DNA of 64,000 nt from contig NZ_JAJAVE010000001.1 of NCBI RefSeq assembly GCF_020532675.1, positions 1,860,001 through 1,924,000 of the forward strand. Reading direction: 5' to 3'. Position 1 is the first letter of the stretch, and the number at the start of each line of letters is the position of its first letter. Both the position numbers and the translations under genes were made by a program. Of the stretch, positions 1-64,000 are shown one piece after another. The notes beneath the pieces were generated by a model, which was not told where the DNA came from, did no database searches, and worked only from the letters and a program-made list of their open reading frames with translations. Origin of the DNA: Methylobacillus gramineus (lineage in GTDB: Bacteria > Pseudomonadota > Gammaproteobacteria > Burkholderiales > Methylophilaceae).

Positions 1-1341
1 ACGGCATAAGGCACCAGGCACCAGCGTGACGCTCTTTCCTGACAGGACAAAAGGTCGCAAGTCCACATGCCGGGGAGCCACGCCTTTTTCCACCAGGGTA
101 GGGCAGGTGGAAAGTGCCAGGGTTGGCTGGGCAATGTAGTTGGCGGGATGCGCGATAATGCGCCGGCGGAAATCTTCCAGCTCCTGCTTGCTTGCAGCTG
201 GCCCCACCAGCATGCCATACCCACCAGACCCCTGTACCTCCTTCACCACCAGCTCTGCGAGATGACCAAGCACATACTTGAAGTCATCTTCCTTGCTCAA
301 CTGATAAGTGGGCACGTTGGATAAAATAGGCTCTTCACCCAGGTAAAACCGGATCATCTCGGGCACGTAGATATAAGTGTCTTTATCATCCGCAACTCCA
401 GTGCCCACCGCATTGGCCAGTGTCACACCGCCATTGCGATATACCGAAAGCAATCCAGGCACGCCCAGCATGCTGTCAGGGCGGAAACTGAGCGGGTCAA
501 TAAAATCATCATCGATACGGCGGTAGATCACATCCACCCGCTTGGGACCTTCTGTCGTGCGCATATACACAGCGTTATTGCGTACAAACAGATCCTGCCC
601 CTCGACCAGCTCAATGCCCATCTGCTGGGCAATGAAGGCATGTTCAAAATAAGCACTGTTATAGGCACCGGGTGTCAGCAAGACTACGGTCGGTTCTGGC
701 ACCCCGGCCTGTGCGACCGCCCGCAAGTTATTCAGCAATACCTGTGGATAATGCTCTACCGGTGCAATCGGGTAACTGCGGAACAGCTCAGGAAACAAAC
801 GCATCATCATCTTGCGGTTTTCCAGCATGTAGGAAACGCCGGAAGGGGTGCGCAGATTATCTTCTAGTACGTAGAAATCATTTTCGCCGGTACGCACCAG
901 GTCGATGCCGGCAACATGGGCATAAATGCCTTTAGGCACATCCACCCCAAACATTTCCGGACGGTATTGCGAATTGGCCAGTATCGTGGCCGGGACAATG
1001 CCCGCCTTGATGATAGCCTGCTCATGATAGATATCATGCAGGAACATATTGAGCGCCTTGACGCGCTGGATAGCGCCCTCTGACAGGCGATCCCACTCTT
1101 TGGCTGAAAGCAGGCGAGGCAGTACATCGAAAGGAATCAGCCGTTCAGAGCCAGCATCCTCACCATACACATTAAAGGTAATACCCACGCGACGGAACAG
1201 CAGCTCAGCTTCTTGTCGTTTACTTTCCAGCTGATGGAGCGGCACATTTTTTAACCAGGCAGCATATTCGGCATAAATCGACCTGACCGCTTCATCTTGT
1301 AGGTACATCTCATCAAAAGGTTTTTTAGCAGCGGTATCCAT
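1..1341 (-). CDS. Circularly permuted ATP-grasp type 2 family protein (3' end cut by window)
   Basis: Reading the minus strand from an ATG at 1341 gives 447 codons without a stop up to the window edge, so the C-terminal end is missing. The protein has the DUF404/DUF407 (circularly permuted ATP-grasp) look: an early LFRRVGITF motif, a middle RTPSGVSYMLENR stretch, then RRIDDDFIDP and LVVKEVQGSGGYG, which is the glycine-rich nucleotide-binding part. Members are putative ATP-dependent carboxylate-amine ligases, usually beside alpha-E and transglutaminase-like genes for an uncharacterised peptide-like product; those partners would lie left of the window. The start is supported by the absence of an upstream in-frame extension and the fit to the family N-terminus. 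The family call is firm; the substrate is unknown. Confidence 0.9.
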   Translation of the reverse strand, partial: MDTAAKKPFDEMYLQDEAVRSIYAEYAAWLKNVPLHQLESKRQEAELLFRRVGITFNVYGEDAGSERLIPFDVLPRLLSAKEWDRLSEGAIQRVKALNMFLHDIYHEQAIIKAGIVPATILANSQYRPEMFGVDVPKGIYAHVAGIDLVRTGENDFYVLEDNLRTPSGVSYMLENRKMMMRLFPELFRSYPIAPVEHYPQVLLNNLRAVAQAGVPEPTVVLLTPGAYNSAYFEHAFIAQQMGIELVEGQDLFVRNNAVYMRTTEGPKRVDVIYRRIDDDFIDPLSFRPDSMLGVPGLLSVYRNGGVTLANAVGTGVADDKDTYIYVPEMIRFYLGEEPILSNVPTYQLSKEDDFKYVLGHLAELVVKEVQGSGGYGMLVGPAASKQELEDFRRRIIAHPANYIAQPTLALSTCPTLVEKGVAPRHVDLRPFVLSGKSVTLVPGALCR

Positions 1342-1486
1342 GTGATTTCTATCGCAAGGGGCATGCCAGACAAAAATACATTAAGATTCAGGATGTTAAA
1401 AAACACATCAATGACAAATGGCCTAAAACGCACCGAAATGGGGCAATGTCAAAAACGTGCAGCCCTGATATAGGGCTGGTTCCGGC

Positions 1487-3166
1487 CTAGTCTTTACCCG
1501 ATCGCCAGATGGAGACCATCAGCATGATGCCGATCACAAAAGCGAGGAAAAATCCAAGAAAACCAAACGCAGGCAAGCCGAACAGCTCCGGACCACCGCG
1601 CACCGTCATCACGATAGATGACCCAATAATCAGCGAAGCCGTAATCAATGCCATGGTGAGCCGGTTGGTACTGTGATCCAGCTGGTGACCGAAATGATCA
1701 AGCCGCTTCAGATCCAGGTTAAGTTTCAGCCTGCCACGCCCCGCCTCTTTCAGCACTTGCGAAATATCACCAGGCAACTCACTGACCGCACTCACCGTCT
1801 TGCCAAAGCCGCGGCTGCCTTTACGCCACAATGTCCGTGGCATATAGCGGTCAATAATGATTTTCTTCACGAACGGGGTCAGGTGACTGACAATCTGGAA
1901 ATCAGGATCAAGCTGCCTTCCCAGGCCTTCCAATGTAATCAGCGCCTTGAATAGCATGGTCAGGTCAGGCGGTACGGACAGCTGGTTTTCTCGCATGATG
2001 GTGGTCAGGTCATTCAGCAACACGCCAAAACTGATGTGCTTTAGCGGCGCATTATCGTAAGTGCAGATAAACTCATCCACATCTGCGCCCAGCTTGGCCT
2101 CATCCACCACGACATTACCAGCCCAGGTAATCAGAATATCGCGCAAGGTATCGATATCCCGCGACACCAATGCCGCCAGCAAGTCTGCAATCTCATTCCG
2201 GCGGTCTATGCTGATACGGCCTACCATGCCGCAATCAATTACGGCAATCTTGTTTTCAGGCAGGAAGAAAATATTACCCGGGTGCGGATCAGCATGGAAA
2301 AACCCATCAATCAGCACCATCTTCATAAGAGCATCCGCCCCACGCGCGGCCAGCAACGGTAAATCCATCCCTGCCTGACGGGCCTGTACCAGGTCATTGC
2401 CGGGGATACCATTGATCTGCTCCATCACCAGGACACCGTCACTGGTGTAATCCCAGTAAATCTTGGCAAAACTGGTGGTCTGGTCATTCAGGAAATTACG
2501 CGCAAACCGTTCAGTGTTGCGGCCTTCCAAGGCCAGATCCAACTCACGCTTGAGTGACTTGGAAAACTGCTCCACGATCTCCGATGGGTTAAAGCGCCGA
2601 ACCTCTTCAACCTCAGCCTCAATCAGCTTGGCAATATGCGCCAGCAACCTGAGATCGGCATCAATATTCTCGCGTATCCCTGGCCTGCGTAATTTGAGAA
2701 TGACCGGCGTACCATCCTGCAACTTGGCTTGGTAGACCTGGGCAATAGAAGCGCCTGCCACAGGTGTAGACTGAAAATCCCGGAACACTTCAAACGGCGA
2801 CTTACCCAATGCTGCTTCTAGATCTGGCAGCATTTCCTCAAACGGGACTGGAGGTACCTGATCCTGTAGCTTGGCAAGCTCTGTAATCCAGTTAGGTGGA
2901 AAAATATCTGGCCGTGTCGCCAGTACCTGTCCCATTTTCACAAACGTCGGGCCCAGTTCCTGTAATGCCAACCGTGCGCGCACTTCTGATGGAAGCGCCA
3001 TGATTTCACGTGAGGCTTCTGAATTCAGGGCATTCCCGGCACGCCTGATCCAGCTGCGTTTACCCAAACGTTCTGCGATGTCCCCCCAACCGTAATACAT
3101 GAGAATACGGGCAATAGCACGCAAGCGCCTGAAATCACGCATCACAGAAAGAGTTTCACGCAGCAT
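1487..3166 (-). CDS. UbiB/AarF (ABC1) family atypical kinase-like protein
   Basis: 559 residues. Hallmarks of the UbiB/ABC1 family are all present: the KxGQ motif at 77-80, an alanine/glycine-rich loop (GAS, 138-140) where normal kinases have a P-loop, a VILKLRRPG strand with Lys158, the HADPHPGN catalytic loop at 291-298 and a metal-binding Asp311 in VIDCG. Two hydrophobic C-terminal helices (about 505-555) fit the membrane anchor of this family. Known members are ATPases supporting ubiquinone biosynthesis. It is about 13 residues longer than E. coli UbiB and not next to ubiE/ubiJ, so it may be a paralogue rather than the true UbiB. It follows the small gene at 3193-3531 by 26 bp, probably in one transcript. 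A weak hairpin without a T-tract (1461-1477) lies after the stop. Confidence 0.88.
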   Translation of the reverse strand: MLRETLSVMRDFRRLRAIARILMYYGWGDIAERLGKRSWIRRAGNALNSEASREIMALPSEVRARLALQELGPTFVKMGQVLATRPDIFPPNWITELAKLQDQVPPVPFEEMLPDLEAALGKSPFEVFRDFQSTPVAGASIAQVYQAKLQDGTPVILKLRRPGIRENIDADLRLLAHIAKLIEAEVEEVRRFNPSEIVEQFSKSLKRELDLALEGRNTERFARNFLNDQTTSFAKIYWDYTSDGVLVMEQINGIPGNDLVQARQAGMDLPLLAARGADALMKMVLIDGFFHADPHPGNIFFLPENKIAVIDCGMVGRISIDRRNEIADLLAALVSRDIDTLRDILITWAGNVVVDEAKLGADVDEFICTYDNAPLKHISFGVLLNDLTTIMRENQLSVPPDLTMLFKALITLEGLGRQLDPDFQIVSHLTPFVKKIIIDRYMPRTLWRKGSRGFGKTVSAVSELPGDISQVLKEAGRGRLKLNLDLKRLDHFGHQLDHSTNRLTMALITASLIIGSSIVMTVRGGPELFGLPAFGFLGFFLAFVIGIMLMVSIWRSGKD

Positions 3167-3192
3167 AAAGAATTCCGAAAAAAGGGGTTAGA

Positions 3193-3531
3193 TTACTCAT
3201 CCTGATCAAGACGATGGGCGCGATGTTCAATCCGCTGCGCCATGTCCATCAGCTTATGGCTGGCGGCATGTGCCACCTTTGCCCCGACATGCTTGACCGC
3301 ACGTTTACCAGCATTCTTGATCCGGCTGCTCGTATCATGCACCCTGATTGCCAAAGACTCTGCCATCAAACGCGCTCGCTCGCGAGAACTCAATTTAAAA
3401 TGCTTGGCGTATTCTGCCAGTGTCTGCTCCAGCTCTGCAGGAGACAGGTGATGCAGCTGCTCACGCCGCTTGGCATCCTCAACGGATGCCCTGACCCTAT
3501 GAATCAGTGGAAATGTGCTTTCACTCATCAT
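3193..3531 (-). CDS. Small basic helical protein of unknown function
   Basis: 112 residues, rich in Ala, His, Lys and Arg, predicted all-helical from composition (for example HLSPAELEQTLAEYAKHF, then a run of basic helix near 72-105). No signal peptide or membrane segment. I do not recognise a characterised family. It lies 26 bp upstream of the UbiB-like gene on the same strand, so a joint transcript is likely, and it could be a helper or a phasin-like/DNA-associated helical protein; that is only a guess from composition. Two adjacent ATG codons (MMSES) make the exact start uncertain by one residue. Confidence 0.7.
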   Translation of the reverse strand: MMSESTFPLIHRVRASVEDAKRREQLHHLSPAELEQTLAEYAKHFKLSSRERARLMAESLAIRVHDTSSRIKNAGKRAVKHVGAKVAHAASHKLMDMAQRIEHRAHRLDQDE

Positions 3532-3661
3532 GTCCTACCTTATTCCAGCGTTGATAAGCCATTCTACACCATCGTGTTCATGCCTCCAGAAGCAGTACTG
3601 GAGACAACAAAACACGATAAAAGGTTTACAAGAGTATTTTTTCCCTTTTAGAATGGGGCCG

Positions 3662-4207
3662 ATGATGACAATCCGAGCCCTGATCGCTACCCTGTTTTTG
3701 CTAGGCACCCAGCATGCTATGGCTGCGGATTCCGCTTACTCCTGGCAGCCTCAGCAGCAAAACAGTGAAGAGTCGGAAAAATCAGGCTGGTCAGATATTG
3801 CACAGGAAGTCCTGATCAGTGCACTCAGCCTGACCGGCATCAAATACACCTACGGTGGGAAATCTCCAGAAACAGGTTTTGATTGCAGTGGGTTTGTGCG
3901 CTATGTATTCCAGCAATCTGCCAGCATGACCTTGCCCCATGGCGCCAAGGCAATCAGCCAGATGGGACAGACCGTTTCAGCCGACCAGCTACAACCCGGT
4001 GACCTGGTATTTTTTAATACATTGAAATCTGCGTTTTCCCATGTGGGGATATATCTGGGTGACAATAAATTCATTCACGCCCCCAGTTCAGGCGGTGGCA
4101 TTCAAGTGGTGAATATGAAGGACAGCTATTGGTCCAAGCGCTTCAACGGTGCGCGCCGTATTGATAGCGACGATAAAAATGCAGTCAGCAGTCTCAACAA
4201 TAAATAA
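3662..4207 (+). CDS. NlpC/P60 family cell-wall peptidase, exported
   Basis: 181 residues from the chosen ATG. A signal peptide (MTIRALIATLFLLGTQHAMA) is followed by a short Gln/Ser-rich linker and an NlpC/P60 domain at about 50-160. The catalytic Cys75 sits in GFDCSGF, the catalytic His127 in SHVGIYLG and a third polar residue His139 in FIHAPSS. Family enzymes cut the D-Glu-meso-DAP bond in murein stem peptides. In-frame ATGs exist at 3653, 3662 and 3665; the GGGG just upstream favours 3662 or 3665, and longer versions would bury the signal peptide. It converges on the ZIP transporter with a shared hairpin between them. Confidence 0.9.
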   Translation: MMTIRALIATLFLLGTQHAMAADSAYSWQPQQQNSEESEKSGWSDIAQEVLISALSLTGIKYTYGGKSPETGFDCSGFVRYVFQQSASMTLPHGAKAISQMGQTVSADQLQPGDLVFFNTLKSAFSHVGIYLGDNKFIHAPSSGGGIQVVNMKDSYWSKRFNGARRIDSDDKNAVSSLNNK

Positions 4208-4234
4208 AGGCTGATGACAGTCGCCACCAGCCTT
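4207..4234. terminator. Hairpin between convergent genes
   Basis: AAGGCTG and CAGCCTT arms (4207-4213, 4228-4234) pair around a 14-base loop between the stop codons of the NlpC/P60 and ZIP genes. The T-tract is poor on both sides, so termination strength is uncertain. Confidence 0.4.
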
Positions 4235-4254
4235 CTATACCGCTCAACACGCGT

Positions 4255-5157
4255 TTAAGCCAGCGCAGTATCCAGCATCATCATCAAGACAAACCCGACA
4301 ATCAAGCCACTGGTCGCAAAGACCTCATGCCCCTTGCGGTGAGATTCAGGGATGATTTCGTGGCTGACCACAAACAACATGGCACCCGCCGCAAAGCCCA
4401 ACCCCCAAGGCAGTAATGCCACAGATGAGCTGACAATGGCTGCGCCCAATACAGCACCTATTGGCTCCACCAGGCCGCTCGCCATGCCGATGATAATGGC
4501 AGTCTTGCGCGAGTACCCGACCACAGCCAAGGCCATCGCCACCACAAATCCCTCGGGAATATCCTGAATAGCGATGCCTGTTGCTAGCGCACTGCCTCGC
4601 ACTACATCACCACCAGCAAATCCGACGCCAATCGCCAAACCTTCAGGCACATTGTGCAAGGCAATCGCAAACACAAACAGCCAGGTACGCTTAAGCGCTA
4701 AAGAGCTTTGCCCTTCAACGCCTTTGATGAAATGCTCATGTGGCACCCAACGCTCCAGCGCCAGCAATAAAGCGGCCCCCAGAATAATACTGGCCCCTAC
4801 AATAGAAGCTGCGCCCCAGGCTGAAGCCCCCTGCATCTGTGCAGCCTCGATGCCAGGCACAATGAGCGAGAAAGCACTGGCGGCCAGCATGACACCGGCC
4901 CCAAAACCAAATAGCGTATCCATGACACGCTCGGGTAACTGCTTCCAGAACAATATGGGCAACACCCCGGCCGCGGTTGCAAATGCAGCGGCAGAACCAC
5001 CCCAGAAAGCATCCCGCACTTGAGGTGTAGCCCAGGCCGCCTGGGCCCAATCCCCTAACAATTGCACAGCCGCGATCAAGACAATCACACTGCCCATGGC
5101 AATGCTCCACAGCCAGGCGCGATGGCGGCCGCTTGCAATCAGAAAGGGAAAGTTCAT
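4255..5157 (-). CDS. ZIP family divalent metal transporter
   Basis: 300 residues, about eight membrane helices. The two ZIP metal-site motifs are intact: HNVPEG at 168-173 in helix IV and QDIPEG at 198-203 in helix V, followed by a SHEIIPES element in a later helix. This is the GufA/ZupT-like branch, which imports Zn2+ and other divalent metals across the inner membrane. The N-terminal extension of about 45 residues with one extra hydrophobic helix is typical of the longer bacterial GufA-like proteins. It lies 27 bp after the SOD gene on the same strand, which might couple a metal importer (Mn, Zn or Fe) with a metal-dependent SOD; the specificity cannot be read from the sequence. Confidence 0.9.
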   Translation of the reverse strand: MNFPFLIASGRHRAWLWSIAMGSVIVLIAAVQLLGDWAQAAWATPQVRDAFWGGSAAAFATAAGVLPILFWKQLPERVMDTLFGFGAGVMLAASAFSLIVPGIEAAQMQGASAWGAASIVGASIILGAALLLALERWVPHEHFIKGVEGQSSLALKRTWLFVFAIALHNVPEGLAIGVGFAGGDVVRGSALATGIAIQDIPEGFVVAMALAVVGYSRKTAIIIGMASGLVEPIGAVLGAAIVSSSVALLPWGLGFAAGAMLFVVSHEIIPESHRKGHEVFATSGLIVGFVLMMMLDTALA

Positions 5158-5184
5158 ACCGGCTTACTCAATGGTTCATGCAAA

Positions 5185-5796
5185 TTATGCAAGGGCAGCT
5201 TGATAACGGCGGGCCACTTCATTCCAGTCAACCACGTTGAAAAACGCGCCTATGTATTCAGGGCGACGATTCTGGTAACGCAGGTAATAAGCATGCTCCC
5301 ACACATCCAGACCCAGGATCGGAGTATTGCCAGTAGACAACGGACTATCCTGGTTGCCAGAACTTTCCACAATCAGCTTCTTTTCAGGAGTCACAGACAA
5401 CCAAGCCCAACCGCTACCAAAACGTGTCAATGCAGCCTTAGTGAAGGCTTCCTTGAACACATCAAAGCCACCAATATCCGACTTGATGGCATCGGCCAGT
5501 GCACCGGCAGGCTCTCCACCACCATTCGGGGATAACACTTTCCAGAATAGGCTGTGGTTAGCATGACCACCACCATTGTTACGCACAACACCACGCAAAT
5601 TCTCTGGCAATGTATCTAGCTTGGCTAGCAGAGCCTCAACTGGTTCGTCGGCAAAGCTGCTGCCTTCAAGCGCGGCATTGACATTATTGATATAGGTTTG
5701 ATGATGTTTGGTATGGTGGATTTCCATGGTCTGGGCATCAATATGTGGCTCCAGTGCGTTGTATGCATAATCCAGGGGGGGTAGCGTATAAGCCAT
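5185..5796 (-). CDS. sodA: Superoxide dismutase, Mn type
   Basis: 203 residues, normal full length. Metal ligands His27, His81, Asp164 and His168 (in DVWEHAYY) are all in place. The outer-sphere Gln149 in GNQDSPL and the Gly-Gly-Gly at 75-77 are the pattern of manganese enzymes; iron enzymes carry the glutamine near position 70. It dismutates superoxide in the cytoplasm. A strong AAGGAG ribosome site precedes the ATG. The preceding gene on the same strand carries a Fur-box-like element, recalling the Fur-controlled orfX-sodA arrangement of Pseudomonas, in which Mn-SOD is made when iron is short. The metal assignment is from motifs and not proven. Confidence 0.95.
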
Positions 5797-5905
5797 GGTA
5801 AAACTCCTTAAGATTGTATTGAAAGTTTAGATATATCAGATAAATGAATTAACCTGCACAATCTTATGCTTTTTTATGCAGAAAATCACACTCTGGGGAG
5901 AGATT

Positions 5906-6418
5906 TTAGTGCAGTGACCGTTCCTGTTGCGTGCAAAACTGACCGCATACTCGCAAAGTTTTAGTCACTAAGGGATGTTGACTGTATAGATTGCTAAAGT
6001 TCAGTAATTCTGTGTAGGTACGTCTACCATGACGCTGGGCTGCCTGCCGCAATTCACACCCCATACTGGCATCAGCACAAATCCTGGACAGGCACTGGTG
6101 CGCCTCGCACAAGCGACAGGCTGCCGCATTGATATCACCTTGACGCGCATGCACATTGGCCAGGTTGTGATGAGAAACCACATAGGCCGCCATCACGGTA
6201 TCCACAGGCAACGGCAGTGTATCTGCCTGTACGCATTGCTTAAGCAACTGCTCCGCCTGCTTTAGTGCACTGTGGTACTGCTGCAATGCAGCCTGGTCTT
6301 CATTCTGTGAAAATGCCTGATTTCCCTGCTTGATTGACTGTTCCCACGCTGACACGCTACTGCGCTCAGACGTGACGGCATCGTCTAGGGAGGAATCGGA
6401 ATTTCTGACAGGACTCAT
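5906..6418 (-). CDS. Hypothetical TPR-like protein upstream of Mn-SOD (orfX-like)
   Basis: 170 residues from the ATG at 6418; a longer TTG start (6442) would run into the Fur-box-like element and is unlikely. The middle (about 25-115) reads like two or three tetratricopeptide helices (AWEQSIKQGNQAFSQ, LQQYHSALKQAEQLL, SHHNLANVHARQG), and the C-terminal half has six Cys. No signal peptide. Its position just before sodA and behind an iron-type operator matches orfX of the Pseudomonas fumC-orfX-sodA operon in layout, though I cannot confirm homology. Function unknown; an adaptor role in iron-limited oxidative stress is inference. Confidence 0.72.
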   Translation of the reverse strand: MSPVRNSDSSLDDAVTSERSSVSAWEQSIKQGNQAFSQNEDQAALQQYHSALKQAEQLLKQCVQADTLPLPVDTVMAAYVVSHHNLANVHARQGDINAAACRLCEAHQCLSRICADASMGCELRQAAQRHGRRTYTELLNFSNLYSQHPLVTKTLRVCGQFCTQQERSLH

Positions 6419-6440
6419 TCTCTTTGACACCAAGAATAAC

Positions 6441-6460
6441 AATGAGAATAATTATTGTTT
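6441..6460. promoter_or_regulatory. Fur-box-like site upstream of orfX-sodA
   Basis: The stretch AATGAGAATAATTATTGTTT lies 23 bp before the ATG at 6418 and resembles the AT-rich GATAATGATAATCATTATC Fur consensus (GAGAATAATTATTG core). Placement in the promoter region fits iron repression. Confidence 0.6.
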
Positions 6461-6568
6461 ATTTCCAAACACAATACAACACCCGCAATAGAAATTGTTA
6501 TAGCCCGCCATTAATATGCATGAAAGTGATCTATTGCCTGAGACTTTATGCGCGCTTGTGTGAAGTCA

Positions 6569-7354
6569 TTACCGTACTTGCAAATCCTGCCTGGCAAACA
6601 GATTGCCCTGCACGCAGTCCACGCCCATGCGCCTGGCCCAGTCAAACGAAGCGCAAGTATCGACTTCACTCATGACTGTCTGTACCCCGATTTTACGAGC
6701 GGCACTGACCAGCCAATCCACTGTTGCCTGAGCAGCTTTGATATCCAGAGCCCGCAATGCCATGCTGCTGAATTTGATAATGCTGGCATCCATAAATGCA
6801 CTCAGTGAAAACATACCCCAGCTCACGCCGACATCTTCCAGTGCAACGGATGTGCCACATTGCTGCAACATGGAAATCATGCGTTGTGAGCGGTAAGCAT
6901 CTGCCACGCTCTTATGGTCGACAATATTGACGATTAACTCACGCTCAGACCAGGCGTGCTCCTTGAACAAGGCTAGAAAAGGATTCTGCATATCACCGCC
7001 GCCCATAAAGAAGCTATCAATATCCAGGTCCAGCATCAGCCAGCCGGTACCAGGAAACTGGGAGATCTGTAGCTTCTTCATTTCCATCTCGATGTGAAAC
7101 AGCAGCAAAGGATTCTTGTGCAGGCTTGCAAACATCTTGCCCGCATCGATGGCGTGATAGTCATGGGTCCAGAATCTGGATGAGGCCTGGTAACCCAGCA
7201 GCTCTCCAGACTGAACTTCGACTATAGGCTGGTAGTGCGCGCCGAAACGGCGCCCCAGAATAACATCCAATAACTCACTCGGCTGCAAATCTGCGGGCTC
7301 AACCTCATGTCCCAACATCAAGGCGCCGATTTCAGAACGGTTAAACGCATTCAT
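6569..7354 (-). CDS. Degenerate EAL-domain protein
   Basis: 261 residues, a single EAL-like domain without membrane segments or GGDEF domain. The fold-level order is recognisable (HYQPIVEVQSGELLGYQA near 40-57, LMLDLD 107-112, EDVG 173-176, KFSS 194-197, SEVDT 229-233, QGNLFAR 249-255). The signature residues are changed: EAL is QAS at 56-58, the DDFG metal loop is EDVG and the NxSP-like strand is LDLD. It is therefore probably not a c-di-GMP phosphodiesterase and may be a binding or protein-interaction module like YdiV. A Fur-box-like element lies upstream at about 7391-7410, suggesting iron control. Confidence 0.85.
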   Translation of the reverse strand: MNAFNRSEIGALMLGHEVEPADLQPSELLDVILGRRFGAHYQPIVEVQSGELLGYQASSRFWTHDYHAIDAGKMFASLHKNPLLLFHIEMEMKKLQISQFPGTGWLMLDLDIDSFFMGGGDMQNPFLALFKEHAWSERELIVNIVDHKSVADAYRSQRMISMLQQCGTSVALEDVGVSWGMFSLSAFMDASIIKFSSMALRALDIKAAQATVDWLVSAARKIGVQTVMSEVDTCASFDWARRMGVDCVQGNLFARQDLQVR

Positions 7355-7390
7355 TAAAAAATCCTCCAGTCATTTCCTCTAGGATTCATA

Positions 7391-7410
7391 ATAAATGATA
7401 ACGATTTACA
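7391..7410. promoter_or_regulatory. Possible Fur-box-like site upstream of the EAL gene
   Basis: ATAAATGATAACGATTTACA contains the ATGATAACGATT core, similar to Fur hexamer arrays, 37 bp before the EAL start codon. The match is weaker than at 6441 and 10531. Confidence 0.4.
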
Positions 7411-7457
7411 TTTAAAGAATTATTTCTGACTATTTTAGTCGGATATTATTTTGCCGC

Positions 7458-7745
7458 TTATTTCCGATCGCTGTGACCTAGATCCCGCTCCGGATCAATT
7501 TGATCCCTCACCAGCTGCTTCAGCTCTTTAGACTCAGGAAAACGCCCCTGCTCTTTACGCGAAAATAGCAGGCCCTTGTTCAGCCTGACCTCAAAAATAC
7601 CGCCAGTCCCAGGAACCAGACTCACGCGACCAATGTCTGATTCAAAAGTTGTCAACAACTCCTGCGCCATCCAGGCAGCACGCAACAACCACCGGCATTG
7701 CGTACAGTATTCGATTTCAAGCTCAGGTAAACCAGCCAGGCTCAT
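7458..7745 (-). CDS. SelT/SelW/SelH family (Rdx) thioredoxin-like protein
   Basis: 95 residues. The N-terminal strand is followed by the redox motif CTQC (Cys14, Cys17) and a WLLRAAWMAQELL helix, then VPGTGGIFEV and RFPESKELKQLVRD, which are the conserved blocks of bacterial SelW-like proteins in which Sec is replaced by Cys. The ATG at 7745 is chosen because GGAG stands eight bases before it; a GTG at 7754 has no usable site. Members are cytoplasmic thiol oxidoreductases of unclear partner. Confidence 0.85.
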   Translation of the reverse strand: MSLAGLPELEIEYCTQCRWLLRAAWMAQELLTTFESDIGRVSLVPGTGGIFEVRLNKGLLFSRKEQGRFPESKELKQLVRDQIDPERDLGHSDRK

Positions 7746-7939
7746 GAATGGCACTCCATGTGTAAAATTTGAAAAATAAGCGCAAGAGACATTGAAAAGT
7801 AAAAAATGACTGTGCGATACTCTGCAACACTTTGCAATGACAATACAAATAGCGGAAAATGAATAATATTGTTATTCCATATTCCCTGCACTGTATTTAG
7901 TGTTTAATCACCTGACTTTCCATTAAGGAATTGTTTTAC

Positions 7940-9370
7940 ATGCGCCCAAAATTAAAAAAGATCGGCTTGATCGTCGCAGGCCCGCTACTCGGTGTGATGC
8001 TGAGCCTGAGCTACTCCGCGATTGCCGATAAAGAAACCAAACCGCAGCTGCCACTTGATGACCTGCGTACCTTTGCCGAAGTCTTTGGCAAAATCAAGAG
8101 CGACTATGTAGAACCTGTTGAAGATAAAAAACTGCTGACAGAAGCCATCAACGGTATGTTGTCTGGCCTGGATCCTCACTCAGCTTACCTGGATGCGGAT
8201 GCATTCAAGGACTTGCAAGCAGGCACACAGGGTGAATTCGGCGGCCTGGGCATTGAAGTCGGTATGGAAGATGGCTTCGTCAAGGTGGTTTCCCCGATTG
8301 AAGACACCCCTGCTTACAAAGCCGGGCTCAAAAGTGGTGACTTGATCATGAAGCTGGATGATACGCCAGTCAAAGGCATGACCCTAAATGATGCAGTCAA
8401 GCGCATGCGCGGCAAGCCTGACACCAAGATTACCTTGCTGGTGTTACGCAAGGGTGAAGCCAAACCACTCACGTTTGTATTGACACGTGCAGTGATCAAA
8501 ACCCAAAGCGTAAAATTCAAGCTTTCAGAGCCTGGTTATCCTTATATCCGCGTGACCCAGTTCCAGGAACATACCGGCGAAGATCTGGCTAAGGCCTTGA
8601 AAACCCTGCGTGATCAAAATAAAGAACCGTTCAGAGGTCTGATTCTGGATCTACGCAACAACCCAGGTGGCTTGCTGAATGCTGGTGTTGGTGTTTCTGC
8701 TGCGTTCCTGCCCAAGGGTGAACTAGTGGTATATACCGAGGGTCGCGGTGAAGAGGCCAAAATGCGCCTGACAGCCAACCCGGAGAATTATGTTCGCGGT
8801 GGTGCACGTGCCGATTACCTGCGTGATTTGCCTGCAGACCTGAAGACCCTGCCTATGATCGTCCTGGTCAATGGCGGATCAGCATCAGCCTCTGAAATCG
8901 TGGCGGGCGCCCTGCAGGATCACAAACGCGCCATCATCATGGGTACCCAGAGCTTCGGCAAGGGCTCAGTGCAAACCATTCTGCCGATGAACAATGGCAC
9001 GGCAATCAAGCTGACCACAGCGCGTTACTTCACGCCAAAAGGTCGCTCGATTCAAGCCAAGGGCATTGTGCCGGATATCCTGGTAGAGGAAGCAATTGTC
9101 AACTCGCCAGAGCATGCTGCAATGTTGCGCGAGGCTGATCTCACGCGCCACCTGAGCAATCCAAAGGATGGCGAAGAGAAGCCTGTTGTCCCACCTGCTC
9201 CTGAAGAAAAAGAGAACAAGCAGGAAACGCCTGCTGCTACTCCTGAAGGTGAGCAAAAAGACAAGAGCGCAGCGCCTACTGGCCCGATTGAACCTGGTTC
9301 CAAAACCGATTACCAGTTCAATCAAGCACTGAACCTGCTCAAAGGCCTGCAGATCCTGCAACGCAAGTAA
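7940..9370 (+). CDS. ctpA: S41 C-terminal processing peptidase (CtpA/Prc type)
   Basis: 476 residues. One N-terminal hydrophobic segment (8-28) exports or anchors it to the periplasm. A PDZ domain (about 97-175, GFVKVVSPIEDTPAYKAGL) precedes the S41 protease domain. The serine lies in NGGSASASEI (311-320) and the catalytic lysine in SFGKGS (Lys341). After about residue 395 comes a disordered Pro/Glu/Lys-rich tail and a short terminal helix. CtpA proteases trim or degrade periplasmic proteins at their C-termini. AAGGAA nine bases upstream fixes the ATG at 7940. A strong terminator follows. Confidence 0.93.
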   Translation: MRPKLKKIGLIVAGPLLGVMLSLSYSAIADKETKPQLPLDDLRTFAEVFGKIKSDYVEPVEDKKLLTEAINGMLSGLDPHSAYLDADAFKDLQAGTQGEFGGLGIEVGMEDGFVKVVSPIEDTPAYKAGLKSGDLIMKLDDTPVKGMTLNDAVKRMRGKPDTKITLLVLRKGEAKPLTFVLTRAVIKTQSVKFKLSEPGYPYIRVTQFQEHTGEDLAKALKTLRDQNKEPFRGLILDLRNNPGGLLNAGVGVSAAFLPKGELVVYTEGRGEEAKMRLTANPENYVRGGARADYLRDLPADLKTLPMIVLVNGGSASASEIVAGALQDHKRAIIMGTQSFGKGSVQTILPMNNGTAIKLTTARYFTPKGRSIQAKGIVPDILVEEAIVNSPEHAAMLREADLTRHLSNPKDGEEKPVVPPAPEEKENKQETPAATPEGEQKDKSAAPTGPIEPGSKTDYQFNQALNLLKGLQILQRK

Positions 9371-9380
9371 GCAACATCCA

Positions 9381-9412
9381 GCCGCCCATCTCACGATGGG
9401 CGGCTTTCTTTT
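9381..9412 (+). terminator. Intrinsic terminator after ctpA
   Basis: GCCGCCCATC and GATGGGCGGC arms (9381-9390, 9395-9404) with a TCAC loop are followed by TTTCTTTT. This is a textbook rho-independent terminator. Confidence 0.9.
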
Positions 9413-9445
9413 GGCCGGTAGCTTAATTTCAGAACACACCATCCC

Positions 9446-10066
9446 ATGCTAGACCGCTTCATTATTGAGTTCGATAAAGGCTTGAGAACCTTATTGGCGC
9501 CAGCACATAGCAGGCGTCCTTATCCTGACCATGCACTGGATGAGCAACTGAGTGATCAGCAAGAGAAGCGTCACGCTGCAGCACTCATGCGCATCAATCA
9601 TAGTGGCGAAGTGTGTGCACAAGCGCTTTATAGTGGCCAGTCGCTCAGTGCCCGCAATCCTGATACGGCGCGCGCGTTGCAGCAGGCAGCCGAGGAAGAA
9701 ACCGAGCACCTGGCGTGGTGTGAAAAACGCATCAAGGAACTAGGCAGCCATACCAGCGTATTGAACCCTATCTTTTACGGCGGATCTTTCGGTCTCGGGC
9801 TGCTGGCTGGATGCCTTGGAGACAAATGGAACCTGGGCTTTCTTGCAGAAACCGAGAGACAAGTCGGTCAGCACCTCACGGAACACTTGAATAAATTCCC
9901 CGTGCAAGATATCAAGAGCCAGGCGATTATCCAGCAAATGCGTGCAGATGAAGCCGCACATGCCGATAGTGCCATTGCGCACGGAGCGGCTGAACTGCCA
10001 TTACCAATCAGGGCCACCATGCGCCTGTTTTCCAACATCATGACAACGACGACCTATCATCTATGA
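9446..10066 (+). CDS. coq7: Coq7-type demethoxyubiquinone hydroxylase
   Basis: 206 residues, typical bacterial Coq7 length. The di-iron ligands of the ferritin-like four-helix bundle are visible: Glu in INHSGEVCAQALY, ExxH in EEETEHLAWC, a later Glu in LAETERQVGQHL and ExxH in RADEAAHADSA. The protein hydroxylates 2-polyprenyl-3-methyl-6-methoxy-1,4-benzoquinol in ubiquinone synthesis at the inner membrane. Many betaproteobacteria use Coq7 instead of UbiF. Its stop overlaps the next start by four bases, so the two are translationally coupled. Confidence 0.95.
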   Translation: MLDRFIIEFDKGLRTLLAPAHSRRPYPDHALDEQLSDQQEKRHAAALMRINHSGEVCAQALYSGQSLSARNPDTARALQQAAEEETEHLAWCEKRIKELGSHTSVLNPIFYGGSFGLGLLAGCLGDKWNLGFLAETERQVGQHLTEHLNKFPVQDIKSQAIIQQMRADEAAHADSAIAHGAAELPLPIRATMRLFSNIMTTTTYHL

Positions 10067-10374
10067 CCACATTCAGCGAAAACCTCGCCGCTCTTGAAGT
10101 AGCGGACAACATCCAGACCATTGAACTGCTTGATGCCAACGCAAACCTGGTTGGCCTGATTGAGAACAAGCAAGGCAGTCAAGGCTCTGTTCGTGTCTAT
10201 TACCACCTATTCAAAAAATACGGCAGCATCAATGTGGAAGCCGCTCAAGATGGCCTCAGTATTTATGCAGAACATACAACGGATGCAGAGGAAAACCCGG
10301 GCAAACATCCCAATATTGATCGACTATTTTCCATCATCAAGCACAATAGTCCATTAACCCTGCGCATTAATTAA
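10063..10374 (+). CDS. Conserved hypothetical protein (probably DUF2322 family)
   Basis: 103 residues, no signal peptide or membrane helix. The sequence alternates short strands and turns (IQTIELLDANANLVGLIENK, SVRVYYHLFKKYGSINVEAA). It fits the small DUF2322 proteins, an assignment from memory. It starts inside the coq7 stop (ATGA overlap) and is followed by a terminator, so it is the last gene of a coq7 transcript. Function unknown. Confidence 0.75.
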   Translation: MTTFSENLAALEVADNIQTIELLDANANLVGLIENKQGSQGSVRVYYHLFKKYGSINVEAAQDGLSIYAEHTTDAEENPGKHPNIDRLFSIIKHNSPLTLRIN

Positions 10375-10382
10375 GTCACGAA

Positions 10383-10402
10383 GGCCCCATCAGGGGCTTT
10401 TT
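10383..10402 (+). terminator. Intrinsic terminator after the coq7 operon
   Basis: GGCCCC-ATCA-GGGGC hairpin followed by TTTTT, nine bases after the stop codon. Confidence 0.8.
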
Positions 10403-10530
10403 GCTGATCCCAACGTCAACGTTGTAAACATACAACATTCCCAATCTAACAAAATCAATATATATCAATTACTTAAAAATAATCATTAGTTAAATTATGT
10501 AAATAATTACCATTTGCATTATTTAACTAA

Positions 10531-10550
10531 CAATAATCATTATCATTTAC
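10531..10550. promoter_or_regulatory. Fur box upstream of the TonB receptor
   Basis: CAATAATCATTATCATTTAC closely matches the Fur consensus (ATAATCATTATC core) 30 bp before the receptor start. A second AT-rich half-like site (AATAATCATTAG) lies at 10479-10490. Confidence 0.8.
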
Positions 10551-10579
10551 CAGCTTTTTAATTTATCAGGGAAATGATA

Positions 10580-12685
10580 ATGAGTAAATCCATTGAACGT
10601 ATGGCAAGTGCGGTAGCATTGCTTTGCCTATCAGGCAGCAATCTTGTTTTAGCCGCAGATACCTTGCCTGAAATCCAGGTTAAGGTTGAGGGAAGTTCAG
10701 ACCCTAAATCATCTGAAACCACCAAGTCATATACCGTCAAATCAAGTACCACAGCTACTAAACTCAACACACCACTAAAAGAAACCCCGCAATCGATCTC
10801 TGTTCTGACCCGCAGTCTTATCGACGACTTCAAGCTTACATCCGTCAACGATGCGCTTGATATGGCCACCGGTATCAGGGTGGAACGGGCCGAAACTGAT
10901 CGCACTTATTACACGGCGCGTGGTGCCGACATCACTAACTTCCAGATTGATGGGATTGGCGTACCTTTCCAGACAGGTTTACTGATCGGGGACATGGATA
11001 CCATTGTCTATGACCGTATCGAGGTACTGCGTGGCGCCAATGGCCTGCTGACGGCGACTGGCAATCCATCTGCAACCATCAATTTTGTCCGCAAGCGCCC
11101 AACTACGGAGTTCAAGGCGCAGGTCAATCTTACTGTAGGTTCCTGGGATAAACGTCGCGTCGATGCTGACATTTCCGGACCACTCAACGAAGCAGGCACT
11201 GTTCGTGGTCGCCTGGTACTATCAACCCAGAACCGTAATTCCTACCTAGACAACTATAGCCAAGAACGCAATGTGGCTTACGGCATCATCGAGGCCGATA
11301 TCACCGATAACACCAAAGTGGCATTTGGTCATACCTACCAGCAGAATGACACCAACAGCCCAACTTGGGGGGCACTGCCATTGCTTTATGCAGATGGCTC
11401 GACCCGTCACTACAGCCGTTCCACATCTTCGTCACCAGACTGGACAAACTGGAACACACTCAATAACACCAGCTTTGCAGAACTGACACACTTCTTTGAT
11501 AACGGCTGGAAGATCAAGACCCAGTTTTCACGCAAGACCGAGACTGGTCAAACCAATCTATTCTTTCTTACCGGCAATGAAATCCGTGCCACGGGCACTG
11601 GCCTATCCTATTTTGCGGGTCAATACCATGACACTTTTAAGGAGTATATTGGGGATCTCTACGCTTCTGGCCCATTCACATTAGGGGGGCGAGAACATGA
11701 GTTAGTCGTTGGATCAAGCTGGTCTCGCTCCTATGGTCGAGCTAGAGGCAGTGGTACCGGCTACATCGCCCTCAGTAACCTCAACAGTATCGGTACCATT
11801 GCAGAACCTAACTGGGGTGGCTTGGCTGATCAAGGTTCTAGATCGCAGAAACGTCTGAACCACTATGTGGCAGCCAAGTTCAACATCTCCGATAAGTGGA
11901 AATTGACTACAGGTGCCAGCATGCTTAGCTATAAGTATGAAGGTGATTACTATGGCGCGAATAATGATGCCAAGGGCCATGACAAGGTCACCCCCTATAT
12001 CGGGGCAGTATATAACCTGACAGAACAACATACTCTGTATGCCAGCTATACCGGTATTTACAATCCTCAGACAGCTCTTGGTGCAACACTTCAACCGCTA
12101 GCCCCATTGAAAGGCAAGAACTATGAGGCAGGTATCAAGAGCGAACTGCTCACCAATCTCAACGCCTCGTTTGCACTATTCAGGAGTGAGCAAGAGAACC
12201 TGGCTGAATCAACCGGACAGCAAGTTAACAATGTGTTCGTCTCCAGGGCGATTGATGCCACAACCAAGGGCTATGAGTTTGACCTGTCTGGCGAGCTTAG
12301 TGAACGCCTAAAACTCAATGCGGGCTATACGCGTCTCATGAGTGTCAAAGGTAATGATGATCTAAACGTCAAACCTTATACTCCACGGCATCTCGTCAAG
12401 CTGAGTGTAACCTATCAGGTACCTAATATTGAGAAATTAAAAGTTGGCGCCTCGCTTAACTGGCAGGATTCCACTCACTATGTCTACACCAATGGCAGTC
12501 GTTTCAAGCAGGATAGCTATGCCCTGATCAACCTCATGGCCAACTACGAGCTGAATCAGCATTGGACTGCAGCAGTGAACGTTTATAACCTGACCAACGA
12601 GAAATACCTGAACAGCCTGATGTTTGGACAAAGCTATTATTCGGCGCCTACAAACGCCAGCGCCACCTTGACCTGGAATTACTGA
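10580..12685 (+). CDS. TonB-dependent siderophore receptor
   Basis: 701 residues. The signal peptide ends near LVLA/ADTLPEI. The plug domain (about 60-165) contains the TonB-box region DTLPEIQVKVEG, KETPQSISVLTRSLID and YDRIEVLRGANGLL, hallmarks of the FhuE/FpvA-like class. The C-terminal beta-barrel ends in an aromatic-rich strand (ASATLTWNY). It imports ferric siderophores across the outer membrane using TonB-ExbBD. The start at 10580 is preferred to 10574 because AGGGA is spaced seven bases from it. The upstream Fur box indicates iron repression. No siderophore synthesis genes are nearby, so it may take foreign siderophores. Confidence 0.93.
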   Translation: MSKSIERMASAVALLCLSGSNLVLAADTLPEIQVKVEGSSDPKSSETTKSYTVKSSTTATKLNTPLKETPQSISVLTRSLIDDFKLTSVNDALDMATGIRVERAETDRTYYTARGADITNFQIDGIGVPFQTGLLIGDMDTIVYDRIEVLRGANGLLTATGNPSATINFVRKRPTTEFKAQVNLTVGSWDKRRVDADISGPLNEAGTVRGRLVLSTQNRNSYLDNYSQERNVAYGIIEADITDNTKVAFGHTYQQNDTNSPTWGALPLLYADGSTRHYSRSTSSSPDWTNWNTLNNTSFAELTHFFDNGWKIKTQFSRKTETGQTNLFFLTGNEIRATGTGLSYFAGQYHDTFKEYIGDLYASGPFTLGGREHELVVGSSWSRSYGRARGSGTGYIALSNLNSIGTIAEPNWGGLADQGSRSQKRLNHYVAAKFNISDKWKLTTGASMLSYKYEGDYYGANNDAKGHDKVTPYIGAVYNLTEQHTLYASYTGIYNPQTALGATLQPLAPLKGKNYEAGIKSELLTNLNASFALFRSEQENLAESTGQQVNNVFVSRAIDATTKGYEFDLSGELSERLKLNAGYTRLMSVKGNDDLNVKPYTPRHLVKLSVTYQVPNIEKLKVGASLNWQDSTHYVYTNGSRFKQDSYALINLMANYELNQHWTAAVNVYNLTNEKYLNSLMFGQSYYSAPTNASATLTWNY

Positions 12686-12704
12686 TCCCTAATTGAGTGG
12701 CAAC

Positions 12705-12732
12705 AAAAAGCCCCGCATGCGGGGCTTTTTTT
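12705..12732. terminator. Bidirectional terminator
   Basis: AAAAAGCCCCGC and GCGGGGCTTTTT arms form a near-perfect hairpin with A- and T-tracts on both sides, serving the TonB receptor and the convergent VOC gene. Confidence 0.92.
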
Positions 12733-12737
12733 ATATC

Positions 12738-13133
12738 TTAAAGTCTGCCAGAAATCGGCGGATGGTAAATGATCTGAACCGCCGTTCCTGCCGGGTCAGC
12801 ACAGTAGAAACTTCTCGCCCCATCCCGGTGGGTTTTTGGGGGCACCAATATTTTTACGTCATTTTCAACAAAATGACTGTGCCACTCATCCACCAGCTCG
12901 ATATGGCTGATGATAAATCCTATGTGATCCAGGCGCTGCTTGCCTGCAATCTCTTCGCTACTGCGGTGCAAGGCAAGATTGTCATTGCCGGAGGTCAGAA
13001 AGTAGTTGTCTGCATCTGGCTGCCACTCAACCTGCATACCAATGAGATCAACATAGAAATGCAGGCAGGCTTCAACATCTTGTACAAACAGGGCGACATG
13101 ACGTAGCCCTTGCATCCCTGCTGGACGACTCAA
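12738..13133 (-). CDS. VOC superfamily (glyoxalase/dioxygenase-like) protein
   Basis: 131 residues with two beta-alpha-beta-beta-beta modules. Likely metal ligands are His13 (LRHVALFV), Glu or His near 70 (RLDHIGFI) and a late residue in GTAVQIIYHPP. It lacks the pairs that would identify glyoxalase I. Its start overlaps the stop of the upstream OsmC gene by four bases (13130-13133), so both are cotranscribed, suggesting a shared role in electrophile or peroxide stress. Substrate unknown. Confidence 0.85.
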   Translation of the reverse strand: MSRPAGMQGLRHVALFVQDVEACLHFYVDLIGMQVEWQPDADNYFLTSGNDNLALHRSSEEIAGKQRLDHIGFIISHIELVDEWHSHFVENDVKILVPPKTHRDGARSFYCADPAGTAVQIIYHPPISGRL

Positions 13134-13552
13134 AGCGCAGTTTCCCTGATTTCAAAGCCATGGGTAATCTCCGCGGCTTTCCCCAGCATGATGGAGGCGG
13201 AGCAATATTTTTCGGCAGATAGTTTGACCGCACGCTCGACTTGTCCCGGATTGAGCCCTCTGCCAGTTACGACAAAATGCACGTGTATCTTGGTGAATAC
13301 CTTGGGAATTTCATCCGCACGTTCTGCCTGGATTTCAGCCACGCAATCACTGATAGGCTGGCGTGACTTCTTGAGTATGGTGACCACATCGAACGAGGTG
13401 CAGGCACCCATCCCGATCAGCAGCATTTCCATAGGGCGCATCCCCAGATTGCGACCACCTGCATCTGGTGCACCATCCAGCACCACGGCATGTCCGGTTT
13501 CTGACTCGCCCATGAAGCAGACATTCTCAATCCATTTAACACGTGCTTTCAT
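13130..13552 (-). CDS. OsmC/Ohr family protein
   Basis: 140 residues. The two conserved cysteines are present: Cys51 in GACTSFDVV and Cys117 in KYCSASIM. Spacing and the MEMLLIGMGACTS block fit the OsmC/YhfA branch rather than Ohr. Members reduce organic peroxides or handle sulfur species with their paired thiols in the cytoplasm. It is coupled to the VOC gene downstream. Confidence 0.9.
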   Translation of the reverse strand: MKARVKWIENVCFMGESETGHAVVLDGAPDAGGRNLGMRPMEMLLIGMGACTSFDVVTILKKSRQPISDCVAEIQAERADEIPKVFTKIHVHFVVTGRGLNPGQVERAVKLSAEKYCSASIMLGKAAEITHGFEIRETAL

Positions 13553-13589
13553 CTTTAACTCTTATCCATGGTGAAACATTAATATCGTG

Positions 13590-13630
13590 GCAACATACTT
13601 CAATACAAGCAGTGAATCGAAGTATGTTGC
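13590..13630. repeat. Perfect 12-bp inverted repeat between FKBP and OsmC genes
   Basis: GCAACATACTTC (13590-13601) and GAAGTATGTTGC (13619-13630) pair with a 17-base loop. No T-tract follows on either strand, so it may be an mRNA-stabilising hairpin or protein site rather than a classic terminator. Confidence 0.6.
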
Positions 13631-13639
13631 GTATCCCAA

Positions 13640-14098
13640 TTACTTGATACCTAGCAGCTCTACATCAAAAATCAGTGTCGCATTTGGCGGAATCACCCCA
13701 CCAGCACCACGCGCACCATAGCCATATTCAGATGGAATGATGAGGGTGCGCTTGCCGCCAACCTTCATGCCGGCAAAGCCTTCATCCCAACCACGAATGA
13801 CCTGGCCACCGCCAAGGTAGAATACAAATGGCTCACGGCGATCCAGCGAGCTATCAAACTTGGTACCCTTGCCATCCGGCTTGCTGGGATCATATAACCA
13901 GCCTGTGTAATGTACGGTTACATTGAGGCCAGCTTCAGCCTCGCGGCCTTCACCTACCTGGGTATCGATTTTCTGCAATTCTGTTACGTTGGCACTCATT
14001 ACGGTTTTTTCCTTGTCATTGGTGTTATCGGCTGAACAGCCGCTTACAGCAAGCATGGCAAGCACAAAAGCACTGGCCAGCATGGAGATTGGTTTCAT
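13640..14098 (-). CDS. FKBP-type peptidyl-prolyl isomerase, lipoprotein
   Basis: 152 residues from the ATG at 14098, preceded by GGAG at eight bases. The N-terminus is a lipoprotein signal with lipobox LAVSGC (Cys21). After a short linker the FKBP domain (about 45-152) has the expected active-site elements: VTVHYTGWL, KFDSSLDR, QVIRGWDEGFAGMKVGGKR and IPPNATLIFDVELL. It accelerates proline isomerisation in periplasmic or membrane-proximal proteins. Confidence 0.93.
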   Translation of the reverse strand: MKPISMLASAFVLAMLAVSGCSADNTNDKEKTVMSANVTELQKIDTQVGEGREAEAGLNVTVHYTGWLYDPSKPDGKGTKFDSSLDRREPFVFYLGGGQVIRGWDEGFAGMKVGGKRTLIIPSEYGYGARGAGGVIPPNATLIFDVELLGIK

Positions 14099-14200
14099 CA
14101 AAAAAACTCCGATAGCTGGTTAAAAACAGCAGTGTCTAATCACACTACGTGAGCTATCTATGATACTAGATTATCTATCACGATGTGCTTGCCAGCCGGC

Positions 14201-15625
14201 TCAGTTATTCACCGCTGCTGGCTGCTGGTACACCCAGTCTATCAATGCATCCTGCGCAGCTCGTGAAGCGCTCGCTTTGGGATCGTTCACCATGATGACC
14301 GCCACCCAGCGTCTGCCGCTTCTATCATGCACATAGCCCGCAAGCGCACTGACGCCCGTGATGGTGCCCGTCTTCAGGTGGGCACTGCCGCGCGCAGGAC
14401 TATTGCGCAAACGGTTAGCCATGGTGCCGTCTACCGAAGGAATCGGCAGGGCCGACAGATACTCCGGCATCACCGGGCTGGCATAGGCCGCCAACAGCAT
14501 TTCGCCCATGTGTTGCGCACTGATCTGTTCATTGCGTGACAAGCCAGAGCCGTTTTCAAGCACTAACTCAGGAAAACGCAAGCCCTTGCTGGCAAGCCAG
14601 GCCTGAATAGCGTGGACGCTGTCTGCCTCCATGGCAGGCGTAGCCACGCGTTCCGCACCTATGGTCAGGAACAGCTGCCTCACCATCAGGTTATTGCTAT
14701 ATTTATTGATGGTACGAATGATCTCAGCCAATGTCAGCGAGTCATGTGACATCAGGTAATTGGCCATTTCTGGCAGGCTGGCATAACGCCATTGCCCACT
14801 GAATTTCCCGCCCACTTCCTGCCAGCTCTGACGAAACAGGTTATACGCATATGGGCCATCTTCCAGCACACTCAACTCAACTGTTTTCTCGCGACACGCT
14901 GCAGGATACTCACCACTGAACTTGACCTCGACCAGGTTACCCTGTGGCTTGACCTCAAAGCTGAGCTGATTTTTCCAATCACCACACTCCCCTTTAGTCA
15001 GCTTGACCTGGTTGATGATCTTGATGTCAGGTAAGTCAGGGTCAGCCTGGATAGCCAGTTGCCGGTTATCCAGAAAAAAATGGAATGAAGTAGACTTGAT
15101 ATTGACCGGAAAACCGTTAGGGGCTGCGTTATACGGGGAATGAGGCTTTTCATCGAACGCAGCGACATCATGATGTTTGCTCGCAAAGTATTCAGTATCG
15201 ATGAGTAAATCGCCACGTATTTCATCCACGCCAGCGATACGCAGCTCTTCCAGCATACTGCGCATATCGGCCGCCATCAGGTAAGGATCACCCTTGCCTT
15301 TAATAATCAGGTTGCCGTGTAGCACCCCATTACTCAGCATCCCATCGTGATAGAGTTCGGTACGCCAGCGATAGGCAGGCCCCAGTAATTCGAGGCCTGC
15401 ATAGGTAGTGACCAGCTTCATGGTTGAAGCCGTTTTCATTGGCCGCTCAGCCTGATGACTGATCAGGGGCCGGGGTTGATCCACGGCTTGCACAAAGACG
15501 GCTACATTCTCCTGCGCAATGCCATTTTTCTTCAGGATATCACTGACGGCTGATGGCAATTCAGCATACGCAGGGCCTGCCATCATAGTGAACACCCACC
15601 AACATATTCTTGCCATCCACTTCAT
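14201..15625 (-). CDS. dacB: D-alanyl-D-alanine carboxypeptidase/endopeptidase (PBP4 type)
   Basis: 474 residues with a signal peptide ending near AYA. The three penicillin-binding motifs are seen: SxxK at 67-70 (STMK), SNN in NKYSNNLMV near residue 310, and KTG in HLKTGTITG near residue 415. The large insertion between SxxK and SNN is typical of class C PBP4, which trims and cuts murein cross-links in the periplasm. Its start overlaps the bioA stop by four bases, an odd functional pairing that probably only reflects operon packing. Confidence 0.93.
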   Translation of the reverse strand: MKWMARICWWVFTMMAGPAYAELPSAVSDILKKNGIAQENVAVFVQAVDQPRPLISHQAERPMKTASTMKLVTTYAGLELLGPAYRWRTELYHDGMLSNGVLHGNLIIKGKGDPYLMAADMRSMLEELRIAGVDEIRGDLLIDTEYFASKHHDVAAFDEKPHSPYNAAPNGFPVNIKSTSFHFFLDNRQLAIQADPDLPDIKIINQVKLTKGECGDWKNQLSFEVKPQGNLVEVKFSGEYPAACREKTVELSVLEDGPYAYNLFRQSWQEVGGKFSGQWRYASLPEMANYLMSHDSLTLAEIIRTINKYSNNLMVRQLFLTIGAERVATPAMEADSVHAIQAWLASKGLRFPELVLENGSGLSRNEQISAQHMGEMLLAAYASPVMPEYLSALPIPSVDGTMANRLRNSPARGSAHLKTGTITGVSALAGYVHDRSGRRWVAVIMVNDPKASASRAAQDALIDWVYQQPAAVNN

Positions 15626-16932
15626 GTAGTTTCCTTATGCAGGATTTCCACGGTTTGCATCACCATCCAGTCCATCTCATCCTCGCTAATCACATAAGGT
15701 GGCATGAAATACACCGTGTTAGCTACCGGCCTCAGCAACAAGCCCCGTTGCAGAGCGGCTTGATAAAAACTTTTCTGAAAACCGGGGTTGTCCGTCTGCA
15801 CTTCAAATGCCCAGATCATGCCGGTGTTACGCAAATGACTAATCGGCAGCTCATCCAGCACCTGCAAACGCTGGTTAAGATAAGCAGCCTTGCTGCGATT
15901 GATATTCAGCACATCATCCTGCTCAAAAATTGCCAGGGTTGCGAGCGCGGCGCTGCAAGCCAGCGCATTGCCGGTATAACTATGGGAGTGCAGAAATCCA
16001 CGTGCTACGTTGTCATCATAAAAAGCCGCATAGATCTCATCCGTTGTTTGCACCACGGAAAGTGGCAGGTAACCACCAGTAATCCCTTTGGACAGGCAGA
16101 TAAAATCAGGCTTGATAGCAGCCTGCTCCACTGCAAACATCGTACCCGTGCGGCCAAATCCGACAGCAATTTCATCTGTAATCAGGTGAATCTCATAGCG
16201 ATTGCAGATGTCACGTATGCGTACCAGATAGGCAGGGTGATACATGGCCATGCCAGTGGCACACTGTATTAACGGTTCCAGGATAAAAGCGGCAATTTCA
16301 GTGTGGTGTGCGGCAATATGGGCTTCGGCGGCAGAGGCACATCGCAGTGCATATTGCTCTGGTGTTTCACCCGTCTCCGCCAGTCGCCAATCTGGGGATG
16401 GCAAGGCAATGCTGCCGCGGAGCAGATTGGCGTAGGTATCCTTGAACAAAGCGACATCAGTGACTGACAGTGAGCCCAGGGTCTCACCGTGATAGCCGTT
16501 CTGCAGGCTAATAAATTGGGTTTTTTCAGGCTTGCCAATATTGCGCCAGTAATGGAAACTCATCTTGAGCGCAATCTCCGTGGCAGAAGCGCCATCAGAG
16601 GCATAAAAACTGTGACCCAGCCCGGTCAATGACGAGAGTTTCTCTGATAGCTCAACCACGGGCTGGTGAGTAAAGCCAGCCAGAATGACATGCTCTAGCT
16701 GATCGAGTTGTTGCCGGATTGCATCCTTGATTCTGGAATTGTTATGTCCAAACAGGTTGACCCACCATGAGCTGACACCATCCAGATATCGCTTGCCCTC
16801 AAAATCTTCCAGCCAGACACCATGACCACTGCGAATTGGCACCAACGGCAGTGTTTCATGTTGCTTCATCTGCGTGCAGGGATGCCACACACTGTGGTGG
16901 CTTCGATCCAGCAGTGACTGGTTACTCACCAT
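15622..16932 (-). CDS. bioA: Adenosylmethionine-8-amino-7-oxononanoate aminotransferase
   Basis: 436 residues, the normal BioA length. The class III aminotransferase features are present: ASDGASATEIALKM (112-124) for phosphate binding, Asp253 in LITDEIAVGFGRTG and the PLP Lys282 in CLSKGITGG. The N-terminal HPCTQMK and SSWWVNLFGHN blocks distinguish BioA from other class III enzymes. It converts KAPA to DAPA in biotin synthesis with SAM as amino donor. The other bio genes are not in the window. Confidence 0.95.
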   Translation of the reverse strand: MVSNQSLLDRSHHSVWHPCTQMKQHETLPLVPIRSGHGVWLEDFEGKRYLDGVSSWWVNLFGHNNSRIKDAIRQQLDQLEHVILAGFTHQPVVELSEKLSSLTGLGHSFYASDGASATEIALKMSFHYWRNIGKPEKTQFISLQNGYHGETLGSLSVTDVALFKDTYANLLRGSIALPSPDWRLAETGETPEQYALRCASAAEAHIAAHHTEIAAFILEPLIQCATGMAMYHPAYLVRIRDICNRYEIHLITDEIAVGFGRTGTMFAVEQAAIKPDFICLSKGITGGYLPLSVVQTTDEIYAAFYDDNVARGFLHSHSYTGNALACSAALATLAIFEQDDVLNINRSKAAYLNQRLQVLDELPISHLRNTGMIWAFEVQTDNPGFQKSFYQAALQRGLLLRPVANTVYFMPPYVISEDEMDWMVMQTVEILHKETT

Positions 16933-16934
16933 GA

Positions 16935-17480
16935 TTAATGCAACACGTGCTGTGTCGCCTCATCCGCCAGCACGATCATATCGGTTGAAAACCCCAGATC
17001 CCACGCAGCTTCCTGTGTTGCCAACTGCAACATACCGCTGATGGCATGATTGAGCTCCTCGGTGAGTGCAATGCTATACACCTCACCAGTCTGGCTATGA
17101 AACTCCAGCATGGACTCCAAATGATCGATATGCACCAGCTTGCAATCCGTCACCAGCACAGGAGGGTCCGCTTCGGCAATTTTTCGGTCTTGATAGGCGC
17201 CGGAAAGATTGATGCCCTGTATCAGGGACAGGTTATCCGCCTCCTGATTGAAACGTTCCAGCAACTCTTCAGCCGTCACTGCCATCACATCATGCATGGG
17301 CATGGGCGAAAGCTCGCTATCCTGCAACAACCCCCACAACACCCGGACAATGCGCCGGGTCAGCCAAGCACTCAACTCCGTCTCATCAGCCAGACTGACT
17401 TTCAGCAACATGCGGTCCTGTGGACCGCTGTAACTAAGGTGAAGCTGCTGAATCGCCATATCCGCAAACTCATCTGACAT
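16935..17480 (-). CDS. Conserved hypothetical protein upstream of bioA
   Basis: 181 residues from the ATG at 17480, with GGGAG seven bases upstream. It begins MSDEFADMAIQQLHLSYSG and has the segments ETELSAWLTRRIVRVLWGLL and TEELNHAISGMLQLA. Acidic overall, no signal peptide or membrane helix. I do not recognise a characterised domain. It ends two bases before bioA, so it is probably cotranscribed with bioA and dacB. The role is unknown. Confidence 0.75.
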   Translation of the reverse strand: MSDEFADMAIQQLHLSYSGPQDRMLLKVSLADETELSAWLTRRIVRVLWGLLQDSELSPMPMHDVMAVTAEELLERFNQEADNLSLIQGINLSGAYQDRKIAEADPPVLVTDCKLVHIDHLESMLEFHSQTGEVYSIALTEELNHAISGMLQLATQEAAWDLGFSTDMIVLADEATQHVLH

Positions 17481-17602
17481 CAAACTACTCCCGCACCACA
17501 AACATAAGCACGCGATTATAAAGCTTTAACCAGGAACTTACCTTGTCAATTGTCAGAATCCGCCATACCCATACGGCAATAAGAGGTTTCCAGGGCTCTG
17601 CT

Positions 17603-18391
17603 TTAGATCACACTGCGCAACAAACCACCCTCTGCACGAATCGCAGCCCCATTAATCACCGAAGCACGCTCACTACAGATAAACGCCACCACATTGCCGA
17701 TTTCCACCGGATCTATCAATCGACCAATCAATGAAGTTGGCCGGTTTTCGGCCAGGAACTTGCGCTCTGCGTCTTCTATGCTCAAACCCGGATACACATC
17801 CTGCATGAACTTCTGCACATTCTCGGTCCTGGTAGGTCCAGGCAATACCGAGTTCACAGTGACACGGGTGTTCTTGGTCAACTCTGCCAGTGAACGCGAA
17901 ATACTGAGTTGCATGGTTTTGGTCGCACTGTAATGCGCCATTTCCGGCGCTGCCATGACGCCAGATTCGCTGGAAATAAACACCACCCGTCCTTCGCTCT
18001 TGGCCAGCATGGGGGCCAGATACTGCCTGGCCAGGCGCACGCCACTCATGATATTGACCTCGAACAGGCGCTGCCAGTCTGCATCCGTCTCTTCAAAGAA
18101 GCCCACCGCCTCATAAATCCCCAGGTTATTCACCAGGATATCCACTTCCGGCAATGCCTGGATCGTGGCTTCACATCCCTCTTGTGTACCGTTATCACTC
18201 ACCAGCGGAATCAACTGTGCATCCGGCTGCGACGCTACAATATCGGCAATCGCCTTATCCACATTGGCCTGAGTGCGACCGTTAATCACCACCCTGGCTT
18301 TCTCTGCAGCCAATACCCGGGCAATTTCCAACCCGATACCCCCTGATGACGCAGTGACTAATGCCAGCTTGTTTTCCAGATCCAGTTTCAT
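17603..18391 (-). CDS. SDR family NAD(P)-dependent oxidoreductase
   Basis: 262 residues. The Rossmann motif is TASSGGIG (13-20), NNLG follows the fourth strand, and the catalytic Ser/Tyr/Lys triad appears as ISSES and YSATK. The cofactor-loop Arg in NGRTQ suggests NADP. It resembles the broad 3-oxoacyl-ACP-reductase-like group, but the substrate is unknown. GGAG sits eight bases upstream of the ATG. It stands alone on the minus strand. Confidence 0.88.
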
Positions 18392-18604
18392 CGCATGCGC
18401 TCCATATTTAGATTAATTTCCACTGCCAGTATGCAGCGATAATATCTGCCATACCAGCCATTGACCGGCACATCAGTTGTGCCTGCAATGTCACATCCAC
18501 TGAATTTCCATGCCTGGATATGGCAAACAGCTATGGATATACTCTAGGGATACGCTAAACAGGCTGTTTCGTACCATCATCAGTCATGAGAAAAGGAGCG
18601 ATGC

Positions 18605-18964
18605 ATGCCATTGCATGAAAAAATCAATTACGTCGAATATCCCGCCAAGGATATAGAAGCGACAAAGCTATTCTTTCAAGCTGCATTCGACTGGTCATTT
18701 GTCGACTATGGCCCTGACTACTCGGCCTTCTCTGGCCAGGGGCTGGATGGTGGTTTTTTCAGGTCTGGAATGGCGGCAAGCACAAGCCAGGGTAGCGCAC
18801 TGATTGTCTTTTACAGTGAGCAACTGGAGAGTACCCTGGCCAAAGTCCAGGCGGCAGGGGGAAACATTATCAAGCCGATATTCTCATTTTCTGGTGGCCG
18901 CAGATTCCACTTCACCGAGCCAAGCGGTAACGAGTTCGCCGTGTGGTCCGAGCCGGAAGCCTAG
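18605..18964 (+). CDS. VOC family protein
   Basis: 119 residues, single VOC half-barrel pair. It opens KINYVEYPAKDIEATKLFFQAAFDW and closes RRFHFTEPSGNEFAVWSEPEA, a pattern of PhnB/bleomycin-resistance-like VOC proteins. Possible metal ligands include Glu12, His in FHFTEP and Glu in GNEFAVW. Function unknown. Confidence 0.85.
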   Translation: MPLHEKINYVEYPAKDIEATKLFFQAAFDWSFVDYGPDYSAFSGQGLDGGFFRSGMAASTSQGSALIVFYSEQLESTLAKVQAAGGNIIKPIFSFSGGRRFHFTEPSGNEFAVWSEPEA

Positions 18965-18980
18965 CCTGTTGCCCTACGCA

Positions 18981-19850
18981 TCACGGCTGATGATTAATTG
19001 ACTTGTTAAGACTCAGCGCCGCAAAATCTTCATCGCTTAGCTCAATCGTTAAGGCTTTCACGTTTTCTTCCAAATGCCGCACCTTACTGGTACCTGGGAT
19101 AGGCAATATGATAGGGCTGCGTTTCAATAACCACGCCAGTGCAATTTGGTTCGGCGTAGCTTGGTATTTGGCGGCGATGGTATCTAGCACCTGCACCTGA
19201 TTAGACAGCGTGCTTTTTGCCAGTGGATACCAGGGAATAAAGCCAATGCCATGCTCTGTACAGTACTCCAGCTCAGCTTCATGCTGGCGATTGGCCATGT
19301 TGTACTGGTTCTGAATAGTAGCCACAGTAAAGTACTGCTGTGCGGCCTGAATTTCCTCAACCTTCACTTCGCTGAGCCCGATATGCTTGATCAAGCCCTC
19401 TCGCTGAAAATCGGCAACCGCCTGAAACTGTTCGTCCCTTGGCACTTTAGGGTCTATACGGTGCAGTTGCCAGAGATCGATTTGCTCAACATTCAGCCTA
19501 CGCATGCTCATCAACAGGGATTGCCTTAAATAAGCAGGATCCCCATGAAGCACCCAAATATTATGGCCATGTCTCAACTGCCCGGCCTTGGTCGCGATCA
19601 CCATGCCTGGATAGGGATACAACGCTTCCCGTATCAACTCCTCACTGACATTGGGACCATAACTGTCCGCAGTATCAATAAAGTTCACACCCAATTCAGG
19701 CAAGCGACGCAACACCCGCAGGCATTCCTCCCGGTCTTGAGGCTCACCCCAGGTGCCAGGGCCGGTGATGCGCATTGCGCCAAAACCAAGACGGTTCAGC
19801 TTTAAATCGCCTAAACTGAAATATGGATTGGCTAAGTCTTGATGATTCAT
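18981..19850 (-). CDS. Aldo/keto reductase
   Basis: 289 residues, TIM-barrel AKR. Catalytic tetrad: Asp and Tyr in [11 protein letters not shown], Lys in VIATKAGQ, His in LWQLHRIDP. The C-terminal [14 protein letters not shown] is the NADPH-phosphate binding loop. It looks like the YdbC/PLR-type group that reduces small aldehydes or pyridoxal. AAGG lies upstream of the ATG. Confidence 0.9.
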
Positions 19851-19929
19851 ACCATACCTTTATTGATTAGAATGACCCCTCAGTCGATATACTGACACTC
19901 ATTGTTTAGCTTACATAGAGGAGAATTTG

Positions 19930-20757
19930 ATGAAAACAGATCATTCTATTGAATTTTCCCTGAAGATATTGTTGATGCTCAGCCTGCTGATACCACTATC
20001 TGGATTAGCTGCTACGGAGACCATCAAACCACAGAGTTTCAATCTCCAACTGGAAAAACAGCCCAAAGCGTACAAGTACGCCTCTACAGAAGATCTGCTT
20101 CCCTGGGCCAGGGAGGTTGCATCCCAAGTACCGACTCAAGATCGCTACACCACCTATGAAGAAATTAACCGGATGCGTGCAGGAGGTGGGATCACTCCGG
20201 ATCCAGCCTACTTTGCCATGAGATCCAGCGTCTATGATGCGCGTGACATATTGGTTTCATCAAAAGCAGACCCTTTATGCCACTTCATCCAGAATAAATT
20301 AAGTGGATACACCGTGTTTGCGATTGGAGGCCTCTTGGCTGCGCCGATTCCAGCGCTCAATGAATATAAACAGGTCACCCTGTTAAAGTCCCTGAGTGCA
20401 ACGCAAAGCCCACAGGCATTGCAAACCCCAACCGGACGAATGCCATACACCTCTTACCGTGTCACCGGGGAAGGCATAGTGACTGACTATATCAATGCCA
20501 ATGAAATGGAGAGGTCCTTGCCACTGGATGCTGCAGTACTGCGAGATTTAGCACCCAATATGGCGTGTGAAGTCGTCATGAAATTGTCATACCCCTACTT
20601 TACCCAATTCATCGCCACCCAGCCCCCTACCGACATCAATCGTTATGAAATGGTGCGCATGGGCGAAGCCGCAGTAGCCACGATTGTACAAATGAAGATA
20701 TTTGATAAACGCAACAACACATTATTACTGACTTACCCAGCCACAGCACCGGACTAA
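19930..20757 (+). CDS. Exported hypothetical protein
   Basis: 275 residues from the ATG at 19930; GAGGAG six bases upstream decides against the TTG at 19927. A hydrophobic N-terminus (about 10-27, ending SGLAA) is a signal peptide. The mature part has few Cys and mixed strands and helices (AREVASQVPTQDRYTTYEEINRM, VVMKLSYPYFTQFIA). I do not recognise the family. The 230 bp after it up to parE hold only a small hairpin (20774-20788) and the likely parE promoter. Confidence 0.75.
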   Translation: MKTDHSIEFSLKILLMLSLLIPLSGLAATETIKPQSFNLQLEKQPKAYKYASTEDLLPWAREVASQVPTQDRYTTYEEINRMRAGGGITPDPAYFAMRSSVYDARDILVSSKADPLCHFIQNKLSGYTVFAIGGLLAAPIPALNEYKQVTLLKSLSATQSPQALQTPTGRMPYTSYRVTGEGIVTDYINANEMERSLPLDAAVLRDLAPNMACEVVMKLSYPYFTQFIATQPPTDINRYEMVRMGEAAVATIVQMKIFDKRNNTLLLTYPATAPD

Positions 20758-20988
20758 ATTCACTTGCTAGAATCTGCAACTTTAAGTTGCCGCTCACGCT
20801 TGGCTTAAGTGCCAACTGTGGTGCTGTCACTCACATCGCAACAGACGTTGCACGCAGCACCTAATGCAATGGGGAGGCTGGCAAAACTGGGCTTGGGCAC
20901 GATCTTTCCACCCTAACTCCCATGGGAATAGCGTAAACGTTTAAAATTGACCCCGTCATCTGCCACAACCTAATTAGAGCTCACTACC

Positions 20989-22944
20989 ATGGCAACAAAT
21001 CCATCAACCTATGATGCCTCTCAGTTTAAGGTGCTGGAGGGACTTGATCCCGTCAGAAAGCGCCCTGGGATGTACACGCGCACTGATAGTCCGGCCCATA
21101 TTATTCAGGAGGTGTTGGATAACGCTGCTGACGAGGCATTGGGTGGTCACGCCACCGATATCAGGCTGACCATTTTCAAGGATGGTAGTGCGGAAGTGAA
21201 AGATAACGGGCGTGGCATTCCGATTGATATTGTGCCTGGCAAAAGAAAGCCTGCCGTCGAATTGGCTTTTACGGTGCTGCATGCAGGTGGCAAGTTTGAT
21301 TCTGGCGCTTATGAATTCTCTGGCGGCCTGCATGGTGTCGGTGTGTCGGTAACCAATGCTTTATCCAGGCATCTGCACGTCCAGGTCAGACGCGAAGGCA
21401 AGGTCTACGAAATTGGCTTCACCAATGGCAAGGTCACCAAAAAATTAACAGAAGCTGGTGAATGCCCCGCGGGTGAACGCGGCACCATTGTACGTTGCTG
21501 GCCCGACCCTCAATATTTCCGGTCAGGTGCCATCCCTGTTGCAGAAATGGAGCACCTGGTTCGCTCAAAAGCGTTATTGTTACCGGGCGTATTGATGACC
21601 CTGGCGCAGGAAACAGACGATGGCTTCGCTGAAAAAACCTGGTCCTACCCAGGCGGTATCAGCGAATACTTGCATGAAATCACCGCAGACATTGACGAAA
21701 ATCCTGACGAACCTGCTGTGCGCATGGCTTCTGAGTTTTTCCAGCCTGATGGCCAGGGGGCGTCCTGGGGCTTGTTATTCAATGAAGGGGCAGGAGGTCG
21801 AGGGGAGTCCTACGTCAACCTGATCCCGACCATGGGGGGTGGTACGCATGTGACTGGCATGAAGACGGGCATTTTCGAAGCAGTCAGATCATTTGCAGAA
21901 CACCATGGTTTACTGGCTCGCGGGGTCAAAATATCCAGTGATGATATCTGGGGCAACACCAGGTTTGTATTGTCCACCAAGATACGTAATGTTGAATTCC
22001 AGGGTCAAACCAAGGACTCGCTGAGCAGCCGGGATGCGCACAAGATTCTGTTGAATTCCGTGCAACCGCAAATGGAAACCTGGCTCAACACCCATACCGA
22101 CGAAGCCAAGCGTATTGTTTCTTTTGCCATTCGCGCTGCCAACCGCCGCCTAAGGACAGAGGAAAAAGCAGAGAAGAAAAAGTCATCCGGCGTGGTGACG
22201 CTCCCTGGCAAGCTGGCCGATTGTGAACTGGCAGGCTCTCTTGAGGCTGAACTTTTTATTGTTGAGGGAGACAGTGCGGGCGGCAGTGCGAAAGATGGGC
22301 GTGATCGCGAGAGGCAAGCCATTCTACCGATCCGAGGGAAGATTAAGAATGCGTGGGAAGTCAAACTGGGTGACTTGTTCAAGAACAATGAAACGCATGA
22401 TTTGTTTGTTGCAATTGGCATCCAGCCCCACAAGATAGGGGATGATGTTGACTTCAGTGGCTTGCGATACGGGAAAATCATTATCCTGGCAGATGCCGAT
22501 ATTGATGGCGCCCACATTCAAACACTATTGCTGACACTGTTCATGCGCTACGCCCCTGAGCTTATTAAACGTGGGCATGTATATGTCGCCCGGCCCCCAC
22601 TTTATAGCATTCACATTCCGCCTACAGGCAAACGTGCAGAGCAAAAAATTCATATTGCCAATGATGAGGAAAAAGAATCCGTGCTGGCAAGACTGACGCG
22701 GGAAGGCGTCAATATGGACAAGATCAAGGTGCAGCGTTTCAAGGGCCTGGGTGAAATGAATCCTGAGCAGTTGGCGGAAACCACCCTGAATCCAGACCTG
22801 CGCACCATTGTTCAAATTCGCTTAACCGATGACATGCACGATCGTAGCACCCAAATGTTTACCAATTTAATGGACAAATCGACCACTGACTGGCGCAAGA
22901 GATGGCTGGAAGAAAAGTCATTTTCCGTTGAGTACGATGATTAG
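20989..22944 (+). CDS. parE: DNA topoisomerase IV subunit B
   Basis: 651 residues. GHKL ATPase motifs are intact: LDNAADEAL (N-box), [21 protein letters not shown]. The TOPRIM part has [21 protein letters not shown] and the final [16 protein letters not shown]. The C-terminus is short, and the opening [16 protein letters not shown] with the paired downstream parC fits ParE rather than GyrB. It powers decatenation of daughter chromosomes. The next gene is parC after 14 bp, forming an operon. Confidence 0.96.
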
Positions 22945-22958
22945 GACCCCATATTTCG

Positions 22959-25511
22959 ATGTCTAACCGATCAAGAGCCATACCGAAAGAAGTGAACCTT
23001 GAGCTGGATCTCTCCGTGACCGATACAGATGTGGCGCCAGAGATACCCGCAGAAGCCGATGCAAGACCTGCTTCTATTGACCTCATCTATGCCTCACCAG
23101 ACCAAGCCGAGATCATAGAACCCCCGCAGGCCGACGCCTCTAAAGAGACTGAATCCATTGCCGAGCGCGAACAAGAAAACTTGGCGGATACCCTGGATAT
23201 GCTACCCGGTGAAGGCGGCGGAAACGATGATGATGGCGGCTCATTTTTTGGTGGCGGCTTCCCTCCGGTTGAAGATAATGATATCGATAAGTTTGCTGAG
23301 CTAGCCTATCTCAGCTATTCAGTATCGGTGACCAAGGGCCGTTCAATCCCTTCCGTGAGTGATGGGCAAAAGCCTGTGCAGCGCCGTGTGCTGTTTTCCA
23401 TGAAGGAAATTGGCCTGGATGATGGGGTGCGGCTGTTCAAGTCTGCTCGCGTGGTGGGTGACGTGCTGGGTAAATATCACCCTCATGGTGACAGCTCGGT
23501 GTATGACGCCAGCGTGCGTGTCGCCCAAAAGTTCTCCCTCAGATACCCCTTGGTCGATGGGCAAGGGAATTTTGGCTCGCGCGATGGTGATAATGCAGCG
23601 GCCATGCGATACACAGAAATGCGCCTGTCACCGATCTCAAGACTTCTGCTATCAGAAATCAACCGCGGAACGGTAGATTTCAAGCCCACATATGATGGTT
23701 CATTCAATGAGCCTGTCGTTCTCCCAGCCAGGCTGCCTTTCATCCTGCTGAATGGCGCAACGGGTACCGCTGTTGCCTTGGCGACTAATATCCCATCGCA
23801 CAATCTAGTCGAGCTGGCAAAAGCCTCCATCTTGGCGGTACAGGGCAAGCTCACTTTGGACAAATTCCTTGAGCATGTCCCAGGGCCTGACTTTGCCAAC
23901 AAGTGTCAATTGACCAACACTCCTGCAGAGTTACGCGAGATTTATGGCACTGGCCGTGGCAGCTTCAGGCTACGCGGTATTTGGCGGCGTGAGGAGCAAG
24001 CCAGGGGCCAATACCGCATCATTATTGAGGCCTTGCCACATGGCGTGTCTGCCTCAGACATCATGTCGGCCATTGAGGAGCTTTGTAATCCCAAGCCCAA
24101 GGAAAAGGACAAAAACGGCAAGCTTATCTTGTCCAAAGAGCAGCAGCTCCTGAAGAACAGCCTGCTGGACATGCTGGAAACTTCCCGCGATGAAAGTACC
24201 AGCAAAGATGGCATCCGCATCATCCTGGAGCCAAGAACCGGCAAGATTGATGCTGATGCCTTGATGAACTTCCTTTTGGTTCATACCTCGCTGGAAACCA
24301 CATTCTCCAACAACCATGTAGTAGTTGGCCTGGATGGCAATCCTCGTCCCAAGACCGTCGTCGAGATGTTAAACGAATGGGCAACATTCCGCTTTAACAC
24401 GGTGACAAGACGTACCCAGTTTGACCTGAACAAGGCTGAAGCAAGGCTGCATATCCTCTATGGTCGCAGGATGATTCTGTTGAACATTGATGAGGTCATT
24501 CGCATTGTTCGCGAGGCTGAAGACCCTAAAGCGGATCTGATGGCGGCTTTTGGCCTCACGGACATCCAGGCTGAAGATATTCTGGAAATCAAACTTCGTC
24601 AGCTGGCCAAGCTTGAAGCCATCAAGATCCAAGCTGAAATTGACACCCTGGAGCCTAAGGTGGCTGATTGGAAACATTTGTTAGCCAATGAATCAGCGAT
24701 GCGCGATTTGATCATCAAGGAAATCAAGCAGGATGCAAAAGAGCATGCTGATGAACGCCGTACCGTTATTCAGCCTGTATCCAAGGCTTCCCTCTCCATC
24801 GAGGAAACCATTATTGACGAGCCAATCACCATTGTCGTTTCCAAGCTGGGCTGGGTGCGCACTCGCAATGGTCACAACATTGATCTGGCTACAATCAACT
24901 GGCGACCTGGCGATGACCTGATGACCATCATTGAGGCCAGGACCACATCCCAACTTATCGTGCTGGATACCATGGGAAGATCCTATTCCGTGCATGCATC
25001 CAACCTGCCCGGGGGCAAAGGAGATGGAGTACCCATCACTTCCCTGGTCGATCTCCAGTCCGGCTCGCGAATGGCGTTTGTAATGAGCGGCAATGACACT
25101 GACCACTATCTATTCTCAAGCTCTGGTGGTTATGGTTTCCTCGCACCGTTGTCCAGCCTCATGGCCAGAAACAAAGCAGGTAAGGTATTCATGAAACTGG
25201 ATGAAGGCGAAAAAATCATGGAGCCATTACTGCTTGGTGCCGACCCTGCCAATGCAGAACAACTCCTGTTTATCCAAACAAGCCAGAAACTGCTTGGTTT
25301 CGCAGTCAAAGAGGTAAAAGTGCTGGCTAATGGCGGCAAGGGCGTGCAACTGATTAACCTCTCAGAAGGAGATAAGGTTAAGCATGCGCATCTGGAAATT
25401 CAGCCAGATAGTTACACCTATAAACCCGAGAAGGGCAAAAAAGTGACTTTGGATGCACAGGCACTGACAAAGGTGATTACTTCACGAGCAAAGAAAGGGA
25501 TCAGCATCTAA
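22959..25511 (+). CDS. parC: DNA topoisomerase IV subunit A with acidic N-terminal extension
   Basis: 850 residues, against about 750 in E. coli. The breakage-reunion domain starts only at about residue 108 ([14 protein letters not shown]); the first 105 or so residues are acidic, low in structure and include a Gly/Asp stretch ([15 protein letters not shown]). The quinolone-region motif [10 protein letters not shown] is at 174-183 and the catalytic Tyr218 in [10 protein letters not shown]. The C-terminal beta-pinwheel domain is shortish, as in ParC. The position after parE and the single-base overlap with the HIT gene indicate a three-gene operon. Confidence 0.95.
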
Positions 25512-25948
25512 TGGCACTTATCGCTGACAGAGTAGCACTTGCCCGTGAAGGCAAAAACCCCTGGGTGATCACGAGACTTCCATCTGGCTGGGCCGTTATC
25601 GGGGATGTTCAGTTCCTCCCAGGCTACTGTCTCCTGCTTGCCGACCAGATTGTACCCAGCCTCAATGATCTATCGATTGAGGCGCGCGGTCAGTTTCTTC
25701 AAGACATGGCGCGTATAGGCGATGCAATCCTCCAAGCCACAGGTGCCTCCCGCATCAATTATGAGATCCTGGGCAACACTGAACCTGAACTACATGCCCA
25801 TATCTTTCCGCGATACATAAGTGAGCCCGACGAGAAACGACGCATGCCAGCTTGGTTTTATGACTGGAAAAACGCCATTCCTTACTCTGAGCAAGCACAT
25901 GGTCACATCGTCCAAGCCATTCGCCAACACCTGCAGTCTGAAGCCTAA
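25511..25948 (+). CDS. HIT family protein
   Basis: 145 residues. The histidine triad region is ELHAHIFPRY (93-102), a reduced triad with His95 and His97. Upstream elements PGYCLLLADQIVPSLNDL and RINYEILGN fit HIT hydrolases or transferases that act on dinucleoside polyphosphates or nucleotide-phosphoramidates. It starts at the last base of the parC stop (TAATG), so it is translationally coupled. Confidence 0.85.
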   Translation: MALIADRVALAREGKNPWVITRLPSGWAVIGDVQFLPGYCLLLADQIVPSLNDLSIEARGQFLQDMARIGDAILQATGASRINYEILGNTEPELHAHIFPRYISEPDEKRRMPAWFYDWKNAIPYSEQAHGHIVQAIRQHLQSEA

Positions 25949-26068
25949 CAATACGCTCAAGCTGAGCATCAATGGTAAAGCAGGTCAATGACGAACACAG
26001 TGCATGAGAAATGTTTGAATCACTATAGTGTTGTAAATTTTATTATCTAAAAAGCAGGGATAACACCA

Positions 26069-26854
26069 ATGAAACCAACCCATTATGCTGCAGGGATCAT
26101 CGCTATGCTCCTGACGAATACCCATGCATTGGCCGAGACAAATATAGACCGCCAAACTGAAACCGCCATGCCAAGACAAAAAAATATGTATGGGATTGGT
26201 GTAGGTTTCATTCCTAAGACATCAGGGTCGAAGGACATGCGGACTGTGGTGCTCCCTGTGATTAATGCAAATTATGGGGATCGCTTCTATGTGAATGGCC
26301 TTCAAGCGGGTGTTTGGCTGGTAGAGTCGAGTGATAAAAGAATCAGGTTGGGATTGTCCGCAGACGCGAGATTTGGCTGGGATGCTGATGATAGCCGCCG
26401 TACCAAGGGCATGCATGACCGTGACTTCTCAGTAGATGTCGGCCCTGTACTTCGTTGGCAGACTGATTACGGCACTGTTAATGCCCAATGGGGCTTTGAT
26501 GTAGGCAATGCCAGCAACGGCCAGAATGTACAGTTACAGTTCATTCGCAGCCTGTATCGTTCAGAAAAATTCCGCCTCAATGGTTTGGTGGGAATTCAAT
26601 GGAATGACAAAAAATTCAATGACTATTACTTCGGGGTAGCTGCAGATGAGACTAGGCCTGGTCGACCGACATATCAAGCTGGAGCTGGCGTCCAATATCA
26701 GATCGGCATCAATGGCATTTACAGCGTGAAAGAAAATCATGCTATCTTTTTTGGCGTGATTGCCAACCGTTTAGGCAATGAACAGTCTGATAGCCCCATC
26801 GTCGAAACCAAGACCCAGCCTATGGGCTTCCTAGGCTATTCGATTGGGTTTTAG
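26069..26854 (+). CDS. MipA/OmpV family outer-membrane protein
   Basis: 261 residues, signal peptide ending THALA/ETN. The mature chain alternates amphipathic strands (YGIGVGFIPKTSG, RIRLGLSADARFGW, FRLNGLVGIQW) and ends in an aromatic residue (GYSIGF), as expected of a beta-barrel. It matches MipA/OmpV proteins, which scaffold murein enzymes or act as porins. AGGGA lies nine bases upstream. A terminator follows. Confidence 0.85.
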   Translation: MKPTHYAAGIIAMLLTNTHALAETNIDRQTETAMPRQKNMYGIGVGFIPKTSGSKDMRTVVLPVINANYGDRFYVNGLQAGVWLVESSDKRIRLGLSADARFGWDADDSRRTKGMHDRDFSVDVGPVLRWQTDYGTVNAQWGFDVGNASNGQNVQLQFIRSLYRSEKFRLNGLVGIQWNDKKFNDYYFGVAADETRPGRPTYQAGAGVQYQIGINGIYSVKENHAIFFGVIANRLGNEQSDSPIVETKTQPMGFLGYSIGF

Positions 26855-26882
26855 CACCTACTGAAGAATGCAATAGACATGG

Positions 26883-26904
26883 GCCGGATATCACCGGCTT
26901 TTTT
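26883..26904 (+). terminator. Intrinsic terminator after the MipA/OmpV gene
   Basis: GCCGG-ATATCA-CCGGC hairpin followed by six T residues. Confidence 0.8.
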
Positions 26905-27094
26905 GTATTGATGCTGCGGAAATAAGATTGTGGACATGCCCAACCAGATTAACCTTCGATGCTATAAAGACCCTGGGGAATCGCACTAAATCAAATTCAT
27001 CACCTGAAAACAGACATCCATAGGACTAGATGATGTCATTCAACAACCTCTTGTTACTACCCCAGGTTGTGAGCATCTTGGTCTTTTAAAAGTC

Positions 27095-27643
27095 TCACGC
27101 AGCCAAATAATCTTCGGTTGATATGACTTCCGCATAGGCAAATGCCAAGGCAGACATCATTGCTGTATGTACTTGATCTGCAGGTACTGTCTTTCCATTG
27201 AATTCAAGATCCCGTGTTGCGCAAGCATCATGCAACACGGTCACCTTGAATCCTGAGTCTGAAGCAGCACGTACCGTTGCATCAATACACATATGACTCA
27301 TTGCACCCACTACTACCAGTTGCTCAATACCATGCATATTAAGCACAGCCTGTAAATTCGTTCTAAGGAAGGAATTTGGGTAATTTTTAAGGATCACAGT
27401 TTCATTTTTCTGGGGTGATACTGCTTGTATGATTTGCACCCCTTCTGTTCCAGGTACAAAGAATGATGATGCAGTATCTGTAAATTCGTGCCGTACATGA
27501 ATCACCATCGTGTCTGTATCCCGTGCATTCTTAAGCACACGACTAGCATTTTCAATCGCTTGCTCAATAGCCACCAATGGCAGTTTGCCAGTTGGCAGAT
27601 ATTCATTCTGCAAATCTACTATCACCAACGCACGTTTACTCAT
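27095..27643 (-). CDS. Isochorismatase-like cysteine hydrolase
   Basis: 182 residues. Catalytic Asp10 lies in VIVDLQNEY, and the nucleophile Cys in GAMSHMCIDATVRAA (around residue 118) with the preceding cis-peptide loop. The family covers isochorismatase, nicotinamidase and related amidases; the SHMCID variant is typical of general cysteine hydrolases rather than pncA. Probably the last gene of the SoxYZ cassette, 120 bp after the CMD gene, and could remove an organic by-product. Substrate unknown. Confidence 0.85.
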   Translation of the reverse strand: MSKRALVIVDLQNEYLPTGKLPLVAIEQAIENASRVLKNARDTDTMVIHVRHEFTDTASSFFVPGTEGVQIIQAVSPQKNETVILKNYPNSFLRTNLQAVLNMHGIEQLVVVGAMSHMCIDATVRAASDSGFKVTVLHDACATRDLEFNGKTVPADQVHTAMMSALAFAYAEVISTEDYLAA

Positions 27644-27763
27644 CTCTTTTCACTCCTTTGAATTTTCCTGGTTTCTCTTATCCATAGCGCCCACTGCAAA
27701 ATACTTTTCTGCAAATAGAATAGTTTCTCGGCATCAATACGGATAGGACCATATCTAAATCAC

Positions 27764-28105
27764 TTATGCTTCGTTTACTGCTTTCACTGCATCCAATGCC
27801 CGGGCTGAGTACACTAAAGCAGCACCTGCGTTCATAGCCACGGCAACGCCGAGCGCTTCTGCAATTTCTGCTTCAGTTGCCCCTTCTTTGATGGCTTCTT
27901 TGGCATGCACTGTGATGCAACCATCACAACGCGTTGTGACTGCTACCGCCAAAGAGATTAATTGGCGAGTCTTAGCATCAAGGTGTTGCGTCTTGGCACC
28001 GGCCCCGCTTGCAATCTGGTATCCCTTGACCGTATCAGGTGTGAGCTTGGCCAAGTCACCTACCCGGCCCATCAGTTCGTCACGGTATTGATTCCAATCC
28101 AACAT
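27764..28105 (-). CDS. Carboxymuconolactone decarboxylase/AhpD-like protein
   Basis: 113 residues from the ATG at 28105, preceded by GGAGG. The redox motif is CDGC (Cys60, Cys63) with His67 in ITVHAKEA, as in AhpD alkylhydroperoxidases. It begins 36 bp after the flavoprotein stop on the same strand and belongs to the SoxYZ cassette; a thiol-based peroxide or persulfide role is plausible but not proven. Confidence 0.88.
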   Translation of the reverse strand: MLDWNQYRDELMGRVGDLAKLTPDTVKGYQIASGAGAKTQHLDAKTRQLISLAVAVTTRCDGCITVHAKEAIKEGATEAEIAEALGVAVAMNAGAALVYSARALDAVKAVNEA

Positions 28106-28140
28106 AGCAATTACCTCCTTCGTTAAAAAATCTTTATGGC

Positions 28141-29403
28141 TTAACCGAGTACATCCGCCCAAATATTAGCGGCCCATATATCTGCATGAATGCCCTCTAC
28201 GATTGAAGATATAGCAGAAATACCTCCACCAGGGGCTGGGCGCATATCATGGTCTTTGGCATCATAGCGATAGACATTTGCAACGTGGACTGCCTGTTTG
28301 TCATCCACGAAGCTGTAGCAGGTATTGGCAAATACTGGCGCTGGATCAACAGCTTCCCCCGCAAGCTCGGCAATGATTGCACTGGCACACACCTTGGCCT
28401 GTGAAGTGGCTATGTGTGCTGACTTCGGCGTCATGGCATCCACAGCGTCTCCTAGCAAATGGATGCCAGGAATCTTCCCTGATGCGTAATTGAGGAAATT
28501 CACATCGCACCATGGTCTGGCATCACTGGCGAGCCCAGTTTCTAGCGTCAATCTACCGGCTGTTTGCGGCGGAATCAGGTTCAATACATCCAGCTTGTAA
28601 TTGCCGAAAGTAGTCGCGAGTCCCAAGGACGTGGTGTCCAGATTCTCAATGCCACTACTGGGCAGGTATTCCACAATATTTGGGTAAAGCTCGTGCCAGG
28701 CTCGTTCGAACAAAGGACGTTTTGAAGTAATCGCCGGATTTCCATCAAATACTAATAATTTCGCCCGGGGATTATGCTGTTTGAGATAGAAAGCAATCTG
28801 GCAGGCCCGCTCATAAGGGCCTGGGGGACACCGATATGGTACCTGTGGAATAGTGATCCCAACAATACCGCCATCAGGCAAAGTCCTGAGTTGGCCCTTG
28901 AGTAACAGGGTCTGCGGGCCTGCCTTCCAGGCATGAGGGATATGTGTTGCCTGTATTTCAGCATTCAACATTGGCAGCCTGCTGTAGTCGAAATCAATGC
29001 CGGTTGCCACAATAAGCCGGTCATAGCCAATACGCTCTTCATTGACATGCACCTCCTTCCGCTCAGGATCAATACGGCTTGCCTGACCTTTGATAACACT
29101 TACACCATAAAGGTCCCGTAATGTCTTATAAGAGTGCGTGATCGTGTTGATATCCGCAGCTCCTGCCAGGATGCGATTACTGACCGGGCATGAAATGAAT
29201 TCTGGCCGAAGCTCTATCAAGGTAACTTTTATCCGCCCTTCACTCCACATACGCAGATATCGCGCAGCAGTGGCTCCCCCAAAACCTGCGCCGATAATCA
29301 CAACATGTCCAAGAGAAGCATTAGAATTCGTAGCTGCAAGAGATGGCAACACCAACATACCAAGCCCAGCCATACCTGACTTAAGGAAAAGTCTCCTATT
29401 CAT
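28141..29403 (-). CDS. Flavocytochrome c sulfide dehydrogenase-type flavoprotein (FccB/SoxF-like)
   Basis: 420 residues. A Tat-type signal NRRLFLK opens the protein, followed by a Rossmann FAD motif VVIIGAGFGGATAARYL (34-50). Cys72 in FISCPVSN matches the position where FccB binds FAD covalently, and Cys192 (YRCPPGPYERA) and Cys339 (QAKVCASAI) match the redox-active disulfide of flavocytochrome c sulfide dehydrogenase. It should oxidise sulfide or sulfane sulfur in the periplasm and pass electrons to the cytochrome encoded immediately upstream, with which it overlaps by four bases. Confidence 0.9.
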   Translation of the reverse strand: MNRRLFLKSGMAGLGMLVLPSLAATNSNASLGHVVIIGAGFGGATAARYLRMWSEGRIKVTLIELRPEFISCPVSNRILAGAADINTITHSYKTLRDLYGVSVIKGQASRIDPERKEVHVNEERIGYDRLIVATGIDFDYSRLPMLNAEIQATHIPHAWKAGPQTLLLKGQLRTLPDGGIVGITIPQVPYRCPPGPYERACQIAFYLKQHNPRAKLLVFDGNPAITSKRPLFERAWHELYPNIVEYLPSSGIENLDTTSLGLATTFGNYKLDVLNLIPPQTAGRLTLETGLASDARPWCDVNFLNYASGKIPGIHLLGDAVDAMTPKSAHIATSQAKVCASAIIAELAGEAVDPAPVFANTCYSFVDDKQAVHVANVYRYDAKDHDMRPAPGGGISAISSIVEGIHADIWAANIWADVLG

Positions 29404-29768
29404 TCTGCTTGGTTCATTTCACGAAACGACTTCTTTTTTGCCACAGGACAGGCTCGACGTTGTTCTGAGAAATACTTGGCCAATTGCTGTATCTCTTCTT
29501 CAGAAAGACCTTTGGCATGCTGAACCATTACTGCATGCTCGTCTGCAGAATTACGGAATATCTGCATTTTCTTGATGAAATAGGCTTCATCAAGAGCGGC
29601 CAGACCTGGAATCGCAGCATGTTGGACCGTGCCATTTCCATGACATATCAAACAAGAGGAAGCAAGAGTTCTAGTGTGCGTGTTAGCCTCCATTGACACG
29701 GCATCCTGAGAACACACGCCAACAAAGATCATCAAGAAATGGGATAACACGGCTAGAACGTGCCTCAT
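29400..29768 (-). CDS. Monoheme cytochrome c, FccA/SoxE-like
   Basis: 122 residues, exported by an N-terminal signal (about 1-25). A single heme site CLICH lies at 39-43 and Met81 (AVMVQHAKGLS) is the probable sixth ligand, giving a small class I cytochrome. Its stop overlaps the flavoprotein start, as in fccAB, so it is the likely electron acceptor of that enzyme. It starts just 4 bp after the SoxYZ gene. Confidence 0.88.
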   Translation of the reverse strand: MRHVLAVLSHFLMIFVGVCSQDAVSMEANTHTRTLASSCLICHGNGTVQHAAIPGLAALDEAYFIKKMQIFRNSADEHAVMVQHAKGLSEEEIQQLAKYFSEQRRACPVAKKKSFREMNQAE

Positions 29769-29772
29769 GGCA

Positions 29773-30582
29773 TCAATTCACAACAACATCAGTAGTCGCG
29801 GTGAACTCCTTATCCTCATTATCTTGAATCACCACAGTAAGCTTGCCAGACTGATCGGCTTTAAATGGGAATTGAATATTGGGATCTTCGCTGACTCCGA
29901 TATACGTATCTGCATCAAACACTACCGTGTCATTGAACTTGGCAACGACCTTGCTGATGTAGAAGGCTGGGCGGTAGCCTTGTGATTCAAGATCACGTTG
30001 CAATCCAGTATTCATGGGATGTTTGATCAACAAATGTGCTTGCTTCAACTGCTCACTGCTTTCTGATTTCACCTGCAGCTTCATCTTGCCAGCAGTTTGC
30101 CGTGCAATATTTTCATCACCACCGATGGTTCCCCCACATCCGCCAGATGCCCGTATAGGCACCTGATTGACCAGATACTTTCCATCGCTGGTCTCAGCCA
30201 CGACATGTACAAATGAATCTACTTCCAGACGGATACGCGTTGATATTTCTGCCCTGCCAGAATTAGGATTGAAATGGTATACAGCCACCAATGGGACTGG
30301 ATTCGCATCTGCAATCACGGATACCGACTTGATGTAATGACTTTCTGTCATGGGGTAGTCGATACTGAAGGAAAACGGAACTTGCGCTCCACTCTCCGCG
30401 CGCTGGGGCGCTATGATTTTGATAGCGGCACTTTCTTCCAGCACAGCTTGGGGGAAGTAGTCTTTCTTCATCGCCTGCCAGTACTTCTCTTCAGCTTGGG
30501 CATGCGCAAAACCAGCGATGCCAATACAAGCAAGAAATGTTAAGACTAGAGTTCGACTTAAAACTTTATTGTGGTGCTTCAT
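29773..30582 (-). CDS. SoxYZ fusion carrier protein
   Basis: 269 residues, signal peptide ending AHA (28). The first half (about 35-155) is a SoxY domain ending in the swinging-arm motif GGCGG with Cys149, but the arm is internal here because a SoxZ domain (about 168-269, LLIKHPMNTGLQRD) is fused behind it. It fits the SoxYZ-like carrier proteins found beside quinoprotein dehydrogenases in methylotrophs. In Sox systems the cysteine carries the sulfur substrate; here the partners are FccAB-like, not SoxXA or SoxB. AGGAGG precedes the ATG; the promoter and operator lie at 30600-30643. Confidence 0.92.
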   Translation of the reverse strand: MKHHNKVLSRTLVLTFLACIGIAGFAHAQAEEKYWQAMKKDYFPQAVLEESAAIKIIAPQRAESGAQVPFSFSIDYPMTESHYIKSVSVIADANPVPLVAVYHFNPNSGRAEISTRIRLEVDSFVHVVAETSDGKYLVNQVPIRASGGCGGTIGGDENIARQTAGKMKLQVKSESSEQLKQAHLLIKHPMNTGLQRDLESQGYRPAFYISKVVAKFNDTVVFDADTYIGVSEDPNIQFPFKADQSGKLTVVIQDNEDKEFTATTDVVVN

Positions 30583-30599
30583 ATCTACCTCCTAAAAAC

Positions 30600-30617
30600 A
30601 TACCAACTAGTCGGTAT
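30600..30617. promoter_or_regulatory. Probable TetR operator in the soxYZ promoter
   Basis: ATACCAACTAGTCGGTAT is an 18-bp near-perfect palindrome (one mismatched pair) between soxYZ and the divergent TetR gene. It overlaps the end of the soxYZ -10 element, ideal for repression. Confidence 0.8.
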
Positions 30618-30643
30618 ATTATTCTTGTGATAAGATTTGTCAA
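30616..30643 (-). promoter_or_regulatory. Sigma-70-type promoter of the soxYZ cassette
   Basis: On the minus strand TTGACA (30638-30643) is followed by a 16-base spacer and TAATAT (30616-30621), reading into soxYZ. Confidence 0.7.
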
Positions 30644-30669
30644 CCGCTGTGCGATGAAAGTATTTAAAG

Positions 30670-31275
30670 ATGGAAACTGTAAGATCTAGATCAGTCTTAT
30701 CCCGTGAGAAAATCCTCACTGGCGCTCAAGACATCATTCTGTCTAGAGGCTTTGCAGCGATGACAGTTGATGCGGTTTGCCAATCTGCAGGGATCACCAA
30801 AGGCGGATTCTTTCATCACTTCCCCAGCAAGGATGCCTTGGGTGAGGCAGCTTTAAATCGTTTTTGGCAAGACGCGGCAGACAGAGAGGTGCATGCGCCA
30901 TTCAATAAAGCCCCTGATCCTGTATCGTGGCTTGAAGAATATTTAGACTACGTTATTGAGGCATATCAATCGCCCGAGCTGCAGCGGGGATGCATGCTGG
31001 CCATCTTTACAATCGAGCTTGCAGATAGTCATGAGACATTATTCGCCTCTGCAGCTCAGCACTTTGCGAACTGGCGAGATACTCTATCAAAGAGATTCAG
31101 GGAGGCGGCCGAACATTCTGGTAAACAGCTGGATACAGACGCATGGACTGAACTCTATATCTCGACTTTGGAAGGAGGCTTAGTGCTTTCCAAATCGAGT
31201 AATGACCCGTTAGCGTTGAAGAGAGCGCTGAACCTTTACAAATCTCTCCTGATGCAGACCCTCAAAGGCAAATAG
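30670..31275 (+). CDS. TetR/AcrR family regulator of the SoxYZ cassette
   Basis: 201 residues. The N-terminal helix-turn-helix (about 14-60) has TVDAVCQSAGITKGGFFHHFPSKDAL. Cys98 (QRGCMLAIF) in the ligand domain is a possible sensor thiol, as in related NemR-like regulators that respond to electrophiles. It is divergent from soxYZ with the palindromic operator between them, so it probably represses that operon and itself. The inducer is unknown. Confidence 0.88.
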   Translation: METVRSRSVLSREKILTGAQDIILSRGFAAMTVDAVCQSAGITKGGFFHHFPSKDALGEAALNRFWQDAADREVHAPFNKAPDPVSWLEEYLDYVIEAYQSPELQRGCMLAIFTIELADSHETLFASAAQHFANWRDTLSKRFREAAEHSGKQLDTDAWTELYISTLEGGLVLSKSSNDPLALKRALNLYKSLLMQTLKGK

Positions 31276-31471
31276 GATCAGTATTCATGTTGGTGAAAGG
31301 CTGATTCCCACTAAAACACCCCGTCACATAGCAGGAAAGTGCTGTCTCAATATGAATGAGAGCACATATAGGGCGAAGAATCGTATTTTTACCTGTAGGT
31401 TACTTAAAACAAAATCCTGGATTTGATGGCTGAGGCCCTATGGGAATAAAACCTCCCAGCCATGTCCGGCT

Positions 31472-32113
31472 TTACCATCTTAAATAGCGATGTCCCATAT
31501 AGGCCATCATGGCACTGGGCACGATCATCCCGAGCACATACCACACAGCCAGGAATGGCGGCGCCATTTCTGGGCAATGCAAGGCGTACACACTGGCTCC
31601 AGCACTTCCGGCAAGCCATCCAGCAATGGCACCAGTCAACACCGGCTTGGTTGGTGCAAGATTACGCAAAGCTAATAATGCCGTAGCACCCACTGGCAAA
31701 GCTAGAAACGTGATATTCAAGATGCAAACCCGCCAGGTTTTACCCCATAACAATTCAAGACGTGCCGTTGGGTCTGTAGCATTCCAAGCCCAGAGAGCCC
31801 ACCCCCACAGCACCACGATTGGAATAGCCAGCACCCAATAGCCAAGCTTGGGTAATTTGCCGGGATGTGCCAAAGCGAACACAAATATAAATCCAATAAT
31901 GACATTGGCCAGAGGCACACCCAGTTTCATCCAGAAAGCAACACTGGTACTGATTTCTTTCAAATCAGGTCTGATGCCATAGATCATTAACAGCAATATG
32001 AAAGATATCACCACACCTGCCAGCAAAGCCATACTGATGCGTTTCTCGGCCGCATGTTGCGGGACTGGTTGTGCACCTGTTGAGAGTATATTGATCAATT
32101 CATCGGTTTTCAT
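31472..32113 (-). CDS. NrsF-type (DUF1109) anti-sigma factor
   Basis: 213 residues from the ATG at 32113, six membrane helices (first at about 29-48). It matches the DUF1109/NrsF family, inner-membrane anti-sigma factors of SigF-type ECF sigmas; conserved Cys residues (WRVCILN, ALHCPEMAPPF) sit in periplasmic-facing positions, consistent with metal or redox sensing known for Caulobacter NrsF. Its start overlaps the sigma stop by four bases, the usual sigma/anti-sigma coupling. Confidence 0.88.
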   Translation of the reverse strand: MKTDELINILSTGAQPVPQHAAEKRISMALLAGVVISFILLLMIYGIRPDLKEISTSVAFWMKLGVPLANVIIGFIFVFALAHPGKLPKLGYWVLAIPIVVLWGWALWAWNATDPTARLELLWGKTWRVCILNITFLALPVGATALLALRNLAPTKPVLTGAIAGWLAGSAGASVYALHCPEMAPPFLAVWYVLGMIVPSAMMAYMGHRYLRW

Positions 32114-32649
32114 GCTTGTTCCTTCCACATTTTTGCTAGTGCTTTCATGCCACGATGTACACCAACCTTAATCGCTGATACTGACATTCCCGTCATGGCT
32201 GCCGCCTCTGCAACTGACCTACCTTCCAACTTTGTATGTTGTATGGGTAAGCGTTGATGTGCTGGTAATGCATCAAGCATAGTCTCCAGGTCCCTCTTTG
32301 ACTCATTGGTGGCCTCACCGGAAACCGCCAGCCATTCGGCATCATCCTCAAAAGGATCATGCCGAGCTTCATGCCTGGATCGGCGACGTAAGTAGTCGAT
32401 CATTTTGTAACGTGCCACGGCATACAGCCATGGGGTCAATGGTTCATTTCTGCGATACGTATGAAGTTGGGTATGAATGGCCAGCAAAGTCTCCTGTAGC
32501 AAATCTTCCACTTCATCAGGAGCACTAGTAAGACGCCGCCTTAAATACGCTCTTAGCACTGAACTGACTCGCTGTAGAAAACACTGGTATGACTCAGCAT
32601 TGCCATCAAGGGCTCTCAACATCAAATTACGCAGTTCTTGTTCCATCAT
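32110..32649 (-). CDS. ECF sigma factor, SigF type
   Basis: 179 residues. Region 2 (about 20-92) has DEVEDLLQETLLAIHTQL and ARYKMIDYLRRRSR; region 4 (about 120-172) has KLEGRSVAEAAAMTGMSVSAIKVGVHRGMKAL. Coupling to an NrsF anti-sigma and the divergent metallophore operon fit the SigF group. The -10 element ends ten bases before the ATG, so the mRNA would have almost no leader, and no ribosome site is visible; a later start at residue 10 is possible but would clip region 2. Probably autoregulated. Confidence 0.92.
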   Translation of the reverse strand: MMEQELRNLMLRALDGNAESYQCFLQRVSSVLRAYLRRRLTSAPDEVEDLLQETLLAIHTQLHTYRRNEPLTPWLYAVARYKMIDYLRRRSRHEARHDPFEDDAEWLAVSGEATNESKRDLETMLDALPAHQRLPIQHTKLEGRSVAEAAAMTGMSVSAIKVGVHRGMKALAKMWKEQA

Positions 32650-32658
32650 GATCTAGAT

Positions 32659-32686
32659 AATTCGCTGGAGAAGGGATAAAGGTTAC
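32659..32686 (-). promoter_or_regulatory. SigF-type promoter of the sigma gene
   Basis: On the minus strand GTAACC (32681-32686), 16 bases, CGAATT (32659-32664). The same layout drives the divergent metallophore operon and resembles the GTAACC-N16-CGAA motif I recall for Caulobacter SigF. Confidence 0.8.
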
Positions 32687-32728
32687 AGATACGCATAGAA
32701 AAATATTTAATTATTTTTATGCCCAAGT

Positions 32729-32756
32729 GTAACCATGGGTTGGCCAACAGCGTATT
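32729..32756 (+). promoter_or_regulatory. SigF-type promoter of the metallophore operon
   Basis: GTAACC (32729-32734), exactly 16 bases, CGTATT (32751-32756). Expected transcription start near 32763, leaving a leader of about 65 bases before the precursor gene. Confidence 0.8.
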
Positions 32757-32828
32757 AGCAAGAGAACATTGCGAGTTTGCCTTACTACAGTGCTCACAAT
32801 GTATTTCAACCTAAATAGGAGCCTTACC

Positions 32829-33065
32829 ATGAACATCAAACACCTGGCTGCATTAGCCACCGCCATTATTGCCACGTCTACATTTGCTGGTAGCCCTGCA
32901 GAAAAGAAATGTAGTGCTGGCACATGCAGTAAAAAGGAAGTCTCTTCGGAGAAGAAAGATGCCTCATGTTCGAAAAAAGAGGCTTCCGCTGAGCAAAAGG
33001 ATGCCTCTTGCTCCAAGAAGGAAACCTCTTGCAGCAAAAAAGAAACTTCCTGCTCTAAGAAATAA
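32829..33065 (+). CDS. Cys-rich exported metallophore precursor with heptad repeats (bufferin-like)
   Basis: 78 residues. A signal peptide (MNIKHLAALATAIIATSTFA) is followed by a Lys/Ser/Cys core. From residue 33 the core is a tandem seven-residue repeat, CSKKExS, with Cys at 33, 47, 61, 68 and 75 and degenerate Cys-less units at 40 and 54; Cys28 lies before it. Codons differ between repeats, so the pattern is kept at protein level. Context (MNIO enzyme, DUF2063 partner, DoxX, SigF/NrsF) identifies it as the substrate peptide of a bufferin/Gig/Hvf-type metal-binding RiPP system. Its core does not look like the four-Cys DUF2282 or EGKCG cores. The start is set by the signal peptide. Confidence 0.8.
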   Translation: MNIKHLAALATAIIATSTFAGSPAEKKCSAGTCSKKEVSSEKKDASCSKKEASAEQKDASCSKKETSCSKKETSCSKK

Positions 33066-33075
33066 GGACTTTGCC

Positions 33076-33858
33076 ATGGCTGGACTGGGTTACCGAGGGG
33101 AAATGGCAGACTGGGATATGTCGGCAGTGGAGGCTGATTTTTTTGAAGTCGCGCCTGAAAACTGGATCAAGCGAGACAGATCACCACTCTACAAGTTATT
33201 GGACTCAGGTCGCCCAGTTATGCTGCATGGTGTATCACTAAGTCTTGGTGGACAGGCTCCCATTCAGCAGGAGTTTCTGATGGCCGTACGCGAACTGATG
33301 ACAGACCTTGGTACAGACTATTATTCTGATCATCTGGCAGCAAGCGGTGATGCCCATCAACTCTATGATTTATTCCCTATCCCATTTACTGATCGTGAGG
33401 TGATCCGCATCAGTGACCGCATCAAGGAAGTCCAGAATATATTGGGCCTCAGGATCGCCGTAGAAAATACCACCTACTACACCAATGTTGGAGAAATGAA
33501 TGAGGTGGAGTTCTTGATGCAAGTGGTTGAAAGAGCCGATTGCAACATATTGCTCGATATCAACAACATTGCCGTGAATCACAAGAATCATCATCTGACG
33601 AATGTGCATCACTTTGTATCCCATGTGGATATGCAGCGCGTCACTTATATTCACGTAGCGGGCCATGAGTTTGATGAGCGTTTTGGTTTGTATATTGATA
33701 CCCATAGCCAAACCGTGGAGACCGAAACCCGAGAGGTGGCACTTGAATTATTCCAGCAACATCACATCCCCATTTTGCTTGAGTGGGACAACGACATTCC
33801 AGCTCTTACCACCATCAATCAAGAATTATCATGCCTGAAGACTTTTATCTCTACGTAA
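33076..33858 (+). CDS. DUF692 multinuclear iron-dependent oxidase (MNIO, BufB/HvfB-like)
   Basis: 260 residues, a TIM-barrel. Candidate iron ligands are spread as in the family: Glu24, His51 (LHGVSLS), Asp85-His86 (YYSDHLA), Glu130 (VENTTYY), Asp161 and Asn164 (LLDINNIAVN), His193 and His197 (YIHVAGHE), His210 and Glu236 (LLEWDND). MNIO enzymes oxidise cysteines of precursor peptides to oxazolone/thioamide-type groups that bind copper or other metals. AAGGA seven bases before the ATG at 33076 fixes the start; it begins 10 bp after the precursor gene, with the stop 28 bp into the next gene. Confidence 0.92.
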   Translation: MAGLGYRGEMADWDMSAVEADFFEVAPENWIKRDRSPLYKLLDSGRPVMLHGVSLSLGGQAPIQQEFLMAVRELMTDLGTDYYSDHLAASGDAHQLYDLFPIPFTDREVIRISDRIKEVQNILGLRIAVENTTYYTNVGEMNEVEFLMQVVERADCNILLDINNIAVNHKNHHLTNVHHFVSHVDMQRVTYIHVAGHEFDERFGLYIDTHSQTVETETREVALELFQQHHIPILLEWDNDIPALTTINQELSCLKTFIST

Positions 33859-34115
33859 GAGGGGCGACTGAGGTCATTCCGCCCGGATACAGCGAATCCG
33901 GGATGCGGGCTTACCGCCACCTTGTAATGCTTGGAGCCTGTCAAATGATAGAAGCTCACTTCCCGGCCATCCGCCAGCAACTGGGGGAGCCTGCATGGAA
34001 AGAGTTAATACAGGCATTCGTTCGCCAGTCTGCCTGGACATCACATTATTATGGAGATCTTAAAGATGAATTCCTGGCATTCCTTGCACGTGAAAGCGAT
34101 AGAGAAGATACATGA
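33831..34115 (+). CDS. Short DUF2063 domain protein (BufC/HvfC-like partner)
   Basis: 94 residues from the ATG at 33831. GMRAYRHLVMLGACQMIEAHFP, QLGEPAWKELIQAFVRQ and YGDLKDEFLAFLA match the N-terminal DUF2063 domain that binds the precursor and helps MNIO enzymes. Normal partners are about 250 residues with a second C-terminal domain, which is absent here. The frame ends cleanly and the next gene overlaps by 50 bp, so this looks like a genuine short form. It overlaps the MNIO gene by 28 bp, implying translational coupling. Confidence 0.82.
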   Translation: MPEDFYLYVRGATEVIPPGYSESGMRAYRHLVMLGACQMIEAHFPAIRQQLGEPAWKELIQAFVRQSAWTSHYYGDLKDEFLAFLARESDREDT

Positions 34116-34569
34116 TCTTGGGTTACTCGGACTCAGGTTATGGGTTGCTCAAGAGTTTCTAGGGGCGGGATATAAAAAACTGAGTGGCGGGATTCATGCG
34201 CCAGAATGGTTCAGTGGCCTGCAGTTTCCCTTTCCGCTACATTTTCTTGGCCCAGATCTGAATTGGGTGGCTGCAGGGTTGGGAGAAGTCTTATTGGGAG
34301 CGGCTCTAATGCTGGGCATATACAGCCGATTAGTAGCTCTAGGATTGTTGTACATTACCTTTGTAGCGATATATACCGTCCATTTTGATTTAGGCTGGAC
34401 CGGGTGGAACCAGATTGATACAGAGGCAGGCCTCGGGTTCAAAGTCCCGCTGATGCTGGCTTTAATGTTATTTACGATCTTAACTCAGGGAAGTGGGCGC
34501 TATAGTATTGACGAAAGATTTTTATCAACTAAAAAATCTTTGAATGGGCTAGATAGAGCAAATAACTAA
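34066..34569 (+). CDS. DoxX family membrane protein
   Basis: 167 residues, four membrane helices (about 15-35, 60-85, 90-110, 125-145). KIHDLGLLGLRLWVAQEFLGAGYKKL is the DoxX opening. DoxX proteins close many bufferin/gig/hvf operons (GigT/HvfD position), possibly as a redox or transport partner. GGAG nine bases upstream supports the ATG at 34066 inside the previous gene. Last gene of the operon. Confidence 0.88.
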   Translation: MNSWHSLHVKAIEKIHDLGLLGLRLWVAQEFLGAGYKKLSGGIHAPEWFSGLQFPFPLHFLGPDLNWVAAGLGEVLLGAALMLGIYSRLVALGLLYITFVAIYTVHFDLGWTGWNQIDTEAGLGFKVPLMLALMLFTILTQGSGRYSIDERFLSTKKSLNGLDRANN

Positions 34570-34611
34570 ATTTGGACTTAACTTGCAAAACTCTGGAGTT
34601 GAGTTACCAAG

Positions 34612-34662
34612 GACAAAAATGTCGTTTGCAAATTAAATCTAGACTTTCTAATGATTGAGATC
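34612..34662 (+). repeat. Dispersed AT-rich repeat, copy A
   Basis: Contains TGTCGTTTGCAA, AAATCTAGA and CTAATGATTGA in order; the reverse complement of the 51982 copy has the same blocks at the same spacing. It lies just after the metallophore operon. Confidence 0.55.
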
Positions 34663-34762
34663 AATCATTTATATCAGGTATGGCAATACCATTATCCGAA
34701 GATTTGCAATCTATTCTCAGGCCTCATGAAATTGACAGTTAATTAGCTCAGCTTTAATGAAC

Positions 34763-34796
34763 AAAAAAAGCATATGCACTATCAAATGCATATGCT
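34763..34796 (-). terminator. Intrinsic terminator of the small secreted-protein gene
   Basis: Arms AGCATATGCA (34769-34778) and TGCATATGCT (34787-34796) are perfectly complementary. On the minus strand the hairpin is followed by seven T residues (A-tract 34763-34769). Confidence 0.85.
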
Positions 34797-34824
34797 GGCA
34801 TAAATGGAGAGATGACGCTTAAAA

Positions 34825-35142
34825 CTAATTCTTCCGATATTTTGCTTCGAACTGGCTTGTTAAAATATCTGATGCAGGCGGAGTTTTTGTCACATCATCT
34901 CTAGTTGCTGGAGTTACACGAGCATTTCTATCCAGCACTGCGTCATAAAATAGATCCAAAGATTTGTCGACATCTGGCTTATCGTTAGATTTTGCGGTGG
35001 CTTCAGGCTCCCAATGTCCCAGCACAGTCCTTTCAATAAAAACATTCTTGGATTGATCGACGTTAGCACTGTCTGCAAGCGCACTACCTACAGAAGCAAT
35101 ACCGATAATTAGGCTACTAAGAATGGCAACTTTGGTCTTCAT
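34825..35142 (-). CDS. Small exported hypothetical protein
   Basis: 105 residues, signal peptide ending SALA (23). The mature part is hydrophilic with no Cys (SKNVFIERTVLGHW, DKSLDLFYDAVLDRN). Not recognised. It is divergent from the TetR gene at 35304 with two similar palindromic elements between them, so it is probably the regulated target. A good terminator follows. Confidence 0.75.
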   Translation of the reverse strand: MKTKVAILSSLIIGIASVGSALADSANVDQSKNVFIERTVLGHWEPEATAKSNDKPDVDKSLDLFYDAVLDRNARVTPATRDDVTKTPPASDILTSQFEAKYRKN

Positions 35143-35211
35143 GTTAAACCCTTTCGTTTAATAAAATGTTTATCCAGTTACGAGAATCAAACTATGGAGG
35201 AATTTGATTTA

Positions 35212-35279
35212 TGTAACTTGGATTACATTATTAAGGCTGCCATTGCTATTGTCAACATATTTATGTAATCTGCATTATA
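35212..35279. promoter_or_regulatory. Two similar palindromic sites between the small gene and TetR
   Basis: TGTAACTTGGATTACA (35212-35227) and TGTAATCTGCATTATA (35264-35279) share the pattern TGTAA-N6-TTA(C/T)A, 52 bp apart, in the divergent promoter region. They are probable TetR operators. Confidence 0.55.
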
Positions 35280-35303
35280 TATTATTCATATACGGATAAA
35301 TTT

Positions 35304-35909
35304 ATGTCTCCAGCTGGCCGTCCACGAACCTTTGATCGGGAAGAAGCCTTAAAGAAAGCCATGATGGTTTTCTGGGAAAAGGGCTTTGAAGGAACCACTA
35401 TGGCGGATTTAGTAGCCGCAATCGGGATGAAAGCGCCTAGTGTGTATGCAGCCTTTGGCAATAAAGATGCCCTTTTCAGAGAAGTTGTAGATGTTTACAA
35501 AAACAAAGTTGAGCAAGGTCCTTTGCGAACGCTTAACGAAACCCCGACGGTATTCAAGGCATTAGAAAACTCTCTGCGGGAAAATGTAGACATGTTTTCC
35601 GGCCCCCAGGCCCCTAGTTGCTTAATCATGGCAGGGGCTATTAACTGTGCGCCGGAGCATCAGGAGCATGTGAACTACCTCATGGGCCTGAGGGCATTGT
35701 ACAAAGAGATACTTAAAGCAAGATTTGACAGAGCATTAGCAGAGGGTGAGCTAGTTGAAGGTACCAACACAAATGCTCTGGCGGAGTTTTACTTTGGATT
35801 TATTCACGGCATGGCATTACGAGCAAGAGATGGTTCATCTAAAACTGAGCTATTTACCTCCACAGAGTTTGCATTGCATGCATTGAGGGCAGCACTGAAG
35901 AATTCCTGA
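35304..35909 (+). CDS. TetR/AcrR family regulator
   Basis: 201 residues. The N-terminus GRPRTFDREEALKKAMMVFWEKGFEGTTMADLVAAIGM and the HTH end PSVYAAFGNKDALFREVV are standard TetR. The C-terminal ligand domain contains two Cys (APSCLIMAG, NCAPEH). Divergent from the small exported protein and convergent (2 bp apart) with the MFS pump. It most likely controls the divergent gene; control of the efflux genes is possible. Confidence 0.88.
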   Translation: MSPAGRPRTFDREEALKKAMMVFWEKGFEGTTMADLVAAIGMKAPSVYAAFGNKDALFREVVDVYKNKVEQGPLRTLNETPTVFKALENSLRENVDMFSGPQAPSCLIMAGAINCAPEHQEHVNYLMGLRALYKEILKARFDRALAEGELVEGTNTNALAEFYFGFIHGMALRARDGSSKTELFTSTEFALHALRAALKNS

Positions 35910-35911
35910 GA

Positions 35912-37300
35912 TCATGACTGGAGTTTTCTAGGTGCTGTGTCTACTTGAGTAACCAGAATCGCCGCCATAAACGCCAGTCCAATCTGGATGAGATAGAGTT
36001 TATTGAAATAAGCTATTTCAAGATGAGGATGTACTAGAACGCTAATCGTGATTGCCACACCAACGACAGTTCCAATTTGTCTGATTGCTTGATTGATAGA
36101 ACTGCCTATCGCGTAATCCTTCTTAGGAAGATCATGCACAGCAGCAGCTGACAATGATGGCATCACCATGCCAATAGCAATCCCTGTCAGTATTTGTCCA
36201 GGTAGCCAGTCAACCCAGTAATTGGGTGTGATACCAGGCACATTCAAATACCAGCAAGCACCTGCAGCAAAAACCAAGCACCCATACATAAGGAGCTTTC
36301 TATGTCCAATTTTGGATGCGATCTTTCCACTCAGGATAGCGACAGGGATAACCATTAAGGGCCCTGGGGTGATAGCTAGCCCAGCAAGGGGAAGACTAAA
36401 GTGCCATATGTTCGTCATGAAAAAGAAAAATGAGAAAAACATGGTGGCAAAGGCAACTGAAAAAAGAAAAGAAGCAAGATTCACGAAAAGATAAGTTCTA
36501 TTTTTGAATAAGGCCAAGTCCACGAGGGGGTTATTTGCCGTTTTGCACCAAACCGCAAAAATCAGTATGACTCCACCACTCGCCAAAAATATGAACAGGC
36601 GCTGAAGCCAGGAAAGGCTGATGCTCCCTACGCCAATGATGCTAGTTGTCATTAGACCAATTGATAGAATAATTAACGCCATTCCTACTGCATCGAATCT
36701 AACGTGAGTTTTGGAGTTGCTGGACTCGCTCAGTGTCTTTCTCCCTCGCAGAACACAATAAATACCAATGGGCACATTGATAAAGAATGTCCATTCCCAA
36801 CCCAGGCTATCAACAATGAGTGTCCCAGATGCAGGCCCCAGGGCGGCGGCAAGGGCACCTACGGCACCCCATGCGCTGATTACTTGGGCTCTTTTTGCTT
36901 GCGGGAATGCTTCAAGAATCAGGGATAAAGCGGCAGGACCAATCATCGCGGCTCCAACCGCTTGAATGATTCTGGCCGTAATAAGAAGATATATATTAGG
37001 CGCTAACCCACACAAAAATGACGCCCAGGTAAATAAAGCAACGCCAACCATAAACACTTTTTTTCTACCAAACCTATCTGCCATTCCTCCTGCTGGTATC
37101 AGTGTTGTGGCATACACAATCGTGTATGCATTCATTACCCAAGATATGCTTGAGGGGCTAGCTTGAGAAAAACTAGCCGCAATATTGCTAAAGGCGGCAT
37201 AAAGTATCGTTGAATCAATGGATACAAGAAACGTGGCCAGGCTAGCAATGCCAAATACAGACCAGAGATTCAAAGGGGGGCTGTTGGAATGACCTACCAT
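35912..37300 (-). CDS. MFS drug-efflux transporter (DHA2, 14-helix type)
   Basis: 462 residues, about 14 membrane helices. The DHA2 motifs are seen: motif A GGMADRFGRKKVF, motif D1-like SIDSTILYAAF and motif C-like AALGPASGTLIVDSLGWEWTFFINVPIG. It exports drugs or toxic organics with proton antiport. It starts 29 bp after the outer-membrane factor gene on the same strand, so the two share a transcript and may cooperate, although no adaptor of the EmrA type is present. Confidence 0.9.
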   Translation of the reverse strand: MVGHSNSPPLNLWSVFGIASLATFLVSIDSTILYAAFSNIAASFSQASPSSISWVMNAYTIVYATTLIPAGGMADRFGRKKVFMVGVALFTWASFLCGLAPNIYLLITARIIQAVGAAMIGPAALSLILEAFPQAKRAQVISAWGAVGALAAALGPASGTLIVDSLGWEWTFFINVPIGIYCVLRGRKTLSESSNSKTHVRFDAVGMALIILSIGLMTTSIIGVGSISLSWLQRLFIFLASGGVILIFAVWCKTANNPLVDLALFKNRTYLFVNLASFLFSVAFATMFFSFFFFMTNIWHFSLPLAGLAITPGPLMVIPVAILSGKIASKIGHRKLLMYGCLVFAAGACWYLNVPGITPNYWVDWLPGQILTGIAIGMVMPSLSAAAVHDLPKKDYAIGSSINQAIRQIGTVVGVAITISVLVHPHLEIAYFNKLYLIQIGLAFMAAILVTQVDTAPRKLQS

Positions 37301-37329
37301 GGTGAGGATTTTTTATTTAGCCGAGTCAA

Positions 37330-38814
37330 TCAAGGTGCTTTCGCAGTGTTGACATGTGAGGATGCCTGAGATGACAAACCATCGTTTTTCCAGCCTCCAC
37401 CAAATGCTTTAAACATTGCGACAGCAGCATGTGCCGCTTCAGCCTGAGCTTGTGCTCGAGCATCAGCAGTTCTGAGAAGGGTTTCGTCAGCATGTAATAC
37501 GTCAATAAAACTGCTAACTCCCTTTTGGTACGCTGCGAAGGAAGATTCTCTAGCTTGCTGTAGAGCTAGCTCCCCTTGAGTCAGCGCCTCAACCTGTTCA
37601 TCCCGTTTAAGCAAGGCCGAAATGGAGTTCTCAACATCCTCAGTTGCTCGGAGCGCTGCCTGACGATATGCAGACAGCGCTTCCAGCTCCTGTCCTTTGG
37701 CCAAATCGATTTGAGCATTGATCCTACCAAAATCAAATAATCTCCACCTTAGCCCCAGAATACCTGCGGCTTGATTGGCGTTACTGCTGAATAGGTTGCC
37801 AGCGGAAATTGCAGTTGCACTCCCTAATAAAACATTCAGGCCAAACTTGGGATAATACTCAGAGATAGCAGCACCAGTTCTTGCATTGGCAGCCTTTAAT
37901 CGCTGTTCGGCAACCATCAGATCTGGTCTGCGCAGCAATAGATCCGCAGGAGAGCCAATTGAGCTGACTTGAGGAGCAAAGGGAATAGTGGTTGATTGAC
38001 CAAGATCAGACCTATACGTCCCTGGAGCAGCTCCCAGCAATACATCAAGTGCATTCATGGCACTGTCTAATCCTGTTTCAATGACAGGAATCGACGCTTT
38101 TACATGCGCAACCGCGCCCTCAGTTTGCTGAACCTGAAGTTTGGGAACAAGCCCTCTTTGATACAGCATGCTCACTTTGGATAGCAACTCCTGCTGCGTT
38201 TGGAGTTGTTTCCGATTGATATCTAGACGGGTTTGTAGGCTTCGGATGGTAATGTAGATGTCTGCTGTTTGAGCTGCAATCGCCAAACGTGTTGCATCTC
38301 CACCTGCTTTTGCCGCCAAATATTCAGAAATTGCGGCTTCACGCTCACGTCGCAACCCTCCAAAGATGTCTAGCTCCCATCCGGCAACAAGGTTTGCCTC
38401 ATACATTGAGGCATTCCTGTCATACCCTGGAACATTATTAAGTAATTGGCCCAGAGGAGTTTCTAGTGACTGATGGACTCTTGTCCCTTGTGCAGTGCCA
38501 TTAACAGATGGCAATAACGCTGCCTGGGCCATGGTTAGCCCTGATCTTGCTTGGGCGATGCGTGCGGAAGCCTGGGCAATATCAAGATTTTGCTCCAACG
38601 CCAAAGCAACAAAGCGACTCAGTATTGGATCATCAAACCCATCCCACCAGGACACGATGTCTTTGATCGCTTTGTCATTCCGCTGCTCAATTTGAGCCTG
38701 GCCCATGAAATGGTCAGGGAGAGATACCTCTGGTTTTGTATACTCAGGGCCAATTGCACAACCAGCCAATACACTAGCGCTTATTAGTAAAGCAAGAGGG
38801 CGGAGTAAGGGCAT
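37330..38814 (-). CDS. Outer-membrane efflux factor, NodT/OprM type lipoprotein
   Basis: 494 residues from the ATG at 38814, which has AAGGA correctly spaced; the upstream ATG at 38841 lies inside the promoter/operator. Lipobox SVLAGC near 19 and GPEYTKPEV after it are typical. Long TolC-like helical segments follow (NLDIAQASARIAQARSGL, RRPDLMVAEQRLKAANARTG). It forms the exit duct for the RND pump encoded divergently and probably for the MFS pump downstream. Confidence 0.92.
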   Translation of the reverse strand: MPLLRPLALLISASVLAGCAIGPEYTKPEVSLPDHFMGQAQIEQRNDKAIKDIVSWWDGFDDPILSRFVALALEQNLDIAQASARIAQARSGLTMAQAALLPSVNGTAQGTRVHQSLETPLGQLLNNVPGYDRNASMYEANLVAGWELDIFGGLRREREAAISEYLAAKAGGDATRLAIAAQTADIYITIRSLQTRLDINRKQLQTQQELLSKVSMLYQRGLVPKLQVQQTEGAVAHVKASIPVIETGLDSAMNALDVLLGAAPGTYRSDLGQSTTIPFAPQVSSIGSPADLLLRRPDLMVAEQRLKAANARTGAAISEYYPKFGLNVLLGSATAISAGNLFSSNANQAAGILGLRWRLFDFGRINAQIDLAKGQELEALSAYRQAALRATEDVENSISALLKRDEQVEALTQGELALQQARESSFAAYQKGVSSFIDVLHADETLLRTADARAQAQAEAAHAAVAMFKAFGGGWKNDGLSSQASSHVNTAKAP

Positions 38815-38843
38815 AGCAATCCTTGAACTAAAAGTGAACATTT

Positions 38844-38870
38844 GTGACTATATTACTGATTGGTCACTAT
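38844..38870. promoter_or_regulatory. TetR operator 1 in the outer-membrane factor promoter
   Basis: GTGAC-N14-GTCAC followed by TAT. On the minus strand a TTGACA (38872-38877) and TAATAT (38850-38855) promoter with a 16-base spacer encloses it. An equivalent site with the same arms and spacing lies at 39522. Confidence 0.75.
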
Positions 38871-38905
38871 TTGTCAAACAAATCAAAGAAAGGTAAGCTC
38901 GACTT

Positions 38906-39517
38906 ATGAAAGAAAAGTTACCACCCCCAGCCCGAGGTCCTGTTGATCATGATGTTCGGGATCAGATCGTAGAAGCAGCGGCTGAACATTTCAGCCGCTA
39001 TGGATACGAGAAAACCACTGTCTCCGATTTGGCTAAGGCCATTGGATTTTCGAAGGCATATATTTATAAGTTTTTTGATTCCAAGCAGGCAATTGGCGAG
39101 GTGATATGCTCAAACACACTTCGTAAAATCTTAACGACCATTACCGAAAGCATGGAAGGCTCCCCCACGTCTGCAGAGCGTTTCAGGAGAATGTTCAAGT
39201 CTGCTATTGGAGCTAGCGTTCAGCTGTTTTTTCAAGATAGAAAGCTTTACGATATAGCTGCAGCTGCTGCAGGTGAGAATTGGAACTCCGTTGCCCATTA
39301 TGATGCCCAGTTGAAGCAAACCATCTTTGAGTTACTTCAAGAAGGCCGTGCGTCTGGTGAATTTGAGCGTAAGACTCCAATAGATGAAACGGTTAATGCC
39401 ATCTACTTTGTCATGAAACCCTATCTCAACCCACTCCTGCTCCAACACAACCTGGATCGGGCAGAAGATGCAGGTGTGATGATTTTGAATCTGATACTCA
39501 GAAGCTTGGCCCCATAA
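38906..39517 (+). CDS. TetR/AcrR repressor of the RND efflux system
   Basis: 203 residues. HTH region about 20-65 (KTTVSDLAKAIGFSKAYIYKFFDSKQAIGEV). It lies between the divergent outer-membrane factor and the adaptor-RND genes, and near-identical operator elements flank it on both sides (38844, 39522). It therefore likely represses both arms of the system; the inducer is unknown. Confidence 0.9.
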   Translation: MKEKLPPPARGPVDHDVRDQIVEAAAEHFSRYGYEKTTVSDLAKAIGFSKAYIYKFFDSKQAIGEVICSNTLRKILTTITESMEGSPTSAERFRRMFKSAIGASVQLFFQDRKLYDIAAAAAGENWNSVAHYDAQLKQTIFELLQEGRASGEFERKTPIDETVNAIYFVMKPYLNPLLLQHNLDRAEDAGVMILNLILRSLAP

Positions 39518-39521
39518 TTAT

Positions 39522-39557
39522 GTGACTATTGACTGAATTGGTCACTAGATGCAAAAT
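39522..39557 (+). promoter_or_regulatory. TetR operator 2 and promoter of the adaptor-RND operon
   Basis: GTGAC-N14-GTCAC (39522-39545) overlaps TTGACT (39529-39534), a 17-base spacer and CAAAAT (39552-39557), 30 bp before the adaptor gene. Confidence 0.72.
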
Positions 39558-39586
39558 GCGTTACTACCATTTTGAAGGGGTAACCT

Positions 39587-40708
39587 ATGCTTCGCCGCAG
39601 ACATGCATCAGCCGTTGTTGTGACTCTTTTACCGCTAGCGCTGATCGCCTGCGCTGACAAGACACCCTCTGACCCACGTACTGAGATTCCTGTTGTTCGC
39701 ACAGGATATGTTCAATCTGCTACTAACCAGACTCGCGCATTTACGGGTGTAGTGGCAGCACGCGTTCAAAGCGATATGGGGTTTCGGGTGTCAGGTAAAA
39801 TTCTCGAACGCTTGGTTGATGCAGGACAGGTTGTTAAACGAGGTCAGCCGCTTATGCGACTTGACCCCATTGATCTCCAACTGGTCGCACATGCCCAAGT
39901 TGAAACAGTAGTAGCGGCGAAAGTACGTGCCCAGCAAACTGCGGATGATGAGGTTCGATATCGAGATCTTGTTGCCACTGGTGCCATTTCAGCTTCCACA
40001 TATGACCAGATCAAAGCTGCTGCCGATGCCGCACAGGCACAATTAAGAGCCGCGGAGGCGCAGGCAGATATTGCCAAAAACTCTTCAACATACTCAGTGT
40101 TATTGGCAGATGCCGATGGGGTTATTGTTGAAACCTTGGCTGAGCCTGGACAAGTGGTTGCAGCAGGTCAGACGGTGATTCAAATCGCTCATACCGGTAA
40201 GCGTGAAGCAATCATCAATCTACCTGAAACCATCCGTCCATCTCTCGGATCTTTGGCTCAGGCTAAGTTATATAGCGAGGAGGACAATCCGACTCAAGTA
40301 AAACTACGGCAATTGTCTGCATCCGCTGATCGACTTTCTAGAACATTTGAAGCTAGATACGTACTTGAAGGTAATTTAGCGAATGCTCCTCTCGGATCGA
40401 CAATCACTATTGAAATTAGCGATAACAAAGCCTCCAATACACATCCAATCCAAGTGCCGATATCAGCTATCCTCGATGCAGGAAAGGGATCTGGTGTATG
40501 GGTAGTTGAAGGAGAACCTACGCGTGTTGCTTGGCGCGAAGTAAAGATACAGAAGTTAACTGATGAAGCTGCGCTAGTTGAAGGCAACCTTCAGGAGAAT
40601 GAGAAAATTGTTACGCTTGGTGCCCACTTACTCCATGACGGAGATGAAGTAAACATCACGACTCAACGTGAGGCTATTTCAGAGGTGGGTGCAGGAGCAA
40701 CGAAATGA
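39587..40708 (+). CDS. RND efflux periplasmic adaptor (membrane fusion protein), lipoprotein
   Basis: 373 residues. Lipobox ALIAC near residue 22. Lipoyl-like halves FTGVVAARVQSDMGFRVSGKI and VLLADADGVIVETLAEPGQVV flank a short helical hairpin, followed by beta-barrel and membrane-proximal domains. It links the RND pump to the outer-membrane duct. Its stop overlaps the RND start by four bases. Confidence 0.92.
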   Translation: MLRRRHASAVVVTLLPLALIACADKTPSDPRTEIPVVRTGYVQSATNQTRAFTGVVAARVQSDMGFRVSGKILERLVDAGQVVKRGQPLMRLDPIDLQLVAHAQVETVVAAKVRAQQTADDEVRYRDLVATGAISASTYDQIKAAADAAQAQLRAAEAQADIAKNSSTYSVLLADADGVIVETLAEPGQVVAAGQTVIQIAHTGKREAIINLPETIRPSLGSLAQAKLYSEEDNPTQVKLRQLSASADRLSRTFEARYVLEGNLANAPLGSTITIEISDNKASNTHPIQVPISAILDAGKGSGVWVVEGEPTRVAWREVKIQKLTDEAALVEGNLQENEKIVTLGAHLLHDGDEVNITTQREAISEVGAGATK

Positions 40709-43700
40709 GCAATTTTAATCTTTCCGCCCTTGCTGTCAGAGAACGCTCCATTACCTTGTTCCTGATCCTACTGATCACCATTGCAGGGATTGCTGCATTT
40801 TTCAACATGGGAAGGGCTGAAGATCCTCCCTTTACCGTCAAGATCATGACTGTGGTGACTGCATGGCCAGGTGCTACAGCGCAGGAAATGCAGGATCAGG
40901 TGGCAGAAAAGCTTGAAAAGCGGATGCAGGAGCTACGTTGGTATGATCGCTCAGAAACATATACTCGCCCTGGGCTGGCCTTTACCACGGTAACCTTACT
41001 TGATGGCACTCCTCCTTCCGAAGTCCAGGAAGAGTTTTACCAGGCACGTAAAAAAATTAATGACGAAGCACCCTCTCTTCCTCAGGGAGTCATTGGCCCA
41101 TTCGTCAATGATGAATACGCGGATGTTACTTTTGCATTATTTGCGTTAGAGGCTGATGGCGAGCCTCAGCGGCTTCTCGTCCGGGATGCTGAGAAAATGC
41201 GTCAGCGTCTGTTACATGTCCCTGGCGTCAAGAAAGTGAACATTATTGGGGAGCAACCAGAACGGATATTTGTCAGCTTTTCTCATGATCGATTGGCAAC
41301 ACTTGGAATTACTCCTCAAGAAATTTTCTCTACACTCAATAGCCAGAATGTATTAACACCTGCGGGCTCAATCGACACTAAAGGCTCAAAAGTCTTTATC
41401 AGAATTGAAGGAGCATTTGACCAGCTTCAGAAAATCAGTGACACGCCCATCGTAGCTAAAGGACGCACGCTTAAATTATCCGATATAGCAACAGTTGAAA
41501 GAGGATATGAAGACCCTTCTACCTTCATTGTTCGGAACAATGGGAAAGAGGCTTTGCTACTTGGCATCATTATGCGGGAGGGATGGAATGGACTGGATCT
41601 TGGCAAGGCTCTGGATAATGAAGTCGCCGCCATCAATGCAGAGTCTCCCTTGGGTATGGGGTTAAGTAAAGTCACTGACCAAGCAATAAATATTCATGGT
41701 GCCGTTGATGAATTCATGGTCAAGTTCTTTGTAGCCCTGCTGGTCGTCATGTTGGTTTGCTTCTTAAGCATGGGCTGGCGCGTGGGCGTCGTTGTGGCTG
41801 CTGCAGTGCCTCTGACGCTTGCAGCTGTTTTTCTGGTTATGGCAGCAACAGGTAAGAATTTTGATCGCATTACATTAGGATCATTGATTTTGGCACTGGG
41901 GCTTCTCGTTGATGATGCCATCATCGCCATTGAAACAATGGTTGTAAAAATGGAGGAAGGCTATAGCCGAATAGCTGCTTCGGCTTACGCTTGGAGTCAT
42001 ACAGCTGCTCCAATGTTATCAGGCACGCTAGTGACTGCAATTGGCTTCATGCCCAATGGATTTGCCCAATCAACGGCTGGCGAATATACCAGCAACATGT
42101 TCTGGGTAGTTGGAACTGCTCTGATTGTGTCATGGCTTGTGGCTGTTGTGTTTACACCTTACTTAGGTGTAAAGATGCTTCCAGAAATCAAGAAAGCAGA
42201 AGGAAGCCACACTGCGATATATAACACTCCAAATTACAGAAGATTTCGCTCATTACTTGGCCGGGTGATTCAATACAAATGGCTAGTAGCAGCTATTGTG
42301 ATTGGTAGTTTTATTGTCGCCATCCTCGGTATGAGTGTTGTAAAGAAGCAATTTTTTCCAACATCAGACCGCCCTGAAGTGTTGATTGAGGTTCAAATGC
42401 CTTATGGCACCTCAATAGAGCAAACAAGTATTGCTACGGCACAAGTAGAGGCATGGCTGGCCGAACAAGCAGAAGCAAAGATTGTGACCTCTTATATCGG
42501 TCAAGGCGCTCCTCGTTTCTATTTAGCAATGTCGCCTGAACTGCCTGATCCCTCTTTTGCAAAGATTGTCGTTCGAACCGACAATCAGGATGAACGAGAA
42601 ACGCTGAAATTAAGGTTACGGAAGGCCATTGTGGACGGATTGGCTCCGCAGGCCCAAGTTCGGGTTACACAATTAGTGTTTGGCCCATACTCTCCATATC
42701 CAGTAGCGTTTCGTGTTGCTGGAGAGGATTCTGCAAAGCTGAGGGAAATAGCGGCCGCTGTTGCCAAGGTGATGCAAGCGAGTCCGATGATGCGCACCGT
42801 CAATACCGATTGGGGTACACGTGTACCATCCCTTCATTTCACACTGAATCAGGATCGCCTCCACGCTGTAGGCCTGACACCAAGCAGTGTTTCTCAGCAA
42901 CTCCAGTTTTTGTTAACCGGCATCCCGATCACTGAGACTCGTGAAGATATTCGGACTGTTCAGGTTGTGGGTCGGGCTACAAACGAGATTCGCCTGGATC
43001 CGGAAAAAATCGCCGGGTTCACTTTGGTAGGCTCCGCAGGACAACATATCCCGCTGTCTCAAGTGGGTAAAGTCGAAATAAGGATGGAAGAGCCCATTTT
43101 AAGAAGGCGGGATCGTACCCCCACAATTACCGTGCGAGGCGATATCTCAGAAAATCTCCAACCTCCAGATGTATCTGCCGCTATCTTGAATGAGATACAA
43201 CCCATTATTAGCAGCTTGCCGGCTGGTTATAAGATCAATGTAGCCGGGGCGATTGAAGAGTCAGAAAAAGCTACCAATGCACTGTTGCCATTGTTCCCCA
43301 TTATGATTGCAGTGACGTTGCTCATTCTTATTCTGCAGGTGCGTTCGATCGCTGCAATGGTGATGGTGTTTGCCACTAGCCCTCTAGGATTAATTGGGGT
43401 TGTGCCTACATTACTTCTGTTCCAACAACCATTTGGCATTAATGCGCTTGTTGGATTGATTGCGCTATCTGGCATATTGATGCGGAACACACTGATCCTG
43501 ATTGAGCAAATTAATCACAACCTCAAAGAGGGATTAAGCTCATTTGATGCGGTGGTTGAGGCGACGGTTCAACGAGCCAGACCTGTCATCCTTACGGCTC
43601 TGGCAGCCATCCTGGCCTTTATTCCGCTGACGCATTCGGTGTTCTGGGGCACGCTCGCTTACACACTGATCGGCGGTACTTTTGCCGGAACTGTTCTAAC

Positions 43701-43767
43701 TCTAGTGTTCCTGCCAGCCATGTACTCGATCTGGTTCAAGATCAAACCTGCTCGGTCGCACGGATGA
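40705..43767 (+). CDS. RND family efflux transporter
   Basis: 1020 residues with the RND layout: helix 1 (about 12-32), large periplasmic loop, helices 2-7 near 335-530, second loop, helices 8-12 near 860-1010. The proton-relay Asp residues fall in helix 4 (LGLLVDDAIIAIE). It is in the HAE-type class but shorter and closer to the heavy-metal/triclosan-type branch with single adaptor. It pumps hydrophobic toxicants out of the periplasm or inner leaflet. Substrates cannot be told from sequence. Confidence 0.93.
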   Translation: MSNFNLSALAVRERSITLFLILLITIAGIAAFFNMGRAEDPPFTVKIMTVVTAWPGATAQEMQDQVAEKLEKRMQELRWYDRSETYTRPGLAFTTVTLLDGTPPSEVQEEFYQARKKINDEAPSLPQGVIGPFVNDEYADVTFALFALEADGEPQRLLVRDAEKMRQRLLHVPGVKKVNIIGEQPERIFVSFSHDRLATLGITPQEIFSTLNSQNVLTPAGSIDTKGSKVFIRIEGAFDQLQKISDTPIVAKGRTLKLSDIATVERGYEDPSTFIVRNNGKEALLLGIIMREGWNGLDLGKALDNEVAAINAESPLGMGLSKVTDQAINIHGAVDEFMVKFFVALLVVMLVCFLSMGWRVGVVVAAAVPLTLAAVFLVMAATGKNFDRITLGSLILALGLLVDDAIIAIETMVVKMEEGYSRIAASAYAWSHTAAPMLSGTLVTAIGFMPNGFAQSTAGEYTSNMFWVVGTALIVSWLVAVVFTPYLGVKMLPEIKKAEGSHTAIYNTPNYRRFRSLLGRVIQYKWLVAAIVIGSFIVAILGMSVVKKQFFPTSDRPEVLIEVQMPYGTSIEQTSIATAQVEAWLAEQAEAKIVTSYIGQGAPRFYLAMSPELPDPSFAKIVVRTDNQDERETLKLRLRKAIVDGLAPQAQVRVTQLVFGPYSPYPVAFRVAGEDSAKLREIAAAVAKVMQASPMMRTVNTDWGTRVPSLHFTLNQDRLHAVGLTPSSVSQQLQFLLTGIPITETREDIRTVQVVGRATNEIRLDPEKIAGFTLVGSAGQHIPLSQVGKVEIRMEEPILRRRDRTPTITVRGDISENLQPPDVSAAILNEIQPIISSLPAGYKINVAGAIEESEKATNALLPLFPIMIAVTLLILILQVRSIAAMVMVFATSPLGLIGVVPTLLLFQQPFGINALVGLIALSGILMRNTLILIEQINHNLKEGLSSFDAVVEATVQRARPVILTALAAILAFIPLTHSVFWGTLAYTLIGGTFAGTVLTLVFLPAMYSIWFKIKPARSHG

Positions 43768-43808
43768 TGACTATTCATCCACATTCAACCATATGAAAGG
43801 ACTCTGTT

Positions 43809-44615
43809 ATGTCTAATTCCAAAGTTGTCGTTGTTACTGGTGTGTCCTCGGGCATCGGACGTATTACTGCGCAGAAATTTGCCGAACGTGGTTGCCAAGT
43901 ATTCGGCACTGTACGCAATACTGCGGCAGTCTCGCCAATTCCTGGTGTTGTTCTGATCGAAATGGATGTCCGGGATGAAGTGTCCGTTCAAAATGGAATT
44001 CAAGCTATACTTTCTTTGAGCAAACAGATCGATGTGCTGGTCAATAGTGCAGGTGTCACTCTACTAGGTTCGACAGAGGAAACTTCGATTGTTGAGGCTC
44101 AATCAATATTCGATACCAATGTTTTTGGTATCTTGCGTACAACGCAAGCAGTACTTCCTTACATGCGGACCCAACTCTCTGGAAGAATAATTAACATCAG
44201 CTCGGTGCTGGGTTTTCTTCCAGCGCCATATATGGGGCTCTACTCGGCTTCCAAGCATGCCATAGAAGGATTATCTGAGAGCTTAGATCATGAAGTGCGC
44301 AAGTTCGGAATCCGCATCTCACTCGTTGAACCGTCTTACACCAAGACCAATCTGGATCTTAATGCACCCAGCGCGGCCTCTAAAATTTCAGCCTATGACG
44401 ATGATCGTGCCAAAGTGTCCAGTGCTGTGCAAAAGAGTGTGCAGAACGCCCCTGAACCCGATGGTGTGGCAGAAACGATTGTCGATGCCGCTTTAGGTCC
44501 ATGGAAAATGCGTCACACGCCAAAAGGAGAAGCCTCCCTTCTAAGAAAATTGCGTCGTTTTATGCCTGCTGGTCCTGTGGATTCAAGTTTGAGAAAAACT
44601 TTTGGCCTCAGTTAA
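43809..44615 (+). CDS. SDR family oxidoreductase in the efflux operon
   Basis: 268 residues. Rossmann motif TGVSSGIG (10-17), NSAG, ISSVLG and the YSASK active site. It resembles SDRs often found with TetR-RND clusters. AAAGGA lies upstream and it follows the RND gene by 41 bp, so it is probably in the same transcript, possibly to reduce a carbonyl toxicant exported by the pump. Confidence 0.88.
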
Positions 44616-44690
44616 AACTGATATTTCCCTAGACTACCCACAATTTAATCATCTTTTTTACATCATTTAATTAATAAAAGGCTTCCAAAA

Positions 44691-45191
44691 ATGAATATCA
44701 AATTGTTTGCAGCTGGTTTGGCGTTAATTGGGTCCACTCTAAGTATCCAAGCTATGGCATTTGAAAGTCAGCCAGTAATGAATCTTGATACTGCTCAGAA
44801 AATAGCGGCTGGCTGCCAGGATGAGGCTTCCAAGCATGGCTGGAAAATGAGTGTGTCAATAGTTGATGGAGGTGCAAACCCAATTTACTTCCACCGTGCA
44901 GATGGTGCATACATTGGCTCAGGAGAGATCGCCAATATGAAAGCTCAGAATTCCGCCAAGATGCAAATGCCCACGAGTCTGTTGGATGAGTTTGCTTTTG
45001 GTAAGGATAAAAAAGGTGGGCCTGCACCTGGTATTGCCCATATACCAGGCTTCATTACTTTAGCAGGTGGCCTGCCAATAAAAACCAGTAAAGCATTCCT
45101 GGGAGCAGTAGGTGTGAGCGGCGGAATGCCTCACGAAGATGAAGCTTGTGCACAAGCGGGCTTAGAAGCAGTTAAGTCACTACTCAAATGA
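44691..45191 (+). CDS. Exported GlcG/HbpS family (DUF336) protein
   Basis: 166 residues with a signal peptide ending AMAFE. The domain reads ALDTAQKIAAG-like at 33-41, VSIVDGGANPIYFHRADGA, GIAHIPGFITLAGGLPI and AVGVSGGMPHEDEACAQAGL, typical of GlcG/HbpS heme- or cofactor-binding proteins. Last gene of the efflux operon; heme binding and redox stress are known for some family members, the role here is unknown. Confidence 0.88.
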   Translation: MNIKLFAAGLALIGSTLSIQAMAFESQPVMNLDTAQKIAAGCQDEASKHGWKMSVSIVDGGANPIYFHRADGAYIGSGEIANMKAQNSAKMQMPTSLLDEFAFGKDKKGGPAPGIAHIPGFITLAGGLPIKTSKAFLGAVGVSGGMPHEDEACAQAGLEAVKSLLK

Positions 45192-45560
45192 CTTCGGACT
45201 ACCCCCGAAACGCCCGTTTCAGCTACGCCGGTACCCTTACGGGCACGCGGCTACGGGCAACTTCACCATCAGGGTGGCTATCCTGACACTGGCAGACGTC
45301 TATCGGTATCGAAAAGAATGTGTTGGCGCACACCCTCTTCACTACCGATAAGCAGATTGGCGGCAAGTATGGATACAGCTGGATTTGGTTTGATCCAGAC
45401 TCTCTGGTCATTCAAATCAATCTGTTATAAAAATATTGCAATACCACTATTCGACTATTTGCAACTTAACTTCAGATTCAACACAATCGTGGCAATCTAA
45501 TTCCAGATTCAATGAATTTGATATGACAAGTCAGATTTCCAATGCAATCCAGCATAACTG
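45192..45560. other. Gene-free stretch with possible decayed coding sequence
   Basis: 369 bp without a convincing gene. Plus-strand reading near 45300-45430 shows an interrupted protein-like run (IGGKYGYSWIWFDP) that ends at 45430, possibly a remnant of a lost gene. AT-rich sequence with two imperfect CAGATTCAA copies (45473, 45503) follows. Confidence 0.35.
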
Positions 45561-46094
45561 ATGATGACAAACTTTCCTTTTCGTCGTATCAACGTTGTTG
45601 GTGCTCCTGGCTCAGGAACCACGACACTTGGACGTGCACTCGCAGCTCGCCTCGGCTTTGGTTTTGCCGATGCGGACGATTTCTACTGGAAGCCCACAAC
45701 ACCGCCTTACACTGATAAATATGAGGTCGATTTTCGGCTTCAATCAAGCTTGGATTTTATAGCCAATCAGGAAGCCTCTGTCATTTCAGGTTCGGTCTGT
45801 GGCTGGGGAGATGCTCTAGAAAACTCCTTTGACCTCATCATTTTTCTTTCACTCCCCACCCCATTAAGATTGGAACGCATTGAAGCAAGAGAAGTGGAGC
45901 GTTTTGGCAAGGCAAAGCCTGAGTTCATGCGCTGGGCAGGGCAGTATGATGAGGGCAAGTTACCAGGACGTAGTAGGCAACGTCACGAGACTTGGCTGGC
46001 TACACGGCAATGCATAGTGACGCGATTTGACACTGATCAAGCTATTGATCAGCGAATTGAACATATTTTAGATTCATTCCAAGCACGTAACTGA
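45561..46094 (+). CDS. AAA/P-loop adenylate-kinase-like protein
   Basis: 177 residues. Walker A GAPGSGTTT at 14-22 uses Thr-Thr-Thr instead of Lys-Thr, so the catalytic lysine is absent; DADDFYWK and a lid-like Arg region (RLERIEAREVERFG) follow. It resembles shikimate/adenylate-kinase-fold proteins seen beside accessory genes. With the P-loop lysine lost, true kinase activity is doubtful. No operon partner. Confidence 0.72.
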   Translation: MMTNFPFRRINVVGAPGSGTTTLGRALAARLGFGFADADDFYWKPTTPPYTDKYEVDFRLQSSLDFIANQEASVISGSVCGWGDALENSFDLIIFLSLPTPLRLERIEAREVERFGKAKPEFMRWAGQYDEGKLPGRSRQRHETWLATRQCIVTRFDTDQAIDQRIEHILDSFQARN

Positions 46095-46211
46095 ATATCG
46101 CTTGTTGCCTTTGCTTATAATACTTAGCTACTCAATACTAGAGTTGCATTAATGTCTTCCATAGTGTGCAGTATGCATACGAACACAGACTCTAATCTGA
46201 AAATAGATTGA

Positions 46212-46250
46212 GGAATCTGATTTTTGATTGCAAAAATCTAGAATCCAAGG
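46212..46250 (-). repeat. Dispersed AT-rich repeat, copy B
   Basis: GGAATCTGATTTTTGATTG followed by CAAAAATCTAGAATCCAA is nearly the same as 51982-52018 (GGGAATCTAATTTTCGATTG, then AAAAAATCTAGATTTGAA). It lies in the gap between the P-loop and pirin genes. Confidence 0.6.
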
Positions 46251-46335
46251 CTAAAAATCACACGCAATTAATCAAGATTCTTTACGCTTCGTCAGATCAA
46301 AGGACGTTGTAGGTAAATAATGTAGAGGCAAACTG

Positions 46336-47238
46336 TCAGCGGTATACCGGGATTGTCCCCGACTCTGTACGACGATCACCGGCAGCTTTTAAGCTTTTAC
46401 CCAACTCTTCTATGCGGCGCTCGCCCGCCTCCAGCGCCGGCGCACTTGTATGCACGGAGTAGGATCCGAGGTGTAGCGGGTGTGGATGGGGTACAGCTGA
46501 GCCTAAGACGAATACTGCATCCTCTTGACCGGATGCCTGCAAGGTAATAGGTGCCTCGCTGGAGTCAAAACTCACCATTTCTCCAGATTGGACAGCACCG
46601 CCGGCATTCAGCTCCCCCTTGGCAAGCGCGAGCCATGCAACACTGTGGCCAGCAGGTGGCTGATATATCCAACGCTCTCCTGGTTTTAAAGTAACCAGCA
46701 AATAATTGACATCCTTCGGCGCAGGAATAGGGCTTTGCACGCCTTGGTAGTTACCGAGTATGACATGATAAGGCTGGCCCTTATTGGCACCTACTGATTC
46801 GAGATATCGACTTTCAGGCTCACCATTTTCGAGTTCAGGCGGTAAGGCGATCCACAGTTGGAATCCCTGAATGCGAGGAACTTCCTCTGCGGTCAGCTCT
46901 TTGCCATGCCAGACACCTCCGCCCGCCCGCATCCATTCAACACCACCGTAACCGATAGTCCCCTCTCCATTCTCCGGATCGCTATACCGTACTCGGCCTT
47001 CTGTAAAGATTGTCACTGTGGCTATGCCCGAATGGGGATGTAAAGGCATGCTGGACATTGCATGGATAGCATCTCCACTAACTTCAAAAATGTCGAGGAA
47101 TACAAAGGGCTTGAGAATCTGTCCTAGATCAGCAGGACTCATAAGACGGGTAATGGGCCCGTGTCCCGTTGCTCCTCGAGTGGAGTGCACAATACGTCGA
47201 GACAAACTCTCATCAAGGTTGGTTGAGGATGTAGTCAT
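46336..47238 (-). CDS. Pirin family protein
   Basis: 300 residues from the ATG at 47238; longer starts add a tail unlike pirins. Bicupin with the pirin motifs FVFLDIFEVSG, PLHPHSGIATVTIFTEG and GGVWHGKEL giving the His/His/His/Glu metal site. Bacterial pirins (YhhW/YhaK type) can act as quercetin dioxygenase-like enzymes or stress regulators. It lies beside the NmrA, quinone-reductase-like and LysR genes on the same strand, as often seen in quinone/electrophile response modules. Confidence 0.88.
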   Translation of the reverse strand: MTTSSTNLDESLSRRIVHSTRGATGHGPITRLMSPADLGQILKPFVFLDIFEVSGDAIHAMSSMPLHPHSGIATVTIFTEGRVRYSDPENGEGTIGYGGVEWMRAGGGVWHGKELTAEEVPRIQGFQLWIALPPELENGEPESRYLESVGANKGQPYHVILGNYQGVQSPIPAPKDVNYLLVTLKPGERWIYQPPAGHSVAWLALAKGELNAGGAVQSGEMVSFDSSEAPITLQASGQEDAVFVLGSAVPHPHPLHLGSYSVHTSAPALEAGERRIEELGKSLKAAGDRRTESGTIPVYR

Positions 47239-47458
47239 GGTTTCTATTCCCATAAAGTCAGGTTTGAGTTGGATGGATGAGTTTCGATATGCTGGCACGA
47301 TGTAGCCAAGTGATTCCCACGGTGATCAGTAGTAGCACGATGCTGGTAAGGGGCTACTGCCAATAACAAACAGATGGATAAAAATAGCAACGAGGACAGA
47401 TTTATTATCGATACCGACTTGCCAGCAAGAAATAAATCCGTCCCCTTCCGCTAGTTGT

Positions 47459-48328
47459 TTAAACCTCAGCGATAGCCTCGCGAACGAAGTTTTCATAAGT
47501 ACGTAGCGGATGCCCTATGATGGTCTCCAGCCGCGCCACTGTTCCTTCAGTCGCTTGCATGCCGAACTTCTGGATACCGGCCATCATCAGGCGCATGTCA
47601 TAAGCCAACCAAGTGGGACCGTATGAAGCTAGCTGTCCTTCGAAGGCTGCCACATCGTCACCGCCGTAGGCGATATCGCGACCCAAGACAGAACTCCATA
47701 TCTTCGCCACGGAAGTACCGGTAAGCGCCTGTGGGCCGACCAACTCCAGCGTTACGCGATTCAGGGCAGAAGATGCCTGGTCGCGGCGCAGCAACTCTGC
47801 CACGGCGACATCAGCAATATCTCGCGCATCTATCATCGAGACTCCAGAGGAACCAATTGGCATGGGGTACACGGAATAGTCCTGAATCGTCTGTTGAACC
47901 ATGAGTTCATTTTGCATGAAGTAAGCTGGCCGCAGGATAGTCGCTGGAATGTCGAAGCTTTCGATCATGCGCTCAACGGTATGCTTGCCAGTGAAGTGCG
48001 GAACATTGGTGAACTTGTCGGCATGAATCACCGACAGGTAAACGATGCGCTCGATGCCAGCCTCGCGAGCGAGGTTTAACGTGATGAGGGCTTGCGTTAC
48101 CTCATCTGGCGTAACGGCGTTGAGCAGGAACAGCGTACGCACCGACGACAACGCACCACGCATCGACGATACATCGGTGAGGTCTGCAACGACTTCAGTG
48201 ACGCCGACCGGGAATGACCGCTTACCAGGTTGACGTACTAGAGCTTTGACTTCGGCACCTGCGCTGGCAAGGCCCTGAGTGATAAGTGAACCAATGGTGC
48301 CAGTGGCACCGATAACCAGAATGCTCAT
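47459..48328 (-). CDS. NmrA-like NAD(P)-binding protein
   Basis: 289 residues. Rossmann motif VIGATGTIGSLI (5-16) and the NmrA/QOR2-like ATILRPAYFMQNEL. Members are NADPH-quinone reductases or redox-sensing regulators. It follows the frameshifted reductase gene by 29 bp on the same strand and probably belongs to the LysR-linked operon. Confidence 0.87.
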   Translation of the reverse strand: MSILVIGATGTIGSLITQGLASAGAEVKALVRQPGKRSFPVGVTEVVADLTDVSSMRGALSSVRTLFLLNAVTPDEVTQALITLNLAREAGIERIVYLSVIHADKFTNVPHFTGKHTVERMIESFDIPATILRPAYFMQNELMVQQTIQDYSVYPMPIGSSGVSMIDARDIADVAVAELLRRDQASSALNRVTLELVGPQALTGTSVAKIWSSVLGRDIAYGGDDVAAFEGQLASYGPTWLAYDMRLMMAGIQKFGMQATEGTVARLETIIGHPLRTYENFVREAIAEV

Positions 48329-48357
48329 TTGAATCTCCTTTAATGGATAAAATGTGA

Positions 48358-49294
48358 TTAGCGAGAAAAATCCGCAACGACCTTGCCGGCGCGTGAAGAG
48401 GTGCGATTGAGTTCAATCGCCTTCGGGATGTCTGCGAAACCGATTACCTCACTGATCCTTGACTGTAGCGTACCGTTGGCCACTTCCTCGGCCAGTGTCT
48501 CCAGAAGGTCGGGGTCCGGCTTGTTCATGAACCAAAGTCCTCGTCGATTAGCAGGGGTTCGGGCCAGAATGTCAGGGGATGACGTGCCAACAATGACGCC
48601 GTTTTTCGCCAGAACCTGCCATGAGCGATCCAGCACCCCCCCCCCCGACGTAGTCGAGCACCAAGTCAATATCTCTGACAACATCCTCAAATCGTTGAGA
48701 CTGATAGTCGATCACATGATCAGTGCCGAGACTACGTACGTAGTCGAGGTCATTGGTGGCCGCAGTTGCGAAGACTTCGGCGGCAGCCCGCTTAGCGTAC
48801 TGCACGGCGTAGCCTCCCAGTCCACCTGCCGCGCCGTGAATAAGGATTCTCTGGCCAGGATTAATCGATCCCGCATGGTAGAGGCTTTTCCAGGCCGACA
48901 CGGCTGCTACGGGTATAGCTGCAGCATGGATATCGTCCAGACCTTCAGGTGTACGAGAAAGGGTCGCTTCATTGACAACCACGAATTCGGCGTACGCACC
49001 AAGCCCTCCCATCGCACCCATGACCCTATCGCCGACTCGGAAGCGAGAGACACCGGAGCCGATTGCATCGACAACCCCAGCTAGTTCGGCACCCAGTACT
49101 ATTGGCAATGGAAGTGGGAAAGCATTTCGCACATTGCCTTCACGTACCTTCCAGTCGATGCCATTCACGCCAGCGGCGCTAATTCGAACCAGAACCTCAC
49201 CCTGCTCTGGTACTGGCTTCTCAATATCAGCTACCTCCACAGCGGCAGCGCCTCCGTATGCTCGAACCAGTACAGCTCTTTGGATAGTGCTCAT
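48358..49294 (-). pseudogene. NADP-dependent quinone-oxidoreductase-like gene, frameshifted at a poly-G tract
   Basis: Two overlapping frames encode one zinc-free MDR/QOR protein of about 311 residues. The 5' part (49294 to about 48650) has the GroES-like N-domain and the NADP loop HGAAGGLGGYAVQ; the 3' part (about 48640 to 48358) continues VLDRSWQVLAKNGVIVGTSS to the proper C-terminus. The frames switch at an 11-base C run on the plus strand (48636-48646, G on the coding strand); ten G would restore a YVGGGVLDRSW junction. It is either a real frameshift, a phase-variable switch or a sequencing error. It is divergent from the LysR gene. Confidence 0.85.
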
Positions 49295-49359
49295 TGCAGC
49301 TCCTCGTATTGAATTTCAATGCTGAGAAGATATGCTGTTGCACAAGTTAAAGGAAGGTG

Positions 49360-49371
49360 TCAAAATTTTGA
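49360..49371. promoter_or_regulatory. Palindrome in the LysR/reductase divergent promoter
   Basis: TCAAAATTTTGA is a perfect 12-bp palindrome 26 bp before the LysR ATG, a plausible LysR binding site. Confidence 0.45.
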
Positions 49372-49396
49372 TACTTTGTTTCAAAAATGGAACACC

Positions 49397-50272
49397 ATGA
49401 ACTTGAATGCTCTAATCGACTTCACGCTCATCGCAACCAACGAAGGGTTGGGAAAGGCAAGCCGTGCGAGTGGCATATCCAAAGCAACATTGTCACGCCG
49501 TATTTCCGAACTTGAGGAAGAAATGGGCGTACGGCTGGTCGAACGCAGCGCACGTGGGTTAAAACTCACAGAGGCTGGCGAGATGCTGATGGCTCGAACC
49601 GAAGGTCCGTTGAGCGAAGTGGCCGAAGCAATGGCGGCAGCACGAGAAGGGGTATCAATACCTCGGGGACGCTTGCGTATCGCTTCTCCAGTCCTGTTCT
49701 CGCAGCTTGCGATGGGCCGCATTGGAGCAGAATTCTGTGCAACCTACCCCGAGGTCGCCATCGAAGTAGTGGCGGAGGATCGCCTAGTCGATCTCGTCGA
49801 AGAACAATTTGATGTTGCCATTCGAACTAATCCAAACCCAGACAGTAGTTTGGTCGGTCGGTGCTTCGCAAAGGATCGGCTGGTTGTAGTGGCGGCACCT
49901 CACATACCTATGCCGATGCCCGGCGCGATCAGACCTGTTCCTAGTATCGTGGCATCCAGTTTCCGGCCCACCACCTGGGAACTGGATGGGGGGCACTTGG
50001 TCCTAGAGCCCATCCCAAAACTGCGCTTCTCTTCATTCTTGATGATCCGCGATGCTGCTATCGCCGGTGGTGGTGCAGCCCTCATCCCACAGTCCATCGC
50101 ATGGAGTCAGCTTGCTAGTGGTGAGTTGGTTCAGTGGGGCAAGGTATCCGGCTTAGAGGCTGAACTCTGGGTATTGCACACGTCCAGGCGCCTTGCTGCT
50201 CCGAAGGTTCGCGCATTCGTCGATTTCATGTGTGCTAAATATCCGGACATGTCACTAGTACTGCAGGGATAG
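49397..50272 (+). CDS. LysR family transcriptional regulator
   Basis: 291 residues from the ATG at 49397. N-terminal winged helix (ALIDFTLIATNEGLGKASRASGISKATLSRRISELEEEMGVRLVER is the expected pattern, residues 4-50), followed by a periplasmic-binding-protein-like effector domain (about 90-285). Divergent from the reductase-NmrA genes with a palindrome between them, so it probably activates them in response to a quinone or electrophile. The first few upstream codons of a longer frame lack a ribosome site. Confidence 0.9.
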   Translation: MNLNALIDFTLIATNEGLGKASRASGISKATLSRRISELEEEMGVRLVERSARGLKLTEAGEMLMARTEGPLSEVAEAMAAAREGVSIPRGRLRIASPVLFSQLAMGRIGAEFCATYPEVAIEVVAEDRLVDLVEEQFDVAIRTNPNPDSSLVGRCFAKDRLVVVAAPHIPMPMPGAIRPVPSIVASSFRPTTWELDGGHLVLEPIPKLRFSSFLMIRDAAIAGGGAALIPQSIAWSQLASGELVQWGKVSGLEAELWVLHTSRRLAAPKVRAFVDFMCAKYPDMSLVLQG

Positions 50273-50545
50273 ACTTATTGAATCCAATAGTAAAAACGGC
50301 ATATCGGCTAGCAGAGAGGCCAGAACCTCAACATCAGCAAAGGATCTTTCCAGTTTCGGAAGTCAGAGGCTTTTCGTCGTCAACGATAAAATCTAATCAA
50401 TCGAGTCTGCCCCCTTTGATTCTTTAGTCATGTCAGGCTTGGCAAGGTATTTTTGCACAAGCCAAATCCCCTGACGGAGAGAGAATCTGCAGAGTATCAA
50501 ACGGATTGAAGTAACATAGCGCATCCATAAACCGCATTGATTGTT

Positions 50546-51793
50546 ATGATACTCACCCCAGCGCCAGATGACACGCTCGCCCAACTCAAGGCGGGTAAGC
50601 TTCAAGGGGCCCAACACCTCAAATTAAGTAGTCAGTTAACGCAGTTTCCCCCTCAAATTTTCGAATTAGCCGATAGCCTGGAAATTCTAGACTTGTCCGG
50701 TAATGCGCTGACTGATTTGCCCAGTGATTTAAATCGCCTCAAAAAACTGCGCATTCTTTTTTGCTCAAACAACCAGTTTACGCACCTGCCAGAAGTGCTT
50801 GGGCAATGCGAAAACTTAAGCATGATTGGTTTTAAAGCCAACAAGATCAAACATATCCCGGAAGACGCCATCCCCACTCACACCTTACGCTGGTTTATCG
50901 TCACCGATAACGCACTTGGCGCAGTGCCTCATGCCTTGGGCGAGTGCAGCAAGCTGCAAAAACTCATGCTGGCGGGTAACCAGCTCAGCAGCTTGCCAGC
51001 CAGCATGGCAAATTGCCACGCCTTAGAGTTATTGAGGATTTCTGCCAACCAGTTTGAGACCTTGCCGGATTTTTTATTCGATTTACCTAAACTCACCTGG
51101 CTGGCCTACGCTGGCAACCCATTTTGTAACGCCATCGAGCAAGCTCTAATCAGCCAGCATCATATGCACCAAATCGATTGGCAAACCCTCACCCTTCAGC
51201 AAGTACTCGGGGAAGGCGCTTCTGGCGTCACCTACCAGGCGTTGATGCAACAAAAAAATGCACAGGAGCTTGTGGCAGTAAAGCTCTTTAAGAGTGGCCT
51301 CACCAGCGACGGCCTGCCACGTTGCGAAATGCACGCCAATGTGCTGGCGGGTGAGCACCCCAATTTAGTCGGTGTCAAAGGAGTGATACACAATCACCCG
51401 CAAGGCGTTTCAGGCTTGGTCATGCCTTTGCTGGATGCTCATTTAAAAGTGCTGGCAAGGCCACCCAGCTATGAAAGCTGCTCGCGAGATGTGTATGCAG
51501 AAGATTGCAGACTCACGCCACAACAAGCCCAATTTATTTTAAAAGGCATCACGCAAGCCGCAGAACACTTGCATGCCAATGGGCTCATGCACGGCGATTT
51601 ATACGCGCATAATATTTTGAGGGGAGCTGAAAAAGTGGTGTTAAGCGATTTGGGCGGCGCCTCTTTTTTACCGCTGGATAACCCGGAACTCACGCAAAAA
51701 ATACTTAAACTGGAAGCCAGGGCATTAGAGATTTTGTCTGAAGAGTTGGCAGCTGTTGTGAGTAGCAGCAGTGATCGTGCAGTGCAGGGATAG
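50546..51793 (+). CDS. Leucine-rich-repeat protein kinase
   Basis: 415 residues. Residues 25-195 form about seven leucine-rich repeats (LEILDLSGNALTDLP, LRILFCSNNQFTHLP, LQKLMLAGNQLSSLP). The kinase domain starts at 215: glycine loop GEGASG (222-227), Lys246 in VAVKLFK, catalytic HGDLYAHN (349-356, HGD instead of HRD) and DLG (368-370). The C-lobe is unusually short, ending about 45 residues after DLG. It is a soluble Ser/Thr-kinase-like protein with unknown target. The ATG at 50546 is preferred to a TTG at 50537. Confidence 0.87.
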   Translation: MILTPAPDDTLAQLKAGKLQGAQHLKLSSQLTQFPPQIFELADSLEILDLSGNALTDLPSDLNRLKKLRILFCSNNQFTHLPEVLGQCENLSMIGFKANKIKHIPEDAIPTHTLRWFIVTDNALGAVPHALGECSKLQKLMLAGNQLSSLPASMANCHALELLRISANQFETLPDFLFDLPKLTWLAYAGNPFCNAIEQALISQHHMHQIDWQTLTLQQVLGEGASGVTYQALMQQKNAQELVAVKLFKSGLTSDGLPRCEMHANVLAGEHPNLVGVKGVIHNHPQGVSGLVMPLLDAHLKVLARPPSYESCSRDVYAEDCRLTPQQAQFILKGITQAAEHLHANGLMHGDLYAHNILRGAEKVVLSDLGGASFLPLDNPELTQKILKLEARALEILSEELAAVVSSSSDRAVQG

Positions 51794-52050
51794 CGGTGTA
51801 AAAACTCTTCAAACAACAGCTTGGAGAATCCGGTGCCGCCCAATTACGCGACGCGGGGGCGAAAAGTGACCCTGCCTCACTATCTGGAGGAGATTACGGC
51901 GGCGGTCATGCTCTATCAAATGGCTGGGCAATGCGTTCTGAGCACCGATCTTCAAAATCATCACATGCCGTCGATCAAGGCGGGAATCTAATTTTCGATT
52001 GAAAAAATCTAGATTTGAATTGCAAACGACAAAAAAATTTATCCCCTTGC
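51794..52050. other. Gap before groES with a decayed reading frame
   Basis: 386 bp in all up to groES. A plus-strand run from about 51832 (VPPNYATRGRKVTLPHYLEE onward) is open for about 50 codons without a good start and stops near 51992, probably a gene remnant. The dispersed repeat copy C follows, then the groES promoter. Confidence 0.4.
51982..52040 (-). repeat. Dispersed AT-rich repeat, copy C
   Basis: Its first 37 bases match copy B (46212) closely on the same strand; its second half (AAATCTAGATTTGAATTGCA, then AACGACAAAAA) is the reverse complement of copy A (34612). It sits between the kinase gene and the groE promoter. Confidence 0.6.
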
Positions 52051-52051
52051 C

Positions 52052-52078
52052 CTTGAAAAAGCCATGTGTCGCCCCTAT
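52052..52078 (+). promoter_or_regulatory. Sigma-32-type heat-shock promoter of groESL
   Basis: CTTGAAA (52052-52058), 13 bases, CCCCTAT (52072-52078). It closely matches the heat-shock consensus CTTGAAA-N11-16-CCCCATNT. Confidence 0.8.
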
Positions 52079-52080
52079 CA

Positions 52081-52107
52081 TTAGCACTCAATAGGGACGA
52101 GTGCTAA
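52081..52107. promoter_or_regulatory. CIRCE element (HrcA operator)
   Basis: TTAGCACTC-N9-GAGTGCTAA is a perfect CIRCE inverted repeat, three bases after the sigma-32 -10 element, so groESL is under both HrcA repression and heat-shock sigma control. Confidence 0.96.
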
Positions 52108-52179
52108 GGTTCATTCCCCCTAGCAATTGAATCCGTAACAAAATCAATGTTAATTCAAGCTTTTTAGGAGAGCACACTC

Positions 52180-52470
52180 ATGGCAATTCGCCCATTGCAA
52201 GACCGCGTTATTGTTAAACGCCTGGAAGAAGAACGTAAAACCGCATCTGGTATTGTGATTCCTGACTCTGCCACTGAGAAACCAGACCAAGGTGAAGTGC
52301 TTGCTGTTGGTCCAGGCAAGAAAGATGACAACGGCAAGGCCATCACTCTGGATGTGAAGGTAGGCGACAAGGTGCTGTTCGGCAAATATGCAGGTCAGGC
52401 CGTCAAGATTAATGGTGATGAAGTGCTAGTGCTGCGCGAAGATGACATTCTGGGCGTAGTCGAAGCGTAA
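52180..52470 (+). CDS. groES: Co-chaperonin GroES
   Basis: 96 residues. The mobile loop [20 protein letters not shown], the dome region and the final [13 protein letters not shown] are all standard. Forms the heptameric lid on GroEL. First gene of groESL; AGGAGAG precedes its ATG. Confidence 0.98.
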
Positions 52471-52514
52471 TCTGCATTTCAACTATCCGATTAAAGATAT
52501 TACAGGAGATATAA

Positions 52515-54152
<1,638 letters not shown>

Positions 54153-54200
54153 AAAAGCTCAGGTGTCGGGTGCAGTCAAACAACCGCACCCCATCCTTAT

Positions 54201-54230
54201 AAAAAAGCCCCGCATTGCGGGGCTTTTTTT
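54201..54230 (+). terminator. Intrinsic terminator after groEL
   Basis: AAAAAAGCCCCGC and GCGGGGCTTTTTTT arms form a strong hairpin with both A- and T-tracts, 49 bp after the groEL stop. Confidence 0.93.
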
Positions 54231-54432
54231 ATTTTGTATCTTACGACCAACCAGGCACCATTAAATCGCCTCTTTATCATCCTGTTACACTCAAAGTTGT
54301 CACAGAATTTTGAGAAGCTACTATTTACATACAATATTTACCACACTATAAAAATTTAGGCATATACTTGAGAATGATTAGCATTGAATACAATATAGGG
54401 CAACCCTAAGCACCAATGCATAATCGATAGAC

Positions 54433-54469
54433 AAAAAAAACCCCGATTAAAGGGGAGTAAAATCGGGGT
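54433..54469 (-). terminator. Terminator of the candidate small RNA
   Basis: Nine-base-pair GC-rich stem followed by a run of T on the minus strand (A-tract 54433-54440 on plus). It cannot serve groEL or uvrD, which read the other way, so it implies a minus-strand transcript. Confidence 0.8.
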
Positions 54470-54560
54470 CAAACTAGCCTCATCAGATAAGGCTTCCCGC
54501 TCAGGGAGGAAAGCGGGAGACGATTGCGTCGTCTGGAAATATGACCGGGCCTTTTAGTGT
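54433..54560 (-). ncRNA. Candidate structured small RNA with C-rich anti-SD loops
   Basis: No gene fits here, but four consecutive hairpins read on the minus strand: AGACGA/TCGTCT (54518-54534), CCCGCT/AGCGGG (54496-54517) with loop TTTCCTCCCTG, GCCTTA/TGAGGC (54477-54493), and a terminator ACCCCGATT/AATCGGGGT (54440-54469) with loop containing CTCCCC, followed by eight T residues. The two loops are complementary to Shine-Dalgarno sequences. This design is known for Neisseria and alphaproteobacterial sRNAs with CCUCC loops. Size about 120 nt; the start near 54555 is a guess, and no clean promoter is assigned. Confidence 0.65.
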
Positions 54561-54709
54561 TTAGTTCACAGGATGTGCATTTTTTACATCTGCTTACAAA
54601 GTGCACCAACATTGCACATCAACACGTATTTCACAGTTTCAATATTTAGATATGTTGATCAGCACTGCAAAGGTTCTCCTCAGTCGCCTCACCTGCGATA
54701 ATGCAGGTT

Positions 54710-56899
54710 ATGACGAATTCAACACCCTCCACACCCCTTCTTGAAGGCCTTAACGACAAACAGCTAGAGGCCGTCACGCTTCCCCATCAATCCGCGCTCA
54801 TTCTTGCAGGTGCAGGCAGCGGCAAGACTCGCGTACTGACTACCCGTATTGCCTGGTTGATCCAGACAGGACAGGTGTCGCCGCATGGCATTCTCTCAGT
54901 CACCTTCACCAACAAGGCAGCTAAAGAAATGCTCACGCGTTTGGGAGCAATGCTACCGATCAATATTCGTGGCATGTGGGCCGGCACTTTTCACGGACTG
55001 TGTAATCGCCTGCTACGTGCGCACCACCGTGAGGCGGAATTACCTGCCACGTTCCAGATTCTGGATACGGCAGACCAGCTTTCCTCCATCAAGCGCGTCA
55101 TGAAGGTGATGAATGTTGATGACGAGAAATTCCCTCCAAAGCAAGTGCTGGGTTACATCAACAGTTGCAAGGAAGAGGGGTTGCGCGCCTACGCGGTGGA
55201 AGCCTATGACAGCCACTCACAACGCATGCGCGAGATTTTCGAGGAATACGATAAGCAATGTTTGCGCGAAGGTGTGGTGGATTTTGCCGAGTTATTGCTT
55301 CGCTGCTATGAATTATTGAGCAAGAATAATAGTATCCGAGAACATTATCAGCACAGGTTTAGATATATCCTGGTCGATGAATTTCAAGATACCAACCGCC
55401 TGCAATACTTGTGGCTGAAACTACTGGCAGGTGACAACAACTGCATTTTTGCCGTCGGTGACGATGATCAATCGATTTATGCATTTCGTGGCGCGCGCGT
55501 GGGCAATATGCGTGACTTTGAACATGATTTCAATGTGCAGAACATCGTCAAGCTGGAACAAAACTACCGCTCACACAGCAATATTCTCGATGCTGCCAAT
55601 GCCATCATCATGCATAACAGCAACCGTCTGGGTAAGAACCTCTGGACTGCCGCGGGTAAAGGTGAGCCCATCCGCGTCTATGAAGGTTATAACGACAAGG
55701 ATGAGGCAATATTCATCGTCGACGAGATCAAGGCCTTACATAAAGAAGGCATCAAACTCAGCCAGATTGCCATGCTTTACCGCTCCAATGCACAATCACG
55801 CATCCTTGAACATGAACTGTTTTCCGCCGGTCTGCCCTATCGCGTCTATGGTGGCTTGCGCTTCTTCGAACGTGCCGAAGTCAAGCATGCGCTAGCCTAC
55901 TTGCGCCTGATTGCCAGTGGCGACGACGATACCGCCTTGTTGCGCGTGATCAACTTCCCCACCCGCGGCATAGGTGCACGCAGCCTGGAACAATTGCAGG
56001 AACTTGCCCGCCAGCAGGAAGGCAGCCTGTGGCAGGCAGCCTGTGCAAAAGTGGGCGACGGTAAGCCAGGCCGTGGCATGGATGGCTTTGTCGCCCTCAT
56101 CAAACAAATGCAGGAGGAATCCATCGGCCTGACACTGGCTGAACAAGTCGAGCTTGCCACCCGCCTCTCAGGCCTGCGCGATCACTATGCAACGGATAAG
56201 GAAGGCGAAGATCGCCTCGCCAATCTGGATGAGCTGGTGAATGCTGCTATCGCCTTCATGAACCAAGATATTGGCATGCAGGTAGACGAAAATGGCGAAG
56301 TTGCCATGTCCCTCTTGGCACAATTTCTTGCCCATGCCAGCCTTGAGTCTGGAGAGCATCAGGCCGATGCCGGGCGTGATGCGCTGCAATTAATGACGGT
56401 ACATGCCTCCAAGGGCTTGGAATTCCATACCGTCTTCATCAGCGGGGTGGAAGAAGGCCTGTTCCCTCATGAGCAGAGCAGTTTTGAAGCCAATGGATTG
56501 GAAGAGGAACGACGACTGATGTATGTCGCTGTAACGCGTGCACGCCAGCGGCTTTATCTCAGCTTTGCGCAGAGCCGCATGCTGCACGGACAGGTACGCT
56601 ATGGTATTCCATCACGTTTCCTGGATGAAATACCCGATGATTTAATCAAACGCCTGAATACCGTCTCTAATAAATCATATGGCAGTACAAGCCAATATGC
56701 CGCGCCGACAGCGCCTACGCAACGCCCCCAAGCCCACATGCCATGGAAGATAGGCCAGGCAGTGGCCCATAGCAAATTCGGTCAGGGCGTAGTGGTGAAT
56801 TATGAAGGCAACGCTGACGATCTGCGGGTGCAGGTGAACTTTGGTCGTGAGGGCTTGAAATGGCTGGCGCTGGAATACGCCAAACTGGAAACGCTATAA
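54710..56899 (+). CDS. uvrD: UvrD/Rep-family DNA helicase
   Basis: 729 residues from the ATG at 54710 (an ATG at 54701 adds three codons). Superfamily 1 motifs: Walker A GAGSGKT, LVDEFQDTN (motif II), DDDQSIYAFRGA (III), NYRSHSNIL (IV), TVHASKGLEFHTVFI (V) and VAVTRARQRLYL (VI). A C-terminal Tudor-like domain (GQAVAHSKFGQGVVVNYEG) fits UvrD/PcrA. It unwinds DNA in repair and removes RecA filaments. The start region lies in a small hairpin (54691-54708). It overlaps the convergent gene by six bases. Confidence 0.94.
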   Translation: MTNSTPSTPLLEGLNDKQLEAVTLPHQSALILAGAGSGKTRVLTTRIAWLIQTGQVSPHGILSVTFTNKAAKEMLTRLGAMLPINIRGMWAGTFHGLCNRLLRAHHREAELPATFQILDTADQLSSIKRVMKVMNVDDEKFPPKQVLGYINSCKEEGLRAYAVEAYDSHSQRMREIFEEYDKQCLREGVVDFAELLLRCYELLSKNNSIREHYQHRFRYILVDEFQDTNRLQYLWLKLLAGDNNCIFAVGDDDQSIYAFRGARVGNMRDFEHDFNVQNIVKLEQNYRSHSNILDAANAIIMHNSNRLGKNLWTAAGKGEPIRVYEGYNDKDEAIFIVDEIKALHKEGIKLSQIAMLYRSNAQSRILEHELFSAGLPYRVYGGLRFFERAEVKHALAYLRLIASGDDDTALLRVINFPTRGIGARSLEQLQELARQQEGSLWQAACAKVGDGKPGRGMDGFVALIKQMQEESIGLTLAEQVELATRLSGLRDHYATDKEGEDRLANLDELVNAAIAFMNQDIGMQVDENGEVAMSLLAQFLAHASLESGEHQADAGRDALQLMTVHASKGLEFHTVFISGVEEGLFPHEQSSFEANGLEEERRLMYVAVTRARQRLYLSFAQSRMLHGQVRYGIPSRFLDEIPDDLIKRLNTVSNKSYGSTSQYAAPTAPTQRPQAHMPWKIGQAVAHSKFGQGVVVNYEGNADDLRVQVNFGREGLKWLALEYAKLETL

Positions 56900-57682
56900 G
56901 ACCTCTACTTCAGGAGCCACAGGGGGTGGCATCTTGAAGATATCGCGATTGCTGACATATTGAAATGCCAGCATCAAGGCACTGGCAAGCAGCATGCATC
57001 CAAACACCAATATCAGCATCAAGAAACCACCCAGCGCTGTAGACGCCGCAGACAATGTCCCTACCAATATCCCCGCCAGGGTCATGCTCATCATGATGGT
57101 CAATGTAACTCCCAGCCAGGTGAGCAAGAGCGGTAGAAAATACTGGATAAATGCCGCCAGGCTGGACTTGATCGCCCGCACGACAGAATATTGCTGAAAT
57201 GATACCAGGGCCGGTGCAAACCAGATCACCAGCACCAAAGGCACCAGCAATAACATCAGTTTGATCATCAGTGGCATGACCTGTTCCACTATTTCCTCCT
57301 GGCTGGCGTCAGACTTGGTCAGCTCGGCAAGCCTGACGCTGTCATCCACCGTCAGCAGGTTAATCAACAGCACATACACCACACAAATGGCGCCCAGGCT
57401 CAATAGCTTGAGAAAGTGCGGCTTGATTTCGTTCAAGAGGTCACCCAGATCTGAATCACGGCCTTGATCTGCGTCACGGTAAAACCCAACAGCCAAGGCC
57501 AGAAAAGCAGGCAGCAGCAGGAAAGAAACGAATTTGAGGCCCAGCAAGCCAGGCAGGATGGCAAAGAAAAAAACGTGCGCCAACCCTAGCAGCATCCATT
57601 TGCCCGGTGTCTTGCGAAACAAGGCGAGAATATCGCGTAACCAGGCAAGCGTCTGGTGGCTGATGGATGGTTTGACTTGCAT
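56894..57682 (-). CDS. BPSS1780-type integral membrane protein
   Basis: 262 residues, about six membrane helices with an Arg/Lys-rich N-terminus (LRDILALFRKTPGKW). It matches the conserved BPSS1780-type membrane proteins of betaproteobacteria, function unknown. It lies 39 bp downstream of thrB on the same strand and converges on uvrD with a six-base overlap. Confidence 0.82.
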   Translation of the reverse strand: MQVKPSISHQTLAWLRDILALFRKTPGKWMLLGLAHVFFFAILPGLLGLKFVSFLLLPAFLALAVGFYRDADQGRDSDLGDLLNEIKPHFLKLLSLGAICVVYVLLINLLTVDDSVRLAELTKSDASQEEIVEQVMPLMIKLMLLLVPLVLVIWFAPALVSFQQYSVVRAIKSSLAAFIQYFLPLLLTWLGVTLTIMMSMTLAGILVGTLSAASTALGGFLMLILVFGCMLLASALMLAFQYVSNRDIFKMPPPVAPEVEVL

Positions 57683-57721
57683 ATTGAACGTTTATAACCC
57701 TTAGCTAGATATCTGTACGAA

Positions 57722-58672
57722 TCACACCCAGGCTTGACTGATCTGGGTTTCTTGATTGATGGTATTACGCAGAATACGTTCGAAGTATTGCGGATCCTTG
57801 GCATGCGTGAGCTCACCCGCCACCGGGAAATGCAGGTCATGCAAGCGTGATAGCCAGAAGCGCATGGCAGCAACCCGCAACATACCGGGCCATGCGGCAT
57901 GCTCAGCTTCTGTCAGCGGCCTCACGGCATGATAAGCCTGGAGTAACGCAGCAAGCCGTATGGGATCCAGCACGCCCTCTTCCGTGACGCACCAGTCATT
58001 CACCGCAATCGCAATGTCATAGAGTAGAACATCATTACAGGCATAGTAGAAATCAATCAGCCCACCCAGTTTCTCGCCATCCATCAGCACATTGTCACGG
58101 AACAAGTCTGCATGAATCACACCTTGAGGCAAATGGGTGGTGTTGAAGCTGCGCTCGAAAGCTAACTGCGCTTCCAGCATTTTTCGGTTCTCTGTCTCTA
58201 GAAACGGGGCTATTTTTTCCGCAGTTGCAATGCGCCAGCCTGCGCAACGTAAATTCTGCATGTCGGCCTTGAATGACGCTGCTGCCAAATGCATCTGCGC
58301 AAGCACCTTGCCAATTTCAGCACAATGTACAGGGCTGGGATTGTCCACAGACTTGCCAGCCAGACAGCTGATCAGAACCGCAGGTTTGCCATTAAGCTCG
58401 CCCAAGGCCTGCCCGAGATTATTTTTCACTGGATGCGGACAAGGGATATCGCGCTCTGCCAAATGCGTCATGAGGTCAATAAAATAAGGCAGCTCTTCTG
58501 CCGTATGTTCCTCAAACAGCGTCAATACATACCGCCCTGTAGCCGTTGTCACAAAATAATTGGTATTGGTAATGCCGGATGCAATACCTTGCAGATCTAA
58601 CAGCTCGCCCAGGGAATAAGCCTTTAGCCATTGCTGCATCTGTTCGAAAGTAACGGTAGTGAATACGGACAT
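57722..58672 (-). CDS. thrB: Homoserine kinase, ThrB type II (APH fold)
   Basis: 316 residues, the APH/choline-kinase fold. Motifs: GITNTNYFV nucleotide loop, catalytic HADLFRDNVL and LIDFYYA metal loop. It phosphorylates homoserine for threonine synthesis. It lies next to DUF2782 and polA, a common beta/gammaproteobacterial arrangement that supports ThrB. Confidence 0.93.
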   Translation of the reverse strand: MSVFTTVTFEQMQQWLKAYSLGELLDLQGIASGITNTNYFVTTATGRYVLTLFEEHTAEELPYFIDLMTHLAERDIPCPHPVKNNLGQALGELNGKPAVLISCLAGKSVDNPSPVHCAEIGKVLAQMHLAAASFKADMQNLRCAGWRIATAEKIAPFLETENRKMLEAQLAFERSFNTTHLPQGVIHADLFRDNVLMDGEKLGGLIDFYYACNDVLLYDIAIAVNDWCVTEEGVLDPIRLAALLQAYHAVRPLTEAEHAAWPGMLRVAAMRFWLSRLHDLHFPVAGELTHAKDPQYFERILRNTINQETQISQAWV

Positions 58673-58706
58673 AAAACTTTTTCAGAAACCTGCTGGATGA
58701 ATAATC

Positions 58707-58730
58707 AAAGAGGGCAATCAAGCCCTCTTT
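58707..58730 (-). terminator. Hairpin between DUF2782 gene and thrB
   Basis: AAAGAGGGC/GCCCTCTTT nine-base stem with a six-base loop just after the DUF2782 stop. It may limit read-through into thrB. Confidence 0.6.
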
Positions 58731-58748
58731 AGTGACACATTGAATTGT

Positions 58749-59087
58749 CTAGAAACGGAATAAAACCCACTTTGGAATACTCATGGGTTCTGCCACACCA
58801 TCATTACGTGCCCAACCAGCGTTTTGGTCATCTTTGGTCAGGTAATACGGTACGCCATGAGCGGGGGTGACTTTCATCATATAAAGCTCACCATTGATGC
58901 GGTACTCTTCCACCGTATCCTCACCCTTTTTGGTAATGGTGACTTCCGGCTCTGGATTCTCCCCTTCCATGCCCGCAGGCGGAGGTGGCGCTTCTGGTAG
59001 CGGCTCCAGATTCTTCGGGATATCTGCTGCAGAGGCCATCAGCGGCAGCAAGAATGCCAACACCAGTAAATTACGATAGATACGCAT
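58749..59087 (-). CDS. DUF2782 periplasmic protein
   Basis: 112 residues, signal peptide ending MASA (20). Pro/Glu-rich linker (LEPLPEAPPPPAGMEGENPEPEV) then a small strand-rich domain (EEYRINGELYMMKVTPAHGVPYYL). Typical DUF2782 protein beside polA/thrB; function unknown. Confidence 0.9.
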   Translation of the reverse strand: MRIYRNLLVLAFLLPLMASAADIPKNLEPLPEAPPPPAGMEGENPEPEVTITKKGEDTVEEYRINGELYMMKVTPAHGVPYYLTKDDQNAGWARNDGVAEPMSIPKWVLFRF

Positions 59088-59218
59088 GACAACCTCAGGG
59101 TTTTAGTATTGTTGCAATTCTATCAAATAGCGCAGGCCTCACAAAGACATCATGTTGCCGATACGCAACATATATGTAGATATCCTGCAAATTCTTTCTG
59201 TATTGGTCGTAAACCTCC

Positions 59219-59950
59219 TCAGAGATAAAACTGCATGATCTGCTGCTCTGCAGGCGAAGGCTCAAATCCACGGGTTTCGTAATGCTTGAATATTGCCTCC
59301 ACCACTTCCTTGGGGTCGTCTATCACCTGCATCAAGTCCATGTCTTCAGGGGAAGCCATGCCCTGGGCAATGATGGTGTCGCGAAACCACGCCAGCATGC
59401 CACGCCAGAAAGGCTCATGCACCAGAATAATGGGGATCCTTCTTGTCTTGGCAGTTTGAATGAGAGTAAGCGCTTCCATCAACTCATCTAGCGTACCAAA
59501 ACCACCAGGCATTACGACATAAGCCGAGGCATATTTCACGAACATGACTTTGCGCATGAAAAAATGCTGGAAGTTCTGGCTGATGTCCTGGAAGTCGTTG
59601 CCCTTCTGCTCATGCGGCAACTCGATATTGAGGCCTATGCTGGGTGACTTGCCATGAAAAGCGCCCTTGTTGGCCGCTTCCATAATCCCGGGACCGCCGC
59701 CGGAGATTACGCTAAAACCCGCATCAGATAGCTGGCGCGCAATTTCCTCGGTCAGTTTGTAATAAGGATGATCAGGTTTGGTACGCGCGCTGCCGAAGAT
59801 AGACACCGCAGGCGTAATTTCCTTCATGCGCTCGGTCGCCTCGACGAATTCTGCCATAATCTCGAAAGCTCGCCATGATTCGCGCGCCGAGTACTTTTTA
59901 TTGGGCAATTCGGGATCAAGAATCTTGGGAAGTTTTTTTGCAGCTGACAT
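59219..59950 (-). CDS. LOG family (TIGR00730) nucleotide phosphoribohydrolase-like protein
   Basis: 243 residues from the ATG at 59950. The LOG signature is GGGPGIMEA at 84-92 and PGGFGTLDE at 148-156, with catalytic Arg/Glu in the usual places. LOG proteins release free bases from nucleoside monophosphates (AMP or cytokinin nucleotide). It is divergent from polA with only 18 bp between start codons. Confidence 0.92.
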   Translation of the reverse strand: MSAAKKLPKILDPELPNKKYSARESWRAFEIMAEFVEATERMKEITPAVSIFGSARTKPDHPYYKLTEEIARQLSDAGFSVISGGGPGIMEAANKGAFHGKSPSIGLNIELPHEQKGNDFQDISQNFQHFFMRKVMFVKYASAYVVMPGGFGTLDELMEALTLIQTAKTRRIPIILVHEPFWRGMLAWFRDTIIAQGMASPEDMDLMQVIDDPKEVVEAIFKHYETRGFEPSPAEQQIMQFYL

Positions 59951-59968
59951 AAGGTTCCACACTCAAAA

Positions 59969-62719
59969 ATGAAAACATTGTTATTAGTGGACGGTTCGTC
60001 CTACCTCTATCGCGCCTTCCATGCCATGCCAGATTTGCGTAACAAGGCTGGTGAGCCCACTGGCGCCATTCAGGGCGTACTCAATATGCTGCGTCGCCTG
60101 CATAAAGACTATCCAGCCGATTATAGCGCTTGTGTCTTTGATGCCAAAGGCAAAACCTTCCGTGACGATATCTACCCAGAATACAAGGCCAACCGCGCTT
60201 CCATGCCGGATGATCTGCGGCTGCAAATCGAACCATTACACAGTGCGATTCAAGCAATGGGCTGGCCGCTCATTGTAGAGGATGGGGTGGAAGCAGATGA
60301 TGTGATCGGTGCCCTGGCAAAACAGGCCGCAAGCGAAGGCATGCGTGTGATCATTTCCACCGGCGACAAGGATATTTCTCAGCTGGTGAATGCCAACATC
60401 ACTGTGGTCAACACTATGCGCGATGCCTTCAGGAAAACCGATGAGATACTGGATGAAGCCGGCGTGGAAGCCAAGTTTGGTGTACCGCCCAGCCTGATGG
60501 TTGATTACCTGATTCTCATTGGCGACAGCTCGGATAATGTACCCGGCGTAGAGAAGGTCGGGCCGAAAACCGCTGTCAAATGGCTGAAGCAATATGGCTC
60601 CTTGGAAAATATCGTCGCCAATGCCGACCATATCACTGGCGTCGTTGGCCAGAACCTGCGCAATGCCCTGCCGTGGCTGCCTACAGCACGCGAGTTAATC
60701 ACCATTCGCTGCGATGTTGGCATACAGGAGAACCTGGGCGACCTGGCACCACGCCCGCAAGATAAAGACAAACTGATTGAGTTGTTTGACCGGTTTGAAT
60801 TCAAGACCCTGCGCCGCGAGCTGGATACGGCAATCCCTGCCAGCACGCCTAATGCCACCCCGATCACACCCGGTGGTCCACCGACTGACCTATTTGCAGC
60901 ATCTGCTGTTAGTACCCGCCATTTCGAGACGATATTGACCGAGACTGCCCTGCAAACCTGGCTGGATAAAGTCAGCCAGGCACCCTTGGTGTGCTTCGAC
61001 ACCGAAACCACCTCACTGGACCCGCTGAATGCAAAACTGGTCGGCATGTCATTTTCGGTCACCGCGGGTGAAGCAGCTTATCTACCCCTGACTCACGACT
61101 ACCCCGGTGCCCCAGACCAATTACCCTTCGCTGCCACGCTGGCACGCATCAAGCCCTTGCTGGAAAACCCTGCTATCAGGAAAGTCGGGCAAAACCTCAA
61201 GTATGACAAGCACGTATTGGCCAATCACGACATCCAGCTCAATGGCATTGCGCACGACACCCTATTGCAATCTTATGTATTGGAAAGCCATCGCACCCAT
61301 GGCATGGATGATTTGGCCATGCGCCATCTGGGCGTCAAGACAATCACGTACGAAGAAATTGCGGGCAAAGGGGCCAAACAAGTGCCGTTCAGCCAGGTTG
61401 CACTTGAGCAAGCGTCCGATTATGCAGCAGAAGATGCTGATATCACGCTGCAATTGCACGAGTCACTCTATCCCCAGGTAGAAGCTGACGATAAGTTGCA
61501 ATACATCTACCGCCAGATTGAAATGCCCGTGCTGGATATTCTCTACACGATAGAACGTAATGGGGTACTGATAGATCAGGCCATGTTACAGACGCAAAGC
61601 CATGAGATCGGCCAGAAACTAGTGGCACTCGAACAACAGGCGTATGAACTGGCAGGCCAGCCTTTCAATCTCGGTTCCCCCAAGCAATTACAGGAAATCC
61701 TGTTTGGTAAACTGGGCATCAAACCGCTGAAGAAAACCCCTAGTGGCGCACCATCCACCGACGAAGATGTACTACAGGAACTGGCTCTGGACTATCCACT
61801 GCCCAAGGTGCTGTTGGAATACCGGGGGTTGGCCAAGCTGAAATCCACCTATACGGACAAGCTGCCACGCATGATCAACCCTCATACTGGCCGCGTTCAC
61901 ACCAGCTACAGCCAGGCAGTCGCCATTACTGGCCGCCTGGCAAGCTCGGAACCCAATCTGCAAAACATCCCGGTACGCACTGCAGAAGGTCGCCGCATCC
62001 GTGAAGCCTTTATCGCGCCAGCTGGCAGCAGCATCATCTCAGCCGACTACTCTCAGATCGAGCTGCGTATTATGGCGCATCTCTCTCAGGATGACGGCTT
62101 GCTGAATGCTTTTGCCAAGGGTGAGGACATTCACCGCGCAACCGCTGCCGAGATTTTTGGCACAGAACGCGATGCGGTGACCCATGAGCAACGACGCTAC
62201 GCCAAGGTCATCAACTTTGGCCTGATTTATGGCATGAGCGCCTTTGGCCTGGCGCAAAACCTGAATATTGAACGCAGCGCCGCACAAAGCTATATTGACC
62301 GCTATTTTGCCCGCTACCCTGGCGTACGTGAATATATGCAGAACACACGTGAAGTGGCAAAGGAAAAGGGATATGTAGAAACACTGTTTGGGCGCAGGTT
62401 ATGGGTACCGGAGATCAACAGCCCTAACGGCATGCGCCGTGCAGGTGCAGAGCGCGCGGCAATCAATGCACCCATGCAAGGTACCGCAGCCGATCTCATC
62501 AAGCTAGCGATGATTGCTGTACAAGGCTGGCTGGAAACCGAGAAACTCGCCACCAAGCTCATTATGCAAGTGCACGATGAATTGGTGCTGGAAGTGCCGG
62601 ATACAGAGCTGCCGCTCGTCAAGGAAAAATTGCCCCAGCTCATGCAAGGTGTGGCAAAACTGGATGTGCCGTTACTGTCAGAAGTGGGAGTGGGAACAAA
62701 TTGGGAAGCAGCGCACTAG
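59969..62719 (+). CDS. polA: DNA polymerase I
   Basis: 916 residues. An N-terminal 5'-3' exonuclease (1-290: DGSSYLYRAFHAMP, DKDISQLV, GDSSDNVPGV), an active 3'-5' exonuclease domain (VCFDTETTSLDP near 345) and the polymerase domain (ISADYSQIELRIMAH, NFGLIYGMSAFGL, QVHDELVLEVP) are complete. Replaces RNA primers and fills repair gaps. No clear ribosome site precedes the ATG. Confidence 0.97.
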   Translation: MKTLLLVDGSSYLYRAFHAMPDLRNKAGEPTGAIQGVLNMLRRLHKDYPADYSACVFDAKGKTFRDDIYPEYKANRASMPDDLRLQIEPLHSAIQAMGWPLIVEDGVEADDVIGALAKQAASEGMRVIISTGDKDISQLVNANITVVNTMRDAFRKTDEILDEAGVEAKFGVPPSLMVDYLILIGDSSDNVPGVEKVGPKTAVKWLKQYGSLENIVANADHITGVVGQNLRNALPWLPTARELITIRCDVGIQENLGDLAPRPQDKDKLIELFDRFEFKTLRRELDTAIPASTPNATPITPGGPPTDLFAASAVSTRHFETILTETALQTWLDKVSQAPLVCFDTETTSLDPLNAKLVGMSFSVTAGEAAYLPLTHDYPGAPDQLPFAATLARIKPLLENPAIRKVGQNLKYDKHVLANHDIQLNGIAHDTLLQSYVLESHRTHGMDDLAMRHLGVKTITYEEIAGKGAKQVPFSQVALEQASDYAAEDADITLQLHESLYPQVEADDKLQYIYRQIEMPVLDILYTIERNGVLIDQAMLQTQSHEIGQKLVALEQQAYELAGQPFNLGSPKQLQEILFGKLGIKPLKKTPSGAPSTDEDVLQELALDYPLPKVLLEYRGLAKLKSTYTDKLPRMINPHTGRVHTSYSQAVAITGRLASSEPNLQNIPVRTAEGRRIREAFIAPAGSSIISADYSQIELRIMAHLSQDDGLLNAFAKGEDIHRATAAEIFGTERDAVTHEQRRYAKVINFGLIYGMSAFGLAQNLNIERSAAQSYIDRYFARYPGVREYMQNTREVAKEKGYVETLFGRRLWVPEINSPNGMRRAGAERAAINAPMQGTAADLIKLAMIAVQGWLETEKLATKLIMQVHDELVLEVPDTELPLVKEKLPQLMQGVAKLDVPLLSEVGVGTNWEAAH

Positions 62720-62739
62720 GTTAGCCAAAGATATGGGTA

Positions 62740-62955
62740 TCAGGCGCGATTGGGCTTGATTCCATGCTGCTGGAGCTCCTTGAGGTAATACTCAATCTCC
62801 CACTCACAGCCGCCACAGCCGGTCATCGCGCCGGTTATGGCAGCAATCTCCTTGATATCCATGCCTTGCATGTAAAGGTCGCGAATCTTGCCCCGTCGCG
62901 TTCCGCTGCAGAAACACAAGACTTCATCATCCGGATTGTCGTTTTTGCTGCTCAT
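62740..62955 (-). CDS. Bfd-like [2Fe-2S] ferredoxin
   Basis: 71 residues from the ATG at 62955. Cluster ligands Cys14, Cys16, Cys47 and Cys50 follow the BFD pattern CxC-x30-CxxC (LCFCSG, GCGGC). It resembles bacterioferritin-associated ferredoxin, which helps release iron from bacterioferritin, or NAD(P)H-nitrite-reductase-type BFD domains. No bacterioferritin nearby. Convergent with polA. Confidence 0.85.
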   Translation of the reverse strand: MSSKNDNPDDEVLCFCSGTRRGKIRDLYMQGMDIKEIAAITGAMTGCGGCEWEIEYYLKELQQHGIKPNRA

Positions 62956-63073
62956 GAATATATATTTCAATAGAAACGGTTGTTATTGTAACGTCCAACT
63001 TGCAAAGCATGAACAATCGACGGCAATTGCCACCGGCCCAGTAAACTCAAAGATAAAAAGTAAATATTGAACC

Positions 63074-63835
63074 ATGACAGAGACTACAGTGCGCTTTGGC
63101 GCCATCATCATCGGCGATGAAATTCTGTCCGGCAAACGCCAGGATGCCCATCTTGCCAAGCTTATTGCTTTGCTTGCTGCGCGCGGACTGAGCTTATCCT
63201 GGGCCGAATACCTGGGTGACGAGCGTAGCCAGATTGCCGCAACATTAAAGCGCTCCATGCAAAGCATGGACATCGTATTCAGTTTTGGCGGCATTGGTGC
63301 CACACCCGATGACCAGACACGCCAGGCCGCTGCTGAAGCTGCAGCACTCCCCATCGTGCGACATCCAGACGCTGTCAAAGAAATCGAGGCAAGATTCGGT
63401 GCGGCTGCGTATCCAAAGCGTGTGTTGATGGCAGACTTCCCACAAGGGGCAGCGCTGATTCCCAACCCGGTCAATCGCGTGGCAGGATTTTCGCTGAACC
63501 AGCACTATTTTATGCCCGGCTTCCCCGAAATGGCCTGGCCCATGACGGAATGGATATTGGATACGCACTATCGTCACCTATTTCACCAGCAGTCGCTAGT
63601 CGAGTCATCCATCATGGTGATGGATGCAGGGGAAAGCCAATTAATCGATCTCATGAACCACATCACACTTGGCTACCCCGACCTCAAGCTGTTCAGCCTG
63701 CCCCGACTGGACCAACGCCGCAGCATAGAACTCGGGGTCAAAGGCAAGCCTGACGCTGTGCAACTCGCCATGCATGAAATCCAGGCATCGATTACCGCTG
63801 CAGGGTATCCCTGGCAACCATTGAACAAGGCATAG
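63074..63835 (+). CDS. CinA N-terminal/MoCF-domain protein
   Basis: 253 residues. Begins [18 protein letters not shown], continues [15 protein letters not shown] and shows GFPEMAWPM, the MoaB/Mog-like molybdopterin-binding fold used as the CinA N-terminal domain; the C-terminal PncC deamidase domain is absent. Such short CinA-like proteins are ADP-ribose pyrophosphatase candidates. It is 8 bp before the next gene. Confidence 0.88.
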
Positions 63836-63843
63836 GGCCATCC

Positions 63844-64000
63844 ATGCAATGCCGACCACAATGCGGAGCATGCTGTACCGCCCCATCCATTTCCTCCCCG
63901 ATTCCCGGCATGCCCTATGGCAAGCGGGCGGGCGAGCGTTGCATACAACTGGATAGCGATAACCGCTGCATGATTTTTGGCCAGGCAGACCGGCCGCTCG
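63844..64000 (+). CDS. YkgJ-type cysteine-cluster protein (cut by window end)
   Basis: 52 codons to the edge, starting CRPQCGACC with the [16 protein letters not shown] and DNRCMIFG blocks of YkgJ/UPF0153 (CxxCxxCC zinc or iron cluster) proteins. Starts 8 bp after the CinA-like gene. C-terminus is outside the window; function unknown. Confidence 0.85.

Follow-up and report, generated by a model that had tools for sequence, protein, structure and literature searches.

Several kinds of operon encoding an MNIO enzyme resemble the locus analysed here. The bufferin 1 (Buf1, DUF2282) systems, exemplified by Caulobacter CC3254-CC3257, follow the order precursor-MNIO-DUF2063-DoxX, and the Caulobacter operon is accompanied by an ECF/NrsF pair and by a sigma-F promoter of the form GTAACC-N16-CGAA, with a sigma-F that responds to Cr and Cd (PMC3511200); genes for a sigma factor and for NrsF are also known from Buf1 BGCs (PMC12452194). 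The captophorin, Buf_EGKCG or oxazolin systems (FonABC, HvfABC-X) have an exported repeat peptide with a small residue after Cys, an MNIO with a DUF2063 partner, and DoxX (HvfX). It was reported that FonBC accepts small residues only after Cys, that it does not process substrates in which Cys is immediately followed by a charged residue, and that no single pre-core position is required for engagement of the RRE (PMC13097082). In a July 2026 preprint, HvfC was given two roles, substrate binding (inferred) and the enabling of the mixed-valent diiron cofactor, and PME proteins were described as fusions of DUF2063 with an RRE, full or partial (PMC13419390).

A 64,000-nucleotide stretch of Methylobacillus gramineus (contig NZ_JAJAVE010000001.1), hereafter the window, contains an operon with the same core genes (Table 1), which is probably an MNIO RiPP metallophore operon belonging to a clade of its own, called here the CSKK type. 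An earlier note on this DNA had placed genes for an exported peptide, an MNIO, a DUF2063 partner and DoxX opposite a divergent ECF/NrsF pair. This arrangement was confirmed, with Pfam matches above the curated cut-offs for every gene but that of the peptide (247.6 bits against 25 for PF05114 in the MNIO); NrsF lies mostly beyond the interval named in the note. The DoxX/HvfX protein also matched NF050144 (86.0 bits, cut-off 80), and the start of the DUF2063-only partner (mini-PME) overlaps the MNIO stop. The family is found mainly in beta-proteobacteria, and the sample comprised 36 loci, from which 34 distinct loci with upstream DNA and 33 intact precursors were available. DoxX was present in 31 of the 36, one of the five misses being lost at a contig end; in one relative, L032, an MsrA-thioredoxin-MsrB frame overlaps the DoxX end.

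Table 1. Features of the CSKK-type locus, in window coordinates.
Feature	Position	Strand	Basis
NrsF anti-sigma factor, 213 aa, Cys at 130 and 180	31472..32113	-	PF06532 E 1.4e-62
ECF sigma factor, 179 aa	32110..32649	-	PF04542 and PF08281
Putative sigma-F-type promoter GTAACC-N16-CGAA, into the ECF/NrsF genes	32661..32686	-	motif position and conservation
Putative sigma-F-type promoter GTAACC-N16-CGTA, into the precursor operon	32729..32754	+	motif position and conservation
Precursor peptide, 78 aa	32829..33065	+	sequence reading; homologues in 33 further distinct loci
MNIO enzyme (MbnB_TglH_ChrH, formerly DUF692), 260 aa	33076..33858	+	PF05114 E 1.7e-73
DUF2063-only MNIO partner (mini-PME), 94 aa	33831..34115	+	PF09836 51.9 bits, cut-off 27.2
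DoxX/HvfX-family membrane protein, 167 aa from called start	34066..34569	+	PF07681 E 6.3e-16

The window precursor starts with the Sec signal peptide MNIKHLAALATAIIATSTFA (about residues 1-20, the cleavage site being assigned by eye), followed by the conserved segment EKKCSAGTCSKKE and by SCSKKE repeats as far as the C-terminus. Its mature part carries 15 Lys, and its six Cys lie at positions 28, 33, 47, 61, 68 and 75. The earlier note had correctly placed the last five, but it overlooked Cys28. With this residue counted, the first interval (CSAGTC) is five, and multiples of seven are confined to the four that follow (14, 14, 7 and 7). The evenly spaced heptad array, which had been presented as the defining feature, also fails among relatives. 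Intervals after the first were all multiples of seven in just 3 of the 33 intact precursors, and multiples of seven made up 103 of 155 later intervals, with exactly seven in 93 of 188 intervals overall; these counts rule out heptad spacing as a conserved feature. The note had made its reading depend on the conservation of Cys heptads in relatives, and what was found is that the strict heptad is not conserved while the precursor family is. A single precursor type, consisting of a signal peptide, KC[GS]AG[TS]C[GS]KK and then [SAG]C[SGA]KK[DE] repeats, stands next to its own clade of MNIO (DUF692) genes in 34/34 distinct loci with upstream DNA, including one with a frameshifted precursor. CxxxxCxKK is kept in 31/33 precursors, the CxKK unit accounts for 177 of the 221 Cys, and 213 of these 221 Cys are followed by S, G or A. 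The number of Cys per precursor varies from 4 to 10 among relatives, and the positive charge expected of the peptide was borne out, with mature peptides of the family at net +4 to +12.

The DNA still shows an array at 32997-33061, with 3.1 copies of a 21-base unit and 72% matches. The five CSKK units are identical in protein, and their mean DNA identity is 0.70, against 0.74 (5-95% 0.68-0.82) expected from randomly drawn synonymous codons; Ser alone is written across the units as AGT, TCG, TCC, AGC and TCT. This synonymous divergence excludes recent DNA duplication as the source of the identical units. Relative to Methylobacillus rhizosphaerae, dN was 0.088 for the precursor and dS was saturated.

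The claim that the precursor differs from DUF2282 and from other Pfam and NCBIfam families was upheld by profile searches. No Pfam family matched the window precursor at E <= 1, and none in Pfam or NCBIfam exceeded its cut-off; DUF2282 was absent from all 29 clade precursors searched, Buf2-named NCBIfam models did not match clade precursors, and EGKCG-type repeats were absent from the 33 precursors read. The leader motif NPF...GY was found in 0/33 clade precursors versus 44/55 EGKCG precursors. The 'EGKCG' label of the comparison loci was assigned by MNIO similarity, and 55 of the 59 loci so labelled yielded an EGKCG-type precursor (GKCG in 54/59), three (L065, L085 and L092) having none in the stretch scanned, and L066, which has an EGKCG precursor, being left out of the count for its short MNIO frame. 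The window precursor carries a Lys/Cys repeat in place of the four fixed Cys of Buf1, and CSKK rather than EGKCG. A literature search for CSKK-type letters returned no apparently related report, as judged by title.

It is nevertheless a serious possibility, if somewhat short of an even chance, that the family has already been catalogued as 'CxxxxC' or 'adjamnio-3' of Antoine et al. 2025, which would be compatible with the metallophore explanation. The comparison was made with the main-text descriptions of these families, whose common points with the CSKK type are a bufferin-like BGC and either the CxxxxC motif, conserved in 31/33 precursors here, or a signal peptide and predicted disorder: the precursors of adjamnio-3 carry Sec signal peptides, are unstructured by prediction, and occur beside a small separate MNIO cluster in bufferin-like BGCs (PMC12452194). 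However, Lactamase_B_2 genes were reported in 54% of CxxxxC BGCs (PMC12452194), and this association was not evident when 35 CSKK loci were crudely scanned for the motif. The scan returned four raw matches, none shown as a gene adjoining the operon: those of L050 and L064 lie in the wrong frame over the precursor, and those of L044 and L060 are over 1 kb away from the MNIO on its upstream side. A PF12706 search gave many matches, counted genome-wide rather than per locus. Type 1 partners are described as having a narrow, full-length size, and a DUF2063-only clade goes unmentioned in the available part of that paper (PMC12452194).

The predicted model of the MNIO (pLDDT 89) matched the folds of 3bww, TglH and MbnB, with 3bww as the best PDB match (E 1.6e-21). 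Ten residues (H51, H86, E130, D161, N164, H193, D208, H210, E236 and D238) were invariant in 113/113 aligned MNIOs, and we take them to be the metal and catalytic sites. D238 was separately matched, by motif, to D249, the catalytic base of FonB (PMC13097082). Identity within the clade was 57-82% across the 36 loci and the next best was 47%; none of the 353 MNIO-matching plasmid records reached 60%. The tree, which omitted L072, a protein duplicate of L046, and L066, whose sequence was too short, separated the CSKK MNIOs from EGKCG- and DUF2282-linked MNIOs with 100/100 support and a stem of 1.9 changes per site; the DUF2282-linked MNIOs (20 rows, all one order) also formed their own clade at 100/100. 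Twenty-six diagnostic positions set the CSKK clade apart. At the catalytic base, the CSKK clade has EWDN in contrast to the ERD of the EGKCG rows, although EWD also occurs in 9/20 DUF2282 MNIOs. By motif mapping from PMC13097082, the substrate-gating position of FonB Phe250 is Asn in 33/35 and His in 2/35 CSKK MNIOs; Phe itself is found in just 32/58 EGKCG rows, and Asn in 8/58 EGKCG and 5/20 DUF2282 rows. The same mapping placed FonB Arg15 as kept in 35/35 and Arg16 in 28/35 (Gly in the window).

These data make it highly improbable that the locus is an ordinary Buf1 or EGKCG-type operon whose precursor has merely drifted. The shared core genes, the sigma factor and NrsF genes of Buf1 BGCs (PMC12452194) and the EWD motif of some DUF2282 MNIOs would agree with drift, but the lack of DUF2282 in 29 precursors, the MNIO identity gap between 47% and 57%, the diagnostic positions and a partner architecture different in 36/36 loci argue against it, and the tree contradicts it.

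This partner is the most unusual feature of the locus. The earlier note had rightly called a DUF2063 protein and missed that the RRE domain, C-terminal to DUF2063, is absent from the window partner and from the clade loci, as indicated by both length and profile. From domain start to stop, the partner measures 86-97 aa in 36/36 CSKK loci, against 216-289 in 58/59 EGKCG and 220-274 in 20/20 DUF2282 loci, and the window partner of 94 aa compares with 254 aa for Caulobacter CC3256 (PMC3511200). When half of the long partners were used to train an RRE profile, it matched 30/30 held-out EGKCG and 8/10 held-out DUF2282 loci, and 0/36 CSKK loci across stretches of 3.8-10.8 kb each. Other DUF2063 matches in a class-wide sample lay in frames of 254 aa or more, among the matches listed. 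The single EGKCG case with a partner of 97 aa, L024, was rejected as a second RRE-less example: it looks like a frameshift, since RRE-like sequence continues in another frame and the RRE profile matches at the locus. Searches of the host genome gave a single MNIO, a single precursor of this type and, at E <= 0.001, a single DUF2063 match, so that no second partner or second MNIO is in evidence there. The mini-PME alignment keeps 22 invariant columns over 35 sequences. Its predicted model (pLDDT 91) gave no PDB match at E <= 0.001 in Foldseek (MbnC E 1.5, 3dee E 1.9); a second structural comparison was led by MbnC (7dz9_C, Z 7.8 over 83 residues) and NGO1945 (3dee, Z 6.3 over 69 residues), modest values for helical folds, the likeness being to the first domain and the further, RRE-type part being absent. 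In the main texts, available in part, no mention of an RRE-less DUF2063 clade was found.

The absence of the RRE could suggest that the peptide acts unmodified, as a periplasmic metallothionein-like or sacrificial thiol, the MNIO complex having degenerated or having another target. A Cys/Lys-rich chain could itself bind metal or scavenge oxidants, and the methionine sulfoxide reductase-type frame of L032 would suit such a role. This explanation is improbable, as the MNIO residues are kept under strong constraint (dN 0.13 against M. rhizosphaerae, dS saturated), MNIO and precursor occur together in all 34 distinct loci with upstream DNA, and the mini-PME is well conserved.

Regarding expression, the locus fits a sigma-F/NrsF regulon by its two promoter sequences and two conserved NrsF Cys, Cys130 and Cys180 lying near C131 and C181 of Caulobacter NrsF (PMC3511200). 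The sigma-F pattern was expected 0.06 times in the window and found twice, both at the locus, the operon-side site having CGTA in place of CGAA. A CGTA or CGAA form lies upstream of the precursor in 7/7 NrsF-type loci, and a site on the ECF/NrsF side was likewise found in 7/7 (in one case with GTAACT, in another with 15 as the spacing). A count over the whole genome gave 5 exact matches to the pattern, including the 2 at the locus, and 27 to its reversed form; the pattern is thus not enriched genome-wide by itself, and its weight comes from position and conservation. In 22/36 loci, a different ECF factor, a putative zinc/thiol anti-sigma and a different promoter were found instead; TGTCAGG was picked out in these type B loci against five simple shuffles, a count that is not an independent test because the motif was found and counted in the same loci.

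This second regulator, together with the Cr and Cd response of Caulobacter sigma-F (PMC3511200) and the prevalent Asn at the substrate-gating position (shared with some EGKCG and DUF2282 rows), would favour a different Cys-derived ligand, not a 5-thiooxazole, a metal other than copper, and another stress (Zn, Cd, Au or HOCl). Such an alternative appears rather unlikely: the gating position is variable in DUF2282 MNIOs, and Caulobacter Buf1 carries thiooxazoles (PMC12452194). The chemistry may still differ, as the site beside the catalytic base (EWDN) differs from that of characterised Lys-Cys enzymes.

For the preferred metallophore reading, the following mechanism is proposed. Envelope or thiol stress, probably from metal, would be sensed through the two conserved NrsF Cys, and this would free the ECF factor, so that, by analogy with Caulobacter, both divergent promoters placed by sequence would fire. 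The cytoplasmic MNIO, held and activated by its DUF2063-only partner, would oxidise precursor Cys, most likely to 5-thiooxazoles as in related enzymes. In CSKK, Ser directly follows Cys, and Lys stands one residue further on. Substrate recognition cannot use a locus-encoded RRE, as there is none, and would most likely proceed through the conserved signal peptide, the CSAGTCSKK start and the repeated SCSKK; to our knowledge, signal-peptide-dependent recognition is known only in RRE-bearing relatives. The lost leader motif may matter less, given that no single pre-core position was needed for RRE engagement (PMC13097082). The peptide would then be exported by Sec and would act as a periplasmic buffer for a soft metal, for example Cu, with DoxX acting at the membrane in some manner.

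Tentatively, these loci may represent an RRE-free class of MNIO peptides, in which a bare DUF2063 activates the enzyme, the signal peptide and SCSKK core are recognised, the ligand or metal is possibly different, and the regulator has been exchanged. The leader motif and the RRE are missing together throughout the clade, as if by one ancestral loss, and the stress regulator, which is either sigma-F/NrsF or another ECF with a zinc-type anti-sigma, looks as if it had been exchanged along with its promoter, which places one operon type under two ECF circuits, each with matching promoters. If the RRE-free reading is true, the Cys-derived ligand of the product, or the metal that it serves, could differ from those of bufferins. 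In the CSKK clade, the two roles of HvfC look naturally separated, with DUF2063 kept and the RRE absent in every member seen. Therefore, the role of DUF2063 alone for an MNIO becomes directly testable, and a small repeat-coded system is on offer for designed metal-binding arrays.

The operon make-up proposed in the earlier note was borne out: MNIO, DUF2063 and DoxX genes follow that of an exported peptide, divergent from an ECF sigma factor/NrsF pair, and all of these proteins other than the peptide have Pfam/NCBIfam matches. The DUF2063 gene starts within the MNIO gene and the DoxX gene within the DUF2063 gene, and the genome carries a single MNIO, a single CSKK-type peptide (named after the precursor repeat) and a single DUF2063 match. 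The window precursor reads MNIKHLAALATAIIATSTFA-GSPAEKKCSAGTCSKKEVSSEKKDASCSKKEASAEQKDASCSKKETSCSKKETSCSKK, with Cys at positions 28, 33, 47, 61, 68 and 75; the earlier note had placed the last five correctly, but overlooked Cys28. The genes at 28141-30582 (third row of the table) could form a sulfur-handling cassette next to the thiol-peptide system.

Features with coordinates in the window and in two related loci
Sequence	Positions	Strand	Features
Window	31472-34569	-	ECF sigma factor and NrsF genes
Window	31472-34569	+	78-aa exported peptide, MNIO, DUF2063 protein, DoxX
Window	28141-30582	-	Near the operon: flavocytochrome c sulfide dehydrogenase-like flavoprotein, weakly matched c-type cytochrome, fused SoxYZ-like carrier (TIGR04557, above cut-off), adjoining TetR regulator
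Window	34825-35142	-	Just downstream: 105-aa protein with apparent signal peptide; no Pfam or NCBIfam family above cut-off
L035, Methylobacillus glycogenes JCM 2850 (draft genome)	3216-4180		Precursor and ECF genes, both apparently frameshifted
L032, Methylophilus rhizosphaerae	6449-7723		End of DoxX frame overlapping the frame of an MsrA-thioredoxin-MsrB fusion

Among five other Methylobacillus genomes, two carried a close homologue and three had no MNIO match. A scan of the MNIO alignment against genomes of 84,980 species returned 40 loci, 33 at 57-82% identity and seven at 36-41%; since the scan was keyed on two short peptide patterns, the 33 are a lower bound. The same gap was seen in other searches, in which identity dropped from 79% to 44% at the next match within the family, only 3/399 genomes of the order (the window's own included) had a match of at least 60%, the next among the matches listed being 46%, and no listed match exceeded 47% in a phylum sample (n=398) apart from the window's own. 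Twenty-seven of the 33 scan loci were labelled beta-proteobacterial, four came from MAGs labelled only Proteobacteria, and two from MAGs labelled Moraxellaceae or Pseudomonadales. With L001, L072 and L073 added, the set comprised 36 CSKK loci, among which L072 duplicates L046. In a maximum-likelihood tree of 113 MNIOs, the 35 distinct CSKK members were separated from the rest by a branch supported at 100/100, their stem measuring 1.9 changes per site, beside 58 EGKCG-linked MNIOs (89/84; label assigned by MNIO similarity) and 20 DUF2282-linked MNIOs (100/100), the latter drawn from one order only. Because the tree program flagged the joining of two long branches, CSKK and DUF2282, no conclusion was based on the deep branching order. 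On sequence grounds, the CSKK-type MNIOs are a discrete family.

The partner of these enzymes was found to be unusually short. Type 1 partners have been described as DUF2063 plus an RRE within a narrow size range (PMC12452194). Measured from where the DUF2063 domain begins up to the stop codon, its length is 86-97 aa in 36/36 CSKK loci, as against 216-289 in 58/59 EGKCG and 220-274 in 20/20 DUF2282 loci; the one short EGKCG partner looks like a frameshift and was rejected as a second RRE-less case. An RRE profile built from one half of the long partners matched 30/30 held-out EGKCG and 8/10 held-out DUF2282 loci, and none of the 36 CSKK loci, in locus sequences of 3.8-10.8 kb each. DUF2063 was matched in 90/369 genomes of a class-wide sample, and among the matches listed all but the window's sit in open frames of at least 254 aa. 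The model of the window's 94-aa DUF2063-only partner (mini-PME) reached a pLDDT of 91; Foldseek gave no match at E <= 0.001, and a second structural look aligned it over 83 residues with the first domain of MbnC (Z 7.8) and over 69 residues with that of 3dee (Z 6.3).

The RRE of Microbulbifer MmrC was modelled engaging a conserved leader (PMC12538549). An NPF...GY motif, searched for with an expression of our own between signal peptide and core, was present in 44/55 EGKCG precursors and in 0/33 CSKK precursors, the RRE and the leader motif being jointly absent from CSKK loci. With both missing, signal peptide and core would remain as the likely elements of substrate recognition. HvfBC is reported to favour a precursor still bearing its signal peptide (PMC13419390), and bufferin enzymes likewise seem to do so (PMC12452194). 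For FonBC, by contrast, none of the positions preceding the core was individually required (PMC13097082).

One type of precursor was found intact in 33 of the 36 loci; it was frameshifted in L035, L041 lacked upstream DNA, and one locus was a duplicate. These precursors have 63-121 aa and 4-10 Cys, and CxxxxCxKK is kept early in the mature peptide in 31/33, the exceptions (L055, from an Azonexus, and L073) showing CxxxxxC. Ser, Gly or Ala directly follows Cys in 213/221 cases, and CxKK is present at 177/221 Cys. The strict heptad spacing expected by the earlier note did not hold among relatives: 93/188 Cys intervals are of exactly seven, and every later interval is a multiple of seven in just 3/33 precursors. 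Because of these counts, the unit is better written as [SAG]C[SGA]KK[DE] with a loose seven-residue pitch. Selection on the precursor acts at the protein level, since identical CSKK units use synonymous codons as divergent as chance allows and the comparison with M. rhizosphaerae gave a dN of 0.088 with saturated dS. No Pfam or NCBIfam model matched the precursors above cut-off; the best match among 29 members was the CsgA repeat model (E 0.0028; three members at E <= 1), which was read as compositional.

Several loci showed further peculiarities. The apparent frameshifts in L035 are due either to errors in the draft assembly or to decay of the operon, and the MsrA-thioredoxin-MsrB overlap in L032 hints at oxidant stress. 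In the two Comamonas loci examined (L058 and L061), precursor and MNIO are separated by the gene of an additional protein that apparently carries a signal peptide; the L058 protein matches DUF4148. A gap of similar size is present in L059 and L063. Upstream of a DUF2282-linked MNIO (L108, genome G222), another small peptide is encoded near a DUF2282-type precursor; it has NPCAAKNPCA repeats and what looks like a signal peptide, and may be a further Cys-repeat substrate.

Regarding the enzyme, ten presumed metal/catalytic-site residues are invariant across the 113 MNIOs, and the model of the window MNIO matches 3bww, TglH and MbnB. Twenty-six positions are diagnostic of the CSKK clade, including W13, R33, A88-A89 after H86, and H94-Q95. 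In FonB, Arg15, Arg16 and Phe250 are described as substrate-gating sites (PMC13097082). The Arg15 site is kept in the CSKK clade, Arg16 in 28/35 members (Gly in the window), and the Phe250 site is Asn in 33/35. This last site separates the clade only in part, because Asn also occurs in 8/58 EGKCG and 5/20 DUF2282 rows, and Phe in just 32/58 EGKCG rows. FonBC tolerates only small residues after Cys (PMC13097082), a requirement that CSKK and CGKK fit. The product would therefore plausibly be a 5-thiooxazole.

The intergenic region of the window carries GTAACC-N16-CGTA facing the operon and GTAACC-N16-CGAA facing the sigma gene, the latter being the form of the Caulobacter sigma-F site (PMC3511200). 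In Caulobacter, altering the two Cys of NrsF disturbs control (PMC3511200). For this promoter pattern, 0.06 matches are expected in the window. Its five exact matches genome-wide include the intergenic pair; with 27 matches to the reversed pattern, there is no enrichment of the pattern by itself. The promoter pair is conserved in 7/7 NrsF-type loci, with one site GTAACT and one spaced 15 rather than 16. Among the 36 loci (L151, a copy of L046, included), seven are NrsF-type, 22 have another ECF factor after DoxX, and seven have neither in the stretch examined. A small frame with H-x3-C-x2-C, which we take to be the pattern of zinc anti-sigma factors, overlaps the end of this second ECF factor in 22/22 loci; the two tested had no Pfam match above cut-off. 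Upstream of the precursor, TGTCAGG-N15/16-CGAC was found in 21/21 second-ECF, 4/6 neither-factor and 0/6 NrsF-type loci; GTAACC was found in 6/6 NrsF-type loci and 0/27 others. Elsewhere on the plus strand of the loci (316 kb), the N16 forms occur 0 and 1 times. These counts are no independent trials, since the TGTCAGG form was derived from these same loci and the loci are mutually related. Across the CSKK loci compared, regulator and promoter type go together.

Exported Cys peptide, MNIO, DUF2063 partner and DoxX are common to the window operon and to bufferin and captophorin operons. The window operon is set apart from Buf1 by the absence of DUF2282 and by its MNIO clade, and from EGKCG captophorins by motif, clade and partner. 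The CxxxxC and adjamnio-3 precursor families, compared by their main-text description (PMC12452194), share traits with the CSKK type, and one of them may be the same family. In the available parts of the main texts on MNIO partners, no mention of a DUF2063-only partner clade was found. The operon plan is otherwise of a known kind, and the interest of the CSKK operon lies, in our view, in a partner that lacks the RRE. If KCGAGTCGKK/SCSKK peptides are already catalogued, the precursor family would be less novel, and the novelty of the partner would be unaffected.
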